This document shows, piece after piece, positions 1-64,000 of a stretch of DNA of 64,000 bases. Source of the stretch: Clostridia bacterium (GTDB taxonomy: Bacteria; Bacillota; Clostridia; Christensenellales; Borkfalkiaceae); assembly GCA_017396365.1 (NCBI GenBank), contig JAFQMD010000005.1:1-64000 (forward strand), given 5' to 3'. The notes below the pieces were generated by a model, which saw only the letters and a list, made by a program, of their open reading frames with translations, was not told where the DNA came from and ran no database searches. The position numbers were made by a program, and so were the translations under genes. Each line of letters starts with the position of its first letter. Within the stretch, counting starts at the first letter, position 1.

Positions 1-77
1 TGAATAGCCGTCAGATAACTAACGATTTCGGAATCCCATTTTAGGTCTTTTAGTAAAGAGTAATTAAAATCTCTCAT
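1..77 (-). CDS. Fic family protein, N-terminal fragment (cut by window edge)
   Basis: Only the first 25 codons are inside the window; the gene continues past base 1. The peptide begins MRDFNYSLLKDLKWDSEI and goes on to VSYLTAI, which resembles the N-terminus of Fic-domain (AMP-transferase) proteins as I remember them; the catalytic HPFxxGNGR motif would lie outside. An AGAGGTG ribosome-binding site sits five bases before the ATG. The upstream DNA carries three copies of an operator-like word. The family call rests on a short match and is moderate; the presence of a gene start is clear. Confidence 0.5.
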   Translation of the reverse strand, partial: MRDFNYSLLKDLKWDSEIVSYLTAI

Positions 78-120
78 AAAATACACCTCTTCATAATACT
101 TTCTCCTAAATTATAAAACT

Positions 121-196
121 TTTTACGAGAAAAGTCAATAGGTTTTCTCTTAAAATAAAAAGGTTTCTCGCAAATATTGTTAGTTTTTACGAGAAA
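121..196. promoter_or_regulatory. Three copies of TTTRCGAGAAA upstream of the Fic-like gene
   Basis: TTTACGAGAAA occurs at 122-132 and 186-196 and the reverse complement of TTTGCGAGAAA at 164-174, all within 120 bases upstream of the Fic-like start codon. Repeated, mixed-orientation words in a promoter region suggest binding sites of a regulator, possibly autoregulation. Function is inferred from position only. Confidence 0.4.
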
Positions 197-214
197 TTTT
201 CTTTTTCTAATAGG

Positions 215-259
215 ATTTGCTCCAAATAATGCTATTAAATGAGATTATCTGGAGCAAAT
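215..259. other. Large hairpin (16-bp arms, one mismatch)
   Basis: Arms 215-230 and 244-259 are inverted copies with one mismatch around a 13-base loop. No U-tract follows on either strand, so it is more likely a structured DNA/RNA site than a standard terminator. Confidence 0.5.
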
Positions 260-280
260 AACCATTTTTATCTACTTATA

Positions 281-421
281 AAGACCGCCAAAGTGTATTT
301 CAAGACCGCCAACCACTTTGGCGGTCTTGATTCCCTTATAAATAAAGGCTTTTAGCGTCAAGTACGCCAAGATCGCCAAGGTTTTTGATACTCTATAAGA
401 GTACCCACCTTTGGCGTTCTT
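281..421. repeat. Cluster of CGCCAA-type hairpins
   Basis: AAGACCGCCAA occurs directly at 281-291 and 302-312, and its inverse at 318-328, giving a strong hairpin at 302-328. A second hairpin pairs 369-381 with 408-421 and contains a nested palindrome at 389-403. The second is followed by a T-rich run on the plus strand, so it may be a plus-strand terminator. It lies directly behind the IstA-like gene and may mark the edge of a decayed element. Confidence 0.5.
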
Positions 422-434
422 CTTTTTTATTCAA

Positions 435-971
435 CTATATCTTTTGCGGGTCTAGGCGCATTTTTTTGCACCATAAATGGAATTTCTCTTTCGCGGCACG
501 CTTAACGCCCTCGCCAAGTCTCGAGGGAATACAAACGTAATCGGAAATTAACGCGCTCGCTTTTTTCATAGTTTCCGTATATTGAAACTCAAATCGAAAA
601 GAACCCGTGTCATACCGCTTAAACAACTTAAAAAATTGCGATTTTCCGTAAGGTTTTTTGCCTGCGGCTAACGTTCTTTTATAATATCTACGCCACATTA
701 CGAAAACCGTAAGTCCTCTCTTCTTTTTATCCTTTTCGAGCGCAATAAAATCGGGCTCTTCGTAGCCACTTCTACGCACGCGCTTGGGATAAAGCCTTTC
801 AAGCAATTGAATATCCGACAGTAATTCAAAGGCACGCTCGTCAATACCACATTCTTTCGCCCTTTTAATCGTTTTCAAAACGGTTGTACGCGAACATTCG
901 CAAAGCTTAGCGATTTGCGTCGTCGTGTTTCCCCTATAATGATACTGTAAAATAGCTCTATAATTGGTCAT
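435..971 (-). CDS. IS21 IstA-like helix-turn-helix protein lacking the transposase catalytic domain
   Basis: The 178-residue product begins with a sigma-type helix-turn-helix (TTTQIAKLCECSRTTVLKTI, residues about 16-35). A segment at about 90-118 (WRRYYKRTLAAGKKPYGKSQFF, read in parts) matches the conserved WxxY..PY.YSQF region of IS21-family IstA. The remainder is basic and has no DDE catalytic core, and IstA is normally about 400-500 residues, so this is a truncated or domesticated derivative. No istB helper ATPase gene is adjacent. An AGG-type ribosome site precedes the ATG. It could be a remnant of an insertion or an orphan DNA-binding protein; the HTH call is firm, the role unknown. Confidence 0.55.
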   Translation of the reverse strand: MTNYRAILQYHYRGNTTTQIAKLCECSRTTVLKTIKRAKECGIDERAFELLSDIQLLERLYPKRVRRSGYEEPDFIALEKDKKKRGLTVFVMWRRYYKRTLAAGKKPYGKSQFFKLFKRYDTGSFRFEFQYTETMKKASALISDYVCIPSRLGEGVKRAAKEKFHLWCKKMRLDPQKI

Positions 972-1102
972 TTTACCTTTTTCTACCCTTTTTTGCTTGA
1001 ATTTCTATTTATGTATATTATACCACACAAAAAATTAAAAGTAAAGTGTTCAACTTAAGTGGAATAAAACTTTTTTTGACCATTTTTCGGCTTATTTTTC
1101 GC

Positions 1103-1149
1103 CTAAAAAACGTAAAAATTGAGCCTGCATCGAAATGATGCAGGCTCAT
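1103..1149 (-). terminator. Intrinsic terminator of ppdK
   Basis: Arms 1120-1130 and 1138-1148 form an 11-bp GC-containing stem (TGAGCCTGCAT). On the minus strand it is followed by a T-rich tract, 40 bases downstream of the ppdK stop codon. Confidence 0.85.
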
Positions 1150-1191
1150 AAACACAATATATGGTGTTTTTACTAAATTTTAATCCAAGAT

Positions 1192-3840
1192 TTAGGACCT
1201 AGGATTGCGGATGTTCGCTTGCGCTGCTGCTAAACGAGCAATAGGAACTCTAAATGGTGAACAGCTTACGTAAGTTAAGCCGATTGCGTGACAGAATTCG
1301 ATAGACGACGGATCGCCACCGTGTTCGCCACAAATACCAAAATGAAGTTTATCGTTTGCGCCCTTACCAAGACGAACTGCTAAATCCATAAGTTTACCAA
1401 CACCCGTGGTGTCAAGTCTTGCAAATGGATCAGATTCGTAAATCTTAGCATCGTAGTATGCGCTAAGGAACTTACCAGCGTCGTCACGGCTGAAACCGAA
1501 AGTCATTTGAGTTAAGTCGTTAGTACCAAAGCAGAAGAATTCTGCTTCTTTTGCGATTTCGTCAGCAGTAAGACATGCTCTTGGAATTTCAATCATAGTA
1601 CCAACTTCGTATTTAAGGTCAACGCCTGCTTCTGCGATAACGGCGTCAGCAGTTTCAACAACGGTCTTCTTGCAGAACTTAAGTTCTTTAATTTCGCCTA
1701 CGAGCGGAATCATAATTTCAGGAACAACGTTCCAGTCTGGGTGACGTTTAGCAACTGCGATAGCAGCCTTAATTACAGCCTTAGTTTGCATTTGAGCAAT
1801 TTCAGGATAAGTAACTGCAAGACGGCAACCACGGTGACCCATCATTGGGTTGAATTCGTGAAGAGCGTTACAAATCATCTTGATTTCTTCAACGGTCTTG
1901 CCTTGAGCGTCAGCCAAAAGTTTAATATCTTCTTCAGAAGTTGGAACGAACTCGTGAAGCGGTGGGTCAAGGAATCTGATAGTAACAGGATGTCCTTGAA
2001 GAGCCTCCATAAGTCCTTCAAAGTCTGCTTGTTGCATTGGTTCGATTGCTTCAAGAGCTTTTACTCTTTCTTCAACCGTTTCAGCGCAAATCATAGCGCG
2101 GAATTTATCAATTCTTCCTTCGCCGAAGAACATGTGTTCAGTACGGCAAAGACCGATACCTTGAGCGCCGAGTTCAGCTGCTCTTTGAGCGTCTGCAGGA
2201 GTGTCGGCATTGGTTCTTACGCCAAGAGCCTTATACTTGTCTGCAAGTTGCATAATTCTTCCGAAATATCCGCTGTTAGGATCTGCAGGAACAGTCTTAA
2301 TAGCGATATCGTAAATCTTACCGGTAGAACCGTCTAAAGAAAGAGCGTCGCCTTCACGGAAGGTCTTTCCAGCAAGTTCAAAGTATTTTTCTTCTTCGTG
2401 CATCTTAATCTTTTCACAACCAGATACACAGCAAGTTCCCATACCACGAGCAACTACTGCAGCGTGAGAAGTTTGTCCACCACGAACGGTCAAAATACCT
2501 TGAGCATATTTCATACCTTCGATATCTTCAGGAGAAGTTTCAAGTCTAACGAGAATTACGTTTTTACCTGCTTTACCGAGTTCAACAGCGTCTTCCGGAG
2601 TGAATACGATAGTACCTGCTGCAGCGCCTGGAGAAGCGGCAATACCAGTACCTACAACGTTGTTCTTGTCAGCGTCTTTAAGCGCCTTAGCGTCGAAAGT
2701 TGGGTGAAGAAGCATATCTAAAGTCTTAGCGTCGATTTGTAAAAGCGCTTCTTTTTCGTCGATCATGCCTTCGTCTAAAAGGTCGCATGCAATTCTGATA
2801 GCAGCGGCAGCAGTACGCTTACCGTTTCTAGTTTGAAGCATGTAAAGTTTGCCTTTTTCGATAGTAAATTCCATATCTTGCATATCTCTGTAGTGGTTTT
2901 CCAAAGTCTTGCAGATGTCAAGGAATTGTTTATAAACGTCAGGAAGAACTTCTGCCATTTGAGAAATCGGCATTGGAGTTCTAACGCCGGCAACTACGTC
3001 TTCGCCTTGAGCGTTCATTAAGAATTCGCCCATAAGACCTGGTTCGCCAGTTGCAGGGTTACGAGTAAACGCAACGCCCGTTCCGCAGTCGTCACCCATG
3101 TTACCGAACGCCATCATTTGTACGTTTACGGCAGTACCCCAACTGTATGGGATATCGTGGTCACGACGATAGATGTTTGCTCTTGGGTTATCCCAACTTC
3201 TAAATACGGCTTTGATAGCGCCGAAAAGTTGATCTTTAGGATCAGATGGGAAATCAGTTCCAAGTTGATTTTTATATTCAGCCTTAAATTGATTTGCAAG
3301 TTCTTTAAGGTCGTCTGCAGAAAGGTCAACGTCAAGTTTAACGCCTTTCTTTTCCTTCATTTCGTCAATAAGTTTTTCAAAGTATTTCTTACCAACTTCC
3401 ATAACTACGTCAGAATACATTTGAATAAATCTTCTGTAGCAGTCCCAAACCCATCTTGGATTGTTTGACTTTTTAATAAGAACGTCAACTACTTCTTCAT
3501 TAAGACCAAGGTTTAAGATGGTGTCCATCATACCAGGCATTGACGCTCTTGCTCCCGAACGAACTGAAACGAGAAGCGGATTTTCTTTGTCGCCGAACTT
3601 CTTGCCGGTAACTTGTTCCATCTTAGCGATGTTTTCCATAATTTCAGCTTGGATTTCAGGGTTAATTTGTCTACCGTCTTCATAGTATTTTGTACATGCT
3701 TCGGTAGAAATAGTGAAGCCTTGTGGTACTGGAAGACCGATATTAGTCATTTCAGCAAGGTTTGCGCCCTTACCACCGAGAATTTCACGCATCTTTGCGT
3801 TTCCTTCTGAAAACTGGTAAACGTACTTTTTGTTTTCCAT
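1192..3840 (-). CDS. ppdK: Pyruvate, phosphate dikinase
   Basis: The enzyme interconverts pyruvate, ATP and Pi with phosphoenolpyruvate, AMP and PPi (EC 2.7.9.1); in clostridia it often works alongside or instead of pyruvate kinase. The 882 residues are full length. The N-terminal ATP-grasp region includes GGKGANLAEM at residues 22-31 and the C-terminal half is the PEP/pyruvate barrel. The swivelling phosphohistidine domain carries GGQTSHAAVVARG, with the catalytic His at 459. The start chosen is the ATG at 3840, because AGGAGGA lies eight bases upstream; an in-frame upstream extension of 14 codons has no such site. It is a single-gene unit with its own promoter and terminator. Confidence 0.97.
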   Translation of the reverse strand: MENKKYVYQFSEGNAKMREILGGKGANLAEMTNIGLPVPQGFTISTEACTKYYEDGRQINPEIQAEIMENIAKMEQVTGKKFGDKENPLLVSVRSGARASMPGMMDTILNLGLNEEVVDVLIKKSNNPRWVWDCYRRFIQMYSDVVMEVGKKYFEKLIDEMKEKKGVKLDVDLSADDLKELANQFKAEYKNQLGTDFPSDPKDQLFGAIKAVFRSWDNPRANIYRRDHDIPYSWGTAVNVQMMAFGNMGDDCGTGVAFTRNPATGEPGLMGEFLMNAQGEDVVAGVRTPMPISQMAEVLPDVYKQFLDICKTLENHYRDMQDMEFTIEKGKLYMLQTRNGKRTAAAAIRIACDLLDEGMIDEKEALLQIDAKTLDMLLHPTFDAKALKDADKNNVVGTGIAASPGAAAGTIVFTPEDAVELGKAGKNVILVRLETSPEDIEGMKYAQGILTVRGGQTSHAAVVARGMGTCCVSGCEKIKMHEEEKYFELAGKTFREGDALSLDGSTGKIYDIAIKTVPADPNSGYFGRIMQLADKYKALGVRTNADTPADAQRAAELGAQGIGLCRTEHMFFGEGRIDKFRAMICAETVEERVKALEAIEPMQQADFEGLMEALQGHPVTIRFLDPPLHEFVPTSEEDIKLLADAQGKTVEEIKMICNALHEFNPMMGHRGCRLAVTYPEIAQMQTKAVIKAAIAVAKRHPDWNVVPEIMIPLVGEIKELKFCKKTVVETADAVIAEAGVDLKYEVGTMIEIPRACLTADEIAKEAEFFCFGTNDLTQMTFGFSRDDAGKFLSAYYDAKIYESDPFARLDTTGVGKLMDLAVRLGKGANDKLHFGICGEHGGDPSSIEFCHAIGLTYVSCSPFRVPIARLAAAQANIRNPRS

Positions 3841-3907
3841 TAAAAATTCCTCCTGATTAACGCGCGTAAGTCGTGCGCGCATCTATTTTACATTTTTTGC
3901 ATTTTTC

Positions 3908-3936
3908 ATTTTAACTCATTTATTATTTTTTTTCAA
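3908..3936 (-). promoter_or_regulatory. Promoter of ppdK
   Basis: On the minus strand TTGAAA (3936-3931), 17 bases, TAAAAT (3913-3908). The leader then contains a GCGCGC/GCGCG inverted repeat near 3859-3880 before the Shine-Dalgarno sequence. Confidence 0.6.
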
Positions 3937-4003
3937 GCAAATTTACACTATTTTATATAAATATTATATAAAAAGTTAAAATTACCGTGTTTTTGGCGTT
4001 TTG

Positions 4004-4034
4004 ACATAAAAAAAGCGGACTGCTATCCGCTTTT
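4004..4034 (-). terminator. Terminator overlapping the recO stop codon
   Basis: AAAAGCGGA (4011-4019) pairs with TCCGCTTTT (4026-4034), followed on the minus strand by a run of T. It closes the long yqfC-to-recO operon. Confidence 0.8.
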
Positions 4035-4752
4035 AAATCAATTCTATTAAGGTTGTTAAACTCTTTAAGTTTACGCTTGCCACCTTGTTAAAGTAATAAC
4101 CGAAAAATCTAAGACCGTTTTTTGCAATCTCTTTATCTTCTCCGTCTAAATTTTCACTTGCAATCTCTCGCAAATATTTGTAAGTGTCTATCGAAAAACC
4201 GCTTTCACCTTGTTTTTTACAAGTTTCACAAACGCAACAACCGTCTTTTAAAGAAAGGAAAACCCTATCTTTTATCTCTTCTCCACATCTACCACAAGCA
4301 GACAAATTTATCGAGTAGCCGTTTTCCAAAGCCACGTCGTAAAAGAATTTAAGTAACAAATTTATGGGATTAAACGACTTATAGGCAAGTTTTTTTAAAA
4401 ATTCAACGAGTAAAACGAACTGCCCTTCCGAAACCATTTCGTCAGGCAAAAAAGCGTCGGTAATTTCTAAAGCGGTCATGCCGGCGTAGTATTTTGAAAG
4501 GTCGCAACGAATAGGATAAAAGGCGTCGTAAGAGTTTATTTCGGTAACGGTAAACCTACCCGATTTTTCGGCTAAAACACTTTCGGCAAAGCAAAACGGC
4601 TCGGAAATCTGTTTCATTTTGGCGTTGGCTTTCCTAACTCCCCTTGCCGACACCGTAATTTTACCCTTTTCAAGAGTAAAAACGGTCAATATTTTATCGC
4701 TGTCTTTGTAATTGACTGCGCGTAGCGTTATTCCGTTTACCTTTTCAGTCAT
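4033..4752 (-). CDS. recO: DNA repair protein RecO
   Basis: RecO loads RecA onto SSB-coated DNA with RecR in the RecFOR recombination pathway. The 239 residues are usual for the family. The N-terminal OB-fold contains the typical Y.DSDKILTVFTLEKGKI segment at residues 15-32, and the C-terminal half carries a four-cysteine zinc site (CGRC near 152, CETC near 176). It is the last gene of the operon after era and yqzL, the same order as in Bacillus subtilis, which supports the call. The terminator overlaps its stop codon. Confidence 0.93.
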   Translation of the reverse strand: MTEKVNGITLRAVNYKDSDKILTVFTLEKGKITVSARGVRKANAKMKQISEPFCFAESVLAEKSGRFTVTEINSYDAFYPIRCDLSKYYAGMTALEITDAFLPDEMVSEGQFVLLVEFLKKLAYKSFNPINLLLKFFYDVALENGYSINLSACGRCGEEIKDRVFLSLKDGCCVCETCKKQGESGFSIDTYKYLREIASENLDGEDKEIAKNGLRFFGYYFNKVASVNLKSLTTLIELI

Positions 4753-4781
4753 CTTTTCCTTTATTTGTCCAAATTTTAAAT

Positions 4782-4895
4782 TTATCTATTTCGTTTATCT
4801 TTTTCTTCTTCGCTTAGTTTTTTATAAAGCATATAATAGCCGGTTTTCCCCGTTTTTTCAAACAGTTCCCAAGCGGAATCTTTAGGTTTTTTCAT
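4782..4895 (-). CDS. yqzL: YqzL-like small protein
   Basis: A 37-codon gene between era and recO: it starts MKKPKDSAWELFEKTGKTG, continues YYMLYKKL and ends in a charged tail. The W..F..TG....YL.YK pattern is that of the YqzL family, and yqzL occupies exactly this place in Bacillus. AAGGAG lies 6-10 bases before the ATG. The function of YqzL is not established to my knowledge. The gene is easily missed because of its length. Confidence comes from motif, ribosome site and gene order together. Confidence 0.75.
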   Translation of the reverse strand: MKKPKDSAWELFEKTGKTGYYMLYKKLSEEEKDKRNR

Positions 4896-4979
4896 ACTGT
4901 TTTCTCCTTTTTAGCAGTATGTTTACCCTTTGAAATTTTATACGTTTCTTAATTGTCTAAAATTTTTTAACAGCCTAAA

Positions 4980-5876
4980 CTAAACGCCTAAATCGTCGTT
5001 AGAATACCCAAACTGTTTTAACAAACTCGGCTTATCTCTCCAGTTTTCTTTAACTTTTACGTAAGTTGTTAAAAATACTTTTGCGCCTAAGAATTTTTCC
5101 ATTGCCTCACGAGCAAAAGAAGAAACTTCTTTTAAGGCTTTTCCTTGTTTACCGATGAGTATTGCTTTGTGATTGTCTTTTTCGCAAACAATATCTAAAT
5201 TTATATCGTAAATACCGTTTTTTCTTTGAGAAAACTCGTTTATAGTGATTGCAACGCCGTGTGGAATTTCCCTATCGTATTTAAGAAGAATTTTCTCACG
5301 CATAATTTCGGCAATCATAAACTTTTCGCTCTTGTCGGAAATTGCGTCGGGATTAAAAACGTAGTCGCCCTCGGGAAGATATTTTAAAAGAACGGATAAA
5401 AGTTCCTTTACGTTTCTGCCCTTTCTCGCCGACACGGGCACGATTTCGGTTACGCCACTTATTTCGGCAAGTTTAACGAGTTCTTGCGGAATATTTTCCT
5501 TAGGCATAATATCGGTTTTAGTAAACGCAACAATCATAGGCGCTCCTATTTTTGCAAATTTTTGCGCCAAGTCTAAATCTTCGTCTTTAAGCCCCGTGTG
5601 TCCGTCAACGACGAAAAGAATTATATCGGTTTCTTTTGCGGTGCTCTCCGCCGCCCTTTGCATACGCGAATTGAGCGTAGTACTCGCCCTGTAAATACCT
5701 GGTGTGTCTTCAAAAACTATTTGGTATTCTTCGGTTGTCAAAACGCCGTAAATTCTATCTCTCGTCGTTTGCGGTTTTGGAGAAACGATGGCGACTTTTT
5801 CGCCGACCAAAACGTTTACGAGCGTAGATTTGCCCGCGTTTGCTCTACCGACTACGGCAACTGTTCCGCTTTTCAT
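4980..5876 (-). CDS. era: GTPase Era
   Basis: Era is an essential GTPase that binds the 3' end of 16S rRNA during assembly of the small ribosomal subunit. The 298-residue product shows G1 GRANAGKST (residues 10-18), G3 DTPG, G4 TKTD, and a C-terminal KH domain with the GKQGKALKEV loop. The ATG at 5876 is chosen because AAGGTG lies six bases upstream; a GTG three codons earlier is in frame but would sit inside that ribosome site. It lies 24 bases downstream of ybeY in the same operon, so it is probably cotranscribed. Confidence 0.97.
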   Translation of the reverse strand: MKSGTVAVVGRANAGKSTLVNVLVGEKVAIVSPKPQTTRDRIYGVLTTEEYQIVFEDTPGIYRASTTLNSRMQRAAESTAKETDIILFVVDGHTGLKDEDLDLAQKFAKIGAPMIVAFTKTDIMPKENIPQELVKLAEISGVTEIVPVSARKGRNVKELLSVLLKYLPEGDYVFNPDAISDKSEKFMIAEIMREKILLKYDREIPHGVAITINEFSQRKNGIYDINLDIVCEKDNHKAILIGKQGKALKEVSSFAREAMEKFLGAKVFLTTYVKVKENWRDKPSLLKQFGYSNDDLGV

Positions 5877-5900
5877 AATTTTCACCTTCGTTAAAACTTC

Positions 5901-6386
5901 CTAACAATCTCTTTTTAAATTGAGTTTCTGCATAATTTTTTCTGCAAGTTCCATCATCTCGGTTTCTTCGTCCTTTTCAATATGGTCGTAGCCAAAACAA
6001 TGGAGTATTCCGTGCAAAACCAAAAAGCAAACTTCACGCTCTAAAGAGTGCCCGTATTCTTCCGCTTGCTCTTTTGCCCTTTTTAAACAAACGCACACCG
6101 AACCGAGCAAAAATCCGTCGTCTTCGGTTTCGTTTCCAAAATGTTCAGGGGTTAAAACTTGACCTTTAACACCGTCTAAATAAGGAAAAGACAGCACGTC
6201 AGTTACGCTGTCTATTCCCCTTTGACTTTGATTTAACTCTTTTATTTCTTGCTCCGAAACGAACGCCACTTCTATCAAAAGGCTTTCTTTTTGACCGAGT
6301 TGTTCATAGGCAAAATCGGCAACCTTTTGAACGTTAAAGCGTTCGCTCTCTTCGTCTTCACAAATAACTTTTAAAGTGTTTCTCAT
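5901..6386 (-). CDS. ybeY: Endoribonuclease YbeY
   Basis: YbeY is a zinc-dependent single-strand endoribonuclease used in 16S rRNA 3'-end maturation and ribosome quality control. The metal-binding signature HGILHCFGYDH (H-G-x-LH-x3-x-DH) is present near residues 124-134, and the length of 161 residues is standard. Its start overlaps the end of pgpH by four bases (ATGA), implying translational coupling. An acidic insertion around residues 85-92 is unremarkable. Adjacent era, phoH and pgpH form the usual ribosome-maturation neighbourhood. Confidence 0.95.
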   Translation of the reverse strand: MRNTLKVICEDEESERFNVQKVADFAYEQLGQKESLLIEVAFVSEQEIKELNQSQRGIDSVTDVLSFPYLDGVKGQVLTPEHFGNETEDDGFLLGSVCVCLKRAKEQAEEYGHSLEREVCFLVLHGILHCFGYDHIEKDEETEMMELAEKIMQKLNLKRDC

Positions 6387-7855
6387 TCGTATTTATTTCC
6401 GCCTATTTTAAGTTTTGGGTATTCAACTCTATCGTGGTGAACGCCTGCAAGTGAGTTTGTGAGAGTTTTTCTTATAATATCCAAATCTTTCATTGTAATA
6501 TCGCATTCGTAGAACTGGTCGAAATCCATTCTCTCTTCGATAATTTCTTTAACGGCAAGGTCAACGCTCTCGTGCGAGCGGTCGGTAAGCGAACGAGCCT
6601 TTGCCTCGCAAGCGTCGGCAAGCATGATAATCGCGGCGATTTTAGTGCGTGGGCGCGGTCCTTTATACGAAAAGTCTTTAAGGTCCAACGCTTCTTCGGA
6701 AAACTTGCTCGCTTGCATATAGAAATATCTTATATGCAAAGTGCCGTGATGCTGAAGAGCAACGTCGCTAAGTATTTGTGGCAAACGGTGTTTTCTTATA
6801 AGTTTTGCGCCGTAAGTGGCGTGCGAGCGAATAATATCAACCGAAAGTTCAGGAGTAATCTCGCCGTGCGGATTGTATCCGCTTTGATTTTCGGTAAAGT
6901 ATTCGGGGTTTTCAATCTTTCCGATATCGTGATAGTACGCGCACGCTCTCGCAAGTAGCGGGTCTTCTCCGATTGCCGTCGCGCAAGACTCAGCCAAAGT
7001 CGAAACTACCAAACTGTGATTAAAAGTGCCCGGGGCAACTTCTCTAAGTTGTTTTAAAAGCGGGGCTTTATGGTCGGTAATTTCAGAAAGTCTATACGTC
7101 GTTACACGGTTGAAAATCTTTTCAAATACAGGGAGTATCGCCATGAGCAATACGACGGATAACATTCCCGAAGTAAAGCCTGCCACTATAAAGATTACGG
7201 GAGACGCTACAATGGCTGAAAATTCAAGACAAACCGTACAAATTATGATAGGCACGGAAATTGCAAAGCCCATTAAAAAAACCTTAAGTCTTGAACTCAT
7301 TCCGTGAACTAAATATACCGCCAAAATGCTCGTAGAAAAACCTATCAATAAAGACGAGTATAAAAGATGCCCTTCCATAACGTCTATCGACAAAAAGGCG
7401 TCTATCATAAACATTAAAAAGCAAGCGACGGTGTTCATAAATATGGCTCTGCGCTTGTCCATCAAAAGAAGTGAAAGTAAAGCGCAAATAGCAAACGGAC
7501 GGGCGTAAACCATATATTTACCCACGCCGTAATTTATTGCTACCGAAATTTCCAAAAGCAAAAATATCATATTGATATTCTTGGTTTTAAAAAGAAAATC
7601 TCTGTTTTCGTTGTAGAAATAAAGGTATATTCCCACCGAAACCAAACACATTGCTATTACGAGATAGATTAAGTTGTTTACGTTACTGCCGTTTTGAACG
7701 TGGTCGATAATTTTACTAAAACTAAACCCCGAATTGATATACAAAATCGCAACGAAACTCAAGACGAAAATCGCCGTATGTAAGGCAAACCAACTTATCG
7801 TCCTTACGTAATCTCTTATCTCCCATGCGAGTAATTTTTTAGATTGTTTTTTCAT
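6383..7855 (-). CDS. pgpH: Seven-TM HD-domain protein, PgpH-type c-di-AMP phosphodiesterase (short form)
   Basis: PgpH/YqfF proteins are membrane HD-domain phosphodiesterases that cleave cyclic di-AMP. Here a hydrophobic N-terminal half (about residues 18-245, multiple membrane helices) is joined to an HD domain with FNHSLVVS (His280), YYHDIGK (H309-D310) and later QHHG. At 490 residues it is much shorter than the roughly 700-residue Bacillus protein. After the first membrane helix only about 15-20 residues separate it from the next, so the large extracellular 7TMR-HDED domain is missing. Gene position between phoH and ybeY is canonical. Catalytic function seems intact; ligand sensing outside the cell may be lost. 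Confidence 0.88.
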   Translation of the reverse strand: MKKQSKKLLAWEIRDYVRTISWFALHTAIFVLSFVAILYINSGFSFSKIIDHVQNGSNVNNLIYLVIAMCLVSVGIYLYFYNENRDFLFKTKNINMIFLLLEISVAINYGVGKYMVYARPFAICALLSLLLMDKRRAIFMNTVACFLMFMIDAFLSIDVMEGHLLYSSLLIGFSTSILAVYLVHGMSSRLKVFLMGFAISVPIIICTVCLEFSAIVASPVIFIVAGFTSGMLSVVLLMAILPVFEKIFNRVTTYRLSEITDHKAPLLKQLREVAPGTFNHSLVVSTLAESCATAIGEDPLLARACAYYHDIGKIENPEYFTENQSGYNPHGEITPELSVDIIRSHATYGAKLIRKHRLPQILSDVALQHHGTLHIRYFYMQASKFSEEALDLKDFSYKGPRPRTKIAAIIMLADACEAKARSLTDRSHESVDLAVKEIIEERMDFDQFYECDITMKDLDIIRKTLTNSLAGVHHDRVEYPKLKIGGNKYE

Positions 7856-7869
7856 AAATTTTCTCCGAC

Positions 7870-8847
7870 TTATTTATTTTTGTCAACAAGTCTTTCTTCA
7901 TATTTTGTGTAAGCCTTAATTATTTCCATAACCAAGGCGTGTCTAACGACGTCTTTCGCCGTTAAAAATACGCTTTCTATACCCTCGATATTTTTTAAAA
8001 TATCGGTTGCGTGCTTAAGCCCACTCTTCTTCCCGTCGGGAAGGTCGATTTGAGTTAAATCGCCGGTAACTACCATTTTACTACCGTCGCCCATACGGGT
8101 TAAAAACATTTTCATTTGCTCTTTGGTAGTGTTTTGCGCCTCGTCTAAAATTATGAACGCGTTGGATAAAGTCCTACCGCGCATATAGGCAAGCGGAGCA
8201 ATTTCAATAACTCCCCTTTCCATAAGTTTGACGTAACTGTCAAGCCCTAACATTTCTTGGAGCGCGTCGTATAAAGGTCTTAAATACGGATCGACTTTGG
8301 TCTGCAAGTCGCCCGGTAAAAATCCGAGTTTTTCGCCTGCTTCAACGGCAGGACGAGTTAAAATAATCTTTTCGACTTCCTTGTTTTTAAACGCCGAAAC
8401 AGCCATCGCAACGGCGAGATAAGTTTTACCCGTTCCCGCAGGACCTACGCCGAAAACCACCGTGTTTTTCTTGATTGCGTCAACGTATTTCTTTTGACCA
8501 ACCGTCTTACACTTTATTTGCTTGCCCCTATGCGTTATCGCAATAACGCCCGACATAACCTTTTCAATGCCTTCGGCATTGCCTTCTTTTGCAAGTTCTA
8601 TGCAATAGTTAATTCTCGTTTTGTCGAGAGGTTCGCCAGATTTTATTATTTGGGCTAGTTTACTTATAACCGTCTCTGCCAAAAGTACGTTTTGCTCGTC
8701 GCCCGAAAGGCGAATGCCCGTGCCTTCAACGTACGCAAAAACGCCCGTTTCCCTTGCTATAATATTCAAATTTTCGTCGAAAACCCCCAAAAGTTTTGAA
8801 AGATTTTCTAAACTGCCGATATCGGCAAATACAGTAAATTCTGCCAA
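7870..8847 (-). CDS. phoH: PhoH family ATPase
   Basis: PhoH-like proteins are cytoplasmic P-loop ATPases, related to the ATPase half of superfamily 1 helicases, with a suspected role in RNA metabolism. The 325 residues contain Walker A GPAGTGKT at 135-142 and Walker B FIILDEAQN near 232-240. The gene starts with TTG at 8847: GGAG lies five bases upstream and no better ATG is available in the conserved N-terminus. It is followed by pgpH after 14 bases. Confidence 0.93.
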   Translation of the reverse strand: MAEFTVFADIGSLENLSKLLGVFDENLNIIARETGVFAYVEGTGIRLSGDEQNVLLAETVISKLAQIIKSGEPLDKTRINYCIELAKEGNAEGIEKVMSGVIAITHRGKQIKCKTVGQKKYVDAIKKNTVVFGVGPAGTGKTYLAVAMAVSAFKNKEVEKIILTRPAVEAGEKLGFLPGDLQTKVDPYLRPLYDALQEMLGLDSYVKLMERGVIEIAPLAYMRGRTLSNAFIILDEAQNTTKEQMKMFLTRMGDGSKMVVTGDLTQIDLPDGKKSGLKHATDILKNIEGIESVFLTAKDVVRHALVMEIIKAYTKYEERLVDKNK

Positions 8848-8859
8848 AATTTCTCCTTT

Positions 8860-9762
8860 TTACCCGACCACCACGAGATAATAAAGGGTTACCGAGTAAA
8901 TAATTTGACCGTCTTTTTTATTTTGAGCAACTTCCGTTTTTACTATTTGCTCGCTATTTAAACTTTCTTTCGCGAGTAAAATTGCCCTGTTTTTATATTT
9001 TTCACCACTTGCAAAACTTTTATAATCAAAGTTAAATTGCGCTTTTATTTCAACTTCGCCGAGAGCGTAAGTCTTAACTTTTTGCTCGTTCCACTCGTAA
9101 TATCCGTCTATTAAAAGACTGCCTTTTTTAACCTTGTCGCCAACTTTTACAGTAGCAGTTCCGCTATATACGTTTACGGCTACGACTTCGCCCGAAACGG
9201 TGGAAACGATACTGTCTTTTTTAACGTCTATAGGCTGTGTTTTTTGAATTGCCTTTCTTGCCTCGACGGTGAGTATTCTCCCCTTTTTTTCAATCGAAAC
9301 GAAAGAAATATCTTGATTTTTAGAATAAATCGCTTTTTCTAAACTTTTTAAATCCGCCGTCAAAAAAGAATTTTCTTTTACGCCGTTGGTTTTCAAAACT
9401 TCTTCTATTTGGTTTGCAAAATACTGCCCGTCCGCCGTGTATTCTATTTTTGAAATAAACCCGTCAAAAACAAGGCAAACGCACAAAAAAACGGCAAAAC
9501 ACAAAGCAATTCCTATTCTCTTTTGCAAAAACTTAACGGGCGACACCTTGCCATAATATTTTATTCTACGTATATTATAACACATATTGCGAGAAATTGC
9601 AAAAAGTTTTTTACTATCGCAACAATCTATTGAAAGAATTATTTTTTCTCGATGAAATTCGACGTTTGAAACGGGCACTTTTTGAGCGGATAACCTTTGA
9701 ATAAGGCTGAAACCTTGAGCGCCGACAATTTCGTATCTATAAAACAATTTACCTCTTTTCAC
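8860..9762 (-). CDS. yqfD: Sporulation protein YqfD
   Basis: YqfD is a membrane protein of sporulating Firmicutes, made in the mother cell. The 300-residue product has a cytoplasmic N-terminal domain (KVPVSNVEF), one membrane helix at about residues 90-108 and an external domain with the family pattern KKDSIVSTVSGEVVAVNVYSG (in parts) around residues 180-210. It is shorter than the roughly 400-residue Bacillus protein, with the difference at the C-terminus. Its start overlaps yqfC by four bases. The yqfC-yqfD-phoH order is diagnostic of endospore formers. Confidence 0.9.
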   Translation of the reverse strand: MKRGKLFYRYEIVGAQGFSLIQRLSAQKVPVSNVEFHREKIILSIDCCDSKKLFAISRNMCYNIRRIKYYGKVSPVKFLQKRIGIALCFAVFLCVCLVFDGFISKIEYTADGQYFANQIEEVLKTNGVKENSFLTADLKSLEKAIYSKNQDISFVSIEKKGRILTVEARKAIQKTQPIDVKKDSIVSTVSGEVVAVNVYSGTATVKVGDKVKKGSLLIDGYYEWNEQKVKTYALGEVEIKAQFNFDYKSFASGEKYKNRAILLAKESLNSEQIVKTEVAQNKKDGQIIYSVTLYYLVVVG

Positions 9763-10019
9763 TTATAGCATACCCCCGTTATAAACCCGACCAAAGCCAC
9801 TTCTCCGTCCCCGTACTTTTTAATTTTTAAATTTTCGCCAACGACTTTCAAAAGACAATCTTTCAACGCGAGTTGAACTTCCATTTCAGAAAAGGTTAAA
9901 ATCTTTTTTACCCCTTCGATAAGCGCGCCGTTTTTTCCGTACAGCGTTATTCTATGACTGTAAGGAGTTATCTCTTTGCCAAGACCTAAAAAAGAAAGCG
10001 CGTCTTCAATAAAAGCCAT
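9759..10019 (-). CDS. yqfC: Sporulation protein YqfC
   Basis: Small 86-residue YabP/YqfC-family protein needed for efficient sporulation in Bacillus. The pattern ..YSHRITLYGKNGALIEGVKK (residues about 20-39) and a C-terminal GFITGVCYK fit the family. It is the first gene of the operon running to recO. The DNA just upstream shows two GTATATATT words spaced as in a mother-cell sigma-E promoter. Confidence 0.9.
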   Translation of the reverse strand: MAFIEDALSFLGLGKEITPYSHRITLYGKNGALIEGVKKILTFSEMEVQLALKDCLLKVVGENLKIKKYGDGEVALVGFITGVCYK

Positions 10020-10035
10020 AAAAAAATCCTCTTAC

Positions 10036-10066
10036 AATATATACTTCGCATTGATGAAATATATAC
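10036..10066 (-). promoter_or_regulatory. Possible sigma-E-type promoter of yqfC
   Basis: GTATATATT is repeated at 10066-10058 and 10044-10036 on the minus strand, 13 bases apart, about 20 bases before the yqfC start codon. Spacing and AT pattern resemble the ATATT / CATAnnnT boxes of sigma-E promoters, and yqfC is sigma-E controlled in Bacillus. The -10 match is imperfect. Confidence 0.3.
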
Positions 10067-10140
10067 CATAAAAGGATTGATTTTTATTAAAAATACGCCT
10101 ATAAGTCGATTATATTGCAATTTTGCTAATTTTATAGTAA

Positions 10141-10396
10141 TTTAAAGGTTTAGTTGCAAGTTAATCAAGGCTCGCAAGTAATTTACAGGTGAGATAGACC
10201 TTGTTGGTCATCTCAGTTGGAAATTATCTTGCAGTTAACGCAGATTAACGATGTAAATATGCTTTTAACCTTTAAAGGATTAGTTGCGAGTTAATCAAGG
10301 CTCGCAAGTAATTTACAGGTGAGATAGACCTTGTTGGTCATCTCAGTTGGAAATTATCTTGCAGTTAACGCAGATTAACGACGTAAATAAGCCTTT
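10141..10396. repeat. 130-bp tandem duplication with imperfect palindrome, overlapping metK 3' end
   Basis: Bases 10141-10266 and 10271-10396 are near-identical (period 130). Each unit holds nested inverted repeats: GTTAATC...GATTAAC outside, GCAAGTAATTT against AAATTATCTTGC in the middle, and GAGATAGACC against GGTCATCTC at the centre, so either strand can fold into one long hairpin. The second copy runs into the last codons and stop of metK. The whole metK-yqfC gap is filled by it. Confidence 0.9.
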
Positions 10397-11547
10397 AAAT
10401 CGTCCACTCGGTCAAGACGCTCCCAAGGAAATTCACTCCTTCCAAAGTGTCCGTACGCCGCCGTGTTTTTATAGATAGGACGACGAAGTTCTAACGTCTT
10501 TATAATTGAATGTGGACGAAGGTCGAATTCCTTTGCGATAATATCCGCAATTTCTCCGTCGGAAAGTTTACCCGTGCCTTTAGTATTTACGAAAAGGGAT
10601 ACGGGTTTTGCAACGCCGATTGCGTACGCTACTTCTAACGTGCACTCTTTAGCAAGCCCTGATGCAACTACGTTTTTACAAATATATCTCGCCATATACG
10701 CAGCGCTTCTGTCAACTTTCGTCGGATCTTTTCCGCTAAACGCGCCACCGCCGTGCGGACAACTGCCACCGTAAGTATCAACGATTATCTTTCTACCCGT
10801 AAGTCCGCTATCTCCGTGCGGTCCGCCGATTTCAAATCTTCCGGTTGGATTTATAAAATACTTAGTGTTTTCGTCGATAAGTTCTTTTGGAAGACAAGCG
10901 AGTATTACTTGTTTTTTAACGTCGTCGCGAAGTTGTTCGGTCGAAACGGTCTCGCTATGCTGAGTTGAAACGACTACCGTGTCAATGCGTTTTACCTTTC
11001 CGTCTTCGTATTCAACTGTAACTTGGCTCTTTCCGTCCGGACGAAGATAAGGCAAAAGACCGCTCTTTCTAACTTCGGTAAGTTTTCTCGTAAGTTTATG
11101 CGCAAGAGTTATTGCCATAGGCATATATTCTTCGGTTTCGTCACAAGCGTATCCGAACATCATACCTTGGTCGCCTGCGCCGTGAAGGTCGGCTTCGTCT
11201 CCGCTCTCCCTATGTTCTACCGAACTGTCAACGCCGAGCGCTATGTCCGCGCTTTGTTCGTGAATTGCTGTGAGAACAGCGCAAGTATCGCAGTCAAAAC
11301 CGTATTTTGCTCTATCGTAACCGATTTCTCTTACCGTTTCCCTTGCAACAGTTTGTATATCAACGTAACAATCGGTGGTGATTTCGCCCATTACAAGAAC
11401 AAGACCTGTCGTAACCGACGTTTCACATGCAACTCTTGCATTTGGGTCTTTTGCTAAAATGGCGTCGAGTACCGCGTCGGAAATTTGGTCGCAAATTTTG
11501 TCGGGATGCCCTTCGGTAACGCTTTCACTTGTAAAAAATTTGTTCAT
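10375..11547 (-). CDS. metK: S-adenosylmethionine synthetase
   Basis: MetK makes S-adenosylmethionine from methionine and ATP (EC 2.5.1.6). The 390 residues are full length, with GEITT near 54-58, the substrate loop [11 protein letters not shown] near residue 124 and the phosphate-binding [16 protein letters not shown] near 265. The last eight codons (about ten with partial conservation) are part of the 130-bp repeated element, so the exact C-terminus DDLKAYLRR may have been shaped by it. Transcription starts from a consensus promoter divergent from the radical SAM gene. Supply of methionine is handled by the T-box-controlled metNIQ genes 3.5 kb away. Confidence 0.97.
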
Positions 11548-11602
11548 AATAAAATCCTTTTTGCAAAAATAAGATTTGTGGTCGTTTTTTGCAACGTATA
11601 TA

Positions 11603-11631
11603 ATTATATATCATAAAAAAACGTTTGTCAA
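11603..11631 (-). promoter_or_regulatory. Promoter of metK
   Basis: Minus strand: TTGACA (11631-11626), exactly 17 bases, TATAAT (11608-11603): a perfect consensus sigma-A promoter. The -10 region lies in the palindrome TATATAATTATATA. Confidence 0.85.
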
Positions 11632-11653
11632 TCTTAAAAGATAATGTTAAAAT
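11625..11653 (+). promoter_or_regulatory. Promoter of the radical SAM gene, overlapping that of metK
   Basis: TTGTCA (11625-11630), 17 bases, TAAAAT (11648-11653). Its -35 box overlaps the metK -35 on the other strand, so the two promoters probably compete. Confidence 0.55.
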
Positions 11654-11670
11654 AAAGTAAAGGAGTTTTT

Positions 11671-12537
11671 ATGAGCGGGCTTTGTAAAATTTGTCCGATA
11701 GAGTGTAACGCCGATAGAAATAGCGGAGTAGGCTACTGCGGACAATCGAATAAAATTAAAATTGCAAAATACTATCTACACACCTTTGAAGAACCGCCGA
11801 TTAGCGGAAAGAACGGTTCGGGCACGGTGTTTTTTTGCGGTTGTTCACTAAAGTGCGTTTTTTGCCAAAACTACCAACTCTCACGCTCTCAAACGGGCAA
11901 GGAAATTTCGCCTAGTCAACTCGCAGAAATTTTTAAAGAACTTGAAAATATGGGCGCTCACAACGTAAACTTAGTTACCCCTGCTCACTTTGCGCCCCAA
12001 ATAGTAGAAGCGCTAAAAATTTACCGTCCAAAAATACCTATCGTCTATAACACTCACTCGTACGAAAAAGTTGAAACACTTAAGATAATCGACCCATACG
12101 TCGATATTTACCTACCCGACCTTAAATTTTTCTCGTCGGAATTATCTAAAAGATATACGGGAAAAGCCGACTATTTTGACGTTGCGAGCAAGGCTATTTC
12201 GTTTATGCTAAACTCCAAAAAAACGGTTTTCGGTAGCGACGGAATGCTCAAACAAGGAGTCGTCGTAAGGCACATGATTATGCCACTTGGCGTAAAGGAT
12301 AGCAAAGCGCTACTTAATTGGTTTGCCCAAAATAAAGTAAACGGCGCATATCTTTCTCTCATGGGGCAATACACTCCGTTTGGCGAAAACGAAAACTTCC
12401 CCGAACTAAAACGCCCCATTACGAAAAGGGAATATCAAAGGGTTTACGAGCATCTTCTTTCGCTTAAAATAACCGACTATTTTGCGCAAGAGTTAGGCTC
12501 TGCAAGTGAAAGTTTTATTCCCAAATGGGATTTTTAA
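11671..12537 (+). CDS. PflA-like radical SAM protein (PflX/COG1313 type)
   Basis: Radical SAM enzyme related to pyruvate formate-lyase activating enzyme. The iron-sulfur signature is CGCSLKCVFCQN (C-x3-C-x2-C) at residues about 56-67, and the N-terminus adds cysteines CKICPIEC typical of the PflX group. Length (288 residues) is usual for this subfamily, whose substrate is unknown. AAGGAG precedes the ATG. The 3' end overlaps the convergent small gene by four bases. It could be an activase for a glycyl-radical enzyme, but none lies in the window. Confidence 0.88.
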   Translation: MSGLCKICPIECNADRNSGVGYCGQSNKIKIAKYYLHTFEEPPISGKNGSGTVFFCGCSLKCVFCQNYQLSRSQTGKEISPSQLAEIFKELENMGAHNVNLVTPAHFAPQIVEALKIYRPKIPIVYNTHSYEKVETLKIIDPYVDIYLPDLKFFSSELSKRYTGKADYFDVASKAISFMLNSKKTVFGSDGMLKQGVVVRHMIMPLGVKDSKALLNWFAQNKVNGAYLSLMGQYTPFGENENFPELKRPITKREYQRVYEHLLSLKITDYFAQELGSASESFIPKWDF

Positions 12538-12815
12538 TTGTTTTTCATAAGTTCCATTCCTAATAAAACACCAAATTTAAACGCCGAAACGTATTGTGAT
12601 TTCATATCTAAAAATTGCAAATTGCCAACAGCATTTAAATATTCAGCGTATTTATCACAAATAAACTTGTCGCCGTTTATTTTTTCAAACAATTGTTCTT
12701 CAATCTTTATAACCTTATCAAACGCTTCCACGTAAACTTGGTCGTTTTTATCAAAAGTTTCGTTTCTTGCGACACCACAATAAAACAATTCTTCTATAAT
12801 TGACTTATGCTCCAT
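12534..12815 (-). CDS. Small helical protein of unknown function (DUF6809-like)
   Basis: 93 residues, largely alpha-helical and acidic, without membrane segments or cysteine motifs. The layout (short N-terminal EELFYCG, long helices and a C-terminal FKFGVLLGMELM) resembles the clostridial DUF6809 family as I recall it; this is a weak match. AAAGGAG precedes the ATG by eight bases. A palindromic operator-like site lies about 85 bases upstream. No function can be proposed. Confidence 0.6.
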   Translation of the reverse strand: MEHKSIIEELFYCGVARNETFDKNDQVYVEAFDKVIKIEEQLFEKINGDKFICDKYAEYLNAVGNLQFLDMKSQYVSAFKFGVLLGMELMKNN

Positions 12816-12893
12816 ATCAATTTCTCCTTTTCTTAATAGTTCAAACTCTAAAAAGCGTTTTTAATCATTCTATCACAAAAAATCCGTTTTGTC

Positions 12894-12922
12894 TTGACGG
12901 TAGTCAAAATGACTACTAATTT
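12894..12922 (+). promoter_or_regulatory. Promoter-like site with palindromic operator as spacer
   Basis: TTGACG (12894-12899) and TAATTT (12917-12922) are separated by 17 bases, and those 17 are the perfect palindrome GTAGTCA-AAA-TGACTAC (12900-12916). It could drive a short plus-strand RNA ending at the terminator at 13007, or act as operator for the minus-strand gene at 12815. Confidence 0.4.
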
Positions 12923-12967
12923 TTGAAAAAACTTTTAACGGTGACTACGCACCTATAATATTAACGA

Positions 12968-13007
12968 AAAAGGACAATGCATACCAAAAGGTTTGCTTTG
13001 TCCTTTT
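12968..13007. terminator. Bidirectional terminator
   Basis: AAAAGGACAA (12968-12977) pairs with TTGTCCTTTT (12998-13007); T-rich flanks on both sides. It ends the DUF378 gene on the minus strand and any plus-strand transcript from 12.93 kb. Confidence 0.75.
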
Positions 13008-13218
13008 ATTTTGATAACGATTTGAAAGGTTTGTAAATTATTGCAAAGACTATAAAAAACACCGCCGAAACACCAACTAGACAAAAAAACAATCTTTGCA
13101 TAAAGGTTGCGTATCCAAAAATTTCACCCGAAATTCTAAACCCGAAAAGCCCGAAACAAAAACTGTCTAGCGCGCCTAAAATTATAAAAAAGTAAGCCGA
13201 TAAGGCGGTTATTCGCAT
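13006..13218 (-). CDS. DUF378 (YuzA-like) small membrane protein
   Basis: 70 residues with two membrane helices (about 6-28 and 42-62). The LGALDSFCFGLFGF motif followed by QRLFFCLVGVSAVFF is the DUF378 pattern (family motif LGAxNWGLVG..). AAGGAG lies eight bases before the ATG. Function unknown. The stop codon overlaps its terminator. Confidence 0.8.
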   Translation of the reverse strand: MRITALSAYFFIILGALDSFCFGLFGFRISGEIFGYATFMQRLFFCLVGVSAVFFIVFAIIYKPFKSLSK

Positions 13219-13281
13219 ATTTGCTATCTCCTTATCGGCTTATTATTCCCTTTTAAAAAATTTTTATACGCTAAAAAACGG

Positions 13282-13545
13282 TTAATCTCTATCGAGATTT
13301 TCCACCCACATATAGTCAAAATCTACCGACTCTACAAAGTCTGACGGGCGAAACCTTGCGACGTTAAATTTTGCAAAATCAAAAATATGATTTTTAAGCA
13401 CTACGGGGGTTGGTTCGTCTAAGGGGAAAAGCCCCTCTGTCAAATAGTCGGCAAAACTCGCGTAATCAAACGGCTCGTCCTTTTCAACTACGATATCTTT
13501 TACAATTTTGTCTTCTTTAATAAGTTTAATCCAAATTTTTACCAT
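13282..13545 (-). CDS. Conserved hypothetical protein
   Basis: 87 residues, acidic, with an N-terminal beta-strand segment KIWIKLIKEDKIVKDIVV and a motif PTPVVLKNHIFDF..FN...F.PSDFVESVDFD. I have the impression of having seen this pattern in clostridial hypothetical proteins but cannot name a domain. No membrane segment or signal. The next gene ends 38 bases upstream, so the two may form one transcript. Confidence 0.6.
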   Translation of the reverse strand: MVKIWIKLIKEDKIVKDIVVEKDEPFDYASFADYLTEGLFPLDEPTPVVLKNHIFDFAKFNVARFRPSDFVESVDFDYMWVENLDRD

Positions 13546-13583
13546 AGGTGCATTTTACCATAAATAAAAAATTTTTACAAGCG

Positions 13584-14504
13584 CTATTTAACACTTTCTC
13601 CACTTACTGCGTCTTGAAACATTACCCAATACCCGTCGCCCTTTAAATTAAACGGACTTTTAGGAATAAACGACGAGTAATTTTTTATTTGACTTGGTTT
13701 TGAATCGTAACTGCCGGTAAGTCCGTAGCAAACGAATTTAGGAACGTTATCTTCTACTATTATTCCTACGGCGTAAAAATTTGCGCCGTCACCAACCTTT
13801 ACCCAACGACTGTTTGCAACCATATTTTCAAGGTCAGTTTCTTTTTCTCGCTCTTTAAAAAGCCTTTCTAATTGACTTTTTACGCGCTCGTAATAGGTTT
13901 CGTCTTGCTGATTTTTTGCAAACGCGCCGTCTCCATCAATTTCAGCCGAAGAAGTACGGCTTTCTTTTTCTTCTTCTCGCTCAAAAGTCGGGCGCTCTGT
14001 AAAAACTTGCTCGCTAATAGGTTTTGTTTCATTTAATTCTCCATGCTTACGCTCTCTTTCAATTTTGTAATAATCGACTGTTGCAATCTGCTCGTCGTCG
14101 TAATCTTGCGAAGATAAAATATCGCGCGTTTTTGCGTCGCTATCTTCCGTTTTATAGCCGTTCTTCTCACTTTCTATAATCTCCCAAATTGATTTTGCGT
14201 CTTGCGAAAATTTTCCGTATGCAACGGGCAACAAAGTTTCCCCCTCCGCTTTTACTATGCATACCGCGCCCTTAAAATCTTCATAACTTTCAAAAAAACC
14301 CCCGTATAAGTCGTTTAACGGGTATTTTTTATTGTCTAAAAAGATAAAGTATTCACCGCTTTTTAAAGGACTAAGATTGACGAGCGAAACGCTTACCCCA
14401 AACTTTTCGTTTTCTTTTATACGTTTTGCAACGCCACGAACGGAGTAAAAAGAATCGTCTGTTTCGATTTGGCGAATAAGCGCCACGGGTTTTAAATTTT
14501 GCAT
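13584..14504 (-). CDS. Uncharacterised two-domain protein with charged linker
   Basis: 306 residues: a beta-rich N-terminal domain (about 1-110), a highly charged low-complexity linker (about 115-215) and a C-terminal domain with YAVGIIVEDNVPKFVCYG and GYWVMFQDAVSGE (about 235-303). The C-terminal pattern recurs in clostridial hypothetical proteins in my memory, but I know no function. No signal peptide. The charged linker suggests two independently folding parts. Confidence 0.6.
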   Translation of the reverse strand: MQNLKPVALIRQIETDDSFYSVRGVAKRIKENEKFGVSVSLVNLSPLKSGEYFIFLDNKKYPLNDLYGGFFESYEDFKGAVCIVKAEGETLLPVAYGKFSQDAKSIWEIIESEKNGYKTEDSDAKTRDILSSQDYDDEQIATVDYYKIERERKHGELNETKPISEQVFTERPTFEREEEKESRTSSAEIDGDGAFAKNQQDETYYERVKSQLERLFKEREKETDLENMVANSRWVKVGDGANFYAVGIIVEDNVPKFVCYGLTGSYDSKPSQIKNYSSFIPKSPFNLKGDGYWVMFQDAVSGESVK

Positions 14505-14628
14505 ACGCGTTTCTCCAAATTGTTTTTGGCTATGCTAAAAATTTTCCACAACCTTATTTTAAGATATGCGTGCGCGCGATAAATAATAACCTTTGTCGGC
14601 TTTTGGAAAATTTTTCATAAAAAAACAG

Positions 14629-14657
14629 TTGACAAGAACTTTTATATAGTGTAAAAT
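14629..14657 (+). promoter_or_regulatory. Promoter of the metNIQ T-box transcript
   Basis: TTGACA (14629-14634), 17 bases, TAAAAT (14652-14657), giving a start near 14664. Confidence 0.85.
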
Positions 14658-14663
14658 GCTAAC

Positions 14664-14945
14664 ATAACTTAAAATTAACGCATTGAAAAGAAGAGTAAGT
14701 AAATGGATTTGCACAGAGAAGCCCCGTTTGGTGAAAGGGGAAGAATGAAATTTTCTGAACATGGTCTTGGAGCGGTGTCCCCGATATTTAAGGGATGACG
14801 GGTTTCGCCCGATATAGCGATAGGGTATTAAAAGGTTTTCTTGCGTACCTAATAAGGTCTTTATTGTGAAATAGAGATAAAGTAAGGTGGTAACACGGTG
14901 TCAAATCGTCCTTATGGGTTTATACTCATAAGGATTTTTATTTTG
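14664..14945 (+). promoter_or_regulatory. T-box riboswitch (methionine specifier) with terminator
   Basis: Elements appear in canonical order: AGTAAGTA in the lower stem I, the GGTGAAAG distal loop, the specifier region GAACATGGTCTTGGAG, the T-box AAGGTGGTAACACGG at 14884-14898, and a terminator pairing 14909-14916 with 14927-14934 before a U-rich run. The specifier codon reads ATG, so uncharged tRNA-Met is expected to allow read-through. This fits the downstream methionine transporter. Confidence 0.93.
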
Positions 14946-14983
14946 TTTATTTAATTTAAACTTATCATAGATATAGGAGTTTT

Positions 14984-15976
14984 ATGATAGAAATTAAAAA
15001 TCTTGAAAAAACATATCCTTCTAAATCGGGCGACGTCGTAGCCTTAAAGGATATCAACTTAACCGTAGAAGACGGTGACATTTACGGCATTATCGGTCTT
15101 TCGGGCGCAGGCAAGTCAACACTCGTTAGGTGCATAAACCTACTCGAAAAGCCGACTAGCGGTCAAATTTTAATCGACGGAGAAGATTTAACTAAGGTTA
15201 CTAAAAATAGACTTTTGGAAATTCGTAAAAAGGTAAGTATGATTTTTCAACACTTTAACCTTTTACAGCAACGTAGCGTTTTGAAAAACGTTGAACTTGC
15301 AGGCGAAATTGCAGGCGATAAAAATCCTACCGAAAGGGCTAAAGAACTTTTAAAACTCGTCGGGCTTGAAGATAGGTTGAACTACTACCCGTCTCAACTT
15401 TCAGGCGGTCAACAACAAAGAGTTGCCATTGCAAGAGCGCTTATGTCTGATCCAAAAATTTTACTTTGCGACGAAGCGACTTCGGCGCTCGACCCCGAAA
15501 CAACCCATTCGATTTTAGAACTACTCAAAACGCTTAATAAAAAATTAGGGCTTACAATCGTTATAATTTCGCATCAAATGTCCGTAATTGAATCGATTTG
15601 TAACAAGGTCGCAATCATTGATAAATCTCAAATAGTTTCTTGCGGATATCTTAAAGACGTTTTTCTTTCGCCGACTAACGAAGTTGCTAAAAAACTTATC
15701 TACTCAGGACACGTAAACACGGGTATTAAGGGCGAAAAATTCGTAAAACTTATGTTCACGGGCGAAGTAGATAAACCTATCGTTGCAAACGTTATTTCCG
15801 AACTTAAAATTTCCGTTTCGATAATGTACGCCGAAACTAAGGTTATCAACGATACCGTTTGCGGTCAGGTTATTTTCCGTCTTCCGTCGTATAATGAGGA
15901 TATCAAAAAATTGACCGATTATCTAACGCGCGAAAACGTGCCGTTTGAGGAGGTGGATAGCGATGCCCTTTACTGA
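14984..15976 (+). CDS. metN: Methionine ABC transporter, ATP-binding protein
   Basis: ATPase of the MetNIQ high-affinity methionine importer. Walker A GLSGAGKST at residues 38-46, signature LSGGQQQRVAIARAL near 140, Walker B LLCDEATSALD, and a C-terminal NIL regulatory domain (about 250-330) that binds methionine and inhibits transport. AGGAG precedes the ATG. First gene after the Met T-box; its end overlaps metI by 14 bases. Confidence 0.96.
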   Translation: MIEIKNLEKTYPSKSGDVVALKDINLTVEDGDIYGIIGLSGAGKSTLVRCINLLEKPTSGQILIDGEDLTKVTKNRLLEIRKKVSMIFQHFNLLQQRSVLKNVELAGEIAGDKNPTERAKELLKLVGLEDRLNYYPSQLSGGQQQRVAIARALMSDPKILLCDEATSALDPETTHSILELLKTLNKKLGLTIVIISHQMSVIESICNKVAIIDKSQIVSCGYLKDVFLSPTNEVAKKLIYSGHVNTGIKGEKFVKLMFTGEVDKPIVANVISELKISVSIMYAETKVINDTVCGQVIFRLPSYNEDIKKLTDYLTRENVPFEEVDSDALY

Positions 15977-16634
15977 TATTTTAATAATGATAGCCGAAAC
16001 GGTTGGCGTTACTGCTCTTGCTACTCTTTTAGCCTACGTTTTAGGTCTTCCCTGCGGGGTTTTATTAAACGTTACGAGCAAAAACGGGCTTAAACCTTGC
16101 AAATGGCTAAACGTAACGGTCGGTCTTATCGTAAATATTTTACGTTCTATTCCCTGTCTTATTATAATCGTTCTTTGTATTCCTTTTACGAGAGGCATTT
16201 TCGGCAGAGGCACGGGCGAATGGTTTACAATTTTAATTCCGCTTACCGTTTGCGCGTTTGGTTTCGTTTCGAGAATGGTTGAACAATCGCTTGCAGAAGT
16301 TCCCGCAGGCGAAATCGAGGCGATTAAATCTCTCGGCGCAACCGATTTTCAAGTAATTATAAAGGTTTTACTTCCCGAAGCAAGAGTTTCACTCGTAACG
16401 GGCGTAGCGGTAGTTGCAGTGAGCATTTTGGGTTACACGTCCTTTGCTTACAACATAGGCGCAGGTGGTCTTATCTCGGGAATTTATACTTTTTACACAA
16501 GACATACGGGCGACTATTTAGGCTCTTTACTGTTTTGGGTAATGATTGTTCTCGTCGTTTTAATCGTACAGGGAATTCAAGAATTAGGGCTCTTCATAGC
16601 CAAGAAAATTGACAAGAGAAAAGTTTTAAAATAG
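15963..16634 (+). CDS. metI: Methionine ABC transporter, permease
   Basis: 223-residue membrane protein with about five helices and the permease EAA loop (EIEAIKSLGATDFQVI near 120). The start at 15963 is chosen because GGAGGTGG lies upstream at a normal distance and the protein then begins MPFTDILIM like other MetI. A start six codons earlier would lack a ribosome site. It overlaps metN and is followed by metQ after 10 bases. Confidence 0.95.
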   Translation: MPFTDILIMIAETVGVTALATLLAYVLGLPCGVLLNVTSKNGLKPCKWLNVTVGLIVNILRSIPCLIIIVLCIPFTRGIFGRGTGEWFTILIPLTVCAFGFVSRMVEQSLAEVPAGEIEAIKSLGATDFQVIIKVLLPEARVSLVTGVAVVAVSILGYTSFAYNIGAGGLISGIYTFYTRHTGDYLGSLLFWVMIVLVVLIVQGIQELGLFIAKKIDKRKVLK

Positions 16635-16644
16635 GAGAATTTTT

Positions 16645-17529
16645 ATGAAAAAGTTTTTTAAATTAGTTATAACTGCCGTTTTATCTATTAGTTTACTATT
16701 ATCTTGCGGTATTTTATCAAGTTGCGGTAAATCTCAAAAAACTATTAGGGTTTGCGCGTCAGACGTTCCTCACGCCGAAGTTTTAAACGAATGCGTAAAA
16801 GAACTTTTAGCAAAAGACGGTTGGATTTTAAAGGTCGAAGTTCTCGACTGGACGATGCAAAACGACGCGGTTGCAAGCGGAGATTACGACGCCAACTATT
16901 TTCAACACGTTCCTTATTTAAGCACTTACACGGGAAGCACTAAACTTTTCGCTACGTGCAAAGTTCACTACGAACCGTTAGGTATATACTACGGAAAGGC
17001 GACCGTTGGGACTTCAGTTACCGACGGCAAAACCTTTGCAATTTGCGACGACACGTCAAACGCTATAAGAGCGTTTAACCTTTTAACGGCGAAAGGCGTT
17101 ATTGATAAAACCGCCGAGGGCGACAACTACCCCGTAAATGCAGATGGCGAAACGTTAAATATAGGCGAAACGTCAAAGTCTTGGACAAGCCGAGACGGAC
17201 AAGTTACCGTTACTTTAGTTGCTGAAAACTTGTTAGTTTCTTCGCTTGGAGATTACGACTTTGCTTGTCTTCCTTGCAACACGGCATACACGGGAAACGT
17301 CGATTCTTCAAAGAGAGCGGAGGTAGAAGACGATTCTTCTTTGGTCGTTGGAAACGCAAACGTTATCGCAGTAAGAGAAAACGACTATAATACAAACGAC
17401 GTTTATAAAGCAAAAATCGACGCTTTGACAAACGCTATGCTTTCTAAAGAAGTTTCAGATTTCTTCGCTGAAAAGTATCTCGGTTCAATGACTTGCGACA
17501 ATACCACTCAAATTGATTTAAGAAAATAA
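16645..17529 (+). CDS. metQ: Methionine-binding lipoprotein
   Basis: NlpA/MetQ substrate-binding protein, anchored outside the membrane. A lipoprotein signal peptide ends in LSSC (Cys27, LILSSCG-type lipobox). The mature part shows IRVCASDVPHAEVL, the LDWTMQN region and the family motif DGDYDANYFQH-like SGDYDANYFQHVPYL. At 294 residues it is complete. Last gene of the T-box-regulated operon; a strong terminator follows. Confidence 0.95.
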   Translation: MKKFFKLVITAVLSISLLLSCGILSSCGKSQKTIRVCASDVPHAEVLNECVKELLAKDGWILKVEVLDWTMQNDAVASGDYDANYFQHVPYLSTYTGSTKLFATCKVHYEPLGIYYGKATVGTSVTDGKTFAICDDTSNAIRAFNLLTAKGVIDKTAEGDNYPVNADGETLNIGETSKSWTSRDGQVTVTLVAENLLVSSLGDYDFACLPCNTAYTGNVDSSKRAEVEDDSSLVVGNANVIAVRENDYNTNDVYKAKIDALTNAMLSKEVSDFFAEKYLGSMTCDNTTQIDLRK

Positions 17530-17541
17530 TTTTACAAGTTC

Positions 17542-17590
17542 AAAGCCCCCGAATAAGTCGTTTAACCGACTTATTCGGGGGCTTTTATTG
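17542..17590. terminator. Terminator between metQ and the convergent desulfidase gene
   Basis: A 19-bp perfect stem (17542-17560 with 17567-17585) followed by TTTTATT on the plus strand and with A-rich DNA on the other side, so it may serve both genes. Confidence 0.85.
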
Positions 17591-17594
17591 TTTT

Positions 17595-18881
17595 TTACTG
17601 CTTTCCTATCATAATGTCTATTATCTTTTTATCCGTTTCCTTCATACCTTCTCGGGCTAAAATTCCTACGTTTTTAATAGTGTTCTCTACGCCTTTAACG
17701 ACTATTCCGTCACCACTTACGAACTGCCTTTTGGTAACCGCCATTTCATAGCCCATAATACCTGCTTCAACTGCCATTGCGATCTTCGCAGCGCAAGACG
17801 GCTTTGCCCCGTCGCAAATAGTTCCCGAGAGTATTGCAACAGAATTTACTATCGTATGAGCGATTTCGTAAAATCTTCCACCCTTTAAAAAGCAAATGCC
17901 CGCGCCTGCGCCACAACCCGCGCTGATTGCTCCGCAATATGCGGAGAGACAGCCTATTCCCGTTTTTAAATGCACGGTTATAAGGTCGGAAAGTATTACC
18001 GCTCTTAAAGTTTCTTCTTCGCTACACCCAAGTTCTTTGGCGTAAACGCAAACGGGAACGCTCGCAGTAATTCCTTGATTTCCACTGCCCGAAATTATAC
18101 ATACTGGGAGTTCGCAACCGCTCATTCTCGCGTCCGACCCACTCGCCGCGTACGCCTTTGCCTTACCGCTTAAATCGGCTTTGCCATCTTTATATAACAG
18201 TTGACCTATGGACGCGCCGTATCGCCTTTTTAAGCCTTCTTCGGCGATTGTCATATTCATATCAATTTGTCTTTTTACATACGGTTTTACTCTCTCTAAA
18301 TCGACGTTTTCAGCAAATTCTACTATTTTTTCAACGCTTAATAACGTTTTGTCCGCGCTACTTTCGTTTGAAAATATAACACCGCTTTGCATATATTTTT
18401 TCGTAACGTTTTCGCCGTTTACGATAACAGAAATCACGTTCGTGTGCCTTTCGGAAATTCTAACGGACGCGAATTTTCCGTCAACCCTACCTTCTAAATA
18501 AAGGTCAAAAGTACATGGCGAAATAAGTTCGTTAATCGTAATTTTACACGAGTTTAAAAACGCCGAAATCTTCTCTTTTGCATCTTCTTTTAAACTTGAT
18601 AAAACTTCAAGTTTCTTTTCGGGATGCCCTGCGACTATTCCTGCCGAGACGGCGGACTCTATGCCGTGCATTCCACCCGTTGACGGAACTATAACGCTCT
18701 TTACGTTCTTTATGATATTTCCACTTAGCCCAACCGCAATCTCCGTCGGTTTTTCGCCTAACGCGTCGCCTAAAATCGCTCCGCCGTAAGCAATTGCTAT
18801 CGGCTCGGTACAACCCATTGCTATTTGCAGTTCTTCAATTAAAATATCTTCGTACGTCTTTATAATTTTTTCGTTTAGCAT
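17595..18881 (-). CDS. L-cysteine desulfidase family protein (CyuA/UPF0597)
   Basis: Homologue of the iron-sulfur cysteine desulfidases that split cysteine to pyruvate, ammonia and sulfide. 428 residues from the ATG at 18881; a GTG three codons earlier has a poorer context. Family features: MGCTEPIAIAYGGA near residue 23, PSTGGMHGIESA near 67 and the cysteine-rich stretch GIGCLSAYCGAISAGCGAGAG near 305 followed by GTICDGAKPSCAAKI near 345, the likely cluster ligands. It stands alone, beside methionine uptake genes, which is suggestive of sulfur metabolism but not proof. Confidence 0.85.
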   Translation of the reverse strand: MLNEKIIKTYEDILIEELQIAMGCTEPIAIAYGGAILGDALGEKPTEIAVGLSGNIIKNVKSVIVPSTGGMHGIESAVSAGIVAGHPEKKLEVLSSLKEDAKEKISAFLNSCKITINELISPCTFDLYLEGRVDGKFASVRISERHTNVISVIVNGENVTKKYMQSGVIFSNESSADKTLLSVEKIVEFAENVDLERVKPYVKRQIDMNMTIAEEGLKRRYGASIGQLLYKDGKADLSGKAKAYAASGSDARMSGCELPVCIISGSGNQGITASVPVCVYAKELGCSEEETLRAVILSDLITVHLKTGIGCLSAYCGAISAGCGAGAGICFLKGGRFYEIAHTIVNSVAILSGTICDGAKPSCAAKIAMAVEAGIMGYEMAVTKRQFVSGDGIVVKGVENTIKNVGILAREGMKETDKKIIDIMIGKQ

Positions 18882-18960
18882 ACCTTTCACCTTTTATATT
18901 TACATTATATATTAAAGGTAAAATTTAGTCAAGGGCAATCTAAATTTTACTTATAAGCAT

Positions 18961-18990
18961 TAAAAAAGCACGCTAAAAAGCGTGCTTTTA
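18961..18990 (-). terminator. Terminator of the M3-type peptidase gene
   Basis: AAAAGCACGCT (18964-18974) pairs with AGCGTGCTTTT (18979-18989), U-run on the minus strand. Confidence 0.8.
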
Positions 18991-19001
18991 AGTTTTTATA
19001 A

Positions 19002-21428
19002 TTAATCTTCTGGGAAGAAGCTTGCTTTAAGGTCTTTGTATGTTTGCTCTTCAAACGGACTACTTAAACCGATATCTTTCAAAATTTGTCCGTAAGGTTT
19101 AGAAATATCGCAATCTTCTTGAAGGGCGCGATAAACCTCTTGAGCAACTTCATAGCCTTGAAGATTTGCAATTGCATAGAATCCCATAGACGCAATTTCA
19201 GACGTTGCATAGTTCATATAATATACTGGAGAACTAATCGTAACCCTTTGCACATATCCTTGATAATAATCATCTGCAAGTCTTTTTGGCATTCCAAGAT
19301 GCTCCAAAACACCCTCCATTAAGTCTTCGAATTCACCAACTTGAATAGGTTCTTCAGCGGTATAAACTCTATATTCAAATTCGTCAACTATAGTTGCGCC
19401 TAATATGGTGCTAAAACCGTTTGCAAGTCTAAGATAGAAAGCCATGTCATAAACCATTTGACTTGGCATTTTATCTTTAATATAATAAAGCATAAGCCAT
19501 TCGTTACCTTGAGAGTGAGTCTCCGCCAAGTCGTATCCCATATTTCCAAGCGAATAAGCGTCAAAAGAAATATAGTGTCCCATTTCGTGAATAATCGTCA
19601 TAATATCTTGATATCCAGAACCAAAGAACGTAAACGCCTCATCATAGTATGAAGAATAATTTGCAAAAGCCGTCCCCATAGAATTTACAGACACAGCGAA
19701 TCTTATGGCTTCTTTTTCATACATATTCTTCATTTTTTGTTGAAGACTATTGTCAAAGGAATTAATATATCCGCCAATATATTTATTGGTTAAACTCTTT
19801 ACATTATCTTCCATTGCCTTGTAATAATTATCTACATCTGTACTAGTATATGATAACCCATCAAATGCTAATGTCGCTTCATTTTCCATATTTACAACGT
19901 AATTTTTAACGTACTGATGGTATGCCGCCCTTTCTTCTTCAGTATAGTAACGGTTATACGAAGTATGAGCGAAATAATCGTAAGCGTTATCGTACCCGTG
20001 TAAAGATGCAATTTGCTTGTTGTTTTCAACGAATTGATAATAAATTTCTTCAACATTCCTAGACCAATTAGAATCTTCTATATCAAGATTATTATACTGA
20101 ATTTCAAGTTGAGCGTTTGCTTCCTCAAGCGCTGTAATTGTTTGATTGTCTTGTTTAAAGATGGCGAAGTCCTCTTCTGTCCAACCGTCAAATAAATATT
20201 GCTTATATTCTACTGAGTCATCCATTTCATAAACGGCCTTATACGAATCTATATAAGCTTCGTACATGGCGTTGTATGTAGTCATTGCATAATTAAGCGC
20301 CTCTTGTCCTTTTTCGCGAGTAATATCATTGTAATACTGGATTTGTCCCATATAGTACATATGTACGAAATATGCCATCTTATCTTCAATGCTTGCTCTT
20401 ACACCTTCTATATTGTCAATAGAATATCCTTCTTCGAGCATTTGTAAGAATAAGTCGATATAAGCTTGCATTTCTTCTACGTCTTCGTCGCAAAGCGTGA
20501 ATTCAAAAGAGAATTGTGGACGACCTTTTGCAGCAAAAACCGTAAGGTCTTTATAATATTCTAAATACTCGCCGACGTTTTCAATATCTCTCGTACATGC
20601 AGCGTTTTCATAGAATAAGTAAGATTCTCCACTTTCAGTAGAATTAAAAACTACGTTAGTTCCGATAGCAACGGTATACGTCTTTTCAAACTCGTAATTT
20701 TGACCGTCAGGATTAAACAAAACGTTTAAAGAAACTTGTTCAGCATTTGGATCAGTAATGGTTTCATAAGCAGTAAGGTTAGGAACGAAATCTTCTACTC
20801 CGTAACCGAAAGATATCGTTGCCTTTTGGACTACGTTTCCGTCAACGTCGGTAACCGTTCTTTCTAAATTCTTTATTAACAGGGTTTCGTAATCTACTAC
20901 CCAGTCGTAAGAAGTTGCTATTTCACCTTCAACAGCATTAGTCGTCGAAAATGCAAGTTCAGTTCCGTTGAAATTAATACCACTTGATAAGTTTTGATCG
21001 TCGAAACTTATCGTGCCGAGTTCAAGCAACTGATTTTTCGTAAGCGCTTCCATATAAATACCAAGAACGCAACTGCCGTCTGCGTTTAAAGTATAACTAA
21101 AATCACTTCTTATATTAGTTGCAGCAAGAACCTTTCCGTCTGCATCCATAAGACTGTAATCTGCGCTAAGGTCGCCGTCAGTCACGCTATAAAAATAATC
21201 CGCGTGAAATCCTTCCATATCGCCTTCTGCAAAATCGTAAACAACGTGATAATTTGACATTTTGTCTAATAAAAATTCAGCGTCGTTTTTGTCTTTGATA
21301 AGAGAAAAGGTCGTTTCGTTAGAAAGTTTTACGCCTTCGCCTTCAGATACGGTCGTGCATCCAACGAGACCGAAAACCAAAGAAAGCGTAAGAGCTACTA
21401 AAAGTAACAAAATTGACTTCTTTTTCAT
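19002..21428 (-). CDS. Lipoprotein M3-type zinc metallopeptidase
   Basis: 808 residues. A lipoprotein signal peptide ends GLVGC (lipobox near residue 24), so the enzyme is tethered outside the cell. A beta-rich region (about 30-230) is followed by a short segment like Listeria/Bacteroides surface repeats (NPDG..Y..EKTYTVAIGTNV, about 235-300). The peptidase domain carries HEMGH at 614-618 and a downstream ETHSQGNEW that supplies the third zinc ligand, as in oligoendopeptidase F. Flanked by its own terminator. Probably degrades peptides or proteins at the cell surface; the N-terminal part is not recognised. Confidence 0.85.
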   Translation of the reverse strand: MKKKSILLLLVALTLSLVFGLVGCTTVSEGEGVKLSNETTFSLIKDKNDAEFLLDKMSNYHVVYDFAEGDMEGFHADYFYSVTDGDLSADYSLMDADGKVLAATNIRSDFSYTLNADGSCVLGIYMEALTKNQLLELGTISFDDQNLSSGINFNGTELAFSTTNAVEGEIATSYDWVVDYETLLIKNLERTVTDVDGNVVQKATISFGYGVEDFVPNLTAYETITDPNAEQVSLNVLFNPDGQNYEFEKTYTVAIGTNVVFNSTESGESYLFYENAACTRDIENVGEYLEYYKDLTVFAAKGRPQFSFEFTLCDEDVEEMQAYIDLFLQMLEEGYSIDNIEGVRASIEDKMAYFVHMYYMGQIQYYNDITREKGQEALNYAMTTYNAMYEAYIDSYKAVYEMDDSVEYKQYLFDGWTEEDFAIFKQDNQTITALEEANAQLEIQYNNLDIEDSNWSRNVEEIYYQFVENNKQIASLHGYDNAYDYFAHTSYNRYYTEEERAAYHQYVKNYVVNMENEATLAFDGLSYTSTDVDNYYKAMEDNVKSLTNKYIGGYINSFDNSLQQKMKNMYEKEAIRFAVSVNSMGTAFANYSSYYDEAFTFFGSGYQDIMTIIHEMGHYISFDAYSLGNMGYDLAETHSQGNEWLMLYYIKDKMPSQMVYDMAFYLRLANGFSTILGATIVDEFEYRVYTAEEPIQVGEFEDLMEGVLEHLGMPKRLADDYYQGYVQRVTISSPVYYMNYATSEIASMGFYAIANLQGYEVAQEVYRALQEDCDISKPYGQILKDIGLSSPFEEQTYKDLKASFFPED

Positions 21429-21569
21429 AAAATCTCTCCTTTTTGTTTCTTAATATTATATTATAAATATTTAATGTAGTTTATTATATCACTTTAGTTT
21501 TCGTTTATCAAGTCGTTTAACAGTAAAAACTCAAATTTATCCAATAAAATTTGCTTTTTTTGCCAAAAA

Positions 21570-21605
21570 ACAAAGCGTCGCGCTTAAATTATAGCGCAAC
21601 GCTTA
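21570..21605 (-). terminator. Terminator of veg
   Basis: AAGCGTCGCGCT pairs with AGCGCAACGCTT across an eight-base loop; T-rich run on the minus strand. Confidence 0.8.
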
Positions 21606-21863
21606 TTATTTTTGATTTTGCAATTTCAAACGCGGTCTAATTTTAACGTTTCCACACATGAGTTCAGCGTAAGAAAAACTCGTCTTTCCTTTAAACTCTT
21701 GGGTTGGAACAATGGTAAAAAGCGAAGAATACGTCTTGGTTAAAATCCCTTCGTAAAAAACGAATTTGTTTCGCCCTAAATTTACCTTTACGTCAACCGC
21801 TTCCCCTTTAAGTTTTTCAACAGCCCTTTTTACCGCCGTTAAATCTCTACCGTTTTTTATCAT
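21606..21863 (-). CDS. veg: Veg family protein
   Basis: 85 residues with the Veg pattern: LGRNKFVFYEGILTKTYSSLFTI followed by SFSYAELMCGNVKI. In Bacillus Veg is abundant and linked to biofilm control, though its mechanism is not clear. The ribosome site is weak (ATACTATCTTT before the ATG). It lies downstream of the acidic zinc-ribbon gene, 51 bases away, and may share its transcript. Confidence 0.85.
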   Translation of the reverse strand: MIKNGRDLTAVKRAVEKLKGEAVDVKVNLGRNKFVFYEGILTKTYSSLFTIVPTQEFKGKTSFSYAELMCGNVKIRPRLKLQNQK

Positions 21864-21914
21864 AAAGATAGTATCGACAATTTTTCAATTTTTAAACCAA
21901 GGTTTTACCCTTTA

Positions 21915-22436
21915 TTAAAAATCCTCGTCGTCTTCTTCGTCAAAAGCGCCGTCTTCTTCATCGTAATCGTCGGCGTTGCCTTCTGGAAAATCAAAATCGT
22001 CGTCTTTAACGTCGTCGTCATAATAATCGTCTTCCATTTCCTCTTCGTCGTCGAAAAGTTCTCTAGCCTCGTCTTCTTCAAGTTGAGAAAGCGATATCAT
22101 TTCTTCTTCGTCGCCCTTACTTGAAATAGCGTCCTTTTCATCTTCGTCAAGGAAATTTCTCCATTCTTCGTCGTTGTCTGGATCTACGTCTCTATCAGGC
22201 TCAATAATGGCTTTCTCATTAGCCCTTTCTCTGCATTCAGCGCACATTTCTTCGCTCGATTCCATAAAATTGCGTTTGCAAATCGGGCAAAGGGTTTGCT
22301 CCATCTCTTCGTCGTCGTTAAGCGCGGCAAATTTAAGCGCTGGACCTATTTTAAGTTCGGCTTTACAAACGTCGCAATATTTTTCCTCTTCTTTCATGTA
22401 GTTAAGATCACATCTGGGGCATTTTACGTAACCCAT
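21915..22436 (-). CDS. Zinc-ribbon protein with long acidic tail
   Basis: 173 residues from the ATG at 22436, which has AAGGAGG eight bases upstream (a start seven codons earlier would place this site inside the gene). Two Cys4 zinc fingers (CPRCDLNY..CDVCKAE at 5-22; CPICKRNF..CAECRE at about 48-68) are followed by a disordered Asp/Glu-rich tail with many DDEE repeats. No family name comes to mind. The acidic tail could bind basic proteins or RNA-binding partners; this is speculation. It lies between spo0A and veg. Confidence 0.7.
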   Translation of the reverse strand: MGYVKCPRCDLNYMKEEEKYCDVCKAELKIGPALKFAALNDDEEMEQTLCPICKRNFMESSEEMCAECRERANEKAIIEPDRDVDPDNDEEWRNFLDEDEKDAISSKGDEEEMISLSQLEEDEARELFDDEEEMEDDYYDDDVKDDDFDFPEGNADDYDEEDGAFDEEDDEDF

Positions 22437-22567
22437 ATTTTCCTCCTTACAAATCAAGACGGTAAAAGTTTAGCAATACATATCTCTTGATTTTAAAATT
22501 TCTAAATAAAACAATTCCGCTACCACACGAAAAGGTCTTTCTTTCCCTTTATATGCATAGCGGAATT

Positions 22568-22596
22568 ATTATAGACATATTAACTCAATTTGTAAA
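22568..22596 (-). promoter_or_regulatory. Promoter of the zinc-ribbon gene
   Basis: TTTACA (22596-22591), 17 bases, TATAAT (22573-22568) on the minus strand. An inverted repeat AATTCCGCTA / TAGCGGAATT (22513-22522 and 22558-22567) overlaps the expected start site, so a DNA-level operator is possible. Otherwise the gap to spo0A shows only AT-rich direct repeats. Confidence 0.6.
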
Positions 22597-22700
22597 CTGT
22601 TTTTTGCTAAATTTATAAAAATTTTTATTCTTTTTTTGCTAAATTTGCAAATTTTAAGGCTTTAAATTTAGAAATTTTAAGGCTTTATCGCAAATTTTGA

Positions 22701-23459
22701 TTATGCGCCTTCAAGTAGCATTTTATCGGCGATAAGAGCAATAAATTCGCCGTTAGTCGGTTTTTCGCCCGCAAGATAGGTTTGCACGCCGAAAAGTTCG
22801 TTAATGTTGTTGATTCTACCCCTACTCCACGCAACTTCAATGGCGTGGCGAATAGCGCGCTCAACCTTGCTTGGACTCGTTGCATATTTTTCACCAATCA
22901 TAGGATAGAGTTTTTTAGTTATATTGTTTATAACGTCGGGGCTTTCAACTGCAAGTTTTATACCTTCTCTTAAATATGAATAGCCTTTAATATGAGGGGG
23001 AATACCTACCGAAATAAAAATCTTACTGATCTTCTCATCTAACGACGGGGTTTTAAACCTTGGATTTACCGTTCGCAAAAAACTTTTTTCACTTAAAAAC
23101 AAATCTTTCATTCTGCTAACTAAGACCTCGGGAGAACACGGTTTAGTTATATAAAAAGCCGCGCCTTTTGCAATACACGTTTCTATAACTTCATCGCGAT
23201 TAAGCGCGCTATAGACCACTATTTTTGTATCGATACCCGCTTTTACAAGCCTGTCTAAAACCCCAAGCCCATCGAGATTTGAAAGTATTAAATCGGTTAC
23301 GCAATACTCTGCGCCAGTCTTTAAAACGAGAGCAACTCCCTCTTCACCGTCGCAAGCCGTTCCTAAAACTTCAAATTCTTCCGCGCTATCAAACGCCCTT
23401 TTTATCTCTTCGCATTTTTGCTCTTTGTCTTGAAGTATAACTATTCCGTGTTTACTCAT
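22701..23459 (-). CDS. spo0A: Sporulation master regulator Spo0A
   Basis: Response regulator that starts sporulation. The receiver domain (1-120) has the phosphoacceptor Asp56 (TDLILSNLDG), Ser in place of Thr in VYSAL, and Lys in YITKP. The effector domain (about 140-252) is nearly invariant: IPPHIKGYSYLREGIKLAV, then VERAIRHAIEVAWSRGRI and PTNGEFIALIADK, which recognise 0A boxes. The N-terminal acidic pair is LQD rather than ADD, so one metal-binding Asp is Gln10. AAGGAG precedes the ATG. spoIVB, often next to spo0A, is not here. An 0A box lies upstream, implying autoregulation. Confidence 0.97.
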   Translation of the reverse strand: MSKHGIVILQDKEQKCEEIKRAFDSAEEFEVLGTACDGEEGVALVLKTGAEYCVTDLILSNLDGLGVLDRLVKAGIDTKIVVYSALNRDEVIETCIAKGAAFYITKPCSPEVLVSRMKDLFLSEKSFLRTVNPRFKTPSLDEKISKIFISVGIPPHIKGYSYLREGIKLAVESPDVINNITKKLYPMIGEKYATSPSKVERAIRHAIEVAWSRGRINNINELFGVQTYLAGEKPTNGEFIALIADKMLLEGA

Positions 23460-23510
23460 ACGAATTCTCCTTTTATAAGACGAAACTTTTCGGCGTCTTT
23501 TGATAATTCA

Positions 23511-23539
23511 ATTATAACACTTAAAAATTAAATACCCAA
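23511..23539 (-). promoter_or_regulatory. Promoter of spo0A
   Basis: TTGGGT (23539-23534), 17 bases, TATAAT (23516-23511) on the minus strand, about 50 bases before the start codon. Confidence 0.55.
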
Positions 23540-23557
23540 TGCGAATTATCGTATGAT

Positions 23558-23566
23558 TTTGTCGAA
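23558..23566 (+). promoter_or_regulatory. 0A box upstream of spo0A
   Basis: TTTGTCGAA matches the Spo0A binding consensus TTTGTCRAA in all positions, about 20 bases upstream of the predicted -35 box. Confidence 0.7.
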
Positions 23567-23691
23567 AAACAGAAGTTTTGGTCGGGAAAACAAGATTTTA
23601 CCTTTTATGACGAGAGCAAACCGCTTTTTTTGTCGCTTTAAACGCTTTTAATCAGTATAAATATTAAATTTTAACTCATACTCGTTTTATC

Positions 23692-23805
23692 ATGAACGAT
23701 AACGAAAAATATGAAGATATTGAAAAGAAACTTTACAGCGCAGAGCCTGAAGAAATTGAACGGCTATTAAAAAAGATGTTTTACCTGTTTGGAATTATTA
23801 GATAG
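23692..23805 (+). CDS. Possible small acidic helical protein
   Basis: 37 codons: MNDNEKYEDIEKKLYSAEPE then EIERLLKKMFYLFGIIR. The composition (charged amphipathic helix, hydrophobic C-terminus) looks protein-like, and a terminator follows 18 bases after the stop. No clear ribosome-binding site is seen and I recognise no family, so this remains a candidate. Confidence 0.3.
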   Translation: MNDNEKYEDIEKKLYSAEPEEIERLLKKMFYLFGIIR

Positions 23806-23819
23806 TTCCACGTGAAAAA
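23804..23819. promoter_or_regulatory. parS-like chromosome-partition site
   Basis: AGTTCCACGTGAAAAA agrees with the ParB (Spo0J) site TGTTCCACGTGAAACA in 14 of 16 positions including the whole TTCCACGTGAAA core. It sits in a gene-free spot between spo0A and the ZIP gene. Confidence 0.6.
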
Positions 23820-23822
23820 CTA

Positions 23823-23862
23823 GGGGCTATAGGTCGATAATCGACCTATAGCCCCGTTTTTT
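23823..23862. terminator. Strong terminator with 15-bp stem
   Basis: GGGGCTATAGGTCGA (23823-23837) pairs perfectly with 23841-23855 around TAA, followed by GTTTTTT on the plus strand; on the minus strand it lies directly behind the ZIP gene. It contains a variant of an interspersed word found elsewhere in the window. Confidence 0.8.
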
Positions 23863-23870
23863 AATGTTGA

Positions 23871-24626
23871 TTATAAAAAGAAATCGAAAACGAGCATTAG
23901 GCAAAAACCTATTAAAAGAGCGTACGTTGCGCCCCTTTGACTACCGTGAGAATGAGTTTCGGGAATCATTTCGTCGCTAATAACGTAAAGCATCGTTCCG
24001 CCTGCAAAAGCGAGAGCAAACGGCAAAATTATCGTTGCAACCGATACTGCAAAGTAACCTATAATCGTTCCTATAACTTCAACAAGTCCTGTTATAGACG
24101 CTATTAAAAAAGTCTTTTTAGCGCTTACGCCCGACGCGAGCATAGGCGAAATGATAACCATACCCTCGGGTATGTTTTGAAGGGCTATACCGCCCGCAAT
24201 CACGAGCGCGTGCGTTAAATTGCCCGAACCAAAACCAACGCCTGCGGCAATTCCTTCTGGCAAATTATGAATTGCAATCGCCGAAACGAATAAAATCACT
24301 TTGCTTAATTTTGCGTTTGGATGATATTCTTCTTCCGTTGACGGACCAATTAGTTTGTGAAGGTGAGGAACGGCTCTATCTAACAAGTTTAAAAATAAAG
24401 CGCCGACAAAAATACCGACGACGGTTATTAGAATCCCCCAGTTGCCACCGTATTCCAAAGATGGAATTATTAGTCCTAAGATTGCAGCGGCGAGCATAAC
24501 ACCCGACGCAAAGGAAAGAATTATATCCGAAAATTTATGAGAAAGATTTTTAAACGCAAAGCCTATAAGCGAGCCGATAACTGTAGCTCCGCCAACGCCC
24601 AACGCCGTCAAAAGTACGATATACAT
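23871..24626 (-). CDS. ZIP family divalent metal transporter
   Basis: 251 residues with about eight membrane helices. The metal-binding helices carry HNLPEGIAAG and QNIPEGM near residues 120-155, and DEMIPETHSHG near 222, which are ZIP hallmarks. A cytoplasmic histidine-containing loop is present (VPHLHKL). Likely imports zinc or a similar divalent ion. Transcribed alone from a consensus promoter with a leader of about 100 bases; no ferric or zinc uptake regulator box was recognised. Confidence 0.92.
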   Translation of the reverse strand: MYIVLLTALGVGGATVIGSLIGFAFKNLSHKFSDIILSFASGVMLAAAILGLIIPSLEYGGNWGILITVVGIFVGALFLNLLDRAVPHLHKLIGPSTEEEYHPNAKLSKVILFVSAIAIHNLPEGIAAGVGFGSGNLTHALVIAGGIALQNIPEGMVIISPMLASGVSAKKTFLIASITGLVEVIGTIIGYFAVSVATIILPFALAFAGGTMLYVISDEMIPETHSHGSQRGATYALLIGFCLMLVFDFFL

Positions 24627-24731
24627 ATTTTACCTTCGTTATAATTATTTTATATATAATATGATAGCTAAAAGAATACGGTTATATCCATCACTATATA
24701 TAAAAACACTATGAGATGTTACTCCAAGTAA

Positions 24732-24760
24732 ATTTTATCACTTTAAAAACGAGTTGTCAA
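24732..24760 (-). promoter_or_regulatory. Promoter of the ZIP transporter gene
   Basis: TTGACA (24760-24755), 17 bases, TAAAAT (24737-24732) on the minus strand. Confidence 0.75.
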
Positions 24761-24832
24761 CTTTAGATAATTTTTAATTTTTCTATTTATTTAAATTTTT
24801 TCAAAAATTTTTTAAAGACGGCTGAAAAATTG

Positions 24833-24861
24833 TTGACAATCTGCTTTTAATTTGGTATTAT
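24833..24861 (+). promoter_or_regulatory. Promoter of tRNA-Leu
   Basis: TTGACA (24833-24838), 17 bases, TATTAT (24856-24861), about 45 bases before the mature 5' end. Confidence 0.8.
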
Positions 24862-24913
24862 ATGCGGGCAAACTTGGTTTGAAAGTCCGTTTTCAAGCCA
24901 AATAACTATAATT

Positions 24914-25000
24914 GCGGTCATGGCGGAATTGGCAGACGCATAAGACTAAGGATCTTATGAGTAATTTCTCGTGCAGGTTCAAGTCCTGTTGACCGCACCA
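24914..25000 (+). tRNA. tRNA-Leu (anticodon AAG)
   Basis: 87 bases with encoded CCA. Acceptor GCGGTCA pairs with TGACCGC; D arm GGCGGAATTGGCAGACGC; anticodon stem TAAGA/TCTTA around loop CTAAGGA, reading anticodon AAG (codon CUU); a class II variable arm; T arm GCAGGTTCAAGTCCTGT (with T-loop GTTCAAGTC). Its last 12 bases are repeated three more times downstream, marking it as the anchor of the accessory island. Confidence 0.93.
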
Positions 25001-25437
25001 ACAAAAAAGAGCACCTACACAGGTGCTCTTTTTTGTTGGCGCACTAGGCTACAGGAGCAAAATTTGCTTGGCAAATTTTGAACCGTAGGGCTATGCCCTA
25101 CCCCACCGAGAGTGCCCTTGGGATTATGAGTGAATATTAGGACTACACGTAATTCAATACAAGTTTTACTTTGATTTTCTTAAAAGCCAAAGGGTTTCGG
25201 TGGCTTGACCGCACCACACGGAAACTACCTGAACCTACACGGGTGCTCTTTTTTGTTGGCGCACTAGGCTACAGGAACAAAATTTGCTTGGCAAATTTTG
25301 AACCGTAGGGTCATGCCCTACCCCACCGAGAGTGCCCTTGGGATTATGAGTGAATATTAGGACTACACGTAATTCAATACAAGTTTTTACTTTGATTTTC
25401 TTAAAAGCCAAAGGGTTTCGGTGGCTTGACCGCACCA
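25001..25437 (+). repeat. Two tandem tRNA-linked cassettes without genes
   Basis: Units 25001-25216 and 25217-25437 are near-identical for about 190 bases from GTGCTCTTTTTTGTTGGCGC onward. Each has a short hairpin terminator, a palindrome CAAAATTTGC-TTG-GCAAATTTTG, a second hairpin GTAGGGC-TAT/CAT-GCCCTAC, and a right end TTTCGGTGGCTTGACCGCACCA. The final TTGACCGCACCA equals the 3' end of tRNA-Leu (24989-25000). A 67-codon minus-strand reading frame in the second unit is not a gene. The DNA from 25438 to 25643 holds a further terminator (near 25440-25480) and nothing else recognised. Confidence 0.85.
25003..25034 (+). terminator. Terminator of tRNA-Leu
   Basis: AAAAAAGAGCACCT (25003-25016) pairs with AGGTGCTCTTTTTT (25021-25034). 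Confidence 0.85.
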
Positions 25438-25643
25438 CACGGAAACTATCCGAACCTTTCGGGTAGTTCTTTTCTTTTTTCTCAAAATCCTTATAAATAA
25501 AGGCTTTCAGCTCGTTAGAAGAAACCCGACAGCACTCGTCAGGAGCGCCGTCGGGTAATTGTTTGCTTGTGAAATTGTAGTAAATTCCGATTTTATTATC
25601 GAAGAGGATTGCCCTTTGTATAAACGTTTGTATATAAATTTTC

Positions 25644-26399
25644 TTATTTCTTTAGTTTGTATTTTGCCGTCAGTACATTCTCGCAATCGTCCTCGGCGTT
25701 GTCGGTAAAAATATCACGTTCAAAGATGATATTATTCTTCATTAGACATAGTTCAAGAAAACATAAAAAAATACCAATATCAATGCGATTGTAGTACGCT
25801 ACTTTATCAATAGGTATAATCCCACGCTTTCCTGGCTTTTTATAACGGTAGACCCTCAAAGTCTTTTTCTCTTCCACTACCGCCCACGGCTGCGTATTGC
25901 ACGCACTTGGCGTAAATCTCACAACGTTACCAATATCACGATAATACTCGCCCTTCCATATTTCATCGAGTAACTTCCGCTTACTCTTATACATATCCTT
26001 ACGAAACTTATCGTCAGCGACCTTGGCAATGGCGATCATTATGACAAAATCAAGACCGTTATACGTCGGCTCGTCGGGCTTGCCGATACCGAACCACAAC
26101 GCACCGATATTGAGAGAAGCAAGATATAGATCAAGCTGTTCTCCAATATAACCGATGTTTTGCAGATAATTTTCCTTGCGCTCACTATACAATAAAATAC
26201 AGTATTCTTGACCGCGTTTGCAGGTGGTTTTATTGGCAGGAACGATACGAATGGAAGTTCTTATATCATCTACAAGCGGAGTGAGCTTTCTGTATTGTGA
26301 TTCAATTTGCATAAGCTCCGTTTGACTTATTACGCCAATTTCACGGAAGAAATGAAATGACTTTCTTTTGAATATCATCGGATATAATTTTATGTCCAT
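25644..26399 (-). CDS. Putative nitroreductase (TM1586 type)
   Basis: 251-residue FMN-dependent nitroreductase-like protein. The layout is a tandem half-repeat: IFKRKSFHFF at the N-terminus, LNIGALWFGIGKP near residue 90, and RFTPSACNTQPWAV near 160, where the SACNTQPW segment is the FMN-contact motif of this subgroup. Start at 26399 is preferred since GGAGAAAA lies just upstream; a TTG nine codons earlier has no ribosome site. It lies inside the third cassette of the tRNA-linked array and is probably a recent acquisition. Substrate unknown. Confidence 0.75.
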   Translation of the reverse strand: MDIKLYPMIFKRKSFHFFREIGVISQTELMQIESQYRKLTPLVDDIRTSIRIVPANKTTCKRGQEYCILLYSERKENYLQNIGYIGEQLDLYLASLNIGALWFGIGKPDEPTYNGLDFVIMIAIAKVADDKFRKDMYKSKRKLLDEIWKGEYYRDIGNVVRFTPSACNTQPWAVVEEKKTLRVYRYKKPGKRGIIPIDKVAYYNRIDIGIFLCFLELCLMKNNIIFERDIFTDNAEDDCENVLTAKYKLKK

Positions 26400-26506
26400 A
26401 CTTTTTCTCCAAAAAATTATACTCAAGATTATATCAAATTAAGATTCTAATGTCAATAAAATTTAACGATATAGATAAAATAATTATCGACAAACATTAA
26501 AAAATG

Positions 26507-26535
26507 TTGACAAAGGCAAGTTGAAGTGCTATAAT
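26507..26535 (+). promoter_or_regulatory. Promoter of the DUF2975-HTH operon
   Basis: TTGACA (26507-26512), 17 bases, TATAAT (26530-26535): perfect consensus. Confidence 0.85.
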
Positions 26536-26583
26536 ATTCATGTCGAACTGGGAAGACACATATTTTTTTGGAGGTATTAAACA

Positions 26584-27141
26584 ATGAAAGGTATCAGTAA
26601 AATTGCAAAGGTTGTAACGAAAGTTGTGGAGATATTCCATTGGGTTGCTGTGGCTCTGATGATAGCGGCAACGGTCTGCTCGTTGGTGGCTTCCTCATGG
26701 GTGGGGTATTTTGTCGGCTTTGATGCGAAAGAATGCTGTGGGGCAAATCTTTCGATATACGGATTTGAGATAAACGCCGCCGTTACGGACGGAAAAGTAG
26801 ATATGACAGCGTTTCTTCTGTTCGGTATTGGAGCGATTTTAATCCTTGCGCCTATGGCTATGATCTTCAGAAATCTTAACCTTATCATCAATAAATCTGA
26901 AGGGAGTACGCCGTTTCAGGCAGATAACGTCCGTTTGTTCCGTGAGATTGGAATCTTTTCGATTGCCATTCCCGTTATTGGACTGATCATGAGTATTATC
27001 ACTCGCCTTGTACTTGGTGCGGAAGCAGCAGAGGTTTCAAACAATTTTGGCGGACTTGTAATCGGTATCGTCGTTCTCTGTATTACGGAATTTTTCATTC
27101 ACGGCATTGAGCTTGAAAAAGACGTCGACGGTTTACTTTAA
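26584..27141 (+). CDS. DUF2975 membrane protein
   Basis: 185 residues with four predicted membrane helices (about 18-45, 72-95, 118-142, 152-175) and the conserved NLNLIINKSEGSTPFQADNVRLFREIG region (in parts) between helices two and three, typical of DUF2975. In other Firmicutes such genes are paired with a small Cro/CI-type regulator of the YozG type, as here, with 10 bases between the genes. The GGAGG ribosome site precedes the ATG. Codon choice is more GC-rich at third positions than in the surrounding genes, suggesting a foreign origin. Confidence 0.85.
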   Translation: MKGISKIAKVVTKVVEIFHWVAVALMIAATVCSLVASSWVGYFVGFDAKECCGANLSIYGFEINAAVTDGKVDMTAFLLFGIGAILILAPMAMIFRNLNLIINKSEGSTPFQADNVRLFREIGIFSIAIPVIGLIMSIITRLVLGAEAAEVSNNFGGLVIGIVVLCITEFFIHGIELEKDVDGLL

Positions 27142-27151
27142 GAGGTGCGAT

Positions 27152-27364
27152 ATGGGAAAAATCATACTTCGACTCGACAGAATCATGGTAGAACGCAAGA
27201 TGTCCTTAAATGAACTTGCCGAACGCGTAGGAATCTCCAACGTCAATCTCTCCAAGATCAAAAACAACAAGGTAACGGCTATCCGTTTTTCCACTCTTGC
27301 GGCAATCTGCGAGGTGCTTGATTGCGAAGCAGGGGACATTTTGGAATATCAAAAGAAAGAATAG
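27152..27364 (+). CDS. YozG-like Cro/CI-family regulator
   Basis: 70 residues from the ATG at 27152 (AGAGGTG eight bases upstream). Helix-turn-helix: MSLNELAERVGISNVNLSKI followed by KNNKVTAIRFSTLAAICEVLDCEAGDILEY, the usual C-terminus of this family. Downstream partner of the DUF2975 gene; probably regulates the operon or a membrane stress response, but this is inference from pairing. Confidence 0.88.
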   Translation: MGKIILRLDRIMVERKMSLNELAERVGISNVNLSKIKNNKVTAIRFSTLAAICEVLDCEAGDILEYQKKE

Positions 27365-27457
27365 ACTGAAGCCTATTCAGATAAGGAAACGATGACTTTT
27401 AGATAATTCGGGGCGATAAAAAGGTTCGGATTTGTTCCCTTCATCGGCACCACGATA

Positions 27458-27488
27458 AACCCGAAGCTTAATGCTTCGGGTTTTTTCG
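27458..27488 (+). terminator. Terminator of the DUF2975-HTH operon
   Basis: AACCCGAAGC (27458-27467) pairs with GCTTCGGGTT (27473-27482), then TTTTCG. Confidence 0.8.
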
Positions 27489-27494
27489 TGGTTC

Positions 27495-27747
27495 AACACA
27501 AACAGGAACAAAATTTGCTTGGCAAATTTTGAACCGTAGGGCTATGCCCTACCCCACCGAGCAACGTGACGTTGCATCCCGCCTTTTATCCCATTTACTT
27601 TGTGCTTAAACTTAACCCTTGTCGCCGTGGCTCTTGCAGTAGGCTTTCCTTATTTTTACAACAAACGTAAGGCTATATGTTTATTAATTCAATTTTTAAC
27701 TTTGATTTTCTTAAAAGCCCAAGGGTTTCGGTGGCTTGACCGCACCA
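27495..27747 (+). repeat. Third copy of the tRNA-linked cassette end
   Basis: Contains the same palindrome (CAAAATTTGC..GCAAATTTTG), the GTAGGGC hairpin and the right end TTTCGGTGGCTTGACCGCACCA (final 12 bases 27736-27747), but about 90 bases in the middle differ from the first two copies. The gap 27365-27962 holds this copy, two terminators and no gene. Confidence 0.8.
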
Positions 27748-27756
27748 AATCAGTAT

Positions 27757-27805
27757 AATCCGAACCAAATCCTTGTAACAAGTGAATGGTTCGGATTTAC
27801 TTTTT
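27757..27805 (+). terminator. Terminator directly after the third tRNA-like end
   Basis: AATCCGAACCA (27757-27767) pairs with TGGTTCGGATT (27787-27797), followed by TACTTTTTCTC. Every TTGACCGCACCA in this area is followed within 50 bases by such a hairpin, as the real tRNA is. Confidence 0.65.
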
Positions 27806-27877
27806 CTCTTAAACTATTATAACGGTAGGAATTTACGTTCCTGCCGTTTTTTCTTTTTACGACAAAATAAAAAAATC

Positions 27878-27931
27878 TTTCAAAAAGATGTCAGGTGTAC
27901 ATGTTCTTGTACACCTGACATCTTTTTGAAA
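27878..27931. terminator. Perfect 23-bp hairpin, terminator of the AraC-type gene
   Basis: Arms 27878-27900 and 27909-27931 are perfect inverted copies around ATGTTCTT, flanked by A/T runs; imperfect pairing extends to about 27859-27945. It lies 32 bases behind the minus-strand regulator gene. Confidence 0.75.
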
Positions 27932-27962
27932 AGACTTTTGTCGTTTTATGTTGTTTTTAAAT

Positions 27963-28874
27963 TCATTCCTTTTCTATCGGCAAACAAATCTCTATATACC
28001 TTTCCTTTGCCCATTCTCCGTTAGGACGCCAATGCATCGCCACTACTTCAGGCGCATTCGCAAAAATAAAGTCTGACGTTGGTAACCACTCAGTAACGAT
28101 TTTCTTTCTTAACTCGGTATAATCTGCAATAGGTCGTTTCTTCTTTTCGGTTTCAAAAACAACGTAGGTTTGTTTAGAAATAACAATCGTCTCAAACCCC
28201 ATTTTGTCCATAAAATCAACGCCTGTTACGTTAGGATTGAAAAGTTCTTTCCTTGTCCATTCGTCTAATTCATACGCAACGTAAAAATCATATCCGTCGT
28301 CATCAATATTTGTCACAACCATATAATCGGTAGAATAGTCGCAAGATGCGCCAATTAACAGCCATTGTTTAGCACGTGTGGACGTTAAAAACGCTTCTTC
28401 TTGTTTTACACGTTCTTCGCCATAGGGAACACCCGTAAATCGTTTTTTGTAGCCAACTAAGATAATTTCAGGTTTTTCTTCAATCTTGTAGTTCATTTCA
28501 GTTCCTCCAATTAAACTAAGTTTAACGGAGAGACGAGAAAAGGATTTTAAGGAACAACCTTGTTTTACTTGCGACGGCATTATACCGTGAAACTTATAAA
28601 AGGCGCGAGAAAAACTTTCAGGCGTTTCATAGCCGTACTTGAAAGCAATGTCAATTACTTTCATTTTCTTGCTTAATAAATCGTTTCCCGCAAGCGTTAG
28701 TTTTCTTCTACGGATATATTCGCCAAGAGTAAAACCGCACGTTATACCAAACACTCTTTGAAAATGAAAAGTTGACGAATGCGCGCGCTTAGCCACTTCT
28801 TCATAATCAATTTTTTCGGTAATGTTTTCTTCGATATAATCAATCGCGTTTTGTAAATTTTCAATCCAATCCAT
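27963..28874 (-). CDS. AraC family regulator with GyrI-like effector domain
   Basis: 303 residues: an N-terminal AraC DNA-binding domain (about 1-105; IDYEEVAKRAHSSTFHFQRV, then DIAFKYGYETPESFSRAF and HGIMPSQVK) and a C-terminal GyrI-like small-molecule domain (about 135-303) ending in EICLPIEKE. This arrangement is that of SoxS/Rob-like drug-responsive activators. GGAGG precedes the ATG. It adjoins a methyltransferase gene in the same orientation, 41 bases away; both could respond to a toxic compound, but that is inference. Confidence 0.9.
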   Translation of the reverse strand: MDWIENLQNAIDYIEENITEKIDYEEVAKRAHSSTFHFQRVFGITCGFTLGEYIRRRKLTLAGNDLLSKKMKVIDIAFKYGYETPESFSRAFYKFHGIMPSQVKQGCSLKSFSRLSVKLSLIGGTEMNYKIEEKPEIILVGYKKRFTGVPYGEERVKQEEAFLTSTRAKQWLLIGASCDYSTDYMVVTNIDDDGYDFYVAYELDEWTRKELFNPNVTGVDFMDKMGFETIVISKQTYVVFETEKKKRPIADYTELRKKIVTEWLPTSDFIFANAPEVVAMHWRPNGEWAKERYIEICLPIEKE

Positions 28875-28915
28875 TTCTTAACCTCCGCGATTTTATTATA
28901 CTAGAAAACAAAGTA

Positions 28916-29515
28916 CTATTCTTGACTTTTTGTGCTAACTATTATGTATCCGTTTTCTGTTTCAAAAACATTTTTTACGGACATTTTAGACAATTTAATT
29001 ATATCTAAAATATCTGAAGGATTATCAGGATATATCTTTATCTTGCGATTGCCCATATCTATATATTCGCTTTGATTTTTATCAATAGATAAACAAAATA
29101 TCCCGTTTGCTTTTAATAAAGAAACAACTTTAAATATAACTTGCTTTTTATTTTCAAAGTGCATCATCGTTAAAGATGAATAAATAACGTCAAATTTTTC
29201 TTTGAATTCATAGGAAACAAAATCAGCATTAACAAAACTAATATTTGAGTACGCCTTTAAGTTTTCTTTTGCCCTTCGAATAGTTTTAGGAGATATATCT
29301 ATTCCTGTTAATCGTTTACAATAAGGGGCTACTTTAACAGCTATTCGACCTGTTCCTAATCCAATTTCTAAAACTTTTTTATTTTTATCTAATTGTAAAG
29401 CGTCTATAAAAATTTGACCATCCCATTTATTCATAAATTCTTTTAATTCAGGTGGGTCTTGAAAAGGGTCATTATTTTCTTCTATTAATAAATCATAATG
29501 AGTACTTACATCCAT
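28916..29515 (-). CDS. Class I SAM-dependent methyltransferase
   Basis: 199 residues with motif I VLEIGLGTGRIAV near residue 50, motif II LTGIDISPKTI and motif III FDVIYSSLTMMHFEN. The fold is clear, the substrate is not. The ATG at 29515 is used; an in-frame TTG four codons earlier also lacks a good ribosome site, so the start is uncertain. It is more AT-rich than the core genes, consistent with island origin. Confidence 0.85.
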   Translation of the reverse strand: MDVSTHYDLLIEENNDPFQDPPELKEFMNKWDGQIFIDALQLDKNKKVLEIGLGTGRIAVKVAPYCKRLTGIDISPKTIRRAKENLKAYSNISFVNADFVSYEFKEKFDVIYSSLTMMHFENKKQVIFKVVSLLKANGIFCLSIDKNQSEYIDMGNRKIKIYPDNPSDILDIIKLSKMSVKNVFETENGYIIVSTKSQE

Positions 29516-29774
29516 AGTTTTTACCAAAATAATATGCCTACGAAATTATATATTGAAATGTATCTTTTTCGCATCATTATTATAACAAAAATCTAAGATA
29601 ATAACAACCCATTTTAATATTAGGCAAGGAAAAGAGTTTATCTAGACATAAAAATTTTTATTAATATGACCAAAATTGTCATATTTTCTGTGCTATAATA
29701 TATCCAATAAGTATCTTCTATTGAAAATTTTTGCAGTTTCGACAATCTTTTTCTAATATTTTTAACATATGCTG

Positions 29775-29804
29775 TTGACATTCAAGTTTTAAATTCCATA
29801 TAAT
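29775..29804 (+). promoter_or_regulatory. Promoter of the AAA ATPase-RloB operon
   Basis: TTGACA (29775-29780), 18 bases, TATAAT (29799-29804). The 29516-29774 stretch upstream is AT-rich with nothing else recognised. Confidence 0.7.
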
Positions 29805-29825
29805 TATATATAAGAAAATGCTCAT

Positions 29826-29928
29826 ATTTGCCAAAAAACGGCAAATACTTTGATTTAATCTTATAAAAACAATTGATTTTTTTATTAGAATTGATTATAA
29901 TAATATTATAATTGCCAAAAGTCGGCAA
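29826..29928. promoter_or_regulatory. Paired inverted repeats TTGCC-N7-GGCAA in the leader of the defence-like operon
   Basis: ATTTGCC-AAAAAAC-GGCAAAT (29826-29846) lies just after the promoter, and TTGCC-AAAAGTC-GGCAA (29912-29928) touches the Shine-Dalgarno sequence of the ATPase gene. Same arms and same seven-base spacing 86 bases apart suggest operators of one regulator, or RNA hairpins controlling translation. Confidence 0.5.
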
Positions 29929-29941
29929 AAGGAGAATTGTT

Positions 29942-31231
29942 ATGTTGTTAAATTTTTCATTTAAAAACTTTAGGTCGTTTAGAGATTTGAGTAGTTTGGA
30001 TATGACTCCAGCCAACATACGTGATATTCCGTATAGCGTTTTAAAAACTAAAATTAAAAAAGAATATAAGGCTTTATCTTCTTCAATTATCTATGGTGCA
30101 AACGCAAGTGGTAAGAGTAATGTGATTTTAGCGTTAGCCTTTATGAGAGAATTGGTTATTAGTGGAAACTTGAAAAACCAAAGATGTATACCTGTTGAAT
30201 TAATTCCTTGCTTTTGTGATTCTAAAAGCAAGACAATTGACCTTGCGATAGAGTTCATTCATAATAATTATGTATTCAATTATAAAATTCAAATAGGGAA
30301 TGTGAAATTTTTATCTGATGAAAGTAATCCTATCATAGAAAGAGAGAGCTTAATCGTCAATGAGCAAACTGTCTTTGAAAGAAAAAATAAAGAGGTTTCT
30401 TTTTTAGCCTTTTCTAAAGACGAGGATTTTGAAGCATTAAATGTTATTAAAGAGAAAGCGACATCTAGCTTGCTTAATGACGAATTGTTTTTAACCAATG
30501 GTTATAAAACACTGATTGATACTACCATCTATTCAACTATTTTGAATTGGTTTAAAGAAAAATTAATTATTGTTAAAAATATTGACTTTATTTCTTCGGC
30601 TCCTAGATTTGATTATGAGCAAATTGGAGATGCTACAGAAGATAAGTTTAAGCTTTCTGATGGAATAATTAATAAAATTGCAAAAGAAGCAGGTGTAAAT
30701 TCTACTGAAATTCATTTCCTTAAATCTGATAAAGATAAAAAGCCTCAAGCTTTTTCTGTAATAAATGGGAAAGGTGTTGTTGCGCGCTTTATTGAGTCCG
30801 CAGGAACAATGAAAATGATTAATTTCCTACCTCTAGCTATTTCTGTTATGGTGAAAGGAGCCACTTTGGTTATTGATGAGTTGGATTCTTCTTTACACCC
30901 TTCTGCGGTATTTAGTATTATTAACGCATTCCATAATGATGAATTAAATGTAAATAAGGCTCAACTCATTTTTACTTCACATAATCCCATTTATCAAAAA
31001 GCTAAAATATTTAGGCGCGATGAGATTAAGTTTATAGAAAGAAACAAAGAAACAAGTAAAATTTATAACTTATCTGATTTTGGGACATCAGGCGAAGGTC
31101 AAGTTAAAAATTCTACCGATATAATGAAGAATTATTTAACTGGTAAGTATGGCGCAATAAACTATATTGACTTTAGCGAAGTTATAGCAGACGCTTTAAA
31201 ATTAAATGGTTGTAAGGGGAACTGCGAATGA
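29942..31231 (+). CDS. AAA15-family ATPase, RloA/AbiLi-like
   Basis: 429 residues. N-terminal FSFKNFRSFRDLSSLDM is typical of OLD/AAA15 ATPases; Walker A is YGANASGKSN near residues 49-58 and Walker B LVIDELDSSLHPSA near 309-322, followed by FTSHNP (H-loop) near 342. In this family the ATPase is coded directly upstream of RloB-like proteins, as here (four-base overlap). AGGAG lies seven bases before the ATG at 29942, which decides against an upstream TTG. Likely the sensor/motor of an abortive-infection type defence; this is known for AbiL-like pairs and inferred here. Confidence 0.85.
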   Translation: MLLNFSFKNFRSFRDLSSLDMTPANIRDIPYSVLKTKIKKEYKALSSSIIYGANASGKSNVILALAFMRELVISGNLKNQRCIPVELIPCFCDSKSKTIDLAIEFIHNNYVFNYKIQIGNVKFLSDESNPIIERESLIVNEQTVFERKNKEVSFLAFSKDEDFEALNVIKEKATSSLLNDELFLTNGYKTLIDTTIYSTILNWFKEKLIIVKNIDFISSAPRFDYEQIGDATEDKFKLSDGIINKIAKEAGVNSTEIHFLKSDKDKKPQAFSVINGKGVVARFIESAGTMKMINFLPLAISVMVKGATLVIDELDSSLHPSAVFSIINAFHNDELNVNKAQLIFTSHNPIYQKAKIFRRDEIKFIERNKETSKIYNLSDFGTSGEGQVKNSTDIMKNYLTGKYGAINYIDFSEVIADALKLNGCKGNCE

Positions 31232-31884
31232 AATATTTTATCTCGTGTGAAGGAGATACGGAACGTTGGTATCTTGAATGGCTTCAAAAAGAAATTAACA
31301 AAGATGATAGGACTAAACAAAAAGTAGAATTCGTTTTTAAAAACATTATGCCATCCTCTTTTGCTAAATCTAATAATAATACATTTACTAAAGGGATGAT
31401 TTCAGGCTCTACTTTTTGTAGAATACAGGACATTGAAGATTATTCACCGTGTCATATCAATAAATTTCATGCATTGTTAGAATCAAACAAAAAAGCAAAG
31501 CAGTTATTTAAGAATTTCAATTTTTTCATTGGATATTCTAATTTCACATTTGAAGTATGGATAATTTCTCATAAAGCACAAGTTAGAACTGTTACAGATA
31601 GAAGTCAATATTATAAACAAATAAATAGTGCTTATGGGAAAAATTTTTTGGATAACGATGATTACAAGCACAAAAAGAATTTTGATTCGGTACTGAAGAT
31701 GTTGTCTTTGGATGATGTAATTAACAATGCTTTACCTGAATGTAGCCGTTTTAAAACCCTAAACTATCAAAATAATCGCAAATTAGTGCGTTCAATGTAT
31801 GGATTTAGATATATACTTAGCGACCCGGACACTACATTGGATGAAATTATAAAACTAGTTTTACATAATGCGGGGATAATTTAA
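31228..31884 (+). CDS. RloB/AbiLii-like protein
   Basis: 218 residues of the RloB family: an N-terminal ISCEGDTERWYLEWL (the acidic EGxTE motif of a Toprim-like nuclease fold), a middle region with NFTFEVWIISH, and a C-terminus ending LVLHNAG. RloB proteins accompany AAA15 ATPases in restriction loci and in the lactococcal AbiL abortive-infection system. The start codon overlaps the ATPase stop (ATGA), so the two are translationally coupled. Probable effector nuclease; activity not shown by sequence alone. Confidence 0.82.
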   Translation: MKYFISCEGDTERWYLEWLQKEINKDDRTKQKVEFVFKNIMPSSFAKSNNNTFTKGMISGSTFCRIQDIEDYSPCHINKFHALLESNKKAKQLFKNFNFFIGYSNFTFEVWIISHKAQVRTVTDRSQYYKQINSAYGKNFLDNDDYKHKKNFDSVLKMLSLDDVINNALPECSRFKTLNYQNNRKLVRSMYGFRYILSDPDTTLDEIIKLVLHNAGII

Positions 31885-31890
31885 GGAGAA

Positions 31891-32184
31891 ATGAAAATGA
31901 GAGCTGTAATTTATGCGCGGTATTCTTCCGATAATCAACGTGAAGAATCTATCGAAGGTCAACTTCGTGAATGTATGCAATATGCCGAATACAACCATAT
32001 ATCCGTAATTGATACGTACATTGACCGTGTATTGACGGCGAAAACGGATAACCGTCCAAACTCCCTAAAGATGATAAAAGACAGCTATAAAGGCGTTTTC
32101 GATATGATTCTTGTGTGGAAGTTAGACCGTTTTTCTCGTATTCAATTTTTAACTTTGATTTTAACAAACGTCAATAGTGTCTAA
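31891..32184 (+). pseudogene. Truncated serine recombinase (resolvase N-terminus)
   Basis: The first 81 or so residues (AVIYARYSSDNQREESIEGQL, read in parts, to VWKLDRFSR) are the catalytic N-terminus of a large serine recombinase, with the nucleophile Ser in YARYSS. After DRFSR the frame runs into unrelated residues and stops at 32184. The break point (32140) is where a 23-base sequence identical to 27687-27709, the right-end DNA of the cassettes, begins. The rest of the recombinase, including its DNA-binding part, is absent, so it is not functional. It follows rloB after six bases. Confidence 0.85.
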
Positions 32185-32201
32185 ACGAACTTCTAAACTA
32201 A

Positions 32202-32236
32202 AAAAAGGAACAATGAAAACTCCATTGCTCCTTTTT
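32202..32236 (-). terminator. Terminator of the FAD oxidoreductase gene
   Basis: CATTG(C/T)TCCTTTTT-type arms 32202-32215 and 32223-32236 with one G-U pair, 16 bases behind the stop codon. Confidence 0.7.
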
Positions 32237-32251
32237 ATATTTATTAAAATC

Positions 32252-33478
32252 CTATTCGTCGGCAAGATGCAAATTAAGTTTTACGTCGTGAATATCCACG
32301 CCTTTTTTGATGGCTTCCGCAACGTAATAACCGGCGCTTTCACCCATTTGCGCGCAGTTGCCAGTTACTCTATAAGATGCCATTGCCTCGCGTGAGCCCG
32401 AAATGCAACGCCCTGCGACGATTATTCCCTTATATCCCTTTGGAATTAAGGCTCGCATTGGAAGATGGTACGGCTTAACTTGGAAACAGTTTTGTCCTTT
32501 ATTTGATTTAGTATGTAGGTCTGCGCCAAACGTTACGTACGCAACGGCGTCGTCAAATCTCGCCCCCGATAAAATATCGTCCGTGCTTACGCGATATTCG
32601 CCGATAATCCGCCTAGACTCTCTAACGCCTAACACGCTTGACGAGGTGATGAGTTCTAAATCTTTAAACTCTTCGTCGTACTTCGTTAAAAACTCAAAAG
32701 CGTCGATAAGTTGTTGCCTACCTTCCATAGTCGCTTTTGTTAAATCTTTCGCGCTTAAGGGATTGTATTCGTACATATGCGTAAACTGAATTACGGCAAA
32801 ATGAGAATTAGGCGCAGGAATAAGATACGGGACTTTAAACGGAATTTGCTTACCCGCCTTTTCGTAAACGGCGTTCAATTTCTCATAAATCATAAGCCCG
32901 TCCCTATATTTTTCGGGCACGTTTCCAACGAGAAACATAAGAGTCATTGCTTGACACTCTTTATAATCACCGTCTTCTCCAAGTTCGAACGGACAACCAG
33001 CGCTCGCCGCGACGTTACCGTCGCCCGTACAGTCGAAAACGGTTTTTGCAAGCACGGCAAAACGACCTTCAATATTTTCGGCAACTACTCCGTAAACCCT
33101 GTTTCCCTCGGTCAACGCGCGAGAAAACGTCGTATTATATAAGACTTCAACGTTTGCCTCTTGCATCTTTTTTTCGAGTATAAATTTCATATACTCATAG
33201 TTGAAACTCATATTCCAAAAACCGCCGAATTGACCTGCCGACTGCAACTCTTTGATTAGTTCTTGAACGATTCCCGTCTTTTGATAAAAATCGAAAAACG
33301 GATTCATAAAACCCGTAGTCCACGCTCCGCCAAGACAGTTGAATTTTTCAATTAAAAGAGTTTTCATCCCTGCTCTTCCCAAAGCGAGAGCCGCCCCGCA
33401 ACCTGCTGGACCTGCGCCGACGACTACCGCGTCGTATTCGCCTAAAATCGGGGTGGTAAGATTTTCGTTAATAACCAT
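32252..33478 (-). CDS. FAD-dependent oxidoreductase (FAD_oxidored family)
   Basis: 408 residues with an N-terminal Rossmann motif VVVGAGPAGCGAALALGRAG (residues 19-38), then LLIEKFNCLGGAWT, and a C-terminal GIIVAGRCISGSREAMASYRV. The pattern matches the PF12831 FAD-dependent oxidoreductases, some of which act in succinate/fumarate-like or sugar-related reductions; the substrate here is not known. AAAGGAG precedes the ATG. The gene has its own operator-bearing promoter and terminator and is the first core-type gene after the island. Confidence 0.85.
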   Translation of the reverse strand: MVINENLTTPILGEYDAVVVGAGPAGCGAALALGRAGMKTLLIEKFNCLGGAWTTGFMNPFFDFYQKTGIVQELIKELQSAGQFGGFWNMSFNYEYMKFILEKKMQEANVEVLYNTTFSRALTEGNRVYGVVAENIEGRFAVLAKTVFDCTGDGNVAASAGCPFELGEDGDYKECQAMTLMFLVGNVPEKYRDGLMIYEKLNAVYEKAGKQIPFKVPYLIPAPNSHFAVIQFTHMYEYNPLSAKDLTKATMEGRQQLIDAFEFLTKYDEEFKDLELITSSSVLGVRESRRIIGEYRVSTDDILSGARFDDAVAYVTFGADLHTKSNKGQNCFQVKPYHLPMRALIPKGYKGIIVAGRCISGSREAMASYRVTGNCAQMGESAGYYVAEAIKKGVDIHDVKLNLHLADE

Positions 33479-33528
33479 AGCTTTCTCCTTTTATTATCGC
33501 TTTCCCTTTACGATAAAAACTAAAACAT

Positions 33529-33586
33529 AAGTTGCTTTTTAGTTTTGTAGCAACTTTATTATAACACGGTTGAACCGTTTATGCAA
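33529..33586 (-). promoter_or_regulatory. Promoter with palindromic operator, FAD oxidoreductase gene
   Basis: On the minus strand TTGCAT (33586-33581), 17 bases, TATAAT (33563-33558). The spacer holds the perfect palindrome ACGGTTGAACCGT (33566-33578). Just downstream AAGTTGCT (33529-33536) and AGCAACTT (33549-33556) form another inverted repeat around the start site. Strongly suggests repressor control. The rest of the 33479-33701 gap holds a likely pcp promoter (TATTAT near 33658). Confidence 0.65.
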
Positions 33587-33701
33587 TAAAATAAAAAAGA
33601 ACCCTTACAATAATAATTTTTATTTTACTTTTATTGCTTTTTTACAATTCTTTTTGCTATTATAGTAATACAAAATTATCTATCATTTTAAGAGACTAAT
33701 T

Positions 33702-34286
33702 ATGAAAAAATTATTGATTACGGGATTTGACGCGTTTGGCGGTGAGACTATAAATCCGTCTTGGGAAAGCGTAAAACGTCTACCCGAAAAAATCGGCGAT
33801 TTCGCCATTACAAAATTACAAATACCAACCGCCTTTAAAAAAGGTTCGCAAAAAGTGTTAGACGTGGCGAAAACAATTTGCCCCGACGTTATACTTTGCA
33901 TAGGGCAAGCAGGCGGACGACAATTTATCACGCCGGAAGTCGTTGCAATCAACTTGATGGATGCAAAAATTACCGATAACTTGGGCTATAAGCCGATTAA
34001 CAAGCAAATTTTAAATGGTCAAAACGCCTATTTTTCAACCATACCCGTAAAGGAAATAGTGGAAAATCTCAACGCAAAAGGCATCCCGTCCGCGCTTTCT
34101 TATTCGGCAGGGACTTTCGTTTGCAACGAAGTATTATACACTCTTTTGCATCACTACGAAAATACGAGCGTAAGGGTTGGCTTTATACACGTTCCGTATC
34201 TAACCGAACAAGCAAAAAACGGCGAGCCGAGTATGCCTATTGAAAATATCGTAAACGCTTTAAAAATAGCAATAGAAACTTTATAA
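33702..34286 (+). CDS. pcp: Pyroglutamyl-peptidase I
   Basis: Cysteine peptidase (C15) that removes N-terminal pyroglutamate from peptides. 194 residues. Begins LLITGFDAFGGETINPSWE; catalytic triad visible as Glu in FITPEVVAIN (near 80), Cys in AGTFVCNEVLY (near 143) and His in GFIHVPY (near 166). Complete and with a perfect terminator behind it. Monocistronic. Confidence 0.95.
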   Translation: MKKLLITGFDAFGGETINPSWESVKRLPEKIGDFAITKLQIPTAFKKGSQKVLDVAKTICPDVILCIGQAGGRQFITPEVVAINLMDAKITDNLGYKPINKQILNGQNAYFSTIPVKEIVENLNAKGIPSALSYSAGTFVCNEVLYTLLHHYENTSVRVGFIHVPYLTEQAKNGEPSMPIENIVNALKIAIETL

Positions 34287-34291
34287 ACTGC

Positions 34292-34328
34292 AAAAAGCGT
34301 GTTGTCCATGGCGGACAACACGCTTTTT
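34292..34328. terminator. Bidirectional terminator after pcp
   Basis: AAAAAGCGTGTTGTCC (34292-34307) pairs perfectly with 34313-34328. Confidence 0.85.
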
Positions 34329-34332
34329 AATT

Positions 34333-34500
34333 AGTCAAGACTTAAACCTTTTGCAAAGAAGCGGTAAACTCCCGCCGACCACCCGAGCATTTCTGGCGTT
34401 TCATACTCGGTCGTAGCGCCAAATTCCCCCTTTGCTAACGGATACTTTTAACCCAAGTTCTCTTTACGTATCCAAAAACCTTTTTGTCGTTTGCATATTT
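34333..34500 (-). pseudogene. Possible remnant of a degraded gene
   Basis: On the minus strand two protein-like stretches in different frames are seen: KYANDKKVFGYVKRTWVKSI ending in a stop near 34438, and KGEFGATTEYETPEMLGWSA then GVYRFFAKGLSLD ending at about 34333. The aromatic-rich second piece looks like the end of a glycosidase-type protein. No intact gene is present; degenerate remains are the simplest reading, but chance cannot be excluded. Confidence 0.3.
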
Positions 34501-34539
34501 TACTCTACTGTTCCCTTTGTTTTCTGCTTTTTTATGCTT

Positions 34540-35187
34540 TTATTCTTCGTCGCCACGCTCTATAGATATTATATACGTGTTGTTTTTCATAATTTTGTCT
34601 AAGGTAATAGAGTCGAATTCTTTATCAGTAAAAATAGTTGCTTTATACAAAAGTTTATCGGTAATTCGCTCGACGATTAAATGATTGTAATGCTCTACGC
34701 AAAACAAACTTTTAACCTTTTCTCTCTCGTCGTCCGTTTCGATAAAAGTAATCTTTAAAGAGTAAAACCTTTTAGGTCTAAATATTTTAAGCGGAGTATG
34801 GAAAACCACTTGCAAAATTATAAGCAACCCACAACCTGCGCTTGCTAAAATATACAACCTTGCTCCACACGCCATGCCTATTGCCGCCGTTGCCCAAACG
34901 CCTGCGGCGGTCGTAAGTCCCCTTACTTCGTGTTTACGATAGACGATTATTCCAGCGCCTAAAAAACTTATGCCCGAAACTATTTGGGCGGCAACTCTCG
35001 ATGCGTCCGTAGGCTCTTTGCCAAAGCCGTAACGAGAAATAAGCATCATCAAACACGCCCCTACGGAAAGTATGGTATGCGTTCTAATGCCTGCCTCTTT
35101 AGACCTTAATTTTCGCTCGAACCCTATCAAAAAGCCGAGTAAAGCCGATAGCCCCACGTCGAGTAGCATTCTAAGTTCTTCTTTCAT
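34540..35187 (-). CDS. MgtC/SapB family membrane protein
   Basis: 215 residues with four or five N-terminal membrane helices and the MgtC signature: GFLIGFERKLRSKEAGIRTH near residues 18-37, QIVSGISFLGAGIIV near 88 and VRGLTTAAGVWATAAIG near 110. A C-terminal cytoplasmic domain (about 140-215) is ACT-like in length. MgtC proteins influence Mg2+ homeostasis and envelope or ATP-synthase regulation. Its ATG lies directly at the end of the acyltransferase gene, so it is the last gene of that operon. Confidence 0.9.
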   Translation of the reverse strand: MKEELRMLLDVGLSALLGFLIGFERKLRSKEAGIRTHTILSVGACLMMLISRYGFGKEPTDASRVAAQIVSGISFLGAGIIVYRKHEVRGLTTAAGVWATAAIGMACGARLYILASAGCGLLIILQVVFHTPLKIFRPKRFYSLKITFIETDDEREKVKSLFCVEHYNHLIVERITDKLLYKATIFTDKEFDSITLDKIMKNNTYIISIERGDEE

Positions 35188-36456
35188 TTATCCCTTCCTT
35201 TTCTCCTTATACATCTTATAGAGTTCTTCAGTCGCTAAACGAATTTTAGCAACGGGCACTCCCTTTTTAGGAAAACAATAAAACAAAATTTCGCTGTTTC
35301 CTATACTTACTACGTCTCCACCCTCATACCAGTAAAAATCAGAATTTACGCTGTACGAATATAACGGAGGTTGTTTAAAGTCAATTTTCCCGTCGTCGCT
35401 TATGAGTTTAAACCCGTTTTCGTCGTGGGTTAAAACGCCGTTACCGAACTTATAGAAGCACTTATAGTCGAAAATCGCCCCTATTTCAACGGGCTCTTCA
35501 AAGTGATAATTGCCACTTTCGATTTCCCTTTTTACACACTCTCTTTGCCAAGCAAACCAGTCGGGGATATGGCTAAATTCAGTTTCTCCGTCTTGGGCTT
35601 TCATTTTGCCGTTTTCTTCTAAGCGATAGATTTTTCCGCACGCTGTACAAGTCAAAGTCTCGCCCTTTCCAACAGTTTTACCTTCGGCGTTACAGTTCGG
35701 ACAGCGATATAGAACCCTATCAAGCCCGTCTGCTCTCGTCTTTTCGGTAATTAAGACGCCCTTTTCGTATTGATTTTTGAAATTGTCAAAAGAGAATTTC
35801 TCTTCAATTAAAGATTGAATTTTATCGGCAGGCGTATTTTTCACTCCGTCTGCGTCAAGTAATAAAGTAACCTTTGCAGACGTCTTTACTTTTCGCGTTT
35901 TAAGTTCGTTATACAAAGGGTCGTAAAGATACGCGCCGTCGGTAATAATAGTAACGATAGGCACTCCGAGTTTTTTTGCAAGAGAGCCTAAACTCTGCGG
36001 AAGAGTGGTTGCCGTTCCATCAAAAGAATAGCCCGCCTCAGGATACAATAAAACCGATCTTTTCTTCTTTTTTATAAGCCTAATGATATCTAAAACAAGG
36101 GGGACGTCGGGAGTAAACTTATTCGTCGCAACGCAACCGAGCCTACGCATAAGCCACTCTTTTGAAAGCATTGCGTCAGCCGTAGCAATAATATTGTAAC
36201 TTTTGGGATATAAAATCTTAGACGCAATTTTTAAATCAATAAAAGACGAATGATTCATAAGTACGAAAAGCGGACCTTTGGGCAACTTTTTCATACCTTC
36301 AAACTGATAGGTAAACCCTGTTTTTTTAAGTTCTCCGATAGACAAAAGTCTAACGAGCGTTCTAAATATAAAAGCGGGATAAGGCGGACGTTTTCTCTTA
36401 GCCTTTTTCTTGACAATCAATTCGTCAAAGTTTACTGTTTTAGATTTTACTTTCAT
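35188..36456 (-). CDS. PlsC-type acyltransferase with zinc-ribbon C-terminal extension
   Basis: 422 residues. The N-terminal acyltransferase domain (about 40-225) has the HX4D motif NHSSFID near residue 70 and the YPEAGYSFDG block near 140, as in 1-acylglycerol-3-phosphate acyltransferases. It continues with a Cys4 zinc ribbon (CPNC..CTACGK, near 250-275) and an uncharacterised C-terminal domain of about 150 residues, so it is nearly twice the length of a plain PlsC. Start at 36456 is supported by GAGGGGG just upstream; a TTG four codons earlier falls in that site. Likely a lipid acyltransferase of unknown acceptor. Confidence 0.82.
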   Translation of the reverse strand: MKVKSKTVNFDELIVKKKAKRKRPPYPAFIFRTLVRLLSIGELKKTGFTYQFEGMKKLPKGPLFVLMNHSSFIDLKIASKILYPKSYNIIATADAMLSKEWLMRRLGCVATNKFTPDVPLVLDIIRLIKKKKRSVLLYPEAGYSFDGTATTLPQSLGSLAKKLGVPIVTIITDGAYLYDPLYNELKTRKVKTSAKVTLLLDADGVKNTPADKIQSLIEEKFSFDNFKNQYEKGVLITEKTRADGLDRVLYRCPNCNAEGKTVGKGETLTCTACGKIYRLEENGKMKAQDGETEFSHIPDWFAWQRECVKREIESGNYHFEEPVEIGAIFDYKCFYKFGNGVLTHDENGFKLISDDGKIDFKQPPLYSYSVNSDFYWYEGGDVVSIGNSEILFYCFPKKGVPVAKIRLATEELYKMYKEKRKG

Positions 36457-36477
36457 AATCCCCCTCAATTAAACGAC

Positions 36478-38553
36478 CTATACGCCAACTTCTACAAACA
36501 CAGCCTGTCGTTTTTCCGTAAATTCTACGGTTAAAATATTGTCGCTAAAACAAACTTTTACCTTGCTATTTTTAGGATATCCGACGTTTGCAAACTTCAC
36601 GTTTTTACAAATCGGGATTTGCTTTTTCGTATCTCCGTCTAAGTTATAAACCGCAAGGTAAATTTTATCTCCGTTTTTAAGCCCTGCGCAAACGGTTTTA
36701 TCTTCCATTTTGCAAAGACCTATCGGCAAATACGGCACAGCGCATTTTTTCATTTGGCTAAGACTATTATAATAATCTACTCCCTCTTTGATAAGGTCGA
36801 GCCTTTCCCCGTCTAAAAGCCCTATATTGCTTGCAAGGTGCATTCTACCTAAAAAACTGTTAATCATGTTGAGCGCAACTCTATCCGCGTCAACGTTTTC
36901 GTCCACCCAAGATTTTGGAATATCCCTTAGACAATCGCCGTTTATTCCGCCTACGGGATAACTCCAAACCGCCGCCTGTTCGGGCAAAACTGCAGTTAAG
37001 ATATTGCCCACGATATACGGGTATTTATAACAATCTACTTGGTCAGACGTAGATACGAGCGGATAGATAGAGAGAGTTTTGTAGTCCATTCTCATTCCGC
37101 CCGACGAACATCCTTCAAAAACGACGTCGGGATATTTTTCAGTCATAGACCTAATCCATTTTGAAAACGCCTTTGCCGAACTTTCAAGCCCTTCGCCCAA
37201 AGAGTCCGAATTTAAATCAGTTCCTACGCCAAGGTCTTGGTTATAATCTAATTTTATATACTGCGCGCCGTAATCTTCAACCATTCGCCTTATGGTTTCG
37301 CTCATATATTCAACGACTTTTGGATGACGATAGTCTAATATATGTCTATTCATTACGGTTACTTTTTTGCCGTTTCTTTTAATAAACGCGTCTTCACCGT
37401 AATAATCTATCATCTTTTGATTTTTAAAACCGACCACTTCAGGTTCTATCCAAAGCCCCATCTTTAAACCGAGCGAACGTATAAAATCGGCGGTTTTTTT
37501 GATTCCGCTAGGAAATCTCACGCTACTTTCTTTCCACTCGCCCACGTAGTGATAAATCTTGCTCGCCTCAACTTCGTCGTGCCAACCACAGTCGATAACG
37601 TAATACCGAGCGCCTGCAAGTTTTGCTACGGGCGCGTATTTTTTGGTGTTTTCTTCGCTCGGACTATCCCAAGAAAGATGCATATATTCGTTGAAAATAG
37701 TCGGTAAGTTTTCGTCGGCTTTGCTCTTGCCTTTTATGTATCTTCTATATCTCGTCATATTTTCAATGACGTCGTTTAAATCGTCGCCAAAACTAAGGGC
37801 AACGTTTACCGTTTTATAACTTTCGCCTACCGCAAGTTTTTTCATCCAACTGCCGTAGGTCGAATTTGCGCCACCTAAATACAGATAGTGAGTTTTTGTC
37901 TTGTCGCTAATTTCCCAGTACCAACTGTTGTCGCTCTCTATTTGGAACATCGTGAACTTGCCGTCCGCAGTTTGAATTATAGCCTGTGGGAGTTGCTCTT
38001 TAGTTGACCAACTGCCGACGTTTAATCCGTATATTTTGCGCTGACTTTCCCCCGTTCCAAGAAAAAGACCAAGGTCTTTAAAGGTATAAGTTCTCGGTTG
38101 AACTTCGTTGTGGTGGCTTTGGGTAAATTTAGTAATTTGACACTTTTCGTCTTCGTAGATATTGCCTACGCCGACGACCACGAAAGCCGACGCTTCTTCA
38201 AGCCAAATTTCTTCACTCGATACGTTTTTATATTCGGTATATACGCTTATTGCGTTGCTGTCTTTAAACGCCGTAAAATTAACCGTTGCCTGAACTTTTT
38301 GAGATTGACAAACTATTTTTAGTTTATTTTCGCTAATTTCATGACCTTTATAAAGCAATTTGTCCCACTCGGTAGAATACGCCATTTTCGCGCCCAAGTG
38401 GGTGTTTTTGTTCTCACCCGAAACGCTAACTTCACAAAAGTTAAATTTAAAAAGGTCGCCTTCGTCGCGCTTTGCAAAATTACCGCATTTGGTCAAAAAT
38501 ATCTTTTCGCCTTCTATCGTGAATTCAAGATTTTTAAACTCTATCTTTTCCAT
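36478..38553 (-). CDS. Alpha-galactosidase, GH36 family
   Basis: 691 residues, cytoplasmic (no signal peptide). N-terminal beta-sandwich (about 1-290) and a central barrel with the GH36 catalytic pattern: YVIDCGWHDEVEAS, GLWIEPEVV, the nucleophile Asp in YIKLDYNQD and the acid/base Asp in STSDQVDCYKYPY, followed by CSSGGMRMD upstream of it. Likely releases galactose from plant alpha-galactosides or glycolipids. It lies nine bases behind a GH78-like gene, implying joint use in sugar-chain degradation. No transporter gene is adjacent. Confidence 0.9.
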   Translation of the reverse strand: MEKIEFKNLEFTIEGEKIFLTKCGNFAKRDEGDLFKFNFCEVSVSGENKNTHLGAKMAYSTEWDKLLYKGHEISENKLKIVCQSQKVQATVNFTAFKDSNAISVYTEYKNVSSEEIWLEEASAFVVVGVGNIYEDEKCQITKFTQSHHNEVQPRTYTFKDLGLFLGTGESQRKIYGLNVGSWSTKEQLPQAIIQTADGKFTMFQIESDNSWYWEISDKTKTHYLYLGGANSTYGSWMKKLAVGESYKTVNVALSFGDDLNDVIENMTRYRRYIKGKSKADENLPTIFNEYMHLSWDSPSEENTKKYAPVAKLAGARYYVIDCGWHDEVEASKIYHYVGEWKESSVRFPSGIKKTADFIRSLGLKMGLWIEPEVVGFKNQKMIDYYGEDAFIKRNGKKVTVMNRHILDYRHPKVVEYMSETIRRMVEDYGAQYIKLDYNQDLGVGTDLNSDSLGEGLESSAKAFSKWIRSMTEKYPDVVFEGCSSGGMRMDYKTLSIYPLVSTSDQVDCYKYPYIVGNILTAVLPEQAAVWSYPVGGINGDCLRDIPKSWVDENVDADRVALNMINSFLGRMHLASNIGLLDGERLDLIKEGVDYYNSLSQMKKCAVPYLPIGLCKMEDKTVCAGLKNGDKIYLAVYNLDGDTKKQIPICKNVKFANVGYPKNSKVKVCFSDNILTVEFTEKRQAVFVEVGV

Positions 38554-38562
38554 TTTCCTATA

Positions 38563-40176
38563 TTATTCTACTATTTTTACTCCGTTTGGAACTTTTGTCG
38601 TAGTAGTAATGCTTCCGTCGGCATTTTTAGTATGTTCTACTTTTAATATGCCAAACGGCGTTGGGTAATCGACTTTAACGCTATTTAAATAACCTAAATT
38701 CGGTTTAATTCTAATCTCTTCGCACCCCGGTTTAACGATTTCAATACCTGCAACCACGCTCATTAAATACGGAACGACACCGCTTGACCAGCCGTGGCAA
38801 AAACTGTGGCGGAAACCTACGTAACAAAACGCGCCGTAATCGCCGTGTACGTCCTTTTTGCGTTTTGACGGTTTTCTATCTATTCTACCTGCGTTTTCTG
38901 CCCAAGAAATATCAAAATCTTCCCAAAAAGACGTTGCGCCAAGGTCTAACATCGCCCCGTAGTAGTCTTTCATCATATCTAAACTTTCGTTAATATAACC
39001 GTATTTTGACGCGCCCTTTAAAATAAAGTAAGACATAAACGTTGACATACCCTGCGCTCCACCACAAGCGATAAGTTTAGCATCGTCTTCCGTTCCTTCG
39101 CCCGATATTATTCTTATACCTGCTATTTGCTTAAATTTAAGAGTTTTATAAGTCTTTTTTCTAAGTCTTGCAAGCATATCTTCGCAAATGACAACGTCTT
39201 CGCCCAAAACTGTCAAAATTTGCTTAGCGCAATCGACGGCGTAAACGGTGAGAGCGTGAGTTCCCGCAATTTCGTCAAGGCGTTTTTGCTCGTCTCCGTC
39301 GCCGACGTAATGGCTCGGCCAGTCGATAAATATAAAGTTGAAAGCGCACGTTCCGTCTTCTCGTATAAACGAAGAAACTTGCTGTAAAAGCCCTATCAAA
39401 TAGTCTTTTTGCTCTTTTAAATATTCTATATCTTTGTTTTGGAAATAGTTATCTCTTAGATTTACTATCCACCAAAGCGAATACGTTGGGAAATTATTCA
39501 TCCATAGTGGAAGTGGCGTCTGCTCTTTTACAAACGACAATGAGTTTTCAACGTGCGGAACTTCTCCAAAAAGACAATTTGCCGTTAGCGTTTCGGGGTT
39601 CATATCGCCTATCCAAACGAGTCTATCCCTTTTTATTCCGTCCCAAATCATGCCGTTTTGTAAACAAAGCCTAAGCGTCCAAGCGGCTGTTTGGAAAATT
39701 TTATTTATTCTCTTATCGTCACAAACGAATTTGCCTTTGTACTTTTTATCAAAAATCGTGGGAATAACTACTGCGTTTTTTATTGCTATTTTGCTACCGT
39801 CAACGCTTTGCACCATAACGAATCTAAACCCGGAATTTGTAAAAGTCGTGTCCGAATAATCGGGAATAAGATACTCGGCGTCGCGAACTATATGGTCGTT
39901 AGTCGCCCCCTTTTCGCCGATTTTTGACATTGCCTCGGAAACCGATTCGCCATAGACTATTCTAACTTTTCTCTCGCCATTGCCAACGTGCGCTAAAAGC
40001 CTAAAACTTCCGCAAATTTCTTTGCCAAAATCTAAAATAACGTAGCCGTCCTTTTCAATCGTCGTTAGTTTCGGCTCGTTTAAACCTATTTGCATAGGCT
40101 TTTCGTCAAGTAAATTTTCCACGCATAAAACGTTTTTGCTGTCAATTATTTTTTTGGGAAAAATAACGTTTTTCAT
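38563..40176 (-). CDS. GH78-like (alpha-L-rhamnosidase-related) glycosidase
   Basis: 537 residues from the ATG at 40176; an in-frame GTG four codons earlier overlaps the AAGGTGG ribosome site. An N-terminal beta-sandwich (VILDFGKEICGSFRLLAHVG) precedes an (alpha/alpha)6 barrel with the GH78 hallmark WDGIKRDRLVWIGDM near residue 180 and GATSFWEDFD near 420. The C-terminal sandwich has the usual IKPNLGYLNSV..TPFGILKVEH. Shorter than typical GH78 enzymes. First gene of the operon with the GH36, acyltransferase and mgtC genes. Exact substrate is uncertain. Confidence 0.82.
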   Translation of the reverse strand: MKNVIFPKKIIDSKNVLCVENLLDEKPMQIGLNEPKLTTIEKDGYVILDFGKEICGSFRLLAHVGNGERKVRIVYGESVSEAMSKIGEKGATNDHIVRDAEYLIPDYSDTTFTNSGFRFVMVQSVDGSKIAIKNAVVIPTIFDKKYKGKFVCDDKRINKIFQTAAWTLRLCLQNGMIWDGIKRDRLVWIGDMNPETLTANCLFGEVPHVENSLSFVKEQTPLPLWMNNFPTYSLWWIVNLRDNYFQNKDIEYLKEQKDYLIGLLQQVSSFIREDGTCAFNFIFIDWPSHYVGDGDEQKRLDEIAGTHALTVYAVDCAKQILTVLGEDVVICEDMLARLRKKTYKTLKFKQIAGIRIISGEGTEDDAKLIACGGAQGMSTFMSYFILKGASKYGYINESLDMMKDYYGAMLDLGATSFWEDFDISWAENAGRIDRKPSKRKKDVHGDYGAFCYVGFRHSFCHGWSSGVVPYLMSVVAGIEIVKPGCEEIRIKPNLGYLNSVKVDYPTPFGILKVEHTKNADGSITTTTKVPNGVKIVE

Positions 40177-40210
40177 ATGATAGTCCACCTTAATTTATAA
40201 CTTTTGTTAT

Positions 40211-40240
40211 ATAATAACAAACCGCGCTAACTCTTGTCAA
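40211..40240 (-). promoter_or_regulatory. Promoter of the glycosidase operon
   Basis: TTGACA (40240-40235), 18 bases, TATTAT (40216-40211) on the minus strand; the -10 region is part of the palindrome GTTATATAATAAC (40206-40218). Confidence 0.65.
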
Positions 40241-40303
40241 TAGAAAGTGTGAAAAAGTAGTTTTTACCTTGCAATATCTTAAAAAACGGCACTAAAATTT
40301 CAT

Positions 40304-40332
40304 TTGCTTTTTGCCTTAAATAGTGCTAAAAT
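40304..40332 (+). promoter_or_regulatory. Promoter that would give a leaderless mRNA
   Basis: TTGCTT (40304-40309), 17 bases, TAAAAT (40327-40332). The expected start, about seven bases on, coincides with the ATG at 40339; no Shine-Dalgarno is present. Confidence 0.45.
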
Positions 40333-40338
40333 ATAGAT

Positions 40339-40830
40339 ATGAAACAGAAAGATTGTATTAAATTTTTAGAAAATCGCCTTAAAAAATACGGCGCTACGAT
40401 TTACAGTTACCGTGGCGTTGAATTTTTGGCTATTCAAAATCAAAACTCGGAAAATCACATGGCTTTTTCGTTTGGCGAGGAAGAATTTACGTTGGAATTT
40501 ACCTTTCAATCGGCAAGGTTTAAATACGGCAACGAAGAGGACTGTGCAATTCACGCGGAAAAGTTTTTAAATGAAAAACTTTGCGCCGTTGAAATATTTT
40601 TAAGTGGAAAACCACTTTTTGGCGGTTCGAGAGAGACAGAAAACTTAAATTTTAAATCGGTGGAAGATTTTGCTCTTTTCTATTCGGGTGGAAACGAACA
40701 AATTGCAACTAACTTGTTAGGTTTTATGAAAAACGGAAACGTCAGCGTAAAAATTTTTAGTTGGAAAGGAACTTTTGACCGCGCGTTTGAAATTTCCGTT
40801 GACGGAGACACTTTGTCAATAAAAGAATAA
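40339..40830 (+). CDS. Conserved-looking protein of unknown function
   Basis: 163 residues, soluble, mixed alpha/beta with an aromatic-rich core (HMAFSFGEEEFTLEFTFQSA) and a C-terminal FSWKGTFDRAFEISVDGD. Not recognised as a known family. Codon use matches neighbours. The start has no ribosome-binding site and may be leaderless. Flanked by the divergent glycosidase operon and a bidirectional terminator; context gives no functional hint. Confidence 0.65.
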   Translation: MKQKDCIKFLENRLKKYGATIYSYRGVEFLAIQNQNSENHMAFSFGEEEFTLEFTFQSARFKYGNEEDCAIHAEKFLNEKLCAVEIFLSGKPLFGGSRETENLNFKSVEDFALFYSGGNEQIATNLLGFMKNGNVSVKIFSWKGTFDRAFEISVDGDTLSIKE

Positions 40831-40846
40831 TTTTTTATAAAAATTT

Positions 40847-40880
40847 ACGGCGAACGCATTTCATTGCGCTCGCCGTTTTC
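40847..40880. terminator. Bidirectional terminator
   Basis: ACGGCGAACGCA (40847-40858) pairs with TGCGCTCGCCGT (40865-40876), one mismatch, with T/A runs on both sides. Confidence 0.75.
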
Positions 40881-40888
40881 TCTTAAAA

Positions 40889-42262
40889 TTATTTGTTTTG
40901 ATTGTCATTCTTCTTTTTGTAGTAATAGTAGTTATAGTAGTGCTTTTTACTCTCACTCGTGCTGAAGTTAAATACCGTTCCTATAACGTTAGCGTCGCAA
41001 GATTCAAGTTCTCTTACCGTATAATCAAGGTCTCTTGCGCTAAGTTTATCGCTACCAACGACTAAAAGCGTTGCGTCTGTTACCGCCGAAATGTTGATAT
41101 AATCGGAAAGGGCTCTAACGGGCGCGCAGTCCAAAATTACGAAATCGTACTTAGTTTTTGCCTCGTCGATAATTGCTTTAAACTTTGGCGACGCGAAGAA
41201 AATCGTGTGGTTTGAAATTCTATCACCGCAAGTAATAAGATCTACGTTCTCTGCGCCGGTAGGCTTAACGATTTCATCAAAGGTCTTTTCGCCTTTAAAG
41301 TAATCGGTAATACCAACGTGGCGATGTTGTTTAAATATTCTATGAATAGACGGCTTTGAAAAGTCGCAGTCGATAATAAGCGTCTTTCTTTGACTTTCGC
41401 CAAGCGCTTTTGCAAGGTTGGTAGAAACGGTAGTTTTACCTTCGCCAGAAATGGTAGATTGAATTTGGAATACCTTGTTGTTTTCGCCGTCGCTCATATA
41501 AATAAGCGTATCCGAAAGTTTACCAAGGTCAATATCAATGTAACTCGATTCTTTTTCGCCTTCGCCAAGGGGAAGAGCCTTAACTCCCGTCTTTTTCTTC
41601 TCAATAGTAACGAAGTTCTTTTTGCCCGTTACAGATTCAAGTCTTTCAACCGAAGAAACTCTATCCTTAATAAAATACATCAAAAGCGCGTACGTACACG
41701 CCGCCATGATCGATACGAGAAACGCCAAAATTAAAATCTTGCTGTCGTCCGACGCGCCTGCGCTTTTAATCTTTAAACTCATCATCTTTATCGTGATGCT
41801 CGCAGGGAAATGCTCGCCACCGTCGGCAATGTCTTCACAAGCCTTGATAATGGCTTCGAGTTTTTGCTCGGACTTTTGTTGATTATAATCTCTATACTTT
41901 AATTTTATCAAAAGACCGTCTTCAACGTAAGAAACGGTAAGCGCTGATGCGGATATTACGTTTCCTCCCATTCTGCTGTTGGCTCTGTCGATAATAGAGT
42001 CGTCTTTAATAAGGTCGGCAACGGTAACGAGATACATTTTTGAAAGTACCGTATCGTTGTATTGAGACGTTGACGAACCGGGGACAGCGTTTACGACAAT
42101 AGTCGCCCTTGCTTCGTAATAGTCTTTGTTTATTCTGGTATAGACGACCCCTGCGCTTAAAATAAGCACGAAAATAATGAGTTCAACTAGCCAGTTTTTC
42201 TTAAGAACGTAAAAAAGTTCTTTAAACTCAAACGTTTTTTGATTTTTTGCGGTTTCTGCCAT
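40889..42262 (-). CDS. Wzz-type chain-length protein fused to BY-kinase (CpsD-like)
   Basis: 457 residues. N-terminal Wzz domain with membrane helices at about 28-48 and 175-200, then a cytoplasmic bacterial tyrosine kinase: Walker A STISGEGKTTVSTNLA near 270, Walker A-prime LIIDCDFSKP near 293, Walker B FVILDCAP near 375, and a C-terminal tyrosine cluster HYYNYYYYKKK for autophosphorylation. Such proteins regulate capsule or exopolysaccharide export. In Firmicutes the two halves are usually separate genes; here they are joined. No polysaccharide genes are nearby. Start at 42262 is supported by AGGAGA. Confidence 0.9.
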   Translation of the reverse strand: MAETAKNQKTFEFKELFYVLKKNWLVELIIFVLILSAGVVYTRINKDYYEARATIVVNAVPGSSTSQYNDTVLSKMYLVTVADLIKDDSIIDRANSRMGGNVISASALTVSYVEDGLLIKLKYRDYNQQKSEQKLEAIIKACEDIADGGEHFPASITIKMMSLKIKSAGASDDSKILILAFLVSIMAACTYALLMYFIKDRVSSVERLESVTGKKNFVTIEKKKTGVKALPLGEGEKESSYIDIDLGKLSDTLIYMSDGENNKVFQIQSTISGEGKTTVSTNLAKALGESQRKTLIIDCDFSKPSIHRIFKQHRHVGITDYFKGEKTFDEIVKPTGAENVDLITCGDRISNHTIFFASPKFKAIIDEAKTKYDFVILDCAPVRALSDYINISAVTDATLLVVGSDKLSARDLDYTVRELESCDANVIGTVFNFSTSESKKHYYNYYYYKKKNDNQNK

Positions 42263-42398
42263 CAATTTCTCCTAAAAGAGTAAAATTACCCTTTTCAATG
42301 TAGTCAACTATTATATTAACATAATAATTATTTAAAGTCAACGCAAATTTCAGTTTTTTATTTTTTACACGGGTAAAGTTTATTAAAAATTAAAAATT

Positions 42399-42908
42399 TT
42401 ATTTAAAAATCGGGGACGACGGATTTTTTTCATTGACTTTTGTAAGGGCGTAATACACCGCTCCACCTATTAAATACACCGCAAGCGCTTGACCTGCGCC
42501 GATAATCGCAACTTGTAAAAAATACGAGAACCGTTCCGCTCCGCTAAGCCAGATAACGACGGGGATTAAAAAAGCGTTTACTAAAACTGGGGGAAGAGCG
42601 CCAAGCGCAAATCTCAAATGCTTGTTTTTGATAATTTTACCTATAAAATAGGTAAAAACCGCGGAAATCAGCGTTGCGAAAGAACCTATAGTAAGGTCGT
42701 AAACTGCAAGCCCGAAAAACGTGTTTGCCAAAAAACAGCCAACAAAAAGAGCCGGCACGGATTCGACGAAAAATAACGGAAGAACTGTGAGCGCTTCTGA
42801 AATTCTAAGTTGAATCGGACCAAACGCAATCGCTTGAAGAAAATAAGTTAACACGAAATATACGCTTGCAATTATGCCTGCTCTGCAAATTTTTGAAGTT
42901 GATAACAA
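42399..42908 (-). CDS. queT: QueT family queuosine-precursor transporter
   Basis: 169 residues, about five or six membrane helices, with the QueT motif FGPIQLRISEALTVLPLFF near residues 29-48 and FVGCFLANTFFG near 56. QueT proteins are thought to import preQ0/preQ1 for queuosine in tRNA. The gene starts with TTG at 42908 with GAGG nine bases upstream, and that ribosome site is embedded in a preQ1-I riboswitch, which supports the role directly. Confidence 0.9.
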   Translation of the reverse strand: MLSTSKICRAGIIASVYFVLTYFLQAIAFGPIQLRISEALTVLPLFFVESVPALFVGCFLANTFFGLAVYDLTIGSFATLISAVFTYFIGKIIKNKHLRFALGALPPVLVNAFLIPVVIWLSGAERFSYFLQVAIIGAGQALAVYLIGGAVYYALTKVNEKNPSSPIFK

Positions 42909-42916
42909 TTTAGTTT

Positions 42917-42956
42917 ACCTCGGTTTTTTTATTGAAGTGTTTTCCGAAAACCTTCT
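42917..42956 (-). promoter_or_regulatory. preQ1-I riboswitch before queT
   Basis: Read on the minus strand: stem P1 GAAG (42955-42952) with CUUC (42937-42934), an A-rich tail AAUAAAAAAA, and a pseudoknot of UCGG in the loop (42947-42944) with CCGA (42923-42920). The 3' strand of the pseudoknot adjoins the AGG ribosome site, so ligand binding would block translation of queT. Layout follows the Bacillus queC aptamer. Confidence 0.75.
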
Positions 42957-42994
42957 AAAACAATTTTACTACTTTTTGGTTTGTTTTGCAAGCG

Positions 42995-43429
42995 TTAACA
43001 CGCCGTTTTATCCTTAAAATACTGCAACGCTTCGCTATATCCGCCAAAACCTTTACCTGCTATAACCTTTTCGGCGTATAAACTTATAAAACTCTTATGC
43101 CTAAACTCTTCTCTTTGGTATATATCCGAAATGTGAACTTCTACCGTTGGAATACCCACAGCCTTTAACGCGTCGAGTATTGCAATACTCGTGTGAGTAT
43201 AAGCGCCCGCATTTATTATAATTCCGTCGTATTTGTCGTACGCCTTTTGAATTTTAGTACAAATTTCCCCTTCTGAATTAGACTGAAAATGAGTGACTTT
43301 AATATTTCTCTTTTTGCCTTCTAAAACGATAAATTTAACCAAAGATTTAAAATCTTTTTTTCCGTAAACTTCAGGCTCTCGTATGCCGACCATGTTTAAG
43401 TTTACACCGTTTATAACTAATATTTTCAT
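42995..43429 (-). CDS. aroQ: 3-Dehydroquinate dehydratase, type II
   Basis: Third step of the shikimate pathway. 144 residues, usual length. Active-site pieces: NGVNLNMVGIREPEVYG (with Val in place of the common Pro), the SNSEGEI loop, IINAGAYTHTS and EVHISDIYQREEFRHKS. The start overlaps the aroEK stop by four bases. Last pathway gene in the aromatic operon. Confidence 0.96.
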   Translation of the reverse strand: MKILVINGVNLNMVGIREPEVYGKKDFKSLVKFIVLEGKKRNIKVTHFQSNSEGEICTKIQKAYDKYDGIIINAGAYTHTSIAILDALKAVGIPTVEVHISDIYQREEFRHKSFISLYAEKVIAGKGFGGYSEALQYFKDKTAC

Positions 43430-44628
43430 AACGAAAGTATCTCCTTAACCGTTTGCTCTATTTGTCCGTCGTTTGACACTTTTTTATCGCAAACGCTCTC
43501 ATAAATAGGTTTTCTTTCTTCGAATAATCGACTTATAGCCCCGTTTTTTGATAAAGGTCTGTCGTCGTCAACAAGTTTTGAAAGGTCTCTTTCAAGGTAG
43601 ATTAGAGCGCCGTTTTTCTTAAGATGAACAACGTTTTCTTCCCTTAAAACCGCTCCGCCACCCGTAGCGATTATAACGCCCGTTTTTTCGCTTGCCTTTT
43701 TTACGGCAAGGCTTTCCTTTTGTCTAAAGACTTCTTCGCCTAAGTTTTCAATTATCCAAGACGGCTTTTTACCTTCTTGAATAAATATTAGTTCGTCGGT
43801 ATCTATTACTTTTCTTCCCGTAATTTTTGAAAGTTCGCTAGCTACCGTAGTCTTTCCGCTAGACGGCATACCGATTAAAACTATATTTCTTTTTTCTTCT
43901 AAAACTTCTTTTAACAGTTCTTCGTAACGGTTTTTTTCAATTTCCTTTCCAAGCCAAATCTCTTCGGCTTTAAGTCCTTGAGAAATAAGCATAGGTAGTC
44001 CGCCCGAACACTTTATACCCATCTTTTCTGCTTGCAAAACAAGTTTTGTTCTTATGGGGTTGTAAACGCAGTCGAAAACCCCTTCGATTTTTTTAAATTT
44101 TTCAAGGTCAACGGGTGTTTGGTCTTCGTTTGGAAACATGCCCACGGGAGTCGTGTTTATTATCACGTCAACCCTTTGTTTGTAACAATTTTGGTAATTT
44201 ACTTTTCCTTGTCTTGAAACGAAAACCACCTTTTTTGCCTTGGCTCTTTGACAAACCGCCTTTGCAGTAAGCGACGTTCCACCCGTTCCTAAAATCATTA
44301 CGTTTTTATTGAAAAGGTCGATTTTAGCCCTTTTCAGCGCGTATTCCATGCCAAAAACGTCGGTGTTATAGCCGTAAAGCACACTTCCTTTTTTTACGAC
44401 GGTATTTACCGCGCCTATATCAAAAGCGGTGGCGTCAACGTTGTCTAAAAACGCAATTATATCTTTTTTGTAGGGAATAGTAACGTTAAAACCGTCGTAT
44501 CCACGACTTAAAAACTCAGTAATTCCACCTTGTTTAACTTCAACTAAAGAATAGTCGAGCCCTTGTTTTTCGTGGATGATTTTTGAATAACTATGCCCTA
44601 ATTTTTCACCTATAAGACAAAATTTCAT
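43426..44628 (-). CDS. Shikimate dehydrogenase-shikimate kinase fusion
   Basis: 400 residues. N-terminal AroE (about 1-240): GHSYSKIIHE, NVTIPYKKDI with the catalytic Lys, GAVNTV and NAD(P) loop LGTGGTSLTAKAV. C-terminal AroK (about 245-400): P-loop IGMPSSGKTT, DTDELI, GGGAVLREEN and DDRPLSKNG. It therefore carries out dehydroshikimate reduction and shikimate phosphorylation in one chain. The link is short (EKNRYEELLKEVLEEKRN). Part of the kinase coding DNA (43524-43538) matches an interspersed word seen in intergenic DNA. Confidence 0.95.
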   Translation of the reverse strand: MKFCLIGEKLGHSYSKIIHEKQGLDYSLVEVKQGGITEFLSRGYDGFNVTIPYKKDIIAFLDNVDATAFDIGAVNTVVKKGSVLYGYNTDVFGMEYALKRAKIDLFNKNVMILGTGGTSLTAKAVCQRAKAKKVVFVSRQGKVNYQNCYKQRVDVIINTTPVGMFPNEDQTPVDLEKFKKIEGVFDCVYNPIRTKLVLQAEKMGIKCSGGLPMLISQGLKAEEIWLGKEIEKNRYEELLKEVLEEKRNIVLIGMPSSGKTTVASELSKITGRKVIDTDELIFIQEGKKPSWIIENLGEEVFRQKESLAVKKASEKTGVIIATGGGAVLREENVVHLKKNGALIYLERDLSKLVDDDRPLSKNGAISRLFEERKPIYESVCDKKVSNDGQIEQTVKEILSL

Positions 44629-45770
44629 TATATAATCTCTTTATAACTTCCTAAAAATACGAATTTGTCCGAACTGTTGTCGAGTTCGCCCAAAAGATTT
44701 AAAACGTCGTCCGATTCTATATCCCCTTCAAAGTCAAAGTAAAACATAAATTCAAATTGACTGTTTGCAATAGGTCTTGATTCAAGTTTCGTAAGGTTTA
44801 GCCCCAAAGTCGAAAAGCGACTGAGCATTCTATTTAAACTGCCCGACTTGTTCGCAAGAGACGTCATAACGCTAATTTTATCCGCGCCTTTAAACAATTT
44901 GAGATTTTTTGAAATGCAAATAAATCTCGTAAAATTGTTGCCGTTGTCTTGCATTGCGCGCTCTAAAACGCAAAGGTTGTAAATATCGGCGCAATCGCTC
45001 GAACAAATCGCGCCTATCGAATAATCGTCCGATTCGGCAACCATTTTCGCGGCGACCGCAGTATTTTCAACGGCAATTGCCTTAACCCCCATATTTTTAA
45101 GATGCTCGGCGCATTGCGAAAGGGCTTGCTCGTGAGAATAAACCGTCTTAATTTGACTTATATCCGCGCCTTTTTTTACGCAAAGAGCGTGGCTAATTTG
45201 CACTCTTACGCTCTTAACTATATAAAATTTATACTTTTTCATAAGGTCGTAAACCTGCGAAACTGAACCTGCGTTACTGTTTTCAATAGGGAGAACTCCG
45301 TATTCGCAAAGACCTTTGTCAACCGCCGAAAAAACCCCTTCGAACGTTTTAAAATAAGTAACGTCGTTAATATCGAAAATTTTATCGGTTGCAACTCCGC
45401 TATACGCTCCGCTCACGCCTTGACAAGCAACGGTAGCCGAAACGGGAAATTCCTCTCTCTTTTCGGCAATCATTTTTCTAAGCGATTCAACGGTTTCAGA
45501 GTGGGTTTTTACAAATTTACCCTGATAGTTTTTACTTTGAAAAAACACGGTATCGTAAAGATTTTTGATATATCTTTTCATATCGTCTTCTTTATCCGCA
45601 GTAATTCTATTGATAATTGCCTTTTCCCTTTCGGAAACGTTGACTGCCGAGCCTTGCTCGGCTTTTTTTATACCTATCTCTTTGCAAAGAGCCATTCTCT
45701 TTACGTATAAATCGGCAATTTCGTCGTCAATTTTATCTATATCTTTTCTAATATCGTCCATCGTTTTCAT
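44628..45770 (-). CDS. pheA: Chorismate mutase-prephenate dehydratase
   Basis: Bifunctional enzyme giving phenylpyruvate. 380 residues: AroQ-type chorismate mutase (about 1-85; MDDIRKDIDKIDDEIADLYV), prephenate dehydratase (about 105-285; GVSGAYSGVATDKIF, then NFTRFICIS with the TRF motif) and ACT domain (about 295-380; SGSLNRMLSRF, then KLESRPI), which binds Phe for feedback control. The ATG at 45770 overlaps the aroC stop by four bases and has AAAGGAG upstream, which decides against an earlier in-frame start. It overlaps aroEK by one base. Confidence 0.96.
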   Translation of the reverse strand: MKTMDDIRKDIDKIDDEIADLYVKRMALCKEIGIKKAEQGSAVNVSEREKAIINRITADKEDDMKRYIKNLYDTVFFQSKNYQGKFVKTHSETVESLRKMIAEKREEFPVSATVACQGVSGAYSGVATDKIFDINDVTYFKTFEGVFSAVDKGLCEYGVLPIENSNAGSVSQVYDLMKKYKFYIVKSVRVQISHALCVKKGADISQIKTVYSHEQALSQCAEHLKNMGVKAIAVENTAVAAKMVAESDDYSIGAICSSDCADIYNLCVLERAMQDNGNNFTRFICISKNLKLFKGADKISVMTSLANKSGSLNRMLSRFSTLGLNLTKLESRPIANSQFEFMFYFDFEGDIESDDVLNLLGELDNSSDKFVFLGSYKEII

Positions 45771-46840
45771 TGTTCTTTCTCCTTTAAAATGCAGTCGAGT
45801 AAGGCTATCGCAACGGCGCACTCAACTACTGGAACTGCCCTAACCGCCACGCAAGAGTCGTGCCTACCTTTAATTTTTATGCTTACGTTTTGCATAGTTT
45901 CAAGGTCAACCGTGTATTGCTCTTTTGATATCGAAGGAGTCGGTCTAAACGCAACTCGCATAGTTATAGGATTACCGTTGGTTATTCCGCCGTTTATTCC
46001 GCCGGCGCTGTTTTTTACTATCTTTATTTCACCGTTTTCAATTCTTATCGGGTCGTTTGCAACCGAACCAAACGCCTTCGAAATGTCAAAACCGTCCCCA
46101 AACTCAACCCCTTTAACTGCGGGGATTGAATAGACGAGATTAGAAATTTTACCTTCTAAACCCTCAAATAAACTTCCGCCGACGCCGTTAGGAACACCAA
46201 ACGCCACGCACTCTACTACTCCCCCGACCGAATCGCCTGCCGATAAAACGCTACTTATTTCGTCTATCATTTCTCGACTGTTAGATAAAGACGGAAAATC
46301 GCCGTGACAAGATTTTATTTCTTCGATTTCTATCTCGTCGGTTTTATACGATTTACCGTTTACTTTTCCCACCGACGATAAGTAAGCCAAAATTTCGACG
46401 CCGTATTTTTGATAAAGGTATTGCTTTGCTATCGCTCCTACTGCGCAGAGCGGAGCGGTAAGTCTTGCAGAAAACTCACCCCCGCCACGATAGTCTTTTT
46501 CGCCGTTTTTTAAGTATCTTACAAGGTCTGCGTGAGACGGTCTTGGACGGGCGTAAAGTTCGTTGTAGTCGCTACTTTTTACGTCTTTATTGTATATTAC
46601 AACTTCAAAATCCCCATCTATAACACCATTATCAACGCCTTTTTCAAAAATCGGCTCGTCGGGCTCGTTTCTTTTCGTTGAGAAAACGGCGTTTTTAGGA
46701 CATCTTCTTTTAAGAACGCTATTAAGATTTTCTTCGTCGATTTTTATCTTTGGAAACCCACTTACTTTTGCGCCTATTTTTTCAGCGTGAGAAGTTCCGT
46801 ATATTTCAATATTTAATTTTTCACCTTTAAATACCGACAT
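45767..46840 (-). CDS. aroC: Chorismate synthase
   Basis: 357 residues. FMN-dependent last step to chorismate. Signatures ARPRPSHADLVRYLKNG near residue 90, GGGEFSARLTAPLCA near 117 and GGINGGITNGNPI near 285, followed by RHDSCVAVRAVPVVE. Slightly short relative to E. coli but complete at both ends. Overlaps aroA by 14 bases and pheA by four, so the operon is tightly coupled. Confidence 0.96.
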   Translation of the reverse strand: MSVFKGEKLNIEIYGTSHAEKIGAKVSGFPKIKIDEENLNSVLKRRCPKNAVFSTKRNEPDEPIFEKGVDNGVIDGDFEVVIYNKDVKSSDYNELYARPRPSHADLVRYLKNGEKDYRGGGEFSARLTAPLCAVGAIAKQYLYQKYGVEILAYLSSVGKVNGKSYKTDEIEIEEIKSCHGDFPSLSNSREMIDEISSVLSAGDSVGGVVECVAFGVPNGVGGSLFEGLEGKISNLVYSIPAVKGVEFGDGFDISKAFGSVANDPIRIENGEIKIVKNSAGGINGGITNGNPITMRVAFRPTPSISKEQYTVDLETMQNVSIKIKGRHDSCVAVRAVPVVECAVAIALLDCILKEKEQ

Positions 46841-48071
46841 CGGCTTTTCCCCCTAATAGATTGTAATCTCTAAAAAATTCCGGATAAGATTTATCAATGG
46901 CGCGACTTCCTAAAATCGTACTTTCTCCACTTGCTATACTCGCAATAACCGCCGACGACATAACTATTCTGTGGTCGTTTGCGCCGTCGAAAATTCCACC
47001 TTTAATTTTAGAACCGACTATAATCATCTTACCGTCTTTTTCGTATGCGGTAACCCCTGCCGATTTAAGCATATTCAAAGTGGTTTTTACTCTATCGCTC
47101 TCTTTGATTTTTAATCTTTGAATACCCGTGAAAATACTTTCGCCTTGCGCGCATGCGCTAAGCACGGCGCACACGGGCGCAAGGTCGGGTATATTTTCAA
47201 AATCTTGACAAAATGCTTTCATTTCGCCTTTCGTAACCGTTACGCAATCGCCGTCTATTTGAACTTTCGCTCCGAATTTTTTTAAAACGTTTAATATCTC
47301 TTTATCGCCTTGCTTTGAATTTTCGTCAAGCCCTAAAACGCTGACTTTTCCGCCTATTGCGCCGAGCGCGAGCGGAAACGCAGAGCCCGACCAGTCGCCC
47401 TCAACGGTAAGGGTTTTTGGAGATTTAAACTCTTGATTTCCTTTAATAATGATGCTATTGCCCGACTTTTCGTATTTTATTGAAAATTTATCAAGCGCCG
47501 AAAGAGTTATTTCAATATAGTCTTTACTAACGATTTCGCCTTGTAAAACTATTTGACTGTCGCCGTTTAAAAGTGGCAACGCAAACAAAAGTCCGGTAAC
47601 GTACTGCGAACTTACCGACGCGTCTATTACAAACTTTCCGCTTTCAAGTCGTCCGCTAAATTTCCATCCGTCAACCGTAACTCCGTGACGAGAGAGTTCA
47701 TCCGTTAAGACCTTGCTTGGACGAGAAAGGAGTTTTTGACTGCCCGTAAAAGTGGAATTTACTCCTAGCGCGCAAGCGACGGGCATTAAAAAACGCAAGG
47801 TAGAGCCACTTTCGTTGCAGTTAAGAATAGGGCTATTATTCGCCCTTTCAATTCCGTAAACCGTTGCGTTTCCGCCCTTAAAAATCACCTTTGCCCCAAG
47901 CGAGTTTAAACAAGAGCAAGTCGCTATGACGTCGGCTGAACTACCGACGTTTTTTATCTCGGTTTTCCCCTTTGCCAGCGCCGAACAAATCAAAAGCCTA
48001 TGCGCTACCGATTTTGACGGCGGAGCAACTATTTGCCCACTTGGCGAAAAGGGTTTTAAATTTACTTTCAT
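46827..48071 (-). CDS. aroA: 3-Phosphoshikimate 1-carboxyvinyltransferase (EPSP synthase)
   Basis: 414 residues. N-terminal PPSKSVAHRLLICSALAKG, CNESGSTLRFLMPVAC near residue 85, catalytic-site IPDLAPVCAVLSAC near 295 and KESDRVKTT near 325, all characteristic of EPSP synthase; the C-terminal NDHRIVMSSAVIA is also present. The active-site loop reads SGSTLRFLMPVA, where class I enzymes usually have GTAMRPL, placing it in the other (class II-like) sequence group by inspection. Overlaps aroB by one base. Confidence 0.96.
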   Translation of the reverse strand: MKVNLKPFSPSGQIVAPPSKSVAHRLLICSALAKGKTEIKNVGSSADVIATCSCLNSLGAKVIFKGGNATVYGIERANNSPILNCNESGSTLRFLMPVACALGVNSTFTGSQKLLSRPSKVLTDELSRHGVTVDGWKFSGRLESGKFVIDASVSSQYVTGLLFALPLLNGDSQIVLQGEIVSKDYIEITLSALDKFSIKYEKSGNSIIIKGNQEFKSPKTLTVEGDWSGSAFPLALGAIGGKVSVLGLDENSKQGDKEILNVLKKFGAKVQIDGDCVTVTKGEMKAFCQDFENIPDLAPVCAVLSACAQGESIFTGIQRLKIKESDRVKTTLNMLKSAGVTAYEKDGKMIIVGSKIKGGIFDGANDHRIVMSSAVIASIASGESTILGSRAIDKSYPEFFRDYNLLGGKADVGI

Positions 48072-49090
48072 TAAAAAAGTTCCTTTACTTTGTCAAACGG
48101 AAGTTTTACCACTTCAACGTTTGCTATATCTTTAATCAAAACCAGACTTATCGCGTCCGTTTCTGCCTTTTTATCAACGGTTATTTTTTCTAAAATTCGT
48201 TCGGAAGAAAATTCTATATCCAAATCGAACGGGTAACAATTCAAAAGAGCGAGCATTTCGTCTTTTTTCTCGTCGCTAAACCCGTAGTATTTTTGCGACA
48301 CTTCAATGATTTTTGCAATCCCCTTTGCTACGCAAAGTCCGTGCGAATAAGCGTACGCCGACAGACTTTCAACTGCGTGCCCAACGGTGTGTCCAAGGTT
48401 GAGTTTTGCCCTTTCTCCCCTGTCAAATTCGTCCGTTTCAACTACTTTTTTCTTGATTTCCAAACTCTTTACAACTATTTCTTCTCTATCGCCTTTTTTG
48501 ATATCTTCGCAAGTTATCGAACAATCTAAAAAGGCGTATTTAACGATTTCGCCCATACCACACTCTATCTCGCGTTTTGGCAAACTGTCAAACGAAGATA
48601 GCGAAACGTAAACTAAACTCGGAGCGTAAAACGCTCCTACCAAATTTTTCCCTTGTGGAAGATTTACGGCAGTTTTTCCACCGATTGAAGAATCCACGCA
48701 CGAAAGCAGGGTCGTCGGGCAAGACATATATTTAATTCCACGCATATAAGACGACGCGACAAAACCGCATAAATCGCCTATTACCCCACCGCCAACTGCA
48801 AGTATTGCGTCTGCGCGTGTAAATTTATTCTCTGCCAAAAAACATAGCAGTTTTTCAAAACTTTGCAAACTCTTGCTTTCTTCTCCAGCAGGGAAAACTA
48901 TTTCACACGATTTGAAATTTTCAAGTTGTTTATTTATTTCTTTTGAAAAAAGCGCGTGCGTATTTTGGTCGTAAACTACGGCAATTTTACCCGAAAAAAT
49001 TTCCCCAATCCTATTAGAAAGGTTGGAAAAATCGTTTTCGATTACTACTAAATACTCGTTTTTTTGCGCTTTTACCGATATCGTTCTCAT
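48071..49090 (-). CDS. aroB: 3-Dehydroquinate synthase
   Basis: 339 residues. NAD- and zinc-dependent cyclisation of DAHP. Motifs: GGGVIGDLCGFVASSYMRG near residue 92, PTTLLSCVDSSIGGKTAVN near 118, metal ligands in EMGEIVKYAFL-like ECGMGEIVKYAFLD and in LNLGHTVGHAVE. Start overlaps the tyrA stop by four bases. Confidence 0.96.
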   Translation of the reverse strand: MRTISVKAQKNEYLVVIENDFSNLSNRIGEIFSGKIAVVYDQNTHALFSKEINKQLENFKSCEIVFPAGEESKSLQSFEKLLCFLAENKFTRADAILAVGGGVIGDLCGFVASSYMRGIKYMSCPTTLLSCVDSSIGGKTAVNLPQGKNLVGAFYAPSLVYVSLSSFDSLPKREIECGMGEIVKYAFLDCSITCEDIKKGDREEIVVKSLEIKKKVVETDEFDRGERAKLNLGHTVGHAVESLSAYAYSHGLCVAKGIAKIIEVSQKYYGFSDEKKDEMLALLNCYPFDLDIEFSSERILEKITVDKKAETDAISLVLIKDIANVEVVKLPFDKVKELF

Positions 49091-49932
49091 CTAAACTTTC
49101 CTTTATCAATAGAAATTTTAAGGTCGCTACCTTCTTTTAAAAGGTCGTAAAGTTTTTGCTCGTCGCCACTTTCAAGCGCCGAAGAATATTCCGAAAGTCT
49201 TTCTATAAGTCCGTTAAGTTCGTCTTTTAATAAATCTCGGTTGTCAATCATAAGTTCCGTCCACATTTCGGGATTAAGCCTTGCAACTCTCGTAAGGTCT
49301 TTATAACTACCCGCCGAAAACCCAAAGTGGCTACTTGCCATAGGACTTTTAATAAAAGCGTTTGAAACTATGTGACAAAGTTGAGAAGTAAAAGCGATTA
49401 TCTCGTCGTGTCGGTAAGCCGTCGAAAATACTGCTTCAGAAAACCCAACCGATAAAAACAAATCTCTAACCTTTTCTAAAACGAATAAGTCCGCCTTTAC
49501 CGGTACGACTACGCAAGTCGCCTTTTCAAAAAGAGTTGATATCGAACGGTCTATACCCGAAAACTCTCTCCCTGCCATAGGGTGCGCGCCTATAAAATTC
49601 ACATTAGGATACTCTAAAGACAATTCTTTCATATCTTTTTCAATACCCCTTTTTATTCCGCAAAAATCCATCAAAATTGCGCCGTCGCGCATTTTTTCAA
49701 GATACTTTTTCGCAACCGATTTAAACGACCTTGGATACACCGAAATAATAAGCAAGTCAACGCCATCAATATTATCGTCAGTCAAAGGCTCGTCAATCGC
49801 CTTTACGAGTTCGGCTTTTAACAAAACGTCGGGATTTATATCGTAACCGTAAACCCTATGCTCGCCGTTTTTTATTAAACTTTTACCAAAACTTGCGCCG
49901 ATAAGCCCAAGCCCTATGATTGCAACGTTCAT
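49087..49932 (-). CDS. tyrA: Prephenate dehydrogenase
   Basis: 281 residues; oxidises prephenate to 4-hydroxyphenylpyruvate for tyrosine. Rossmann motif IIGLGLIGASFGKSL near residue 4-18, FIGAHPMAGREFSG near 115 with the catalytic His, and RHDEIIAFTSQLCHIVSNA near 180. No C-terminal ACT domain, so feedback control by Tyr may be limited to transcription. A 58-base gap separates it from aroF and holds a small hairpin. Confidence 0.94.
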   Translation of the reverse strand: MNVAIIGLGLIGASFGKSLIKNGEHRVYGYDINPDVLLKAELVKAIDEPLTDDNIDGVDLLIISVYPRSFKSVAKKYLEKMRDGAILMDFCGIKRGIEKDMKELSLEYPNVNFIGAHPMAGREFSGIDRSISTLFEKATCVVVPVKADLFVLEKVRDLFLSVGFSEAVFSTAYRHDEIIAFTSQLCHIVSNAFIKSPMASSHFGFSAGSYKDLTRVARLNPEMWTELMIDNRDLLKDELNGLIERLSEYSSALESGDEQKLYDLLKEGSDLKISIDKGKFR

Positions 49933-49954
49933 AATTCTACCTAAATATCGTTAA

Positions 49955-49984
49955 ATAATCGACTTATAGCCCACCTTTTGGGCT
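49955..49984 (-). other. Hairpin and repeated word between aroF and tyrA
   Basis: AGCCC (49968-49972) pairs with GGGCT (49980-49984); next to it 49955-49969 is an exact copy of the interspersed word CTATAAGTCGATTAT (minus strand). Could trim or partly terminate the aromatic transcript. Confidence 0.4.
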
Positions 49985-49990
49985 TATTTA

Positions 49991-51004
49991 TCAAGTTCTC
50001 TTTTTATTCACAAGTGGGAGCATAACGTCCGTCGCCTTAACAACTTCGTCAAATTGTTCGGGGCGAAGAGATTGCGCGCCGTCGCAAAGCGCCTTTGCAG
50101 GATCGTTGTGAACTTCAATCATAAGCCCGTCTGCGCCTGCCCCAACAGCCGCGAGCGATAAGGGTTTTACAAGCCTTGAAAGTCCCGACGCGTGACTTGG
50201 GTCAACGATTACGGGAAGGTGCGTTTTTTCTTTTAAAAGTGGGATTGCAGAAAGGTCTAAAGTGTTTCTCGTCATAGGCTCGAAAGTTCTTATTCCCCTT
50301 TCGCACAAAACGACTTGTCTATTGCCCTCGCTCATAATATATTCGGCGCTCATAAGCCACTCTTCGATAGTGTTTGCAAGACCTCTTTTTAAAAGAACTG
50401 GCTTGTTAAGTTTACCCACCGCCTTTAAAAGTTCAAAGTTTTGCATGTTTCTCGCTCCGATTTGCACCATATCTACGTCGTCAAAAAGGTCGATATGCGC
50501 AACCGACATAATTTCGGTAACGATAGGCATTCCCGTTTCTCTTTTTGCGAGTTTCAAAAGTTCAAGACCGCCTGCTTTAAGACCTTGGAAAGCGTAAGGC
50601 GAAGTTCTCGGCTTAAACGCTCCACCCCTTAAAAGATTTGCGCCCGACGCCTTTACGGCTTTTGCCACTTCAACGATTTGGCTTTCGCTTTCAACCGAAC
50701 ACGGACCTGCTATAATTTGGAAATTTTCACCGCCGAACTTATGTCCGCCGACGTCAACTATAGTGTCGTCTGGATGAAATTTTCTATTCGCGCTTTTAAA
50801 CGGCTCTTGAATACGCTTGACGTTTTCAACGATATCCATAGAGCGAACAAGATCAATATCCACTCTCGGCGTGTCGCCTATAAGACCTAACACGATTGAA
50901 TGTTCGCCACGGCTCACGTCAACGCCAAGACCTTGGTTTTTAACCCATTTGATAAGATTTTCAAGTTGTTTTTCTTCACAGTTTTTCTTAACGACTATAA
51001 TCAT
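49991..51004 (-). CDS. aroF: 3-Deoxy-7-phosphoheptulonate (DAHP) synthase, type I-beta
   Basis: First enzyme of the shikimate pathway. 337 residues: an N-terminal ferredoxin-like regulatory extension (about 1-70, IIVVKKNCEEKQLENLI) and a barrel with IIAGPCSVESE near 96, LRGGAFKPRTSPYAFQG near 122, QIGARNMQNFELL, LLKRGLANTIEEW and IVDPSHASG. The extension marks the feedback-regulated Bacillus/Thermotoga type. First gene of the operon and directly behind the leader-peptide attenuator. Confidence 0.95.
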   Translation of the reverse strand: MIIVVKKNCEEKQLENLIKWVKNQGLGVDVSRGEHSIVLGLIGDTPRVDIDLVRSMDIVENVKRIQEPFKSANRKFHPDDTIVDVGGHKFGGENFQIIAGPCSVESESQIVEVAKAVKASGANLLRGGAFKPRTSPYAFQGLKAGGLELLKLAKRETGMPIVTEIMSVAHIDLFDDVDMVQIGARNMQNFELLKAVGKLNKPVLLKRGLANTIEEWLMSAEYIMSEGNRQVVLCERGIRTFEPMTRNTLDLSAIPLLKEKTHLPVIVDPSHASGLSRLVKPLSLAAVGAGADGLMIEVHNDPAKALCDGAQSLRPEQFDEVVKATDVMLPLVNKKRT

Positions 51005-51014
51005 AACTACTCCA

Positions 51015-51086
51015 TAAAAAAAGACCGATATTTTTTAATATCGGCCCTAGCAAAATTTTTTGTACGCGAAAAATACCGATATTTTA
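51015..51086 (-). terminator. Attenuator: terminator and competing antiterminator
   Basis: On the minus strand GGCCGATATT (51046-51037) pairs with AATATCGGTC (51032-51023), then seven T. An earlier copy of the 3' arm, AAATATCGGTA (about 51086-51076), overlaps the leader-peptide stop codon and can pair with the same 5' arm, forming the antiterminator. This is the classic attenuation layout. Confidence 0.8.
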
Positions 51087-51143
51087 TTAAATATGGTCAA
51101 CAAAATAATATGCAAAATAAAAATAAGCGTAAAATTCGTTCAT
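51087..51143 (-). CDS. Phe/Tyr-rich leader peptide
   Basis: 18 codons, MNEFYAYFYFAYYFVDHI, with five Phe and five Tyr among 18 residues. AGGAC lies seven to eleven bases before the ATG. It begins about 15 bases after the predicted transcript start and ends just before the antiterminator. Ribosome stalling at aromatic codons when charged tRNA-Phe or tRNA-Tyr is scarce would favour read-through into aroF. The codon bias and placement make a chance reading frame unlikely. Confidence 0.85.
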   Translation of the reverse strand: MNEFYAYFYFAYYFVDHI

Positions 51144-51164
51144 GTTTTTCGTCCTTTTTTTACG

Positions 51165-51193
51165 AGTATATACCTATTTGCAAAAATTGTCAA
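51165..51193 (-). promoter_or_regulatory. Promoter of the aromatic amino acid operon
   Basis: TTGACA (51193-51188), 17 bases, TATACT (51170-51165) on the minus strand. Confidence 0.85.
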
Positions 51194-51273
51194 CTAAATG
51201 GTATAAATTTAGCAAATAAAACCGCCGTAAGTTATAAATGTTCTTTGGCTTTCTATATGAATATAGAAAACTC

Positions 51274-51302
51274 TTGACGAAAACAACCCAAAATGCTAAA
51301 AT
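51274..51302 (+). promoter_or_regulatory. Promoter of the structured RNA
   Basis: TTGACG (51274-51279), 17 bases, TAAAAT (51297-51302); predicted start at about 51308-51309, exactly at the base of the closing stem. Confidence 0.7.
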
Positions 51303-51307
51303 AACAA

Positions 51308-51483
51308 TGCGACTCAAAATTTTATACTCCCAAGCAAAAGTACTCTTATAGCATAAGTGTACCTTTTTGCATTACATAAAATCTTTTGCATGGGATTGTT
51401 TTGTTAAATTTTGGTGTCGCAACTAAGCGATAAAGGCACTTATCACGTGTCGTTTGTCGTTTTGCCAAACGACACTTTTTTAC
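51308..51483 (+). ncRNA. Structured RNA, 6S-like rod or leader of the LRR gene
   Basis: The 5' end (51308-51324, TGCGACTCAAAATTTTA) pairs with 51405-51421 (TAAATTTTGGTGTCGCA); inside, TCCCA-A-GCAAAAG (51328-51340) pairs with CTTTTGC-A-TGGGA (51383-51395); the apex holds a hairpin 51341-51361 (TACTCTTAT-AGC-ATAAGTGTA). A terminator, GTGTCGTTTG / CAAACGACAC then TTTTTT, ends it near 51481. A long rod closed by its own ends with an internal bulge resembles 6S RNA in shape, but I cannot confirm the family. It might instead be an attenuating leader, as the next gene starts 28 bases on. Confidence 0.55.
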
Positions 51484-51510
51484 TTAAAAACCCACTTCAA
51501 GGAGAAATTT

Positions 51511-54500
51511 ATGAAAACTTGTCCAAAATGCGGAACACAAACTGACGGTCGCTATTGCCCAAAATGTGGATGCGATACGGATAAAATTAAAAACCCAACT
51601 TCTTGTCCTAAATGTCGCGAGAAATTAAAAGGACGTTTTTGTCAAAATTGTGGTTACGACACACGAAAAAGTAAACCTTTGCCTATGTTTTTGGCAAAAA
51701 CAATAGATTTTATCAAAAAGAAGAAAATGCCAATTATTGTAACATCTTCATTATCTGTTCTTGTTATAGTTAGCACAATTTTAATAATTTCTTTTTTTAC
51801 AAACATCTATACAGTACGCAAGCTTAAAGAGATTGAATTGGGAATGACGAAAGAACAAGTCATAGACATTCTTGGAACTCCTAGCGACGTGTCAGATTCA
51901 GATAACATTTTTTATTATTTTGAAAAGAAGGTCGAAAAAAAGTATAACAACATCGAAAAATATTTGATTGACGACTGGAACAAATTAGAAGAAGAATATG
52001 CCGAACTTGAAAAGATGGTATACAAATATATACGAATTGAATTCGGACTAAACGGTGTATCTGAAATCTTTTTAGACTTGTCTCATAGGTATTCTGAAGA
52101 TGACGATTATAAAACGAATAATATTAAGAAATTAAAAAAGTTAGAACTTAACACTCCTACTCTTGAAGTCTTCAAAGTTCAAACAGACAACGGCTACGAC
52201 TATTGCCTTGTTGACAATTTAACTTCAATTGAATATAGCTCCGTTTTTTTAGATGGTAGTTATTTTAAAGGCTACGCCAATTTAGAACCTTTAGACTGCA
52301 ACGATTTTCAAACTTCTCTATTTTGGGAAAATCCCATTTTCAAATTTACATACTCTACACCTATTTTCATTTGTGGGCAAATTGATTCTAACGGAGAACT
52401 TCTTTCTTACGTCGGCAACAAGACGTTCCTTGAACTTGCAAACGTAGTTTCAATTGCTGAAAATGCTTTTAACCAAAACGAATCCTTAGAATTTGTTTCT
52501 TTAAACGGAGTAAATAACATCTCTGCAGGAGCTTTTAATAATTGCGATAATTTAAAAGCGGTTTTCTTCCCTATCGACATCCAAGTTCCTATAGGCGCAT
52601 CTCCATTTGTTGATTGTGATAATTTAGTAGGCATTTTAACAACTTCATTTACCGCTCCCACGAATTGGTCTTTTGCAGAAGTTTTTACCATTGACGATTG
52701 GTCTATAAATAAAGATGGGGGCTATCACGTATGGAATAAATGGGAAAAATCTTTTACTACCCATTCAAGAAATTGCAAAATTTGTAATGAGACAATTTCT
52801 GGGGAACACGAATTAGACAACTATTATTGTTTTTCTTGTGGGGACTTGTCTTGCTATGACTTAGAATTCGTTTTAAACAAAAACAAAGACGGCTATATTG
52901 TGCAAAGTAAAGGGACATGCACCGATCCATACGTAATAATTCCATCCGTTGTCAACAACTTGCCTGTTGTTGCCATTGAAAGCAACGCCTTTCACAATTG
53001 CTTAGATTTAACAACAATAGTAATTCCAAGTAGCATTGTCTCTATTGGCTCTTCTGCCTTTTCATATTGTAGAAATTTATCTTCTGTTCATATCACGGAT
53101 ATAAGTTCTTGGTGTAATATTTCTTTTGTTAACTATTATTCAAATCCATTATCATATGCAGGAAATTTATATTTAAACAACGAACTTGTATCAGAACTTG
53201 TAATACCCGATGGTGTTAAAAAAATTGAAGCGTACGCATTTGATGGCTGTACAAGTTTGACTAGTGTAACCGTTCCCGATAGCATAACTTCTATTGGTGA
53301 TTATGCTTTTAATAATTGCAATAATTTAACAGCAGTAAACATAACGGATATAAGTTCTTGGTGTAATATTTCTTTTGGTAACTATTATTCAAACCCTTTG
53401 GCGAAGGCTTGCAACCTATATTTAAACAACAAACTTGTATCAGAACTCGTAATACCCGATGGTGTTAAACAAATTACAGCGCATGCATTTAATGGCTGTA
53501 CAAGTTTGACTAGTGTAACCGTTCCCGATAGCGTAACTCATATTGGTTATGACGCTTTTGATAATTGCAATAATTTAACAGCAGTAAACATAACGGAAAT
53601 AAGTTCTTGGTGTAATATTTCTTTTTCCTCAAACCCATTAACATGTGCAGGAAATTTATATTTAAACAACGAACTTGTATCAGAACTTGTAATACCCGAT
53701 GGTGTTAAAAAAATTGAAGCGCACGCATTTAAAGGCTGTACAAGTTTGACTAGTGTAACCGTTCCCGATAGCATAACTTCTATTGGTGATTATGCTTTTA
53801 ATAATTGCAATAATTTAACAGCAGTAAACATAACGGATATAAGTTCTTGGTGTAATATTTATTTTGATTACATTGATTCAAACCCATTATCATATGCAGG
53901 AAATTTATATTTAAACAACGAACTTGTATCAGAACTTGTAATACCCGATGGTGTCAAACAAATTACAGCGCGTGCATTTAATGGCTGTACAAGTTTGACT
54001 ATTGTAACCGTTCCCGATAGCGTAACTTATATTGGTTATGACGCTTTTGATGATTGCGATAATTTAAAGGAATTAACCTTACCATTCGTAGGAACAAGTT
54101 CATCTAACAACCTACGCTCTATTTTTGGTTCAACGTTACCTTCCTCTTTAAAAAAGGTCTCTATCACAGGCGGAACATCTATTACAACTAACAGTTTTAA
54201 AGATTGTTCAAATCTAACAAGCATATCTATCCCCAATAGTGTAAACTCTATCGATAGATCTGCCTTTAGCGACTGTAGTAGCTTAGTAGAAATTACGCTA
54301 CCTTTTCTCGGTGTTCAAAGAGATGCAACATATACATATTTCGGTAGTATTTTTGGAGCATACGACTATAAAGACAATGGCAGTTTTGTTCCATCAACTC
54401 TAAAAAAGGTGACTATTACAGGCGGATCTAAAATAGGATCTAATTCCTTTATAGATTGTAGCAATCTGACAGACGTCGTCATACAAGGAAATATACTTTC

Positions 54501-55197
54501 TATTGATGAGTTTGCTTTTAAAAATTGTGCTAATTTACGAACTATAATTATACCAAATGGTGTAACATCTATTGATCGCGGAGCTTTTTATCGCTGTAGC
54601 AGTTTGGAAAAAATAGTTATCCCCAATAGCGTTACTTATATTGGCTTAAGTATTTTTGAATATTGTACAAATTTAAAAGAACTATCTGTTCCTTTTATTA
54701 CCACCGACACAACTAATAGGCTTTTTGGAAGCGCAAACCCTACTTCTCTAAAGAAACTTGAGATTACGGGAGGCTCTGCGATAGATTCCTTTGAGTTCTA
54801 TGGCTATAGCTATTTAACAAATATAGTGATATCCGATAGTATAACTTCTATTGGTAAGTGTGCTTTTTACGATTGTAGTAATCTTACATCTATAATTCTA
54901 TCAAACAATGTAACCACTATAAATGACAGCACTTTCAATGGTTGTAGTAGTCTATCAAGTATAATAATACCTAAAAGTGTAACGATCATTAACAATAACG
55001 CTTTTTGCAGGTGTTCTTCCTTATCAAAAGTTTACTACAAAGGCACTATAAGCGATTGGAATAACGTATCCTGTGACAATTTAGGAAACGACGACTTCTA
55101 CAATGCCACAATATATTTTTATAGTGAAATAGAGCCCATTGAACCTGGCAACTACTGGCATTACGATAGCGATGGCTTTACTCCTATAGTATGGTAA
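51511..55197 (+). CDS. Membrane-anchored BspA-type leucine-rich repeat protein with zinc ribbons
   Basis: 1228 residues from the ATG at 51511 (AAGGAG nine bases upstream). Order: two zinc ribbons (CPKCG..CPKCG at 4-20, CPKCR..CQNCG at 32-48), a membrane helix (about 74-99), a SmpA/BamE-like segment (ELGMTKEQVIDILGTPSDV, about 108-127), a charged region, then about 850 residues of BspA-type LRR_5 repeats (pattern IxxxAFxxCxxLxxVxIPxxVxxIG). The zinc ribbons would be cytoplasmic and the repeats outside. Four repeat blocks are almost identical at DNA level. Such proteins often mediate adhesion; the role here is inferred. Confidence 0.88.
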   Translation: MKTCPKCGTQTDGRYCPKCGCDTDKIKNPTSCPKCREKLKGRFCQNCGYDTRKSKPLPMFLAKTIDFIKKKKMPIIVTSSLSVLVIVSTILIISFFTNIYTVRKLKEIELGMTKEQVIDILGTPSDVSDSDNIFYYFEKKVEKKYNNIEKYLIDDWNKLEEEYAELEKMVYKYIRIEFGLNGVSEIFLDLSHRYSEDDDYKTNNIKKLKKLELNTPTLEVFKVQTDNGYDYCLVDNLTSIEYSSVFLDGSYFKGYANLEPLDCNDFQTSLFWENPIFKFTYSTPIFICGQIDSNGELLSYVGNKTFLELANVVSIAENAFNQNESLEFVSLNGVNNISAGAFNNCDNLKAVFFPIDIQVPIGASPFVDCDNLVGILTTSFTAPTNWSFAEVFTIDDWSINKDGGYHVWNKWEKSFTTHSRNCKICNETISGEHELDNYYCFSCGDLSCYDLEFVLNKNKDGYIVQSKGTCTDPYVIIPSVVNNLPVVAIESNAFHNCLDLTTIVIPSSIVSIGSSAFSYCRNLSSVHITDISSWCNISFVNYYSNPLSYAGNLYLNNELVSELVIPDGVKKIEAYAFDGCTSLTSVTVPDSITSIGDYAFNNCNNLTAVNITDISSWCNISFGNYYSNPLAKACNLYLNNKLVSELVIPDGVKQITAHAFNGCTSLTSVTVPDSVTHIGYDAFDNCNNLTAVNITEISSWCNISFSSNPLTCAGNLYLNNELVSELVIPDGVKKIEAHAFKGCTSLTSVTVPDSITSIGDYAFNNCNNLTAVNITDISSWCNIYFDYIDSNPLSYAGNLYLNNELVSELVIPDGVKQITARAFNGCTSLTIVTVPDSVTYIGYDAFDDCDNLKELTLPFVGTSSSNNLRSIFGSTLPSSLKKVSITGGTSITTNSFKDCSNLTSISIPNSVNSIDRSAFSDCSSLVEITLPFLGVQRDATYTYFGSIFGAYDYKDNGSFVPSTLKKVTITGGSKIGSNSFIDCSNLTDVVIQGNILSIDEFAFKNCANLRTIIIPNGVTSIDRGAFYRCSSLEKIVIPNSVTYIGLSIFEYCTNLKELSVPFITTDTTNRLFGSANPTSLKKLEITGGSAIDSFEFYGYSYLTNIVISDSITSIGKCAFYDCSNLTSIILSNNVTTINDSTFNGCSSLSSIIIPKSVTIINNNAFCRCSSLSKVYYKGTISDWNNVSCDNLGNDDFYNATIYFYSEIEPIEPGNYWHYDSDGFTPIVW
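53095..54080 (+). repeat. Four near-identical coding repeats (period 249/249/240)
   Basis: Blocks beginning ACGGATATAAGTTCTTGGTG start at 53095, 53344, 53593 (one base different) and 53833. Each encodes about 83 residues: SSWCNISF..NPL..A..LYLNNELVSELVIPDGVK and two AF..C..L repeats. The high identity implies recent duplication or gene conversion and a potential for copy-number change. Confidence 0.9.
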
Positions 55198-55207
55198 CCC
55201 CAAAATC

Positions 55208-55245
55208 CGAGGCGGAGAGTGTTTCACTCCGCCTTGATTTTTATT
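55208..55245 (+). terminator. Terminator of the LRR gene
   Basis: AGGCGGAG (55210-55217) pairs with CTCCGCCT (55227-55234), followed by TGATTTTTATTTT. Confidence 0.8.
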
Positions 55246-55312
55246 TTACTTGACTTTTTTATCCTATAGTGCTATATTTTACTCATCTTTTCATAAAACG
55301 TGGAGTTAGCTT

Positions 55313-56488
55313 ATGTTAAATGAAAAAATGCTAAGTCTTGGCAAAAACCGTTCAAAAATAAGAGACCTTTTCGAGTATGGAAAAGTCTTGAAAGAACAAG
55401 GTAAAACCGTTTGCGATTTTACCCTTGGCAACCCGTCGGTTAAAACGCCTGAAAAAGTTACTCAGATTTTGATAGACGGACTTGAAAAAGCCGACGTACA
55501 CGCCTACACGCAAGCGCAAGGCTCTAAACTATCAAGGCAGAATATTGCAAACGACTTAAACAAAAAAGGCAACGCAAAATTTTGCGCGGACGGTGTAATT
55601 TTAACCTGTGGCGCGGCGGCGTCGCTTTGCGGTGTTTTTAAAGCGATTACTAGTAGCAACTTAGACGAAATCGTCGTTTTAGCGCCATATTTCCCCGAAT
55701 ACAAAGTTTTTATAGAAAGCGCAGGCGCAAAGCAAGTTACAGTTGGTTTTACCCAAGATTTTTCACCCGATTTTTCAGCGCTTGAAAAAGCAATTTCAAA
55801 AAACACTAAGGCAATAGTTATAAACAACCCCAACAACCCGTCGGGTAAAGTTTATGATGAAAACGACGTGTTAACCCTTTGCAAAATTTTAAATAAAAAA
55901 TCAGCCGAGATAGGTCGCCCCATTTATTTAATTTCAGACGAACCGTATAGAGAAATCGTTTTTGGAAAGACCACCTTGCCGTTTATCCCTGACTTTTATA
56001 AAAACACAATAATTTGCTATTCGTACAGTAAAAGTCTTTCTCTCCCCGGCGAACGCATAGGCTACGTTGCAATCCCAAATGAAATTTGCTCGTTTATCGA
56101 CTTATACGCAGGTATTTTAGGTTCGCTAAGAGCCGTTGGATACGTATGCGCGCCAAGTCTTTTTCAGTATATGATTGAAAATTTTGACGGAAACTACTCC
56201 GACTTTTCAATTTATGAAAACAACCTTAACAACCTTATCACAACTCTTAAAAGCCTAAACTTTACTTGCAACGAACCGAAAGGAGCGTTTTACCTTATGA
56301 TAAAAGCGCCCGACGGGGACGGCGAAAAATTAAGTGAAACCGCTAAAGAACTTGGCCTTTTAATCGTCCCTGCGGACAGTTTTGGAGCAAAGGGCTGGGC
56401 AAGAATAGCAACTTGCGTTTCAGAAAAAACCGTGCAAGAAAGTAAACCGCTCTTTGAAAAGCTCGCTAAAGCGTATAACTTAATTTAA
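55313..56488 (+). CDS. Class I/II PLP-dependent aminotransferase
   Basis: 391 residues of fold type I. Landmarks: FTLGNPSVKTP near residue 41, CGAAASLCGVFKA near 98, NNPNNPSGKVY near 165, SDEPYREIVFG near 203 and the PLP lysine in YSYSKSLSLPGERIGY near 240. Related to aspartate/aromatic aminotransferases; its nearness to the Phe/Tyr operon would fit the final transamination of phenylpyruvate and 4-hydroxyphenylpyruvate, but this is inference. The ribosome site is weak (GTGGAGTTAGCTTATG). Ends in a terminator near 56506-56545. Confidence 0.88.
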   Translation: MLNEKMLSLGKNRSKIRDLFEYGKVLKEQGKTVCDFTLGNPSVKTPEKVTQILIDGLEKADVHAYTQAQGSKLSRQNIANDLNKKGNAKFCADGVILTCGAAASLCGVFKAITSSNLDEIVVLAPYFPEYKVFIESAGAKQVTVGFTQDFSPDFSALEKAISKNTKAIVINNPNNPSGKVYDENDVLTLCKILNKKSAEIGRPIYLISDEPYREIVFGKTTLPFIPDFYKNTIICYSYSKSLSLPGERIGYVAIPNEICSFIDLYAGILGSLRAVGYVCAPSLFQYMIENFDGNYSDFSIYENNLNNLITTLKSLNFTCNEPKGAFYLMIKAPDGDGEKLSETAKELGLLIVPADSFGAKGWARIATCVSEKTVQESKPLFEKLAKAYNLI

Positions 56489-56505
56489 TATATCGTAAAA
56501 AATTA

Positions 56506-56545
56506 GCCGACGGAAAATCTGTCGGCAATTTTTATACTTTTTTTC
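56506..56545 (+). terminator. Terminator of the aminotransferase gene
   Basis: GCCGAC (56506-56511) pairs with GTCGGC (56521-56526), then AATTTTTATACTTTTTTT. Confidence 0.75.
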
Positions 56546-56606
56546 GCAAGTTTTTCTTTGAACAGTTTGCGCCTTTCTATCATAAAATATTAGGAAGGAG
56601 AAAACT

Positions 56607-57884
56607 ATGAACCCGTTTAACGAAAAAAGTCAACCGCTTATTAGGTTAATTCAAAATTGGCAAAGACTATACCCCAAGCCGTACGACAAACGCGCGGTAG
56701 ATCCCTACACTAAAACCCGTATTATATTGATGAACGGTACGGAATTTGAAGCAAACTGGTTTTCGCACAATTTTGCAAGAAACACTTGCGATAACGACCT
56801 ACGTAGAGAACTTGCCCTAACGCGATATATCGAGAAACAGCAACAACTTAAAATTTCCCTTTTAAAACCCAAAGACGAGAGCATTTTAGAGCACACTATA
56901 TCTTACGAGCAACTCGCCGTAGATTTAACCGCCGAACTTGCCAAACGCGAAGTCGATTGCTACGTTAAAACGGCGCTCGATTTTGCCCTTTTGGAAGATT
57001 TCGACCATTTATACCGCTACTCTAATCTACTTGAGGGTGAGCGCGGAATTACAGCAGAGTGGTTAGTTGGCAGATATACCGAAATTATGCCTGCAAGACC
57101 TACTATTGCGCACCATCGCCACCCGTTTGACAACGTCAAGAGATGTTCTTCGTCCAAAACTGCCGACGTTCAAACGGTTCTTTCTACAATGATTATTACC
57201 GCCGCCGAACAACAAACTATGAACTACTATATGAACGTAACCAACTTTGCGCAATCGGATATCGGCAGAAGACTTTATCAAGAGATTGCAATGGTCGAAG
57301 AAGAACACGTTTCGCACTACGAATCTTTGATGGACGCAAATTTAAGCCCGTTTGAAAAACTGCTTTGGCACGAATATACCGAGTGTTACCTTTACTGGTC
57401 GTGCTATCAAACCGAAACGGACGCCTACGTTAAAAATCTTTGGGAAGAAAACCTTTACATTGAAATTGCGCACTTACATAAAGCGGTTGAACTTCTCCAA
57501 AAATACGAAAATAAAGAGTGGCAAGAAGTCATACCTTGCGGAGATTTCCCCGCGCCTATTTCCCTACACGAAAACGTCGATTACGTGAGAAAAATCTTAA
57601 CCGACACCGTGCAGTACACTTCGCTTAAAGACGACTACGCTAAAATAAAAGATTTACCAAGTGGCGCGGACTTTTTCATTTTGCAAAACGCAGTAAACCC
57701 AACAACCGATATAGTTCCGTCGCATAACGTAATTGAAAAGATTATTCAAAAGAACGGTTTTGATTACAGATACCAAACCGCTCCAAATCCTATTCCCCAA
57801 CTTAGAAATCGCCGTGAAGACAACACGAGCGTAGGCAGAAAACCCAACGCAACTTCTTCTACAAACTTTACCTGTAACGACTGA
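56607..57884 (+). CDS. Ferritin-like four-helix protein of unknown function
   Basis: 425 residues, no signal peptide. The central part (about 115-300) is helical with candidate diiron ligands: E130/D131 and H134 (LLEDFDHLYRY), E201 (TAAEQQTMNYY), E231xxH234 (MVEEEHVSHYE) and E286xxH289 (YIEIAHLHKA). Repeated D/ExxH helices are how ferritin-like oxidases and reductases hold two irons. N- and C-terminal parts (1-110, 310-425) are not recognised; the C-terminus is Asn/Arg-rich and disordered. AGGAAGGAG precedes the ATG. It may be a redox or iron-storage protein; I do not know its family. Confidence 0.6.
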   Translation: MNPFNEKSQPLIRLIQNWQRLYPKPYDKRAVDPYTKTRIILMNGTEFEANWFSHNFARNTCDNDLRRELALTRYIEKQQQLKISLLKPKDESILEHTISYEQLAVDLTAELAKREVDCYVKTALDFALLEDFDHLYRYSNLLEGERGITAEWLVGRYTEIMPARPTIAHHRHPFDNVKRCSSSKTADVQTVLSTMIITAAEQQTMNYYMNVTNFAQSDIGRRLYQEIAMVEEEHVSHYESLMDANLSPFEKLLWHEYTECYLYWSCYQTETDAYVKNLWEENLYIEIAHLHKAVELLQKYENKEWQEVIPCGDFPAPISLHENVDYVRKILTDTVQYTSLKDDYAKIKDLPSGADFFILQNAVNPTTDIVPSHNVIEKIIQKNGFDYRYQTAPNPIPQLRNRREDNTSVGRKPNATSSTNFTCND

Positions 57885-57894
57885 TTTTTTACAT

Positions 57895-57932
57895 AAAAAA
57901 ACGCATTGAAAAATCAATGCGTTTTTTATTTT
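57895..57932. terminator. Bidirectional terminator
   Basis: AAAAAACGCATTGA (57895-57908) pairs with TCAATGCGTTTTTT (57914-57927). Confidence 0.85.
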
Positions 57933-57974
57933 TTATAAATTAGTCGCCTTATAGGTCGATTTTTGCTTGTTTTT

Positions 57975-59141
57975 CTATTTCTCTACCACGGTTGTAAAGC
58001 AATTTTCGTTTAAAGTAAACGCCTTGCGAATTTCGCAATCGTCCGAAAACTCAACGCTCACGTTTTTCATTTTTATAGTGAGCGGATAATCTTCGCGCGC
58101 CTGAGGGAAAGAGTGTTCGTGCAAATCTACAAACCTCACGTTATCTAAAACCAACTCACCCAAATATGCGCCTTTTTGCAACTCGTCATGGTCGGCAAGA
58201 TAGAAAAGTATTCCCTTTGCGTTTTCTATAACACAATCTTTAAAGACTATTTTAGATGGAGTAGTAGACGGATAATTTGAACTTGCAAAATGGTCTAACA
58301 TATACAAAAGGTTATGTCTGCCCTGCTCTCTTGGAAGTTCGTCGTTTTTGCCTTTTACAACAGTCATACGGTGTGGATAATATCCTGGTCCGTACGCATA
58401 GCAATTTTCAATCAAAATATCCGTGCCACCCATTCTAAAAAGGTTGCAAGACGTGTTCATTATACATCTATTAACGTGTAAATTTTTAACGTTTATTCCC
58501 GCGATACAATCATCACCTGTTTTAAATAAACAGTCTTCAATGAGAGCGTTTTCGGTAAAATGAAGGTGAATACCGTCAGACCCACCAAGACAAGTAACCT
58601 TACGCATAGTTAAATTGCGACAGTTGTTAGCCTCGTGCATAAAATTGCCTGCAAAACGAGCTGTATAACCTTCAAAAAGCACGTTTTCACAACAGGTAAA
58701 AAATACGATATGTGGGCCACGATAGCCTTCTTCGCCATTTTCGTCGTAGCAGTGTTGCTCGTCTAATATAGAGCCAGCCTCACCTATAATTGAAACGTTC
58801 TTTTGACCGTAGCAAGATATCATTGCTCTGCGATAAGTATCCCAAGGCTTGCCATAATATTGAGTTATAAGTTCCATATCAGAGCGCATTTCGACGCCTT
58901 TTGGAACGTCAAACACTATATAGTCTTCGCAATTATCACTTCCATAAATCTCTGCGCCAGCCTCTAAATAGAGAGTTGTGTTAGACCACATCATAACGGA
59001 AGAAATGTAAAACCTACCCTTAGGCACAACGACTATTCCCCCGCCGTCTTTGCACATATCTAAGACCTTTTGAAATTTTTCCGTTTGAAGTTTGTTAGAA
59101 TTTAACGCTACACCGTAATCGGTAACCACGTATTTTTTCAC
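57975..59141 (-). CDS. Right-handed beta-helix protein, GH28-like (polygalacturonase-related)
   Basis: 388 residues, no signal peptide. Starts DYGVALNSNKLQTEKFQKVL, the GH28/pectate-lyase-3 opening, followed by GGGIVVVPKGRFYISSVMMWS. The parallel helix carries GSDGIHLHF and the catalytic-type TGDDCIAGI near residue 195, then NCYAYGPGYYPHR. GH28 enzymes cleave galacturonan-like chains; a cytoplasmic location suggests action on imported oligosaccharides. The ribosome site is AAGGAGA. It is 32 bases behind the ABC exporter operon and may share its transcript. Confidence 0.8.
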   Translation of the reverse strand: MKKYVVTDYGVALNSNKLQTEKFQKVLDMCKDGGGIVVVPKGRFYISSVMMWSNTTLYLEAGAEIYGSDNCEDYIVFDVPKGVEMRSDMELITQYYGKPWDTYRRAMISCYGQKNVSIIGEAGSILDEQHCYDENGEEGYRGPHIVFFTCCENVLFEGYTARFAGNFMHEANNCRNLTMRKVTCLGGSDGIHLHFTENALIEDCLFKTGDDCIAGINVKNLHVNRCIMNTSCNLFRMGGTDILIENCYAYGPGYYPHRMTVVKGKNDELPREQGRHNLLYMLDHFASSNYPSTTPSKIVFKDCVIENAKGILFYLADHDELQKGAYLGELVLDNVRFVDLHEHSFPQAREDYPLTIKMKNVSVEFSDDCEIRKAFTLNENCFTTVVEK

Positions 59142-59172
59142 AACTATTCTCCTTATAATTAAGTTTTACCCC

Positions 59173-61062
59173 TTACGCCTTTGCAAGATTATCTTTCATA
59201 TACTGCAAAGTATAAAGGTTATAATAGTTACCGCGAAGTTTTAAAAGTTCGTCGTGAGAGCCTTGTTCTAAAATTTCACCGTGCGACAAAACGATAATAT
59301 TGTCTGCTTTTTGAATAGTTGAAAGCCTGTGCGCTACGATAAGCATAGTGCCTACGTTCATCATTTTATCGAGCGAGTCTTGAATTAAAACTTCGGTTTC
59401 GGTGTCAATATTTGCCGTCGCTTCGTCGAGTATCATAACTTCAGGCCTATGAATAAGCGTTCTTGCAAAGGATATGAGTTGCCTTTCGCCCGCGGAGAAA
59501 TTGTTTCCCCTTTCACGCACTTCTTCATCCAAGCCTCCCGACAATTTGCCTATCAACTTGTCGGCGTTGACGTATTTACAAACTTCCATAATTTCTTCGT
59601 CTGTAAAACTTTCTTCTCTAAGGGTTATATTGCTCCTTATCGTTCCGCTAAACAAGAATACGTCTTGGAGCATTTGACCAAAGTGCTTTCTAAGCGAAGA
59701 AATTTTAATATTTCTTATATTTATGCCGTCGAGCAAAATCTCGCCCTTTTGGATATCGTAATTACGGCAAAGAAGTGATAAAATAGTAGTTTTGCCAGAA
59801 CCCGTAGAGCCTACGAAAGCAACCGTTTGCTTTGCCTTAACTTTAAAGGAAACGCCCTTTAAAACCCACTCGCCCGGCACGTATGCAAACCACACGTCTT
59901 TAAACTCTATCTCGCCCTTAATTTCATCGAGTTCGATTGCGCCTTCTTGGTCAACGACTTCGGGTTTCATGTCGAGTATCGAGAAAATCTTTTCGCCCGA
60001 CGCGAACGCCGACTGCAACCAGTTGAACATTTCAGCAAGGTTTTGTATTGGGTTAAAGAATTTTGAAAGGTACATATAAAAGGCAACTAAAACGTCCGCC
60101 GTAACCGTTTGACCTAAAAATTGCCAGTTGTCAACGTAGCCTTTTGCTCCAAAGAAGAATAAACACAATACGGACGCGACGTAAAGCATATAGACCGTAG
60201 GTCTAAATATACTAAACACGAACATTTGACTTCTTCTCGCCGTTTCGAGTTTGTCGTTCTTTTTAGAAAACTCGTCCATTTTAACGTCTTCACGGTTGAA
60301 AACTTGAATAACTTTCATACCTGAAAGATTTTCGGACAAGAAAGTGTTTATATCCGTCGTTCCGTCTTTAACTTTTCTATAAGCCTTTCTTGAAAATTTA
60401 CGGAAAACTACGGTAAAAATTACGATAAACGGCACGAAACAGAGCACCATGAGCGTAAGCATATAGTTTAAGCAAATCATTGCTATAAGCACGCCGAGTA
60501 TTACGAAAACGTTTTTGGTAAGGTTTACTATAATGTTAGTGAACATCATAGACAAGCCGTTTGTGTCGTTAGTTACTCTCGTTACTAATTTTCCTACGGG
60601 AATATTGTTAAGTTGCGCGTGCGAAAGAGATTCGATATGAGTAAAGGTTTCTTCTCTAAGCGTCGCAACTATTTTTTGCCCCGTTTTTTGTAAAATTATG
60701 GCTTGGAAATACGAACAAACGAGTGATAAAACCAAAACGCTTGCATAAACCCCAACCGAGATGAGTAGGGAACTCATTTTAAATCCCGCAGTTGAAATAA
60801 CCCTTTGTATATGGGCTACAATAAGTGGAGAAATTATTTCGTAGGATATTGCAAAAAGCATCATGCATCCTACTATAATAAAACTTCCTATATGCGGTTT
60901 TGCATACTTTAATAGCCTTTTGATAAGTTCGCCGTCTTTCATGTTTCTTTCAAAACCGATAGACTGCTTTTTCTCTTTCATAAGAGCGTAGGCAAAAATG
61001 AATATAGCCGTAAACGTACCTATAACCGCTCCGACAATTAAAAGGGGTAACCACTCACGCAT
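59173..61062 (-). CDS. ABC exporter half-transporter, catalytic-site subunit
   Basis: 629 residues from the ATG at 61062 (GGAAGTG upstream); an earlier in-frame start would overlap the previous gene by far more than eight bases. Six membrane helices plus an extra N-terminal one, then an ATPase with Walker A GSTGSGKTT near 415, signature NFSAGERQLISFART (Ala-Gly-Glu in place of SGGQ) and Walker B VMILDEATANIDT with the catalytic Glu. It pairs with the upstream half-transporter to form a heterodimer of the BmrCD/TM287-288 type, exporting drugs, lipids or peptides. Confidence 0.92.
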   Translation of the reverse strand: MREWLPLLIVGAVIGTFTAIFIFAYALMKEKKQSIGFERNMKDGELIKRLLKYAKPHIGSFIIVGCMMLFAISYEIISPLIVAHIQRVISTAGFKMSSLLISVGVYASVLVLSLVCSYFQAIILQKTGQKIVATLREETFTHIESLSHAQLNNIPVGKLVTRVTNDTNGLSMMFTNIIVNLTKNVFVILGVLIAMICLNYMLTLMVLCFVPFIVIFTVVFRKFSRKAYRKVKDGTTDINTFLSENLSGMKVIQVFNREDVKMDEFSKKNDKLETARRSQMFVFSIFRPTVYMLYVASVLCLFFFGAKGYVDNWQFLGQTVTADVLVAFYMYLSKFFNPIQNLAEMFNWLQSAFASGEKIFSILDMKPEVVDQEGAIELDEIKGEIEFKDVWFAYVPGEWVLKGVSFKVKAKQTVAFVGSTGSGKTTILSLLCRNYDIQKGEILLDGINIRNIKISSLRKHFGQMLQDVFLFSGTIRSNITLREESFTDEEIMEVCKYVNADKLIGKLSGGLDEEVRERGNNFSAGERQLISFARTLIHRPEVMILDEATANIDTETEVLIQDSLDKMMNVGTMLIVAHRLSTIQKADNIIVLSHGEILEQGSHDELLKLRGNYYNLYTLQYMKDNLAKA

Positions 61063-62851
61063 TTTCACTTCCCCCCTTTTCGTCTTCAAGTTTTTGAAGA
61101 TCGACTGCTACTTTATATTCAGGACATCTTGCGTAAAGTTCGTCGTGCTTGCCGACGTCTAACACCTTTCCGTCCTCTAAATATATAATTTTATCCATAC
61201 CTGCAATCGTTGAGATTCTGTGGGCAATTAAAATCGTCGTCTTGCCCTTTCTCGTCTTTTCAAGATTTTCAAGAATTGCCCTTTCGGTCTTGGTATCAAC
61301 CGCAGAAACCGAGTCGTCCAAAATGAGTATAGGCGCGTTTTTCATAAGCGCTCTCGCAATGGAAATTCTCTGTTTTTGTCCGCCCGATACGGTAACGCCA
61401 CGTTCGCCGAGCACGGTTTCGTAACCGTCTTTAAAGTCAACTACGTTGTCGTGAATATCCGAAAGTTTTGCGTGTTCTATTACTTTTTCTATTCCCTTTT
61501 CGTCGCTTGCAAAGGCGATATTGTTTTCAATGGTGTCGCTAAACAAAAAGTTGTCTTGCGGAACGTACGCCGTGTATTTTCTAAGCGAAGAAATAGTAAC
61601 GCCGTTTACGTCCTGCCCGTCGATAAACACCGTACCGTCGGGAACGTTATAAACCCTAAGTAAAAGGTCAACTATAGTCGTTTTGCCCGAACCCGTCTTG
61701 CCGACTATACCCACGTTTTCGCCAGCGTTAATTTTAAAGGAAACGTCTTTTAAAACGTCGTAATCGCCGTCGGGATACGTAAAGGAAAGGTTTTTAAATT
61801 CGATATCGCCTTTTACTGGCTCAATTTCAGTTGCTCCGTCTTTATCGACAACGTCTTGCTTAGCGTCTAAAAGTTCGCTTACTCTTTTTAGCGACGCCTT
61901 GCCCCTTGACGTCATTTCAATAAGTTCGGAAACTGCCATAACCGGCCAAATAACTGCGTTAAAATAACCTATAAATTCAAAGAGTTGTCCGCCGTTAATT
62001 CCGCCGTTTTGCGTTCCGAGATAAACCAAATATCCGCCGTAACCTAAAATTACGCATATTACCGACTCTATAAAAAGTGTAATAAAAATTCTTAAAAGAG
62101 TTGAATATTTTGTGTATTCAACGTTGATTTCTTCGTTTTCTTTGTTGATTTTCTTAAATGCTAAGAGTTCTTTTACTTCTTTTACAAACGCCTTTACGAC
62201 TGCAATGCCTGAAAAATTTTCTTGAGTAAAGTCCGAAAGAGAAGAAAACGCCGCTTGACGCTTGTCCCATTTCTTCGTTAAAAATTTGCCCACTATCAAA
62301 CTTACGGCAAGCATCATTACCATCGGTATTAAGGAAAGCAAGGTAAGCAAAGCGTTCATTTTCCACATCTTAATTATTGAAAGACCGCCTAAAAAAAGCG
62401 CGTCGCAAAGCATCATTACTCCCCAACCGAAACACTCTTGAATAGTTTCTAAATCGTTGGTAAAAAGCGACATTAAGTTGCCGACTTTGTTTACTTGATA
62501 ATATTGTTGAGAAAGATTTTTGCAATGGTTGAACATTTCTTCTCTAATGTTTGCTTCAACTTTGATTCCAGAACCTAAAAAACAAACTCTCCACAAAAAT
62601 CTACCGACTACCATTATTAAAATAACGAGTAGCAACGGCATACAAATTCTATCGACGATAAACGCCCCGTCAAACGCGTAAACCTTTCCGTCAACTTCTA
62701 CTTCCCCGTTTGTCATTCCGTTAATAATCATGCTGTAAAATTCGGGGATTTCAAGTTGGAAATAGTCAACGGCAATCAGCGCGATTATGCCAAACACGAG
62801 TAGCCAACCGTACTTTAGGTAATATTTATTTATGTATTTACCAAGAATCAC
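61055..62851 (-). CDS. ABC exporter half-transporter, degenerate-site subunit
   Basis: 598 residues: six membrane helices (about 1-320), Walker A GKTGSGKTT near 385, signature VSGGQKQRISIARAL, and Walker B LILDDSVSAVDT, where Asp replaces the catalytic Glu. With the partner's intact Glu and weak signature this gives one hydrolysing and one degenerate site, as in known heterodimeric exporters. First gene of the pair; the ribosome site is GGAGGGATAG ahead of a GTG start. An isolated palindrome-free gap of 261 bases upstream holds only the terminator of the next gene. Confidence 0.92.
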   Translation of the reverse strand: MILGKYINKYYLKYGWLLVFGIIALIAVDYFQLEIPEFYSMIINGMTNGEVEVDGKVYAFDGAFIVDRICMPLLLVILIMVVGRFLWRVCFLGSGIKVEANIREEMFNHCKNLSQQYYQVNKVGNLMSLFTNDLETIQECFGWGVMMLCDALFLGGLSIIKMWKMNALLTLLSLIPMVMMLAVSLIVGKFLTKKWDKRQAAFSSLSDFTQENFSGIAVVKAFVKEVKELLAFKKINKENEEINVEYTKYSTLLRIFITLFIESVICVILGYGGYLVYLGTQNGGINGGQLFEFIGYFNAVIWPVMAVSELIEMTSRGKASLKRVSELLDAKQDVVDKDGATEIEPVKGDIEFKNLSFTYPDGDYDVLKDVSFKINAGENVGIVGKTGSGKTTIVDLLLRVYNVPDGTVFIDGQDVNGVTISSLRKYTAYVPQDNFLFSDTIENNIAFASDEKGIEKVIEHAKLSDIHDNVVDFKDGYETVLGERGVTVSGGQKQRISIARALMKNAPILILDDSVSAVDTKTERAILENLEKTRKGKTTILIAHRISTIAGMDKIIYLEDGKVLDVGKHDELYARCPEYKVAVDLQKLEDEKGGSENA

Positions 62852-63054
62852 CTATCTATCCCTCCTACTAAAAATTGCTTTTCTAATTACAAATAAAGTT
62901 ATCACTTTTGCTTTTAAAATGCAAGTTTTTAAAGGGGGTTATGTATAAAATACATAAAATTTTCACAAAATAAATTTTTTTGCAAAAAGTAAACTGCTTA
63001 GCCAAACTAATTTTAACGCTTGCTATTCTCTTCCCACGTGCGTTTTTGACAAGC

Positions 63055-63103
63055 AAAAACCCTCGCAAAATGCCGATAATCGACTTATACGAGGGTTTTT
63101 ATC
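63055..63103 (-). terminator. Terminator of the coiled-coil regulator gene
   Basis: AAAAACCCTCG (63056-63066) pairs with CGAGGGTTTTT (63090-63100); the long loop contains the interspersed word ATAATCGACTTATA (63076-63089). Confidence 0.7.
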
Positions 63104-63112
63104 GTTTTATAG

Positions 63113-63784
63113 TTAGCCTGCGCCTAAATTTTTCAACTCGGCTTGCAACTGACTTTTTTCAAGACTTTTTTCTAAAAGGCTTTTAAGCGTTTTATTTTCT
63201 CTTTCACTTTGCTCCAACTTTTTCTTTAACGCAAAATTCTCTTCTTTTAGCGAAAGGGCTATTCTTTCACACAAAAGATTTATTTCCCTTTTTAATACGC
63301 TTATCTGCTTTCCGTCTTCTTTTTTGATTTGATACGGATTAAAGCACTTGCCGTATTCCCTTTCAATTTGTCGGCAAATTTTTTCAACCGTCTTTTTATC
63401 GTATTTTAACAAATTTCTATACTTGTTTTGATAACGCAACGCAATTTGTGGGTTTTGCGTCATTTCGGATATGACTCGCCTTACCGACTTTCCAAACGTT
63501 TGCCCTATAAGTATTTTTTCAAGGAGCATTTTAGATTCCGCCTCGTCAAACACTATAATTTTATTCCTTGAAAGTTGGTTTCCGTCTAAAAACTTCTCTT
63601 TAAAAACCAAGTCGGTTTCGGCTTTTTTCAAACTGCTGTAATAAAAATTTCTTACGCTACCTTTTGCGCGCCCCGTTTTCTTTGCAAACTCGTCAAAAAC
63701 TTTGCTTAAACTCTCTCCGCTATTTTTTGCCTCGCTTGCCCTTTTAAAAAAACTTTTAATTTCGATATCGCTAATTCTTACCAT
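63113..63784 (-). CDS. Putative RsfA/Myb-like DNA-binding protein with coiled-coil tail
   Basis: 223 residues. The N-terminal 55 residues (SLSKVFDEFAKKTGRAKGSV then RNFYYSSLKKA) resemble the Myb/SANT-type domain of the RsfA sporulation regulator group by spacing of the aromatic residues. A middle basic region (about 75-150) includes FGKSVRRVISEM and ALRYQNKYRNLL. The last 60 residues are a leucine-rich coiled coil. AAGGAG precedes the ATG. A role in transcription, perhaps in sporulation, is inferred only from this resemblance. Confidence 0.5.
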   Translation of the reverse strand: MVRISDIEIKSFFKRASEAKNSGESLSKVFDEFAKKTGRAKGSVRNFYYSSLKKAETDLVFKEKFLDGNQLSRNKIIVFDEAESKMLLEKILIGQTFGKSVRRVISEMTQNPQIALRYQNKYRNLLKYDKKTVEKICRQIEREYGKCFNPYQIKKEDGKQISVLKREINLLCERIALSLKEENFALKKKLEQSERENKTLKSLLEKSLEKSQLQAELKNLGAG

Positions 63785-63877
63785 ACCGTCTCCTTATTAT
63801 TTTTTTCTAAAAGTATTATTGACGGGTTTTGCAAATATAATACGCATATTGAAAATATATTTAGAATAATTTTTAAT

Positions 63878-64000
63878 ATGTTATATTATTTTCTATGCGC
63901 AACGCCGTGCGCTGTTAAACTAAACGGCGAATACGTTGGCAAAGCGAGCGAAAACTTTTGTTTTTTAGAATTTGACGAAGGTTTTTTAGAGTTTATTCCT
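63878..64000 (+). CDS. Start of an unrecognised gene (cut by window edge)
   Basis: 41 open codons from ATG at 63878 to the end: MLYYFLCATPCAVKLNGEYV then GKASENFCFLEFDEGFLEFI. The composition and codon use match coding DNA here. No clear Shine-Dalgarno is seen in the AT-rich upstream region. The phrase CAVKLNGEYVG hints at a beta-sandwich N-terminal domain, but no family can be named from this fragment. Confidence 0.6.
   Translation, partial: MLYYFLCATPCAVKLNGEYVGKASENFCFLEFDEGFLEFIP

Follow-up and report, generated by a model that had tools for sequence, protein, structure and literature searches.

What does a structured RNA do that lies, with a promoter and a terminator of its own, immediately ahead of a surface-protein gene in a Clostridia genome? 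A sequence-only reading of this locus, which lies in a window of 64,000 nt (the whole stretch of DNA analysed), had offered two interpretations, a rod recalling 6S RNA and a leader with a conditional terminator. The leader interpretation gained strong support from a conserved antiterminator and anti-antiterminator and from the lipoprotein or surface-protein gene that usually comes next. We hold, with a probability of about 0.82, that the element is a cis-acting, riboswitch-like transcription-attenuation leader of a class outside Rfam, in which a sensor controls a five-segment platform. This switching part, the main content of the element, was absent from the sequence-only reading.

Layout of the element and comparison with Rfam

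As that reading had proposed, both a promoter and a terminator are predicted around the RNA (Table 1). The promoter is of a sigma-70-like, TG-extended type, and a comparable TTGnnn..TG..TAnAAT box lies close upstream of most homologs printed. The predicted 5' end, at about 51308, does coincide with the base of the closing stem, P1. A length of 17 bases had been given for this stem; its partner strand indeed lies about 100 nt downstream, but the helix comprises 15 bp and one bulged U. The inner stem (P2) and the apical hairpin (P3) were both recovered upon folding, and together with P1 and a conserved 3' bulge they make up the putative sensor domain. With a minimum free energy of -48.7 kcal/mol, compared to -31.0 ± 3.5 kcal/mol for dinucleotide shuffles (z -5.0), the RNA was more stable than any of 200 shuffled sequences. 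Its predicted end at 51483 leaves the 28 nt to the ATG that had been noted before, and the downstream gene encodes a protein with N-terminal zinc-ribbon-type CxxC motifs, a single hydrophobic stretch and many BspA-type LRR_5 repeats. The host genome carries a single copy of the RNA.

Table 1. Predicted features of the element and the downstream gene, in window coordinates
Feature	Position	Strand	Details and basis
Predicted promoter	51274-51302	+	-35 TTGACG 51274-51279, 17-nt spacer, TG-extended -10 TAAAAT 51297-51302; consensus scan
P1 5' strand	51308-51322	+	Fold; covariation columns 1-15 and helix 1
P2 5' strand AAGCAAAA	51332-51339	+	Partner 51384-51391; 8/9 P2 pairs double-changed (14 sequences)
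P3 apical hairpin GUAC...GUAC	51340-51362	+	3' strand is part of switch segment 2
Conserved 3' bulge CUUUUUGCAUUACAUAAAAUC	51363-51383	+	Conserved columns in alignments A1-A5; duplex test
P2 3' strand TTTTGCAT	51384-51391	+	Fold and covariation; position read from the sequence right after the bulge
P1 3' strand	51406-51421	+	Bulged U 51415; fold and covariation
J and linker (segment 3)	51422-51446	+	Strand directly 3' of P1; holds antiterminator strand 51425-51439
Q pairing	51427-51430 and 51432-51443 with 51353-51359 and 51362-51370	+	Duplex tests
Terminator 5' arm and loop (segment 4)	51447-51462	+	Alternative partner 51425-51439; fold of transcript ending at 51465
Intrinsic terminator GUGUCGUUUG-loop-CAAACGACAC and U run	51447-51481	+	Hairpin 51447-51475; fold and scan
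Ribosome-binding site AAGGAG	51499-51504	+	Sequence
Downstream gene, 1228 aa	51511-55197	+	BspA-type LRR_5 repeats, BamE-like domain; Pfam and sequence

The suggested search for a known Rfam model returned none: no family in Rfam 15 reached its cut-off over the element, either in the window or at 40 homolog loci, and permissive thresholds yielded chance-level matches only. The proposed likeness to 6S RNA did not hold up either, as RF00013 was absent among the matches with E ≤ 10 for 51200-51520. The sole 6S match of the genome lies elsewhere (C6:24608-24811, 45.6 bits, E 3.7e-8), 0.8 bits below the 46.4-bit cut-off. While the RNA shares with 6S RNA a rod shape, a long closing stem and an internal bulge, its conserved bulge, its conditional terminator and its linkage to a gene set it apart. 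A T-box was likewise rejected, with no RF00230 match at the site; the only one in the window is a T-box leader at 14674-14916 (+; 102 bits), which is also the only other Rfam cis-regulator there. No description of the RNA was found in the papers searched, a scope that left out supplements and preprints. The RNA is thus undescribed by Rfam and by the papers searched.

Conservation, covariation and spread

A DNA search of 60 relatives revealed clear homologs at the level of genus, family and order, and homologs shared the layout of promoter, RNA, terminator and, usually, ribosome-binding site and gene. Alignments A1-A3 and a covariance model, R1, were built from 13 homologs and the window (14 sequences); MAFFT alone misaligned P2, and the pieces were trimmed so that the helices aligned before model building. 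R1 contains P1 (15 bp), P2 (9 bp) and P3 (8 bp) and covers the sensor plus about 15 nt of the J strand as sequence only, with the terminator outside the model. A second covariance model was based on 67 copies.

The covariation that had been named as a check on the structure is present in both sets. Among the 14 sequences, 91.3% of the pair cells were kept and 70 were double-changed, a result reached in 0/500 shuffles; among the 67 sequences, 92.9% of the cells were paired, 440 were double-changed and 29/32 pairs carried double changes (again 0/500), with the reservation that full sequences were aligned to the model, so that these final counts lean towards it. Slid controls were added for this reason, and slid partners retained at most 55% of pair cells in the 14-sequence set. 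P3 is (near-)invariant and 96% paired among the 14 sequences, with some double changes among the 67. Strong conservation is confined to the P1 ends, P3 and the bulge, P1 and P2 otherwise being long helices of variable sequence. Covariation in both sets therefore places a conserved, aptamer-like domain upstream of the platform.

In genome samples that were "drawn evenly" and are not full counts, and with model E-values that are rough, R1 matched 84/251 genomes of the family, with a maximum of 7 copies in one genome; for the order and the class the figures were 31/396 and 8/391. The second model matched 55/391 genomes of the class, and in a phylum sample of 398 genomes the window's own genome was its only match. 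The contigs named in an exact-pattern search were metagenome-assembled genomes of Clostridia, from ruminant gut samples where titles name the source.

Tandem copies, about 190-315 nt apart, were observed at L118 (1186-1313 and 1501-1622) and on G859:C80, G627:C5, G875:C11, G958:C33, G102:C95 and G014:C161. The two L118 copies are alike in their terminator and nearly identical in the sequence downstream, and no ORF preceded by a Shine-Dalgarno (SD) sequence follows. At L112, a Gut-1 RNA (Rfam, 58.7 bits; 1196-1272, +) lies about 230 nt upstream of the RNA copy without overlapping it.

A phage or plasmid origin was considered and rejected, with no exact-pattern match in viral contigs and no match in plasmids. 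Two uncultured "phage" records do carry the RNA, one beside chromosomal-type genes and the other near an integrase. In one uncultured human-gut "phage" record (L133; 70-1422 and 3098-4770), the RNA, which is possibly a mobile-element copy, lies downstream of an integrase, and a zinc-ribbon membrane protein and a lipoprotein are encoded there as well. In two human-gut records, the RNA stands ahead of a lipoprotein and a zinc-ribbon membrane protein.

Mutually exclusive pairings of the J strand

The J strand can engage two partners, the terminator 5' arm and loop (antiterminator) or the 3' strand of P3 together with the 5' part of the bulge (state Q). In the copies that R1 had recovered, both pairings were evaluated as duplex energies of native versus swapped partners with 5000 permutations, as energies lacking such swaps were not trusted. 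Between J and the terminator 5' arm/loop, native partners gave a mean of -12.5 kcal/mol, compared to -8.3 ± 0.3 kcal/mol for swapped ones (0/5000). The signal persisted in 14 non-redundant copies (z -6.5), was abolished by reversing either strand, and recurred at class level, where 24 copies gave -11.5 compared to -7.4 ± 0.5 kcal/mol. The Q duplex of J and linker, about 16 bp, gave -16.4 versus -14.3 ± 0.3 kcal/mol (0/5000), and -16.6 versus -11.5 ± 0.7 kcal/mol in the 24 class-level copies (0/5000). Tested singly, the halves of Q showed a weaker excess (z about -3.5), and one of the reversed controls deviated (z -2.7).

When transcripts were folded at the stage just preceding synthesis of the terminator 3' arm, 88/88 analysable copies had 6 or more J bases paired, and 87/88 formed an antiterminator of at least 8 bp. 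Its median length was 15 bp and its mean energy -15.7 kcal/mol, compared to -7.1 kcal/mol for shuffled sequences and -15.9 kcal/mol for the terminator. In the window, 51425-51439 paired with 51447-51462, and the antiterminator-forced fold, at -47.0 kcal/mol, came within 1.7 kcal/mol of the terminator fold (-48.7 kcal/mol). The pairings of J with the terminator arm and with P3/bulge exclude each other and covary, and the antiterminator is conserved in 87/88 copies. An intrinsic terminator lies between the RNA and the start codon except at L063 and L100. At L063 (minus-strand match 1501-1626) the terminator hairpin is lost; at L100 (minus-strand match 1501-1613) the J/linker itself seems to fold into a hairpin that a short U run follows, an arrangement in which the switch would have the opposite sign.

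These pairings suggest a relay of five segments: the P3 5' strand (1), the P3 3' strand plus bulge (2), J/linker (3), the terminator 5' arm and loop (4) and the terminator 3' arm (5). With 1:2 and 3:4 formed, RNA polymerase would read on into the surface-protein gene; formation of 2:3, that is Q, would free segment 4 for the 4:5 terminator and stop transcription. As the antiterminator can form before segment 5 exists, the leader may let transcription continue by default, with Q acting as the brake. The pseudoknot that Q makes across P1 and P2 would require the rod to bend at the P1-P2 internal loop or to open partly. Comparative sequence data establish the structure of the sensor, the complementarity of 3:4, of 4:5 and of 2:3, and the position before the gene; competition of the pairings in vivo, a decision by a bound signal and the gene as target are what we infer from them. 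The two exclusive folds, one terminating and one continuing transcription, thus probably constitute a gene switch.

Target genes, signal and alternative explanations

Among the first downstream genes of the order-level set, 41/62 encode predicted lipoproteins, as judged by a simple lipobox and hydrophobicity rule, compared to 8/91 other genes at the same loci (Fisher p 6e-14, a value that overstates independence because the loci are related). The 62 genes come mostly from the own order, with five from other families of the class; a signal or membrane segment was seen in 6 products, and zinc ribbons at the N terminus, as in the window's protein, in 7. Start codons lie mostly 50-75 nt past the match end. 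Next to class-level and more distant copies, the gene often encodes a small protein rather than a lipoprotein, and these small proteins gave no clear Pfam or PHROG match. Three recurrent families of them follow L105, L111, L117, L120, L121, L129 and L130, with MNIK.ELLK.YI.DFI, IDITGI.L.PGN and, in the L111/L120 family, KKLYF/KRLYF as signatures. By script, 8 or 9 of the 24 class-level matches had no SD-preceded ORF within 450 nt, including one near a contig end and another with a visible ORF that the SD rule missed. L110, L112, L118 and L125, which have no evident gene, share a short motif resembling UUGUCGCCAAAC, of which L110 has a variant, some 70-150 nt past the terminator.

A chance fold of AT-rich intergenic DNA is practically negligible as an explanation: no point in its support was found, and the folding z score of -5.0, the homologs in many genera and, already on its own, the massive covariation speak against it. 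That the RNA is instead a stand-alone small RNA, 6S-like or otherwise trans-acting, with a constitutive terminator and an incidental gene 28 nt on, would suit its own predicted promoter, its strong terminator and the distant copies without an evident downstream gene. We nevertheless consider this improbable, given the lack of a 6S match here and the location of the genome's best one elsewhere, the fixed distance to the start codon and the strong lipoprotein enrichment; moreover, a constitutive terminator leaves the antiterminator in 87/88 copies unexplained. Equally doubtful is that J contacts an intact terminator hairpin loop in a kissing interaction that promotes termination. While the pairing core does fall inside an 8-9-nt loop in several copies (L003 and the window among them), the pairing reaches into the terminator 5' arm, and the linker pairs with the arm base to give a full hairpin of terminator-like stability.

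More serious, if still on the unlikely side, is a leader with a conditional terminator that responds to a protein or to a base-pairing RNA (tRNA or sRNA), with the rod as a protein-binding site. The long, variable P1 and P2 helices and the restriction of strong conservation to the P1 ends, P3 and bulge are in line with such a signal, as are the 41/62 lipoproteins, and a global regulator would fit the presence of as many as 7 copies in a genome, ahead of diverse surface genes. Yet inspection of downstream flanks brought up no linked regulator gene, the conserved bulge and loop resemble an aptamer core, and tandem copies, which are typical of ligand-sensing leaders, are present. For the riboswitch-like leader that we favour, the signal is most likely a small molecule, with a protein or an RNA as further possibilities; the downstream genes suggest no ligand.

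Like terminating riboswitches and orphan candidates, the element is a 5' leader with a conserved sensor, exclusive antiterminator and terminator, and tandem copies. It differs from them in having no Rfam match, in the competition of the terminator 5' arm and P3/bulge for one strand, and in standing mostly ahead of lipoprotein genes in its own order. The c-di-GMP riboswitches of Clostridia control surface-protein genes and offer a lead, although cmscan gave no c-di-GMP model match and the secondary structure is another. With trp-type attenuators and T-box leaders the element shares a chain of alternative pairings that ends in an antiterminator or a terminator; unlike in trp-type attenuators, no conserved leader ORF was seen. 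A weak riboswitch candidate with a terminator pseudoknot (PMC11109978) differs in structure and genes, and its text mentions neither lipoproteins nor surface proteins. The element would work like a riboswitch or an attenuator, and its membership among riboswitches awaits a ligand. We give even odds to the fuller proposal of a new riboswitch class across a class of gut Clostridia, in which a small signal sets lipoprotein and LRR surface-protein output via the five-segment relay, with sensor hairpin and terminator arm competing for one strand.

The switching parts are defined finely enough for tests with mutants and compensatory mutants. If the reading is true, it would enlarge the set of orphan riboswitch-like classes by a widespread one, with up to 7 copies per genome, that is tied to surface proteins in uncultured Clostridia of the ruminant and human gut, and it would provide a direct handle on the signal by which gut Clostridia change their surface.
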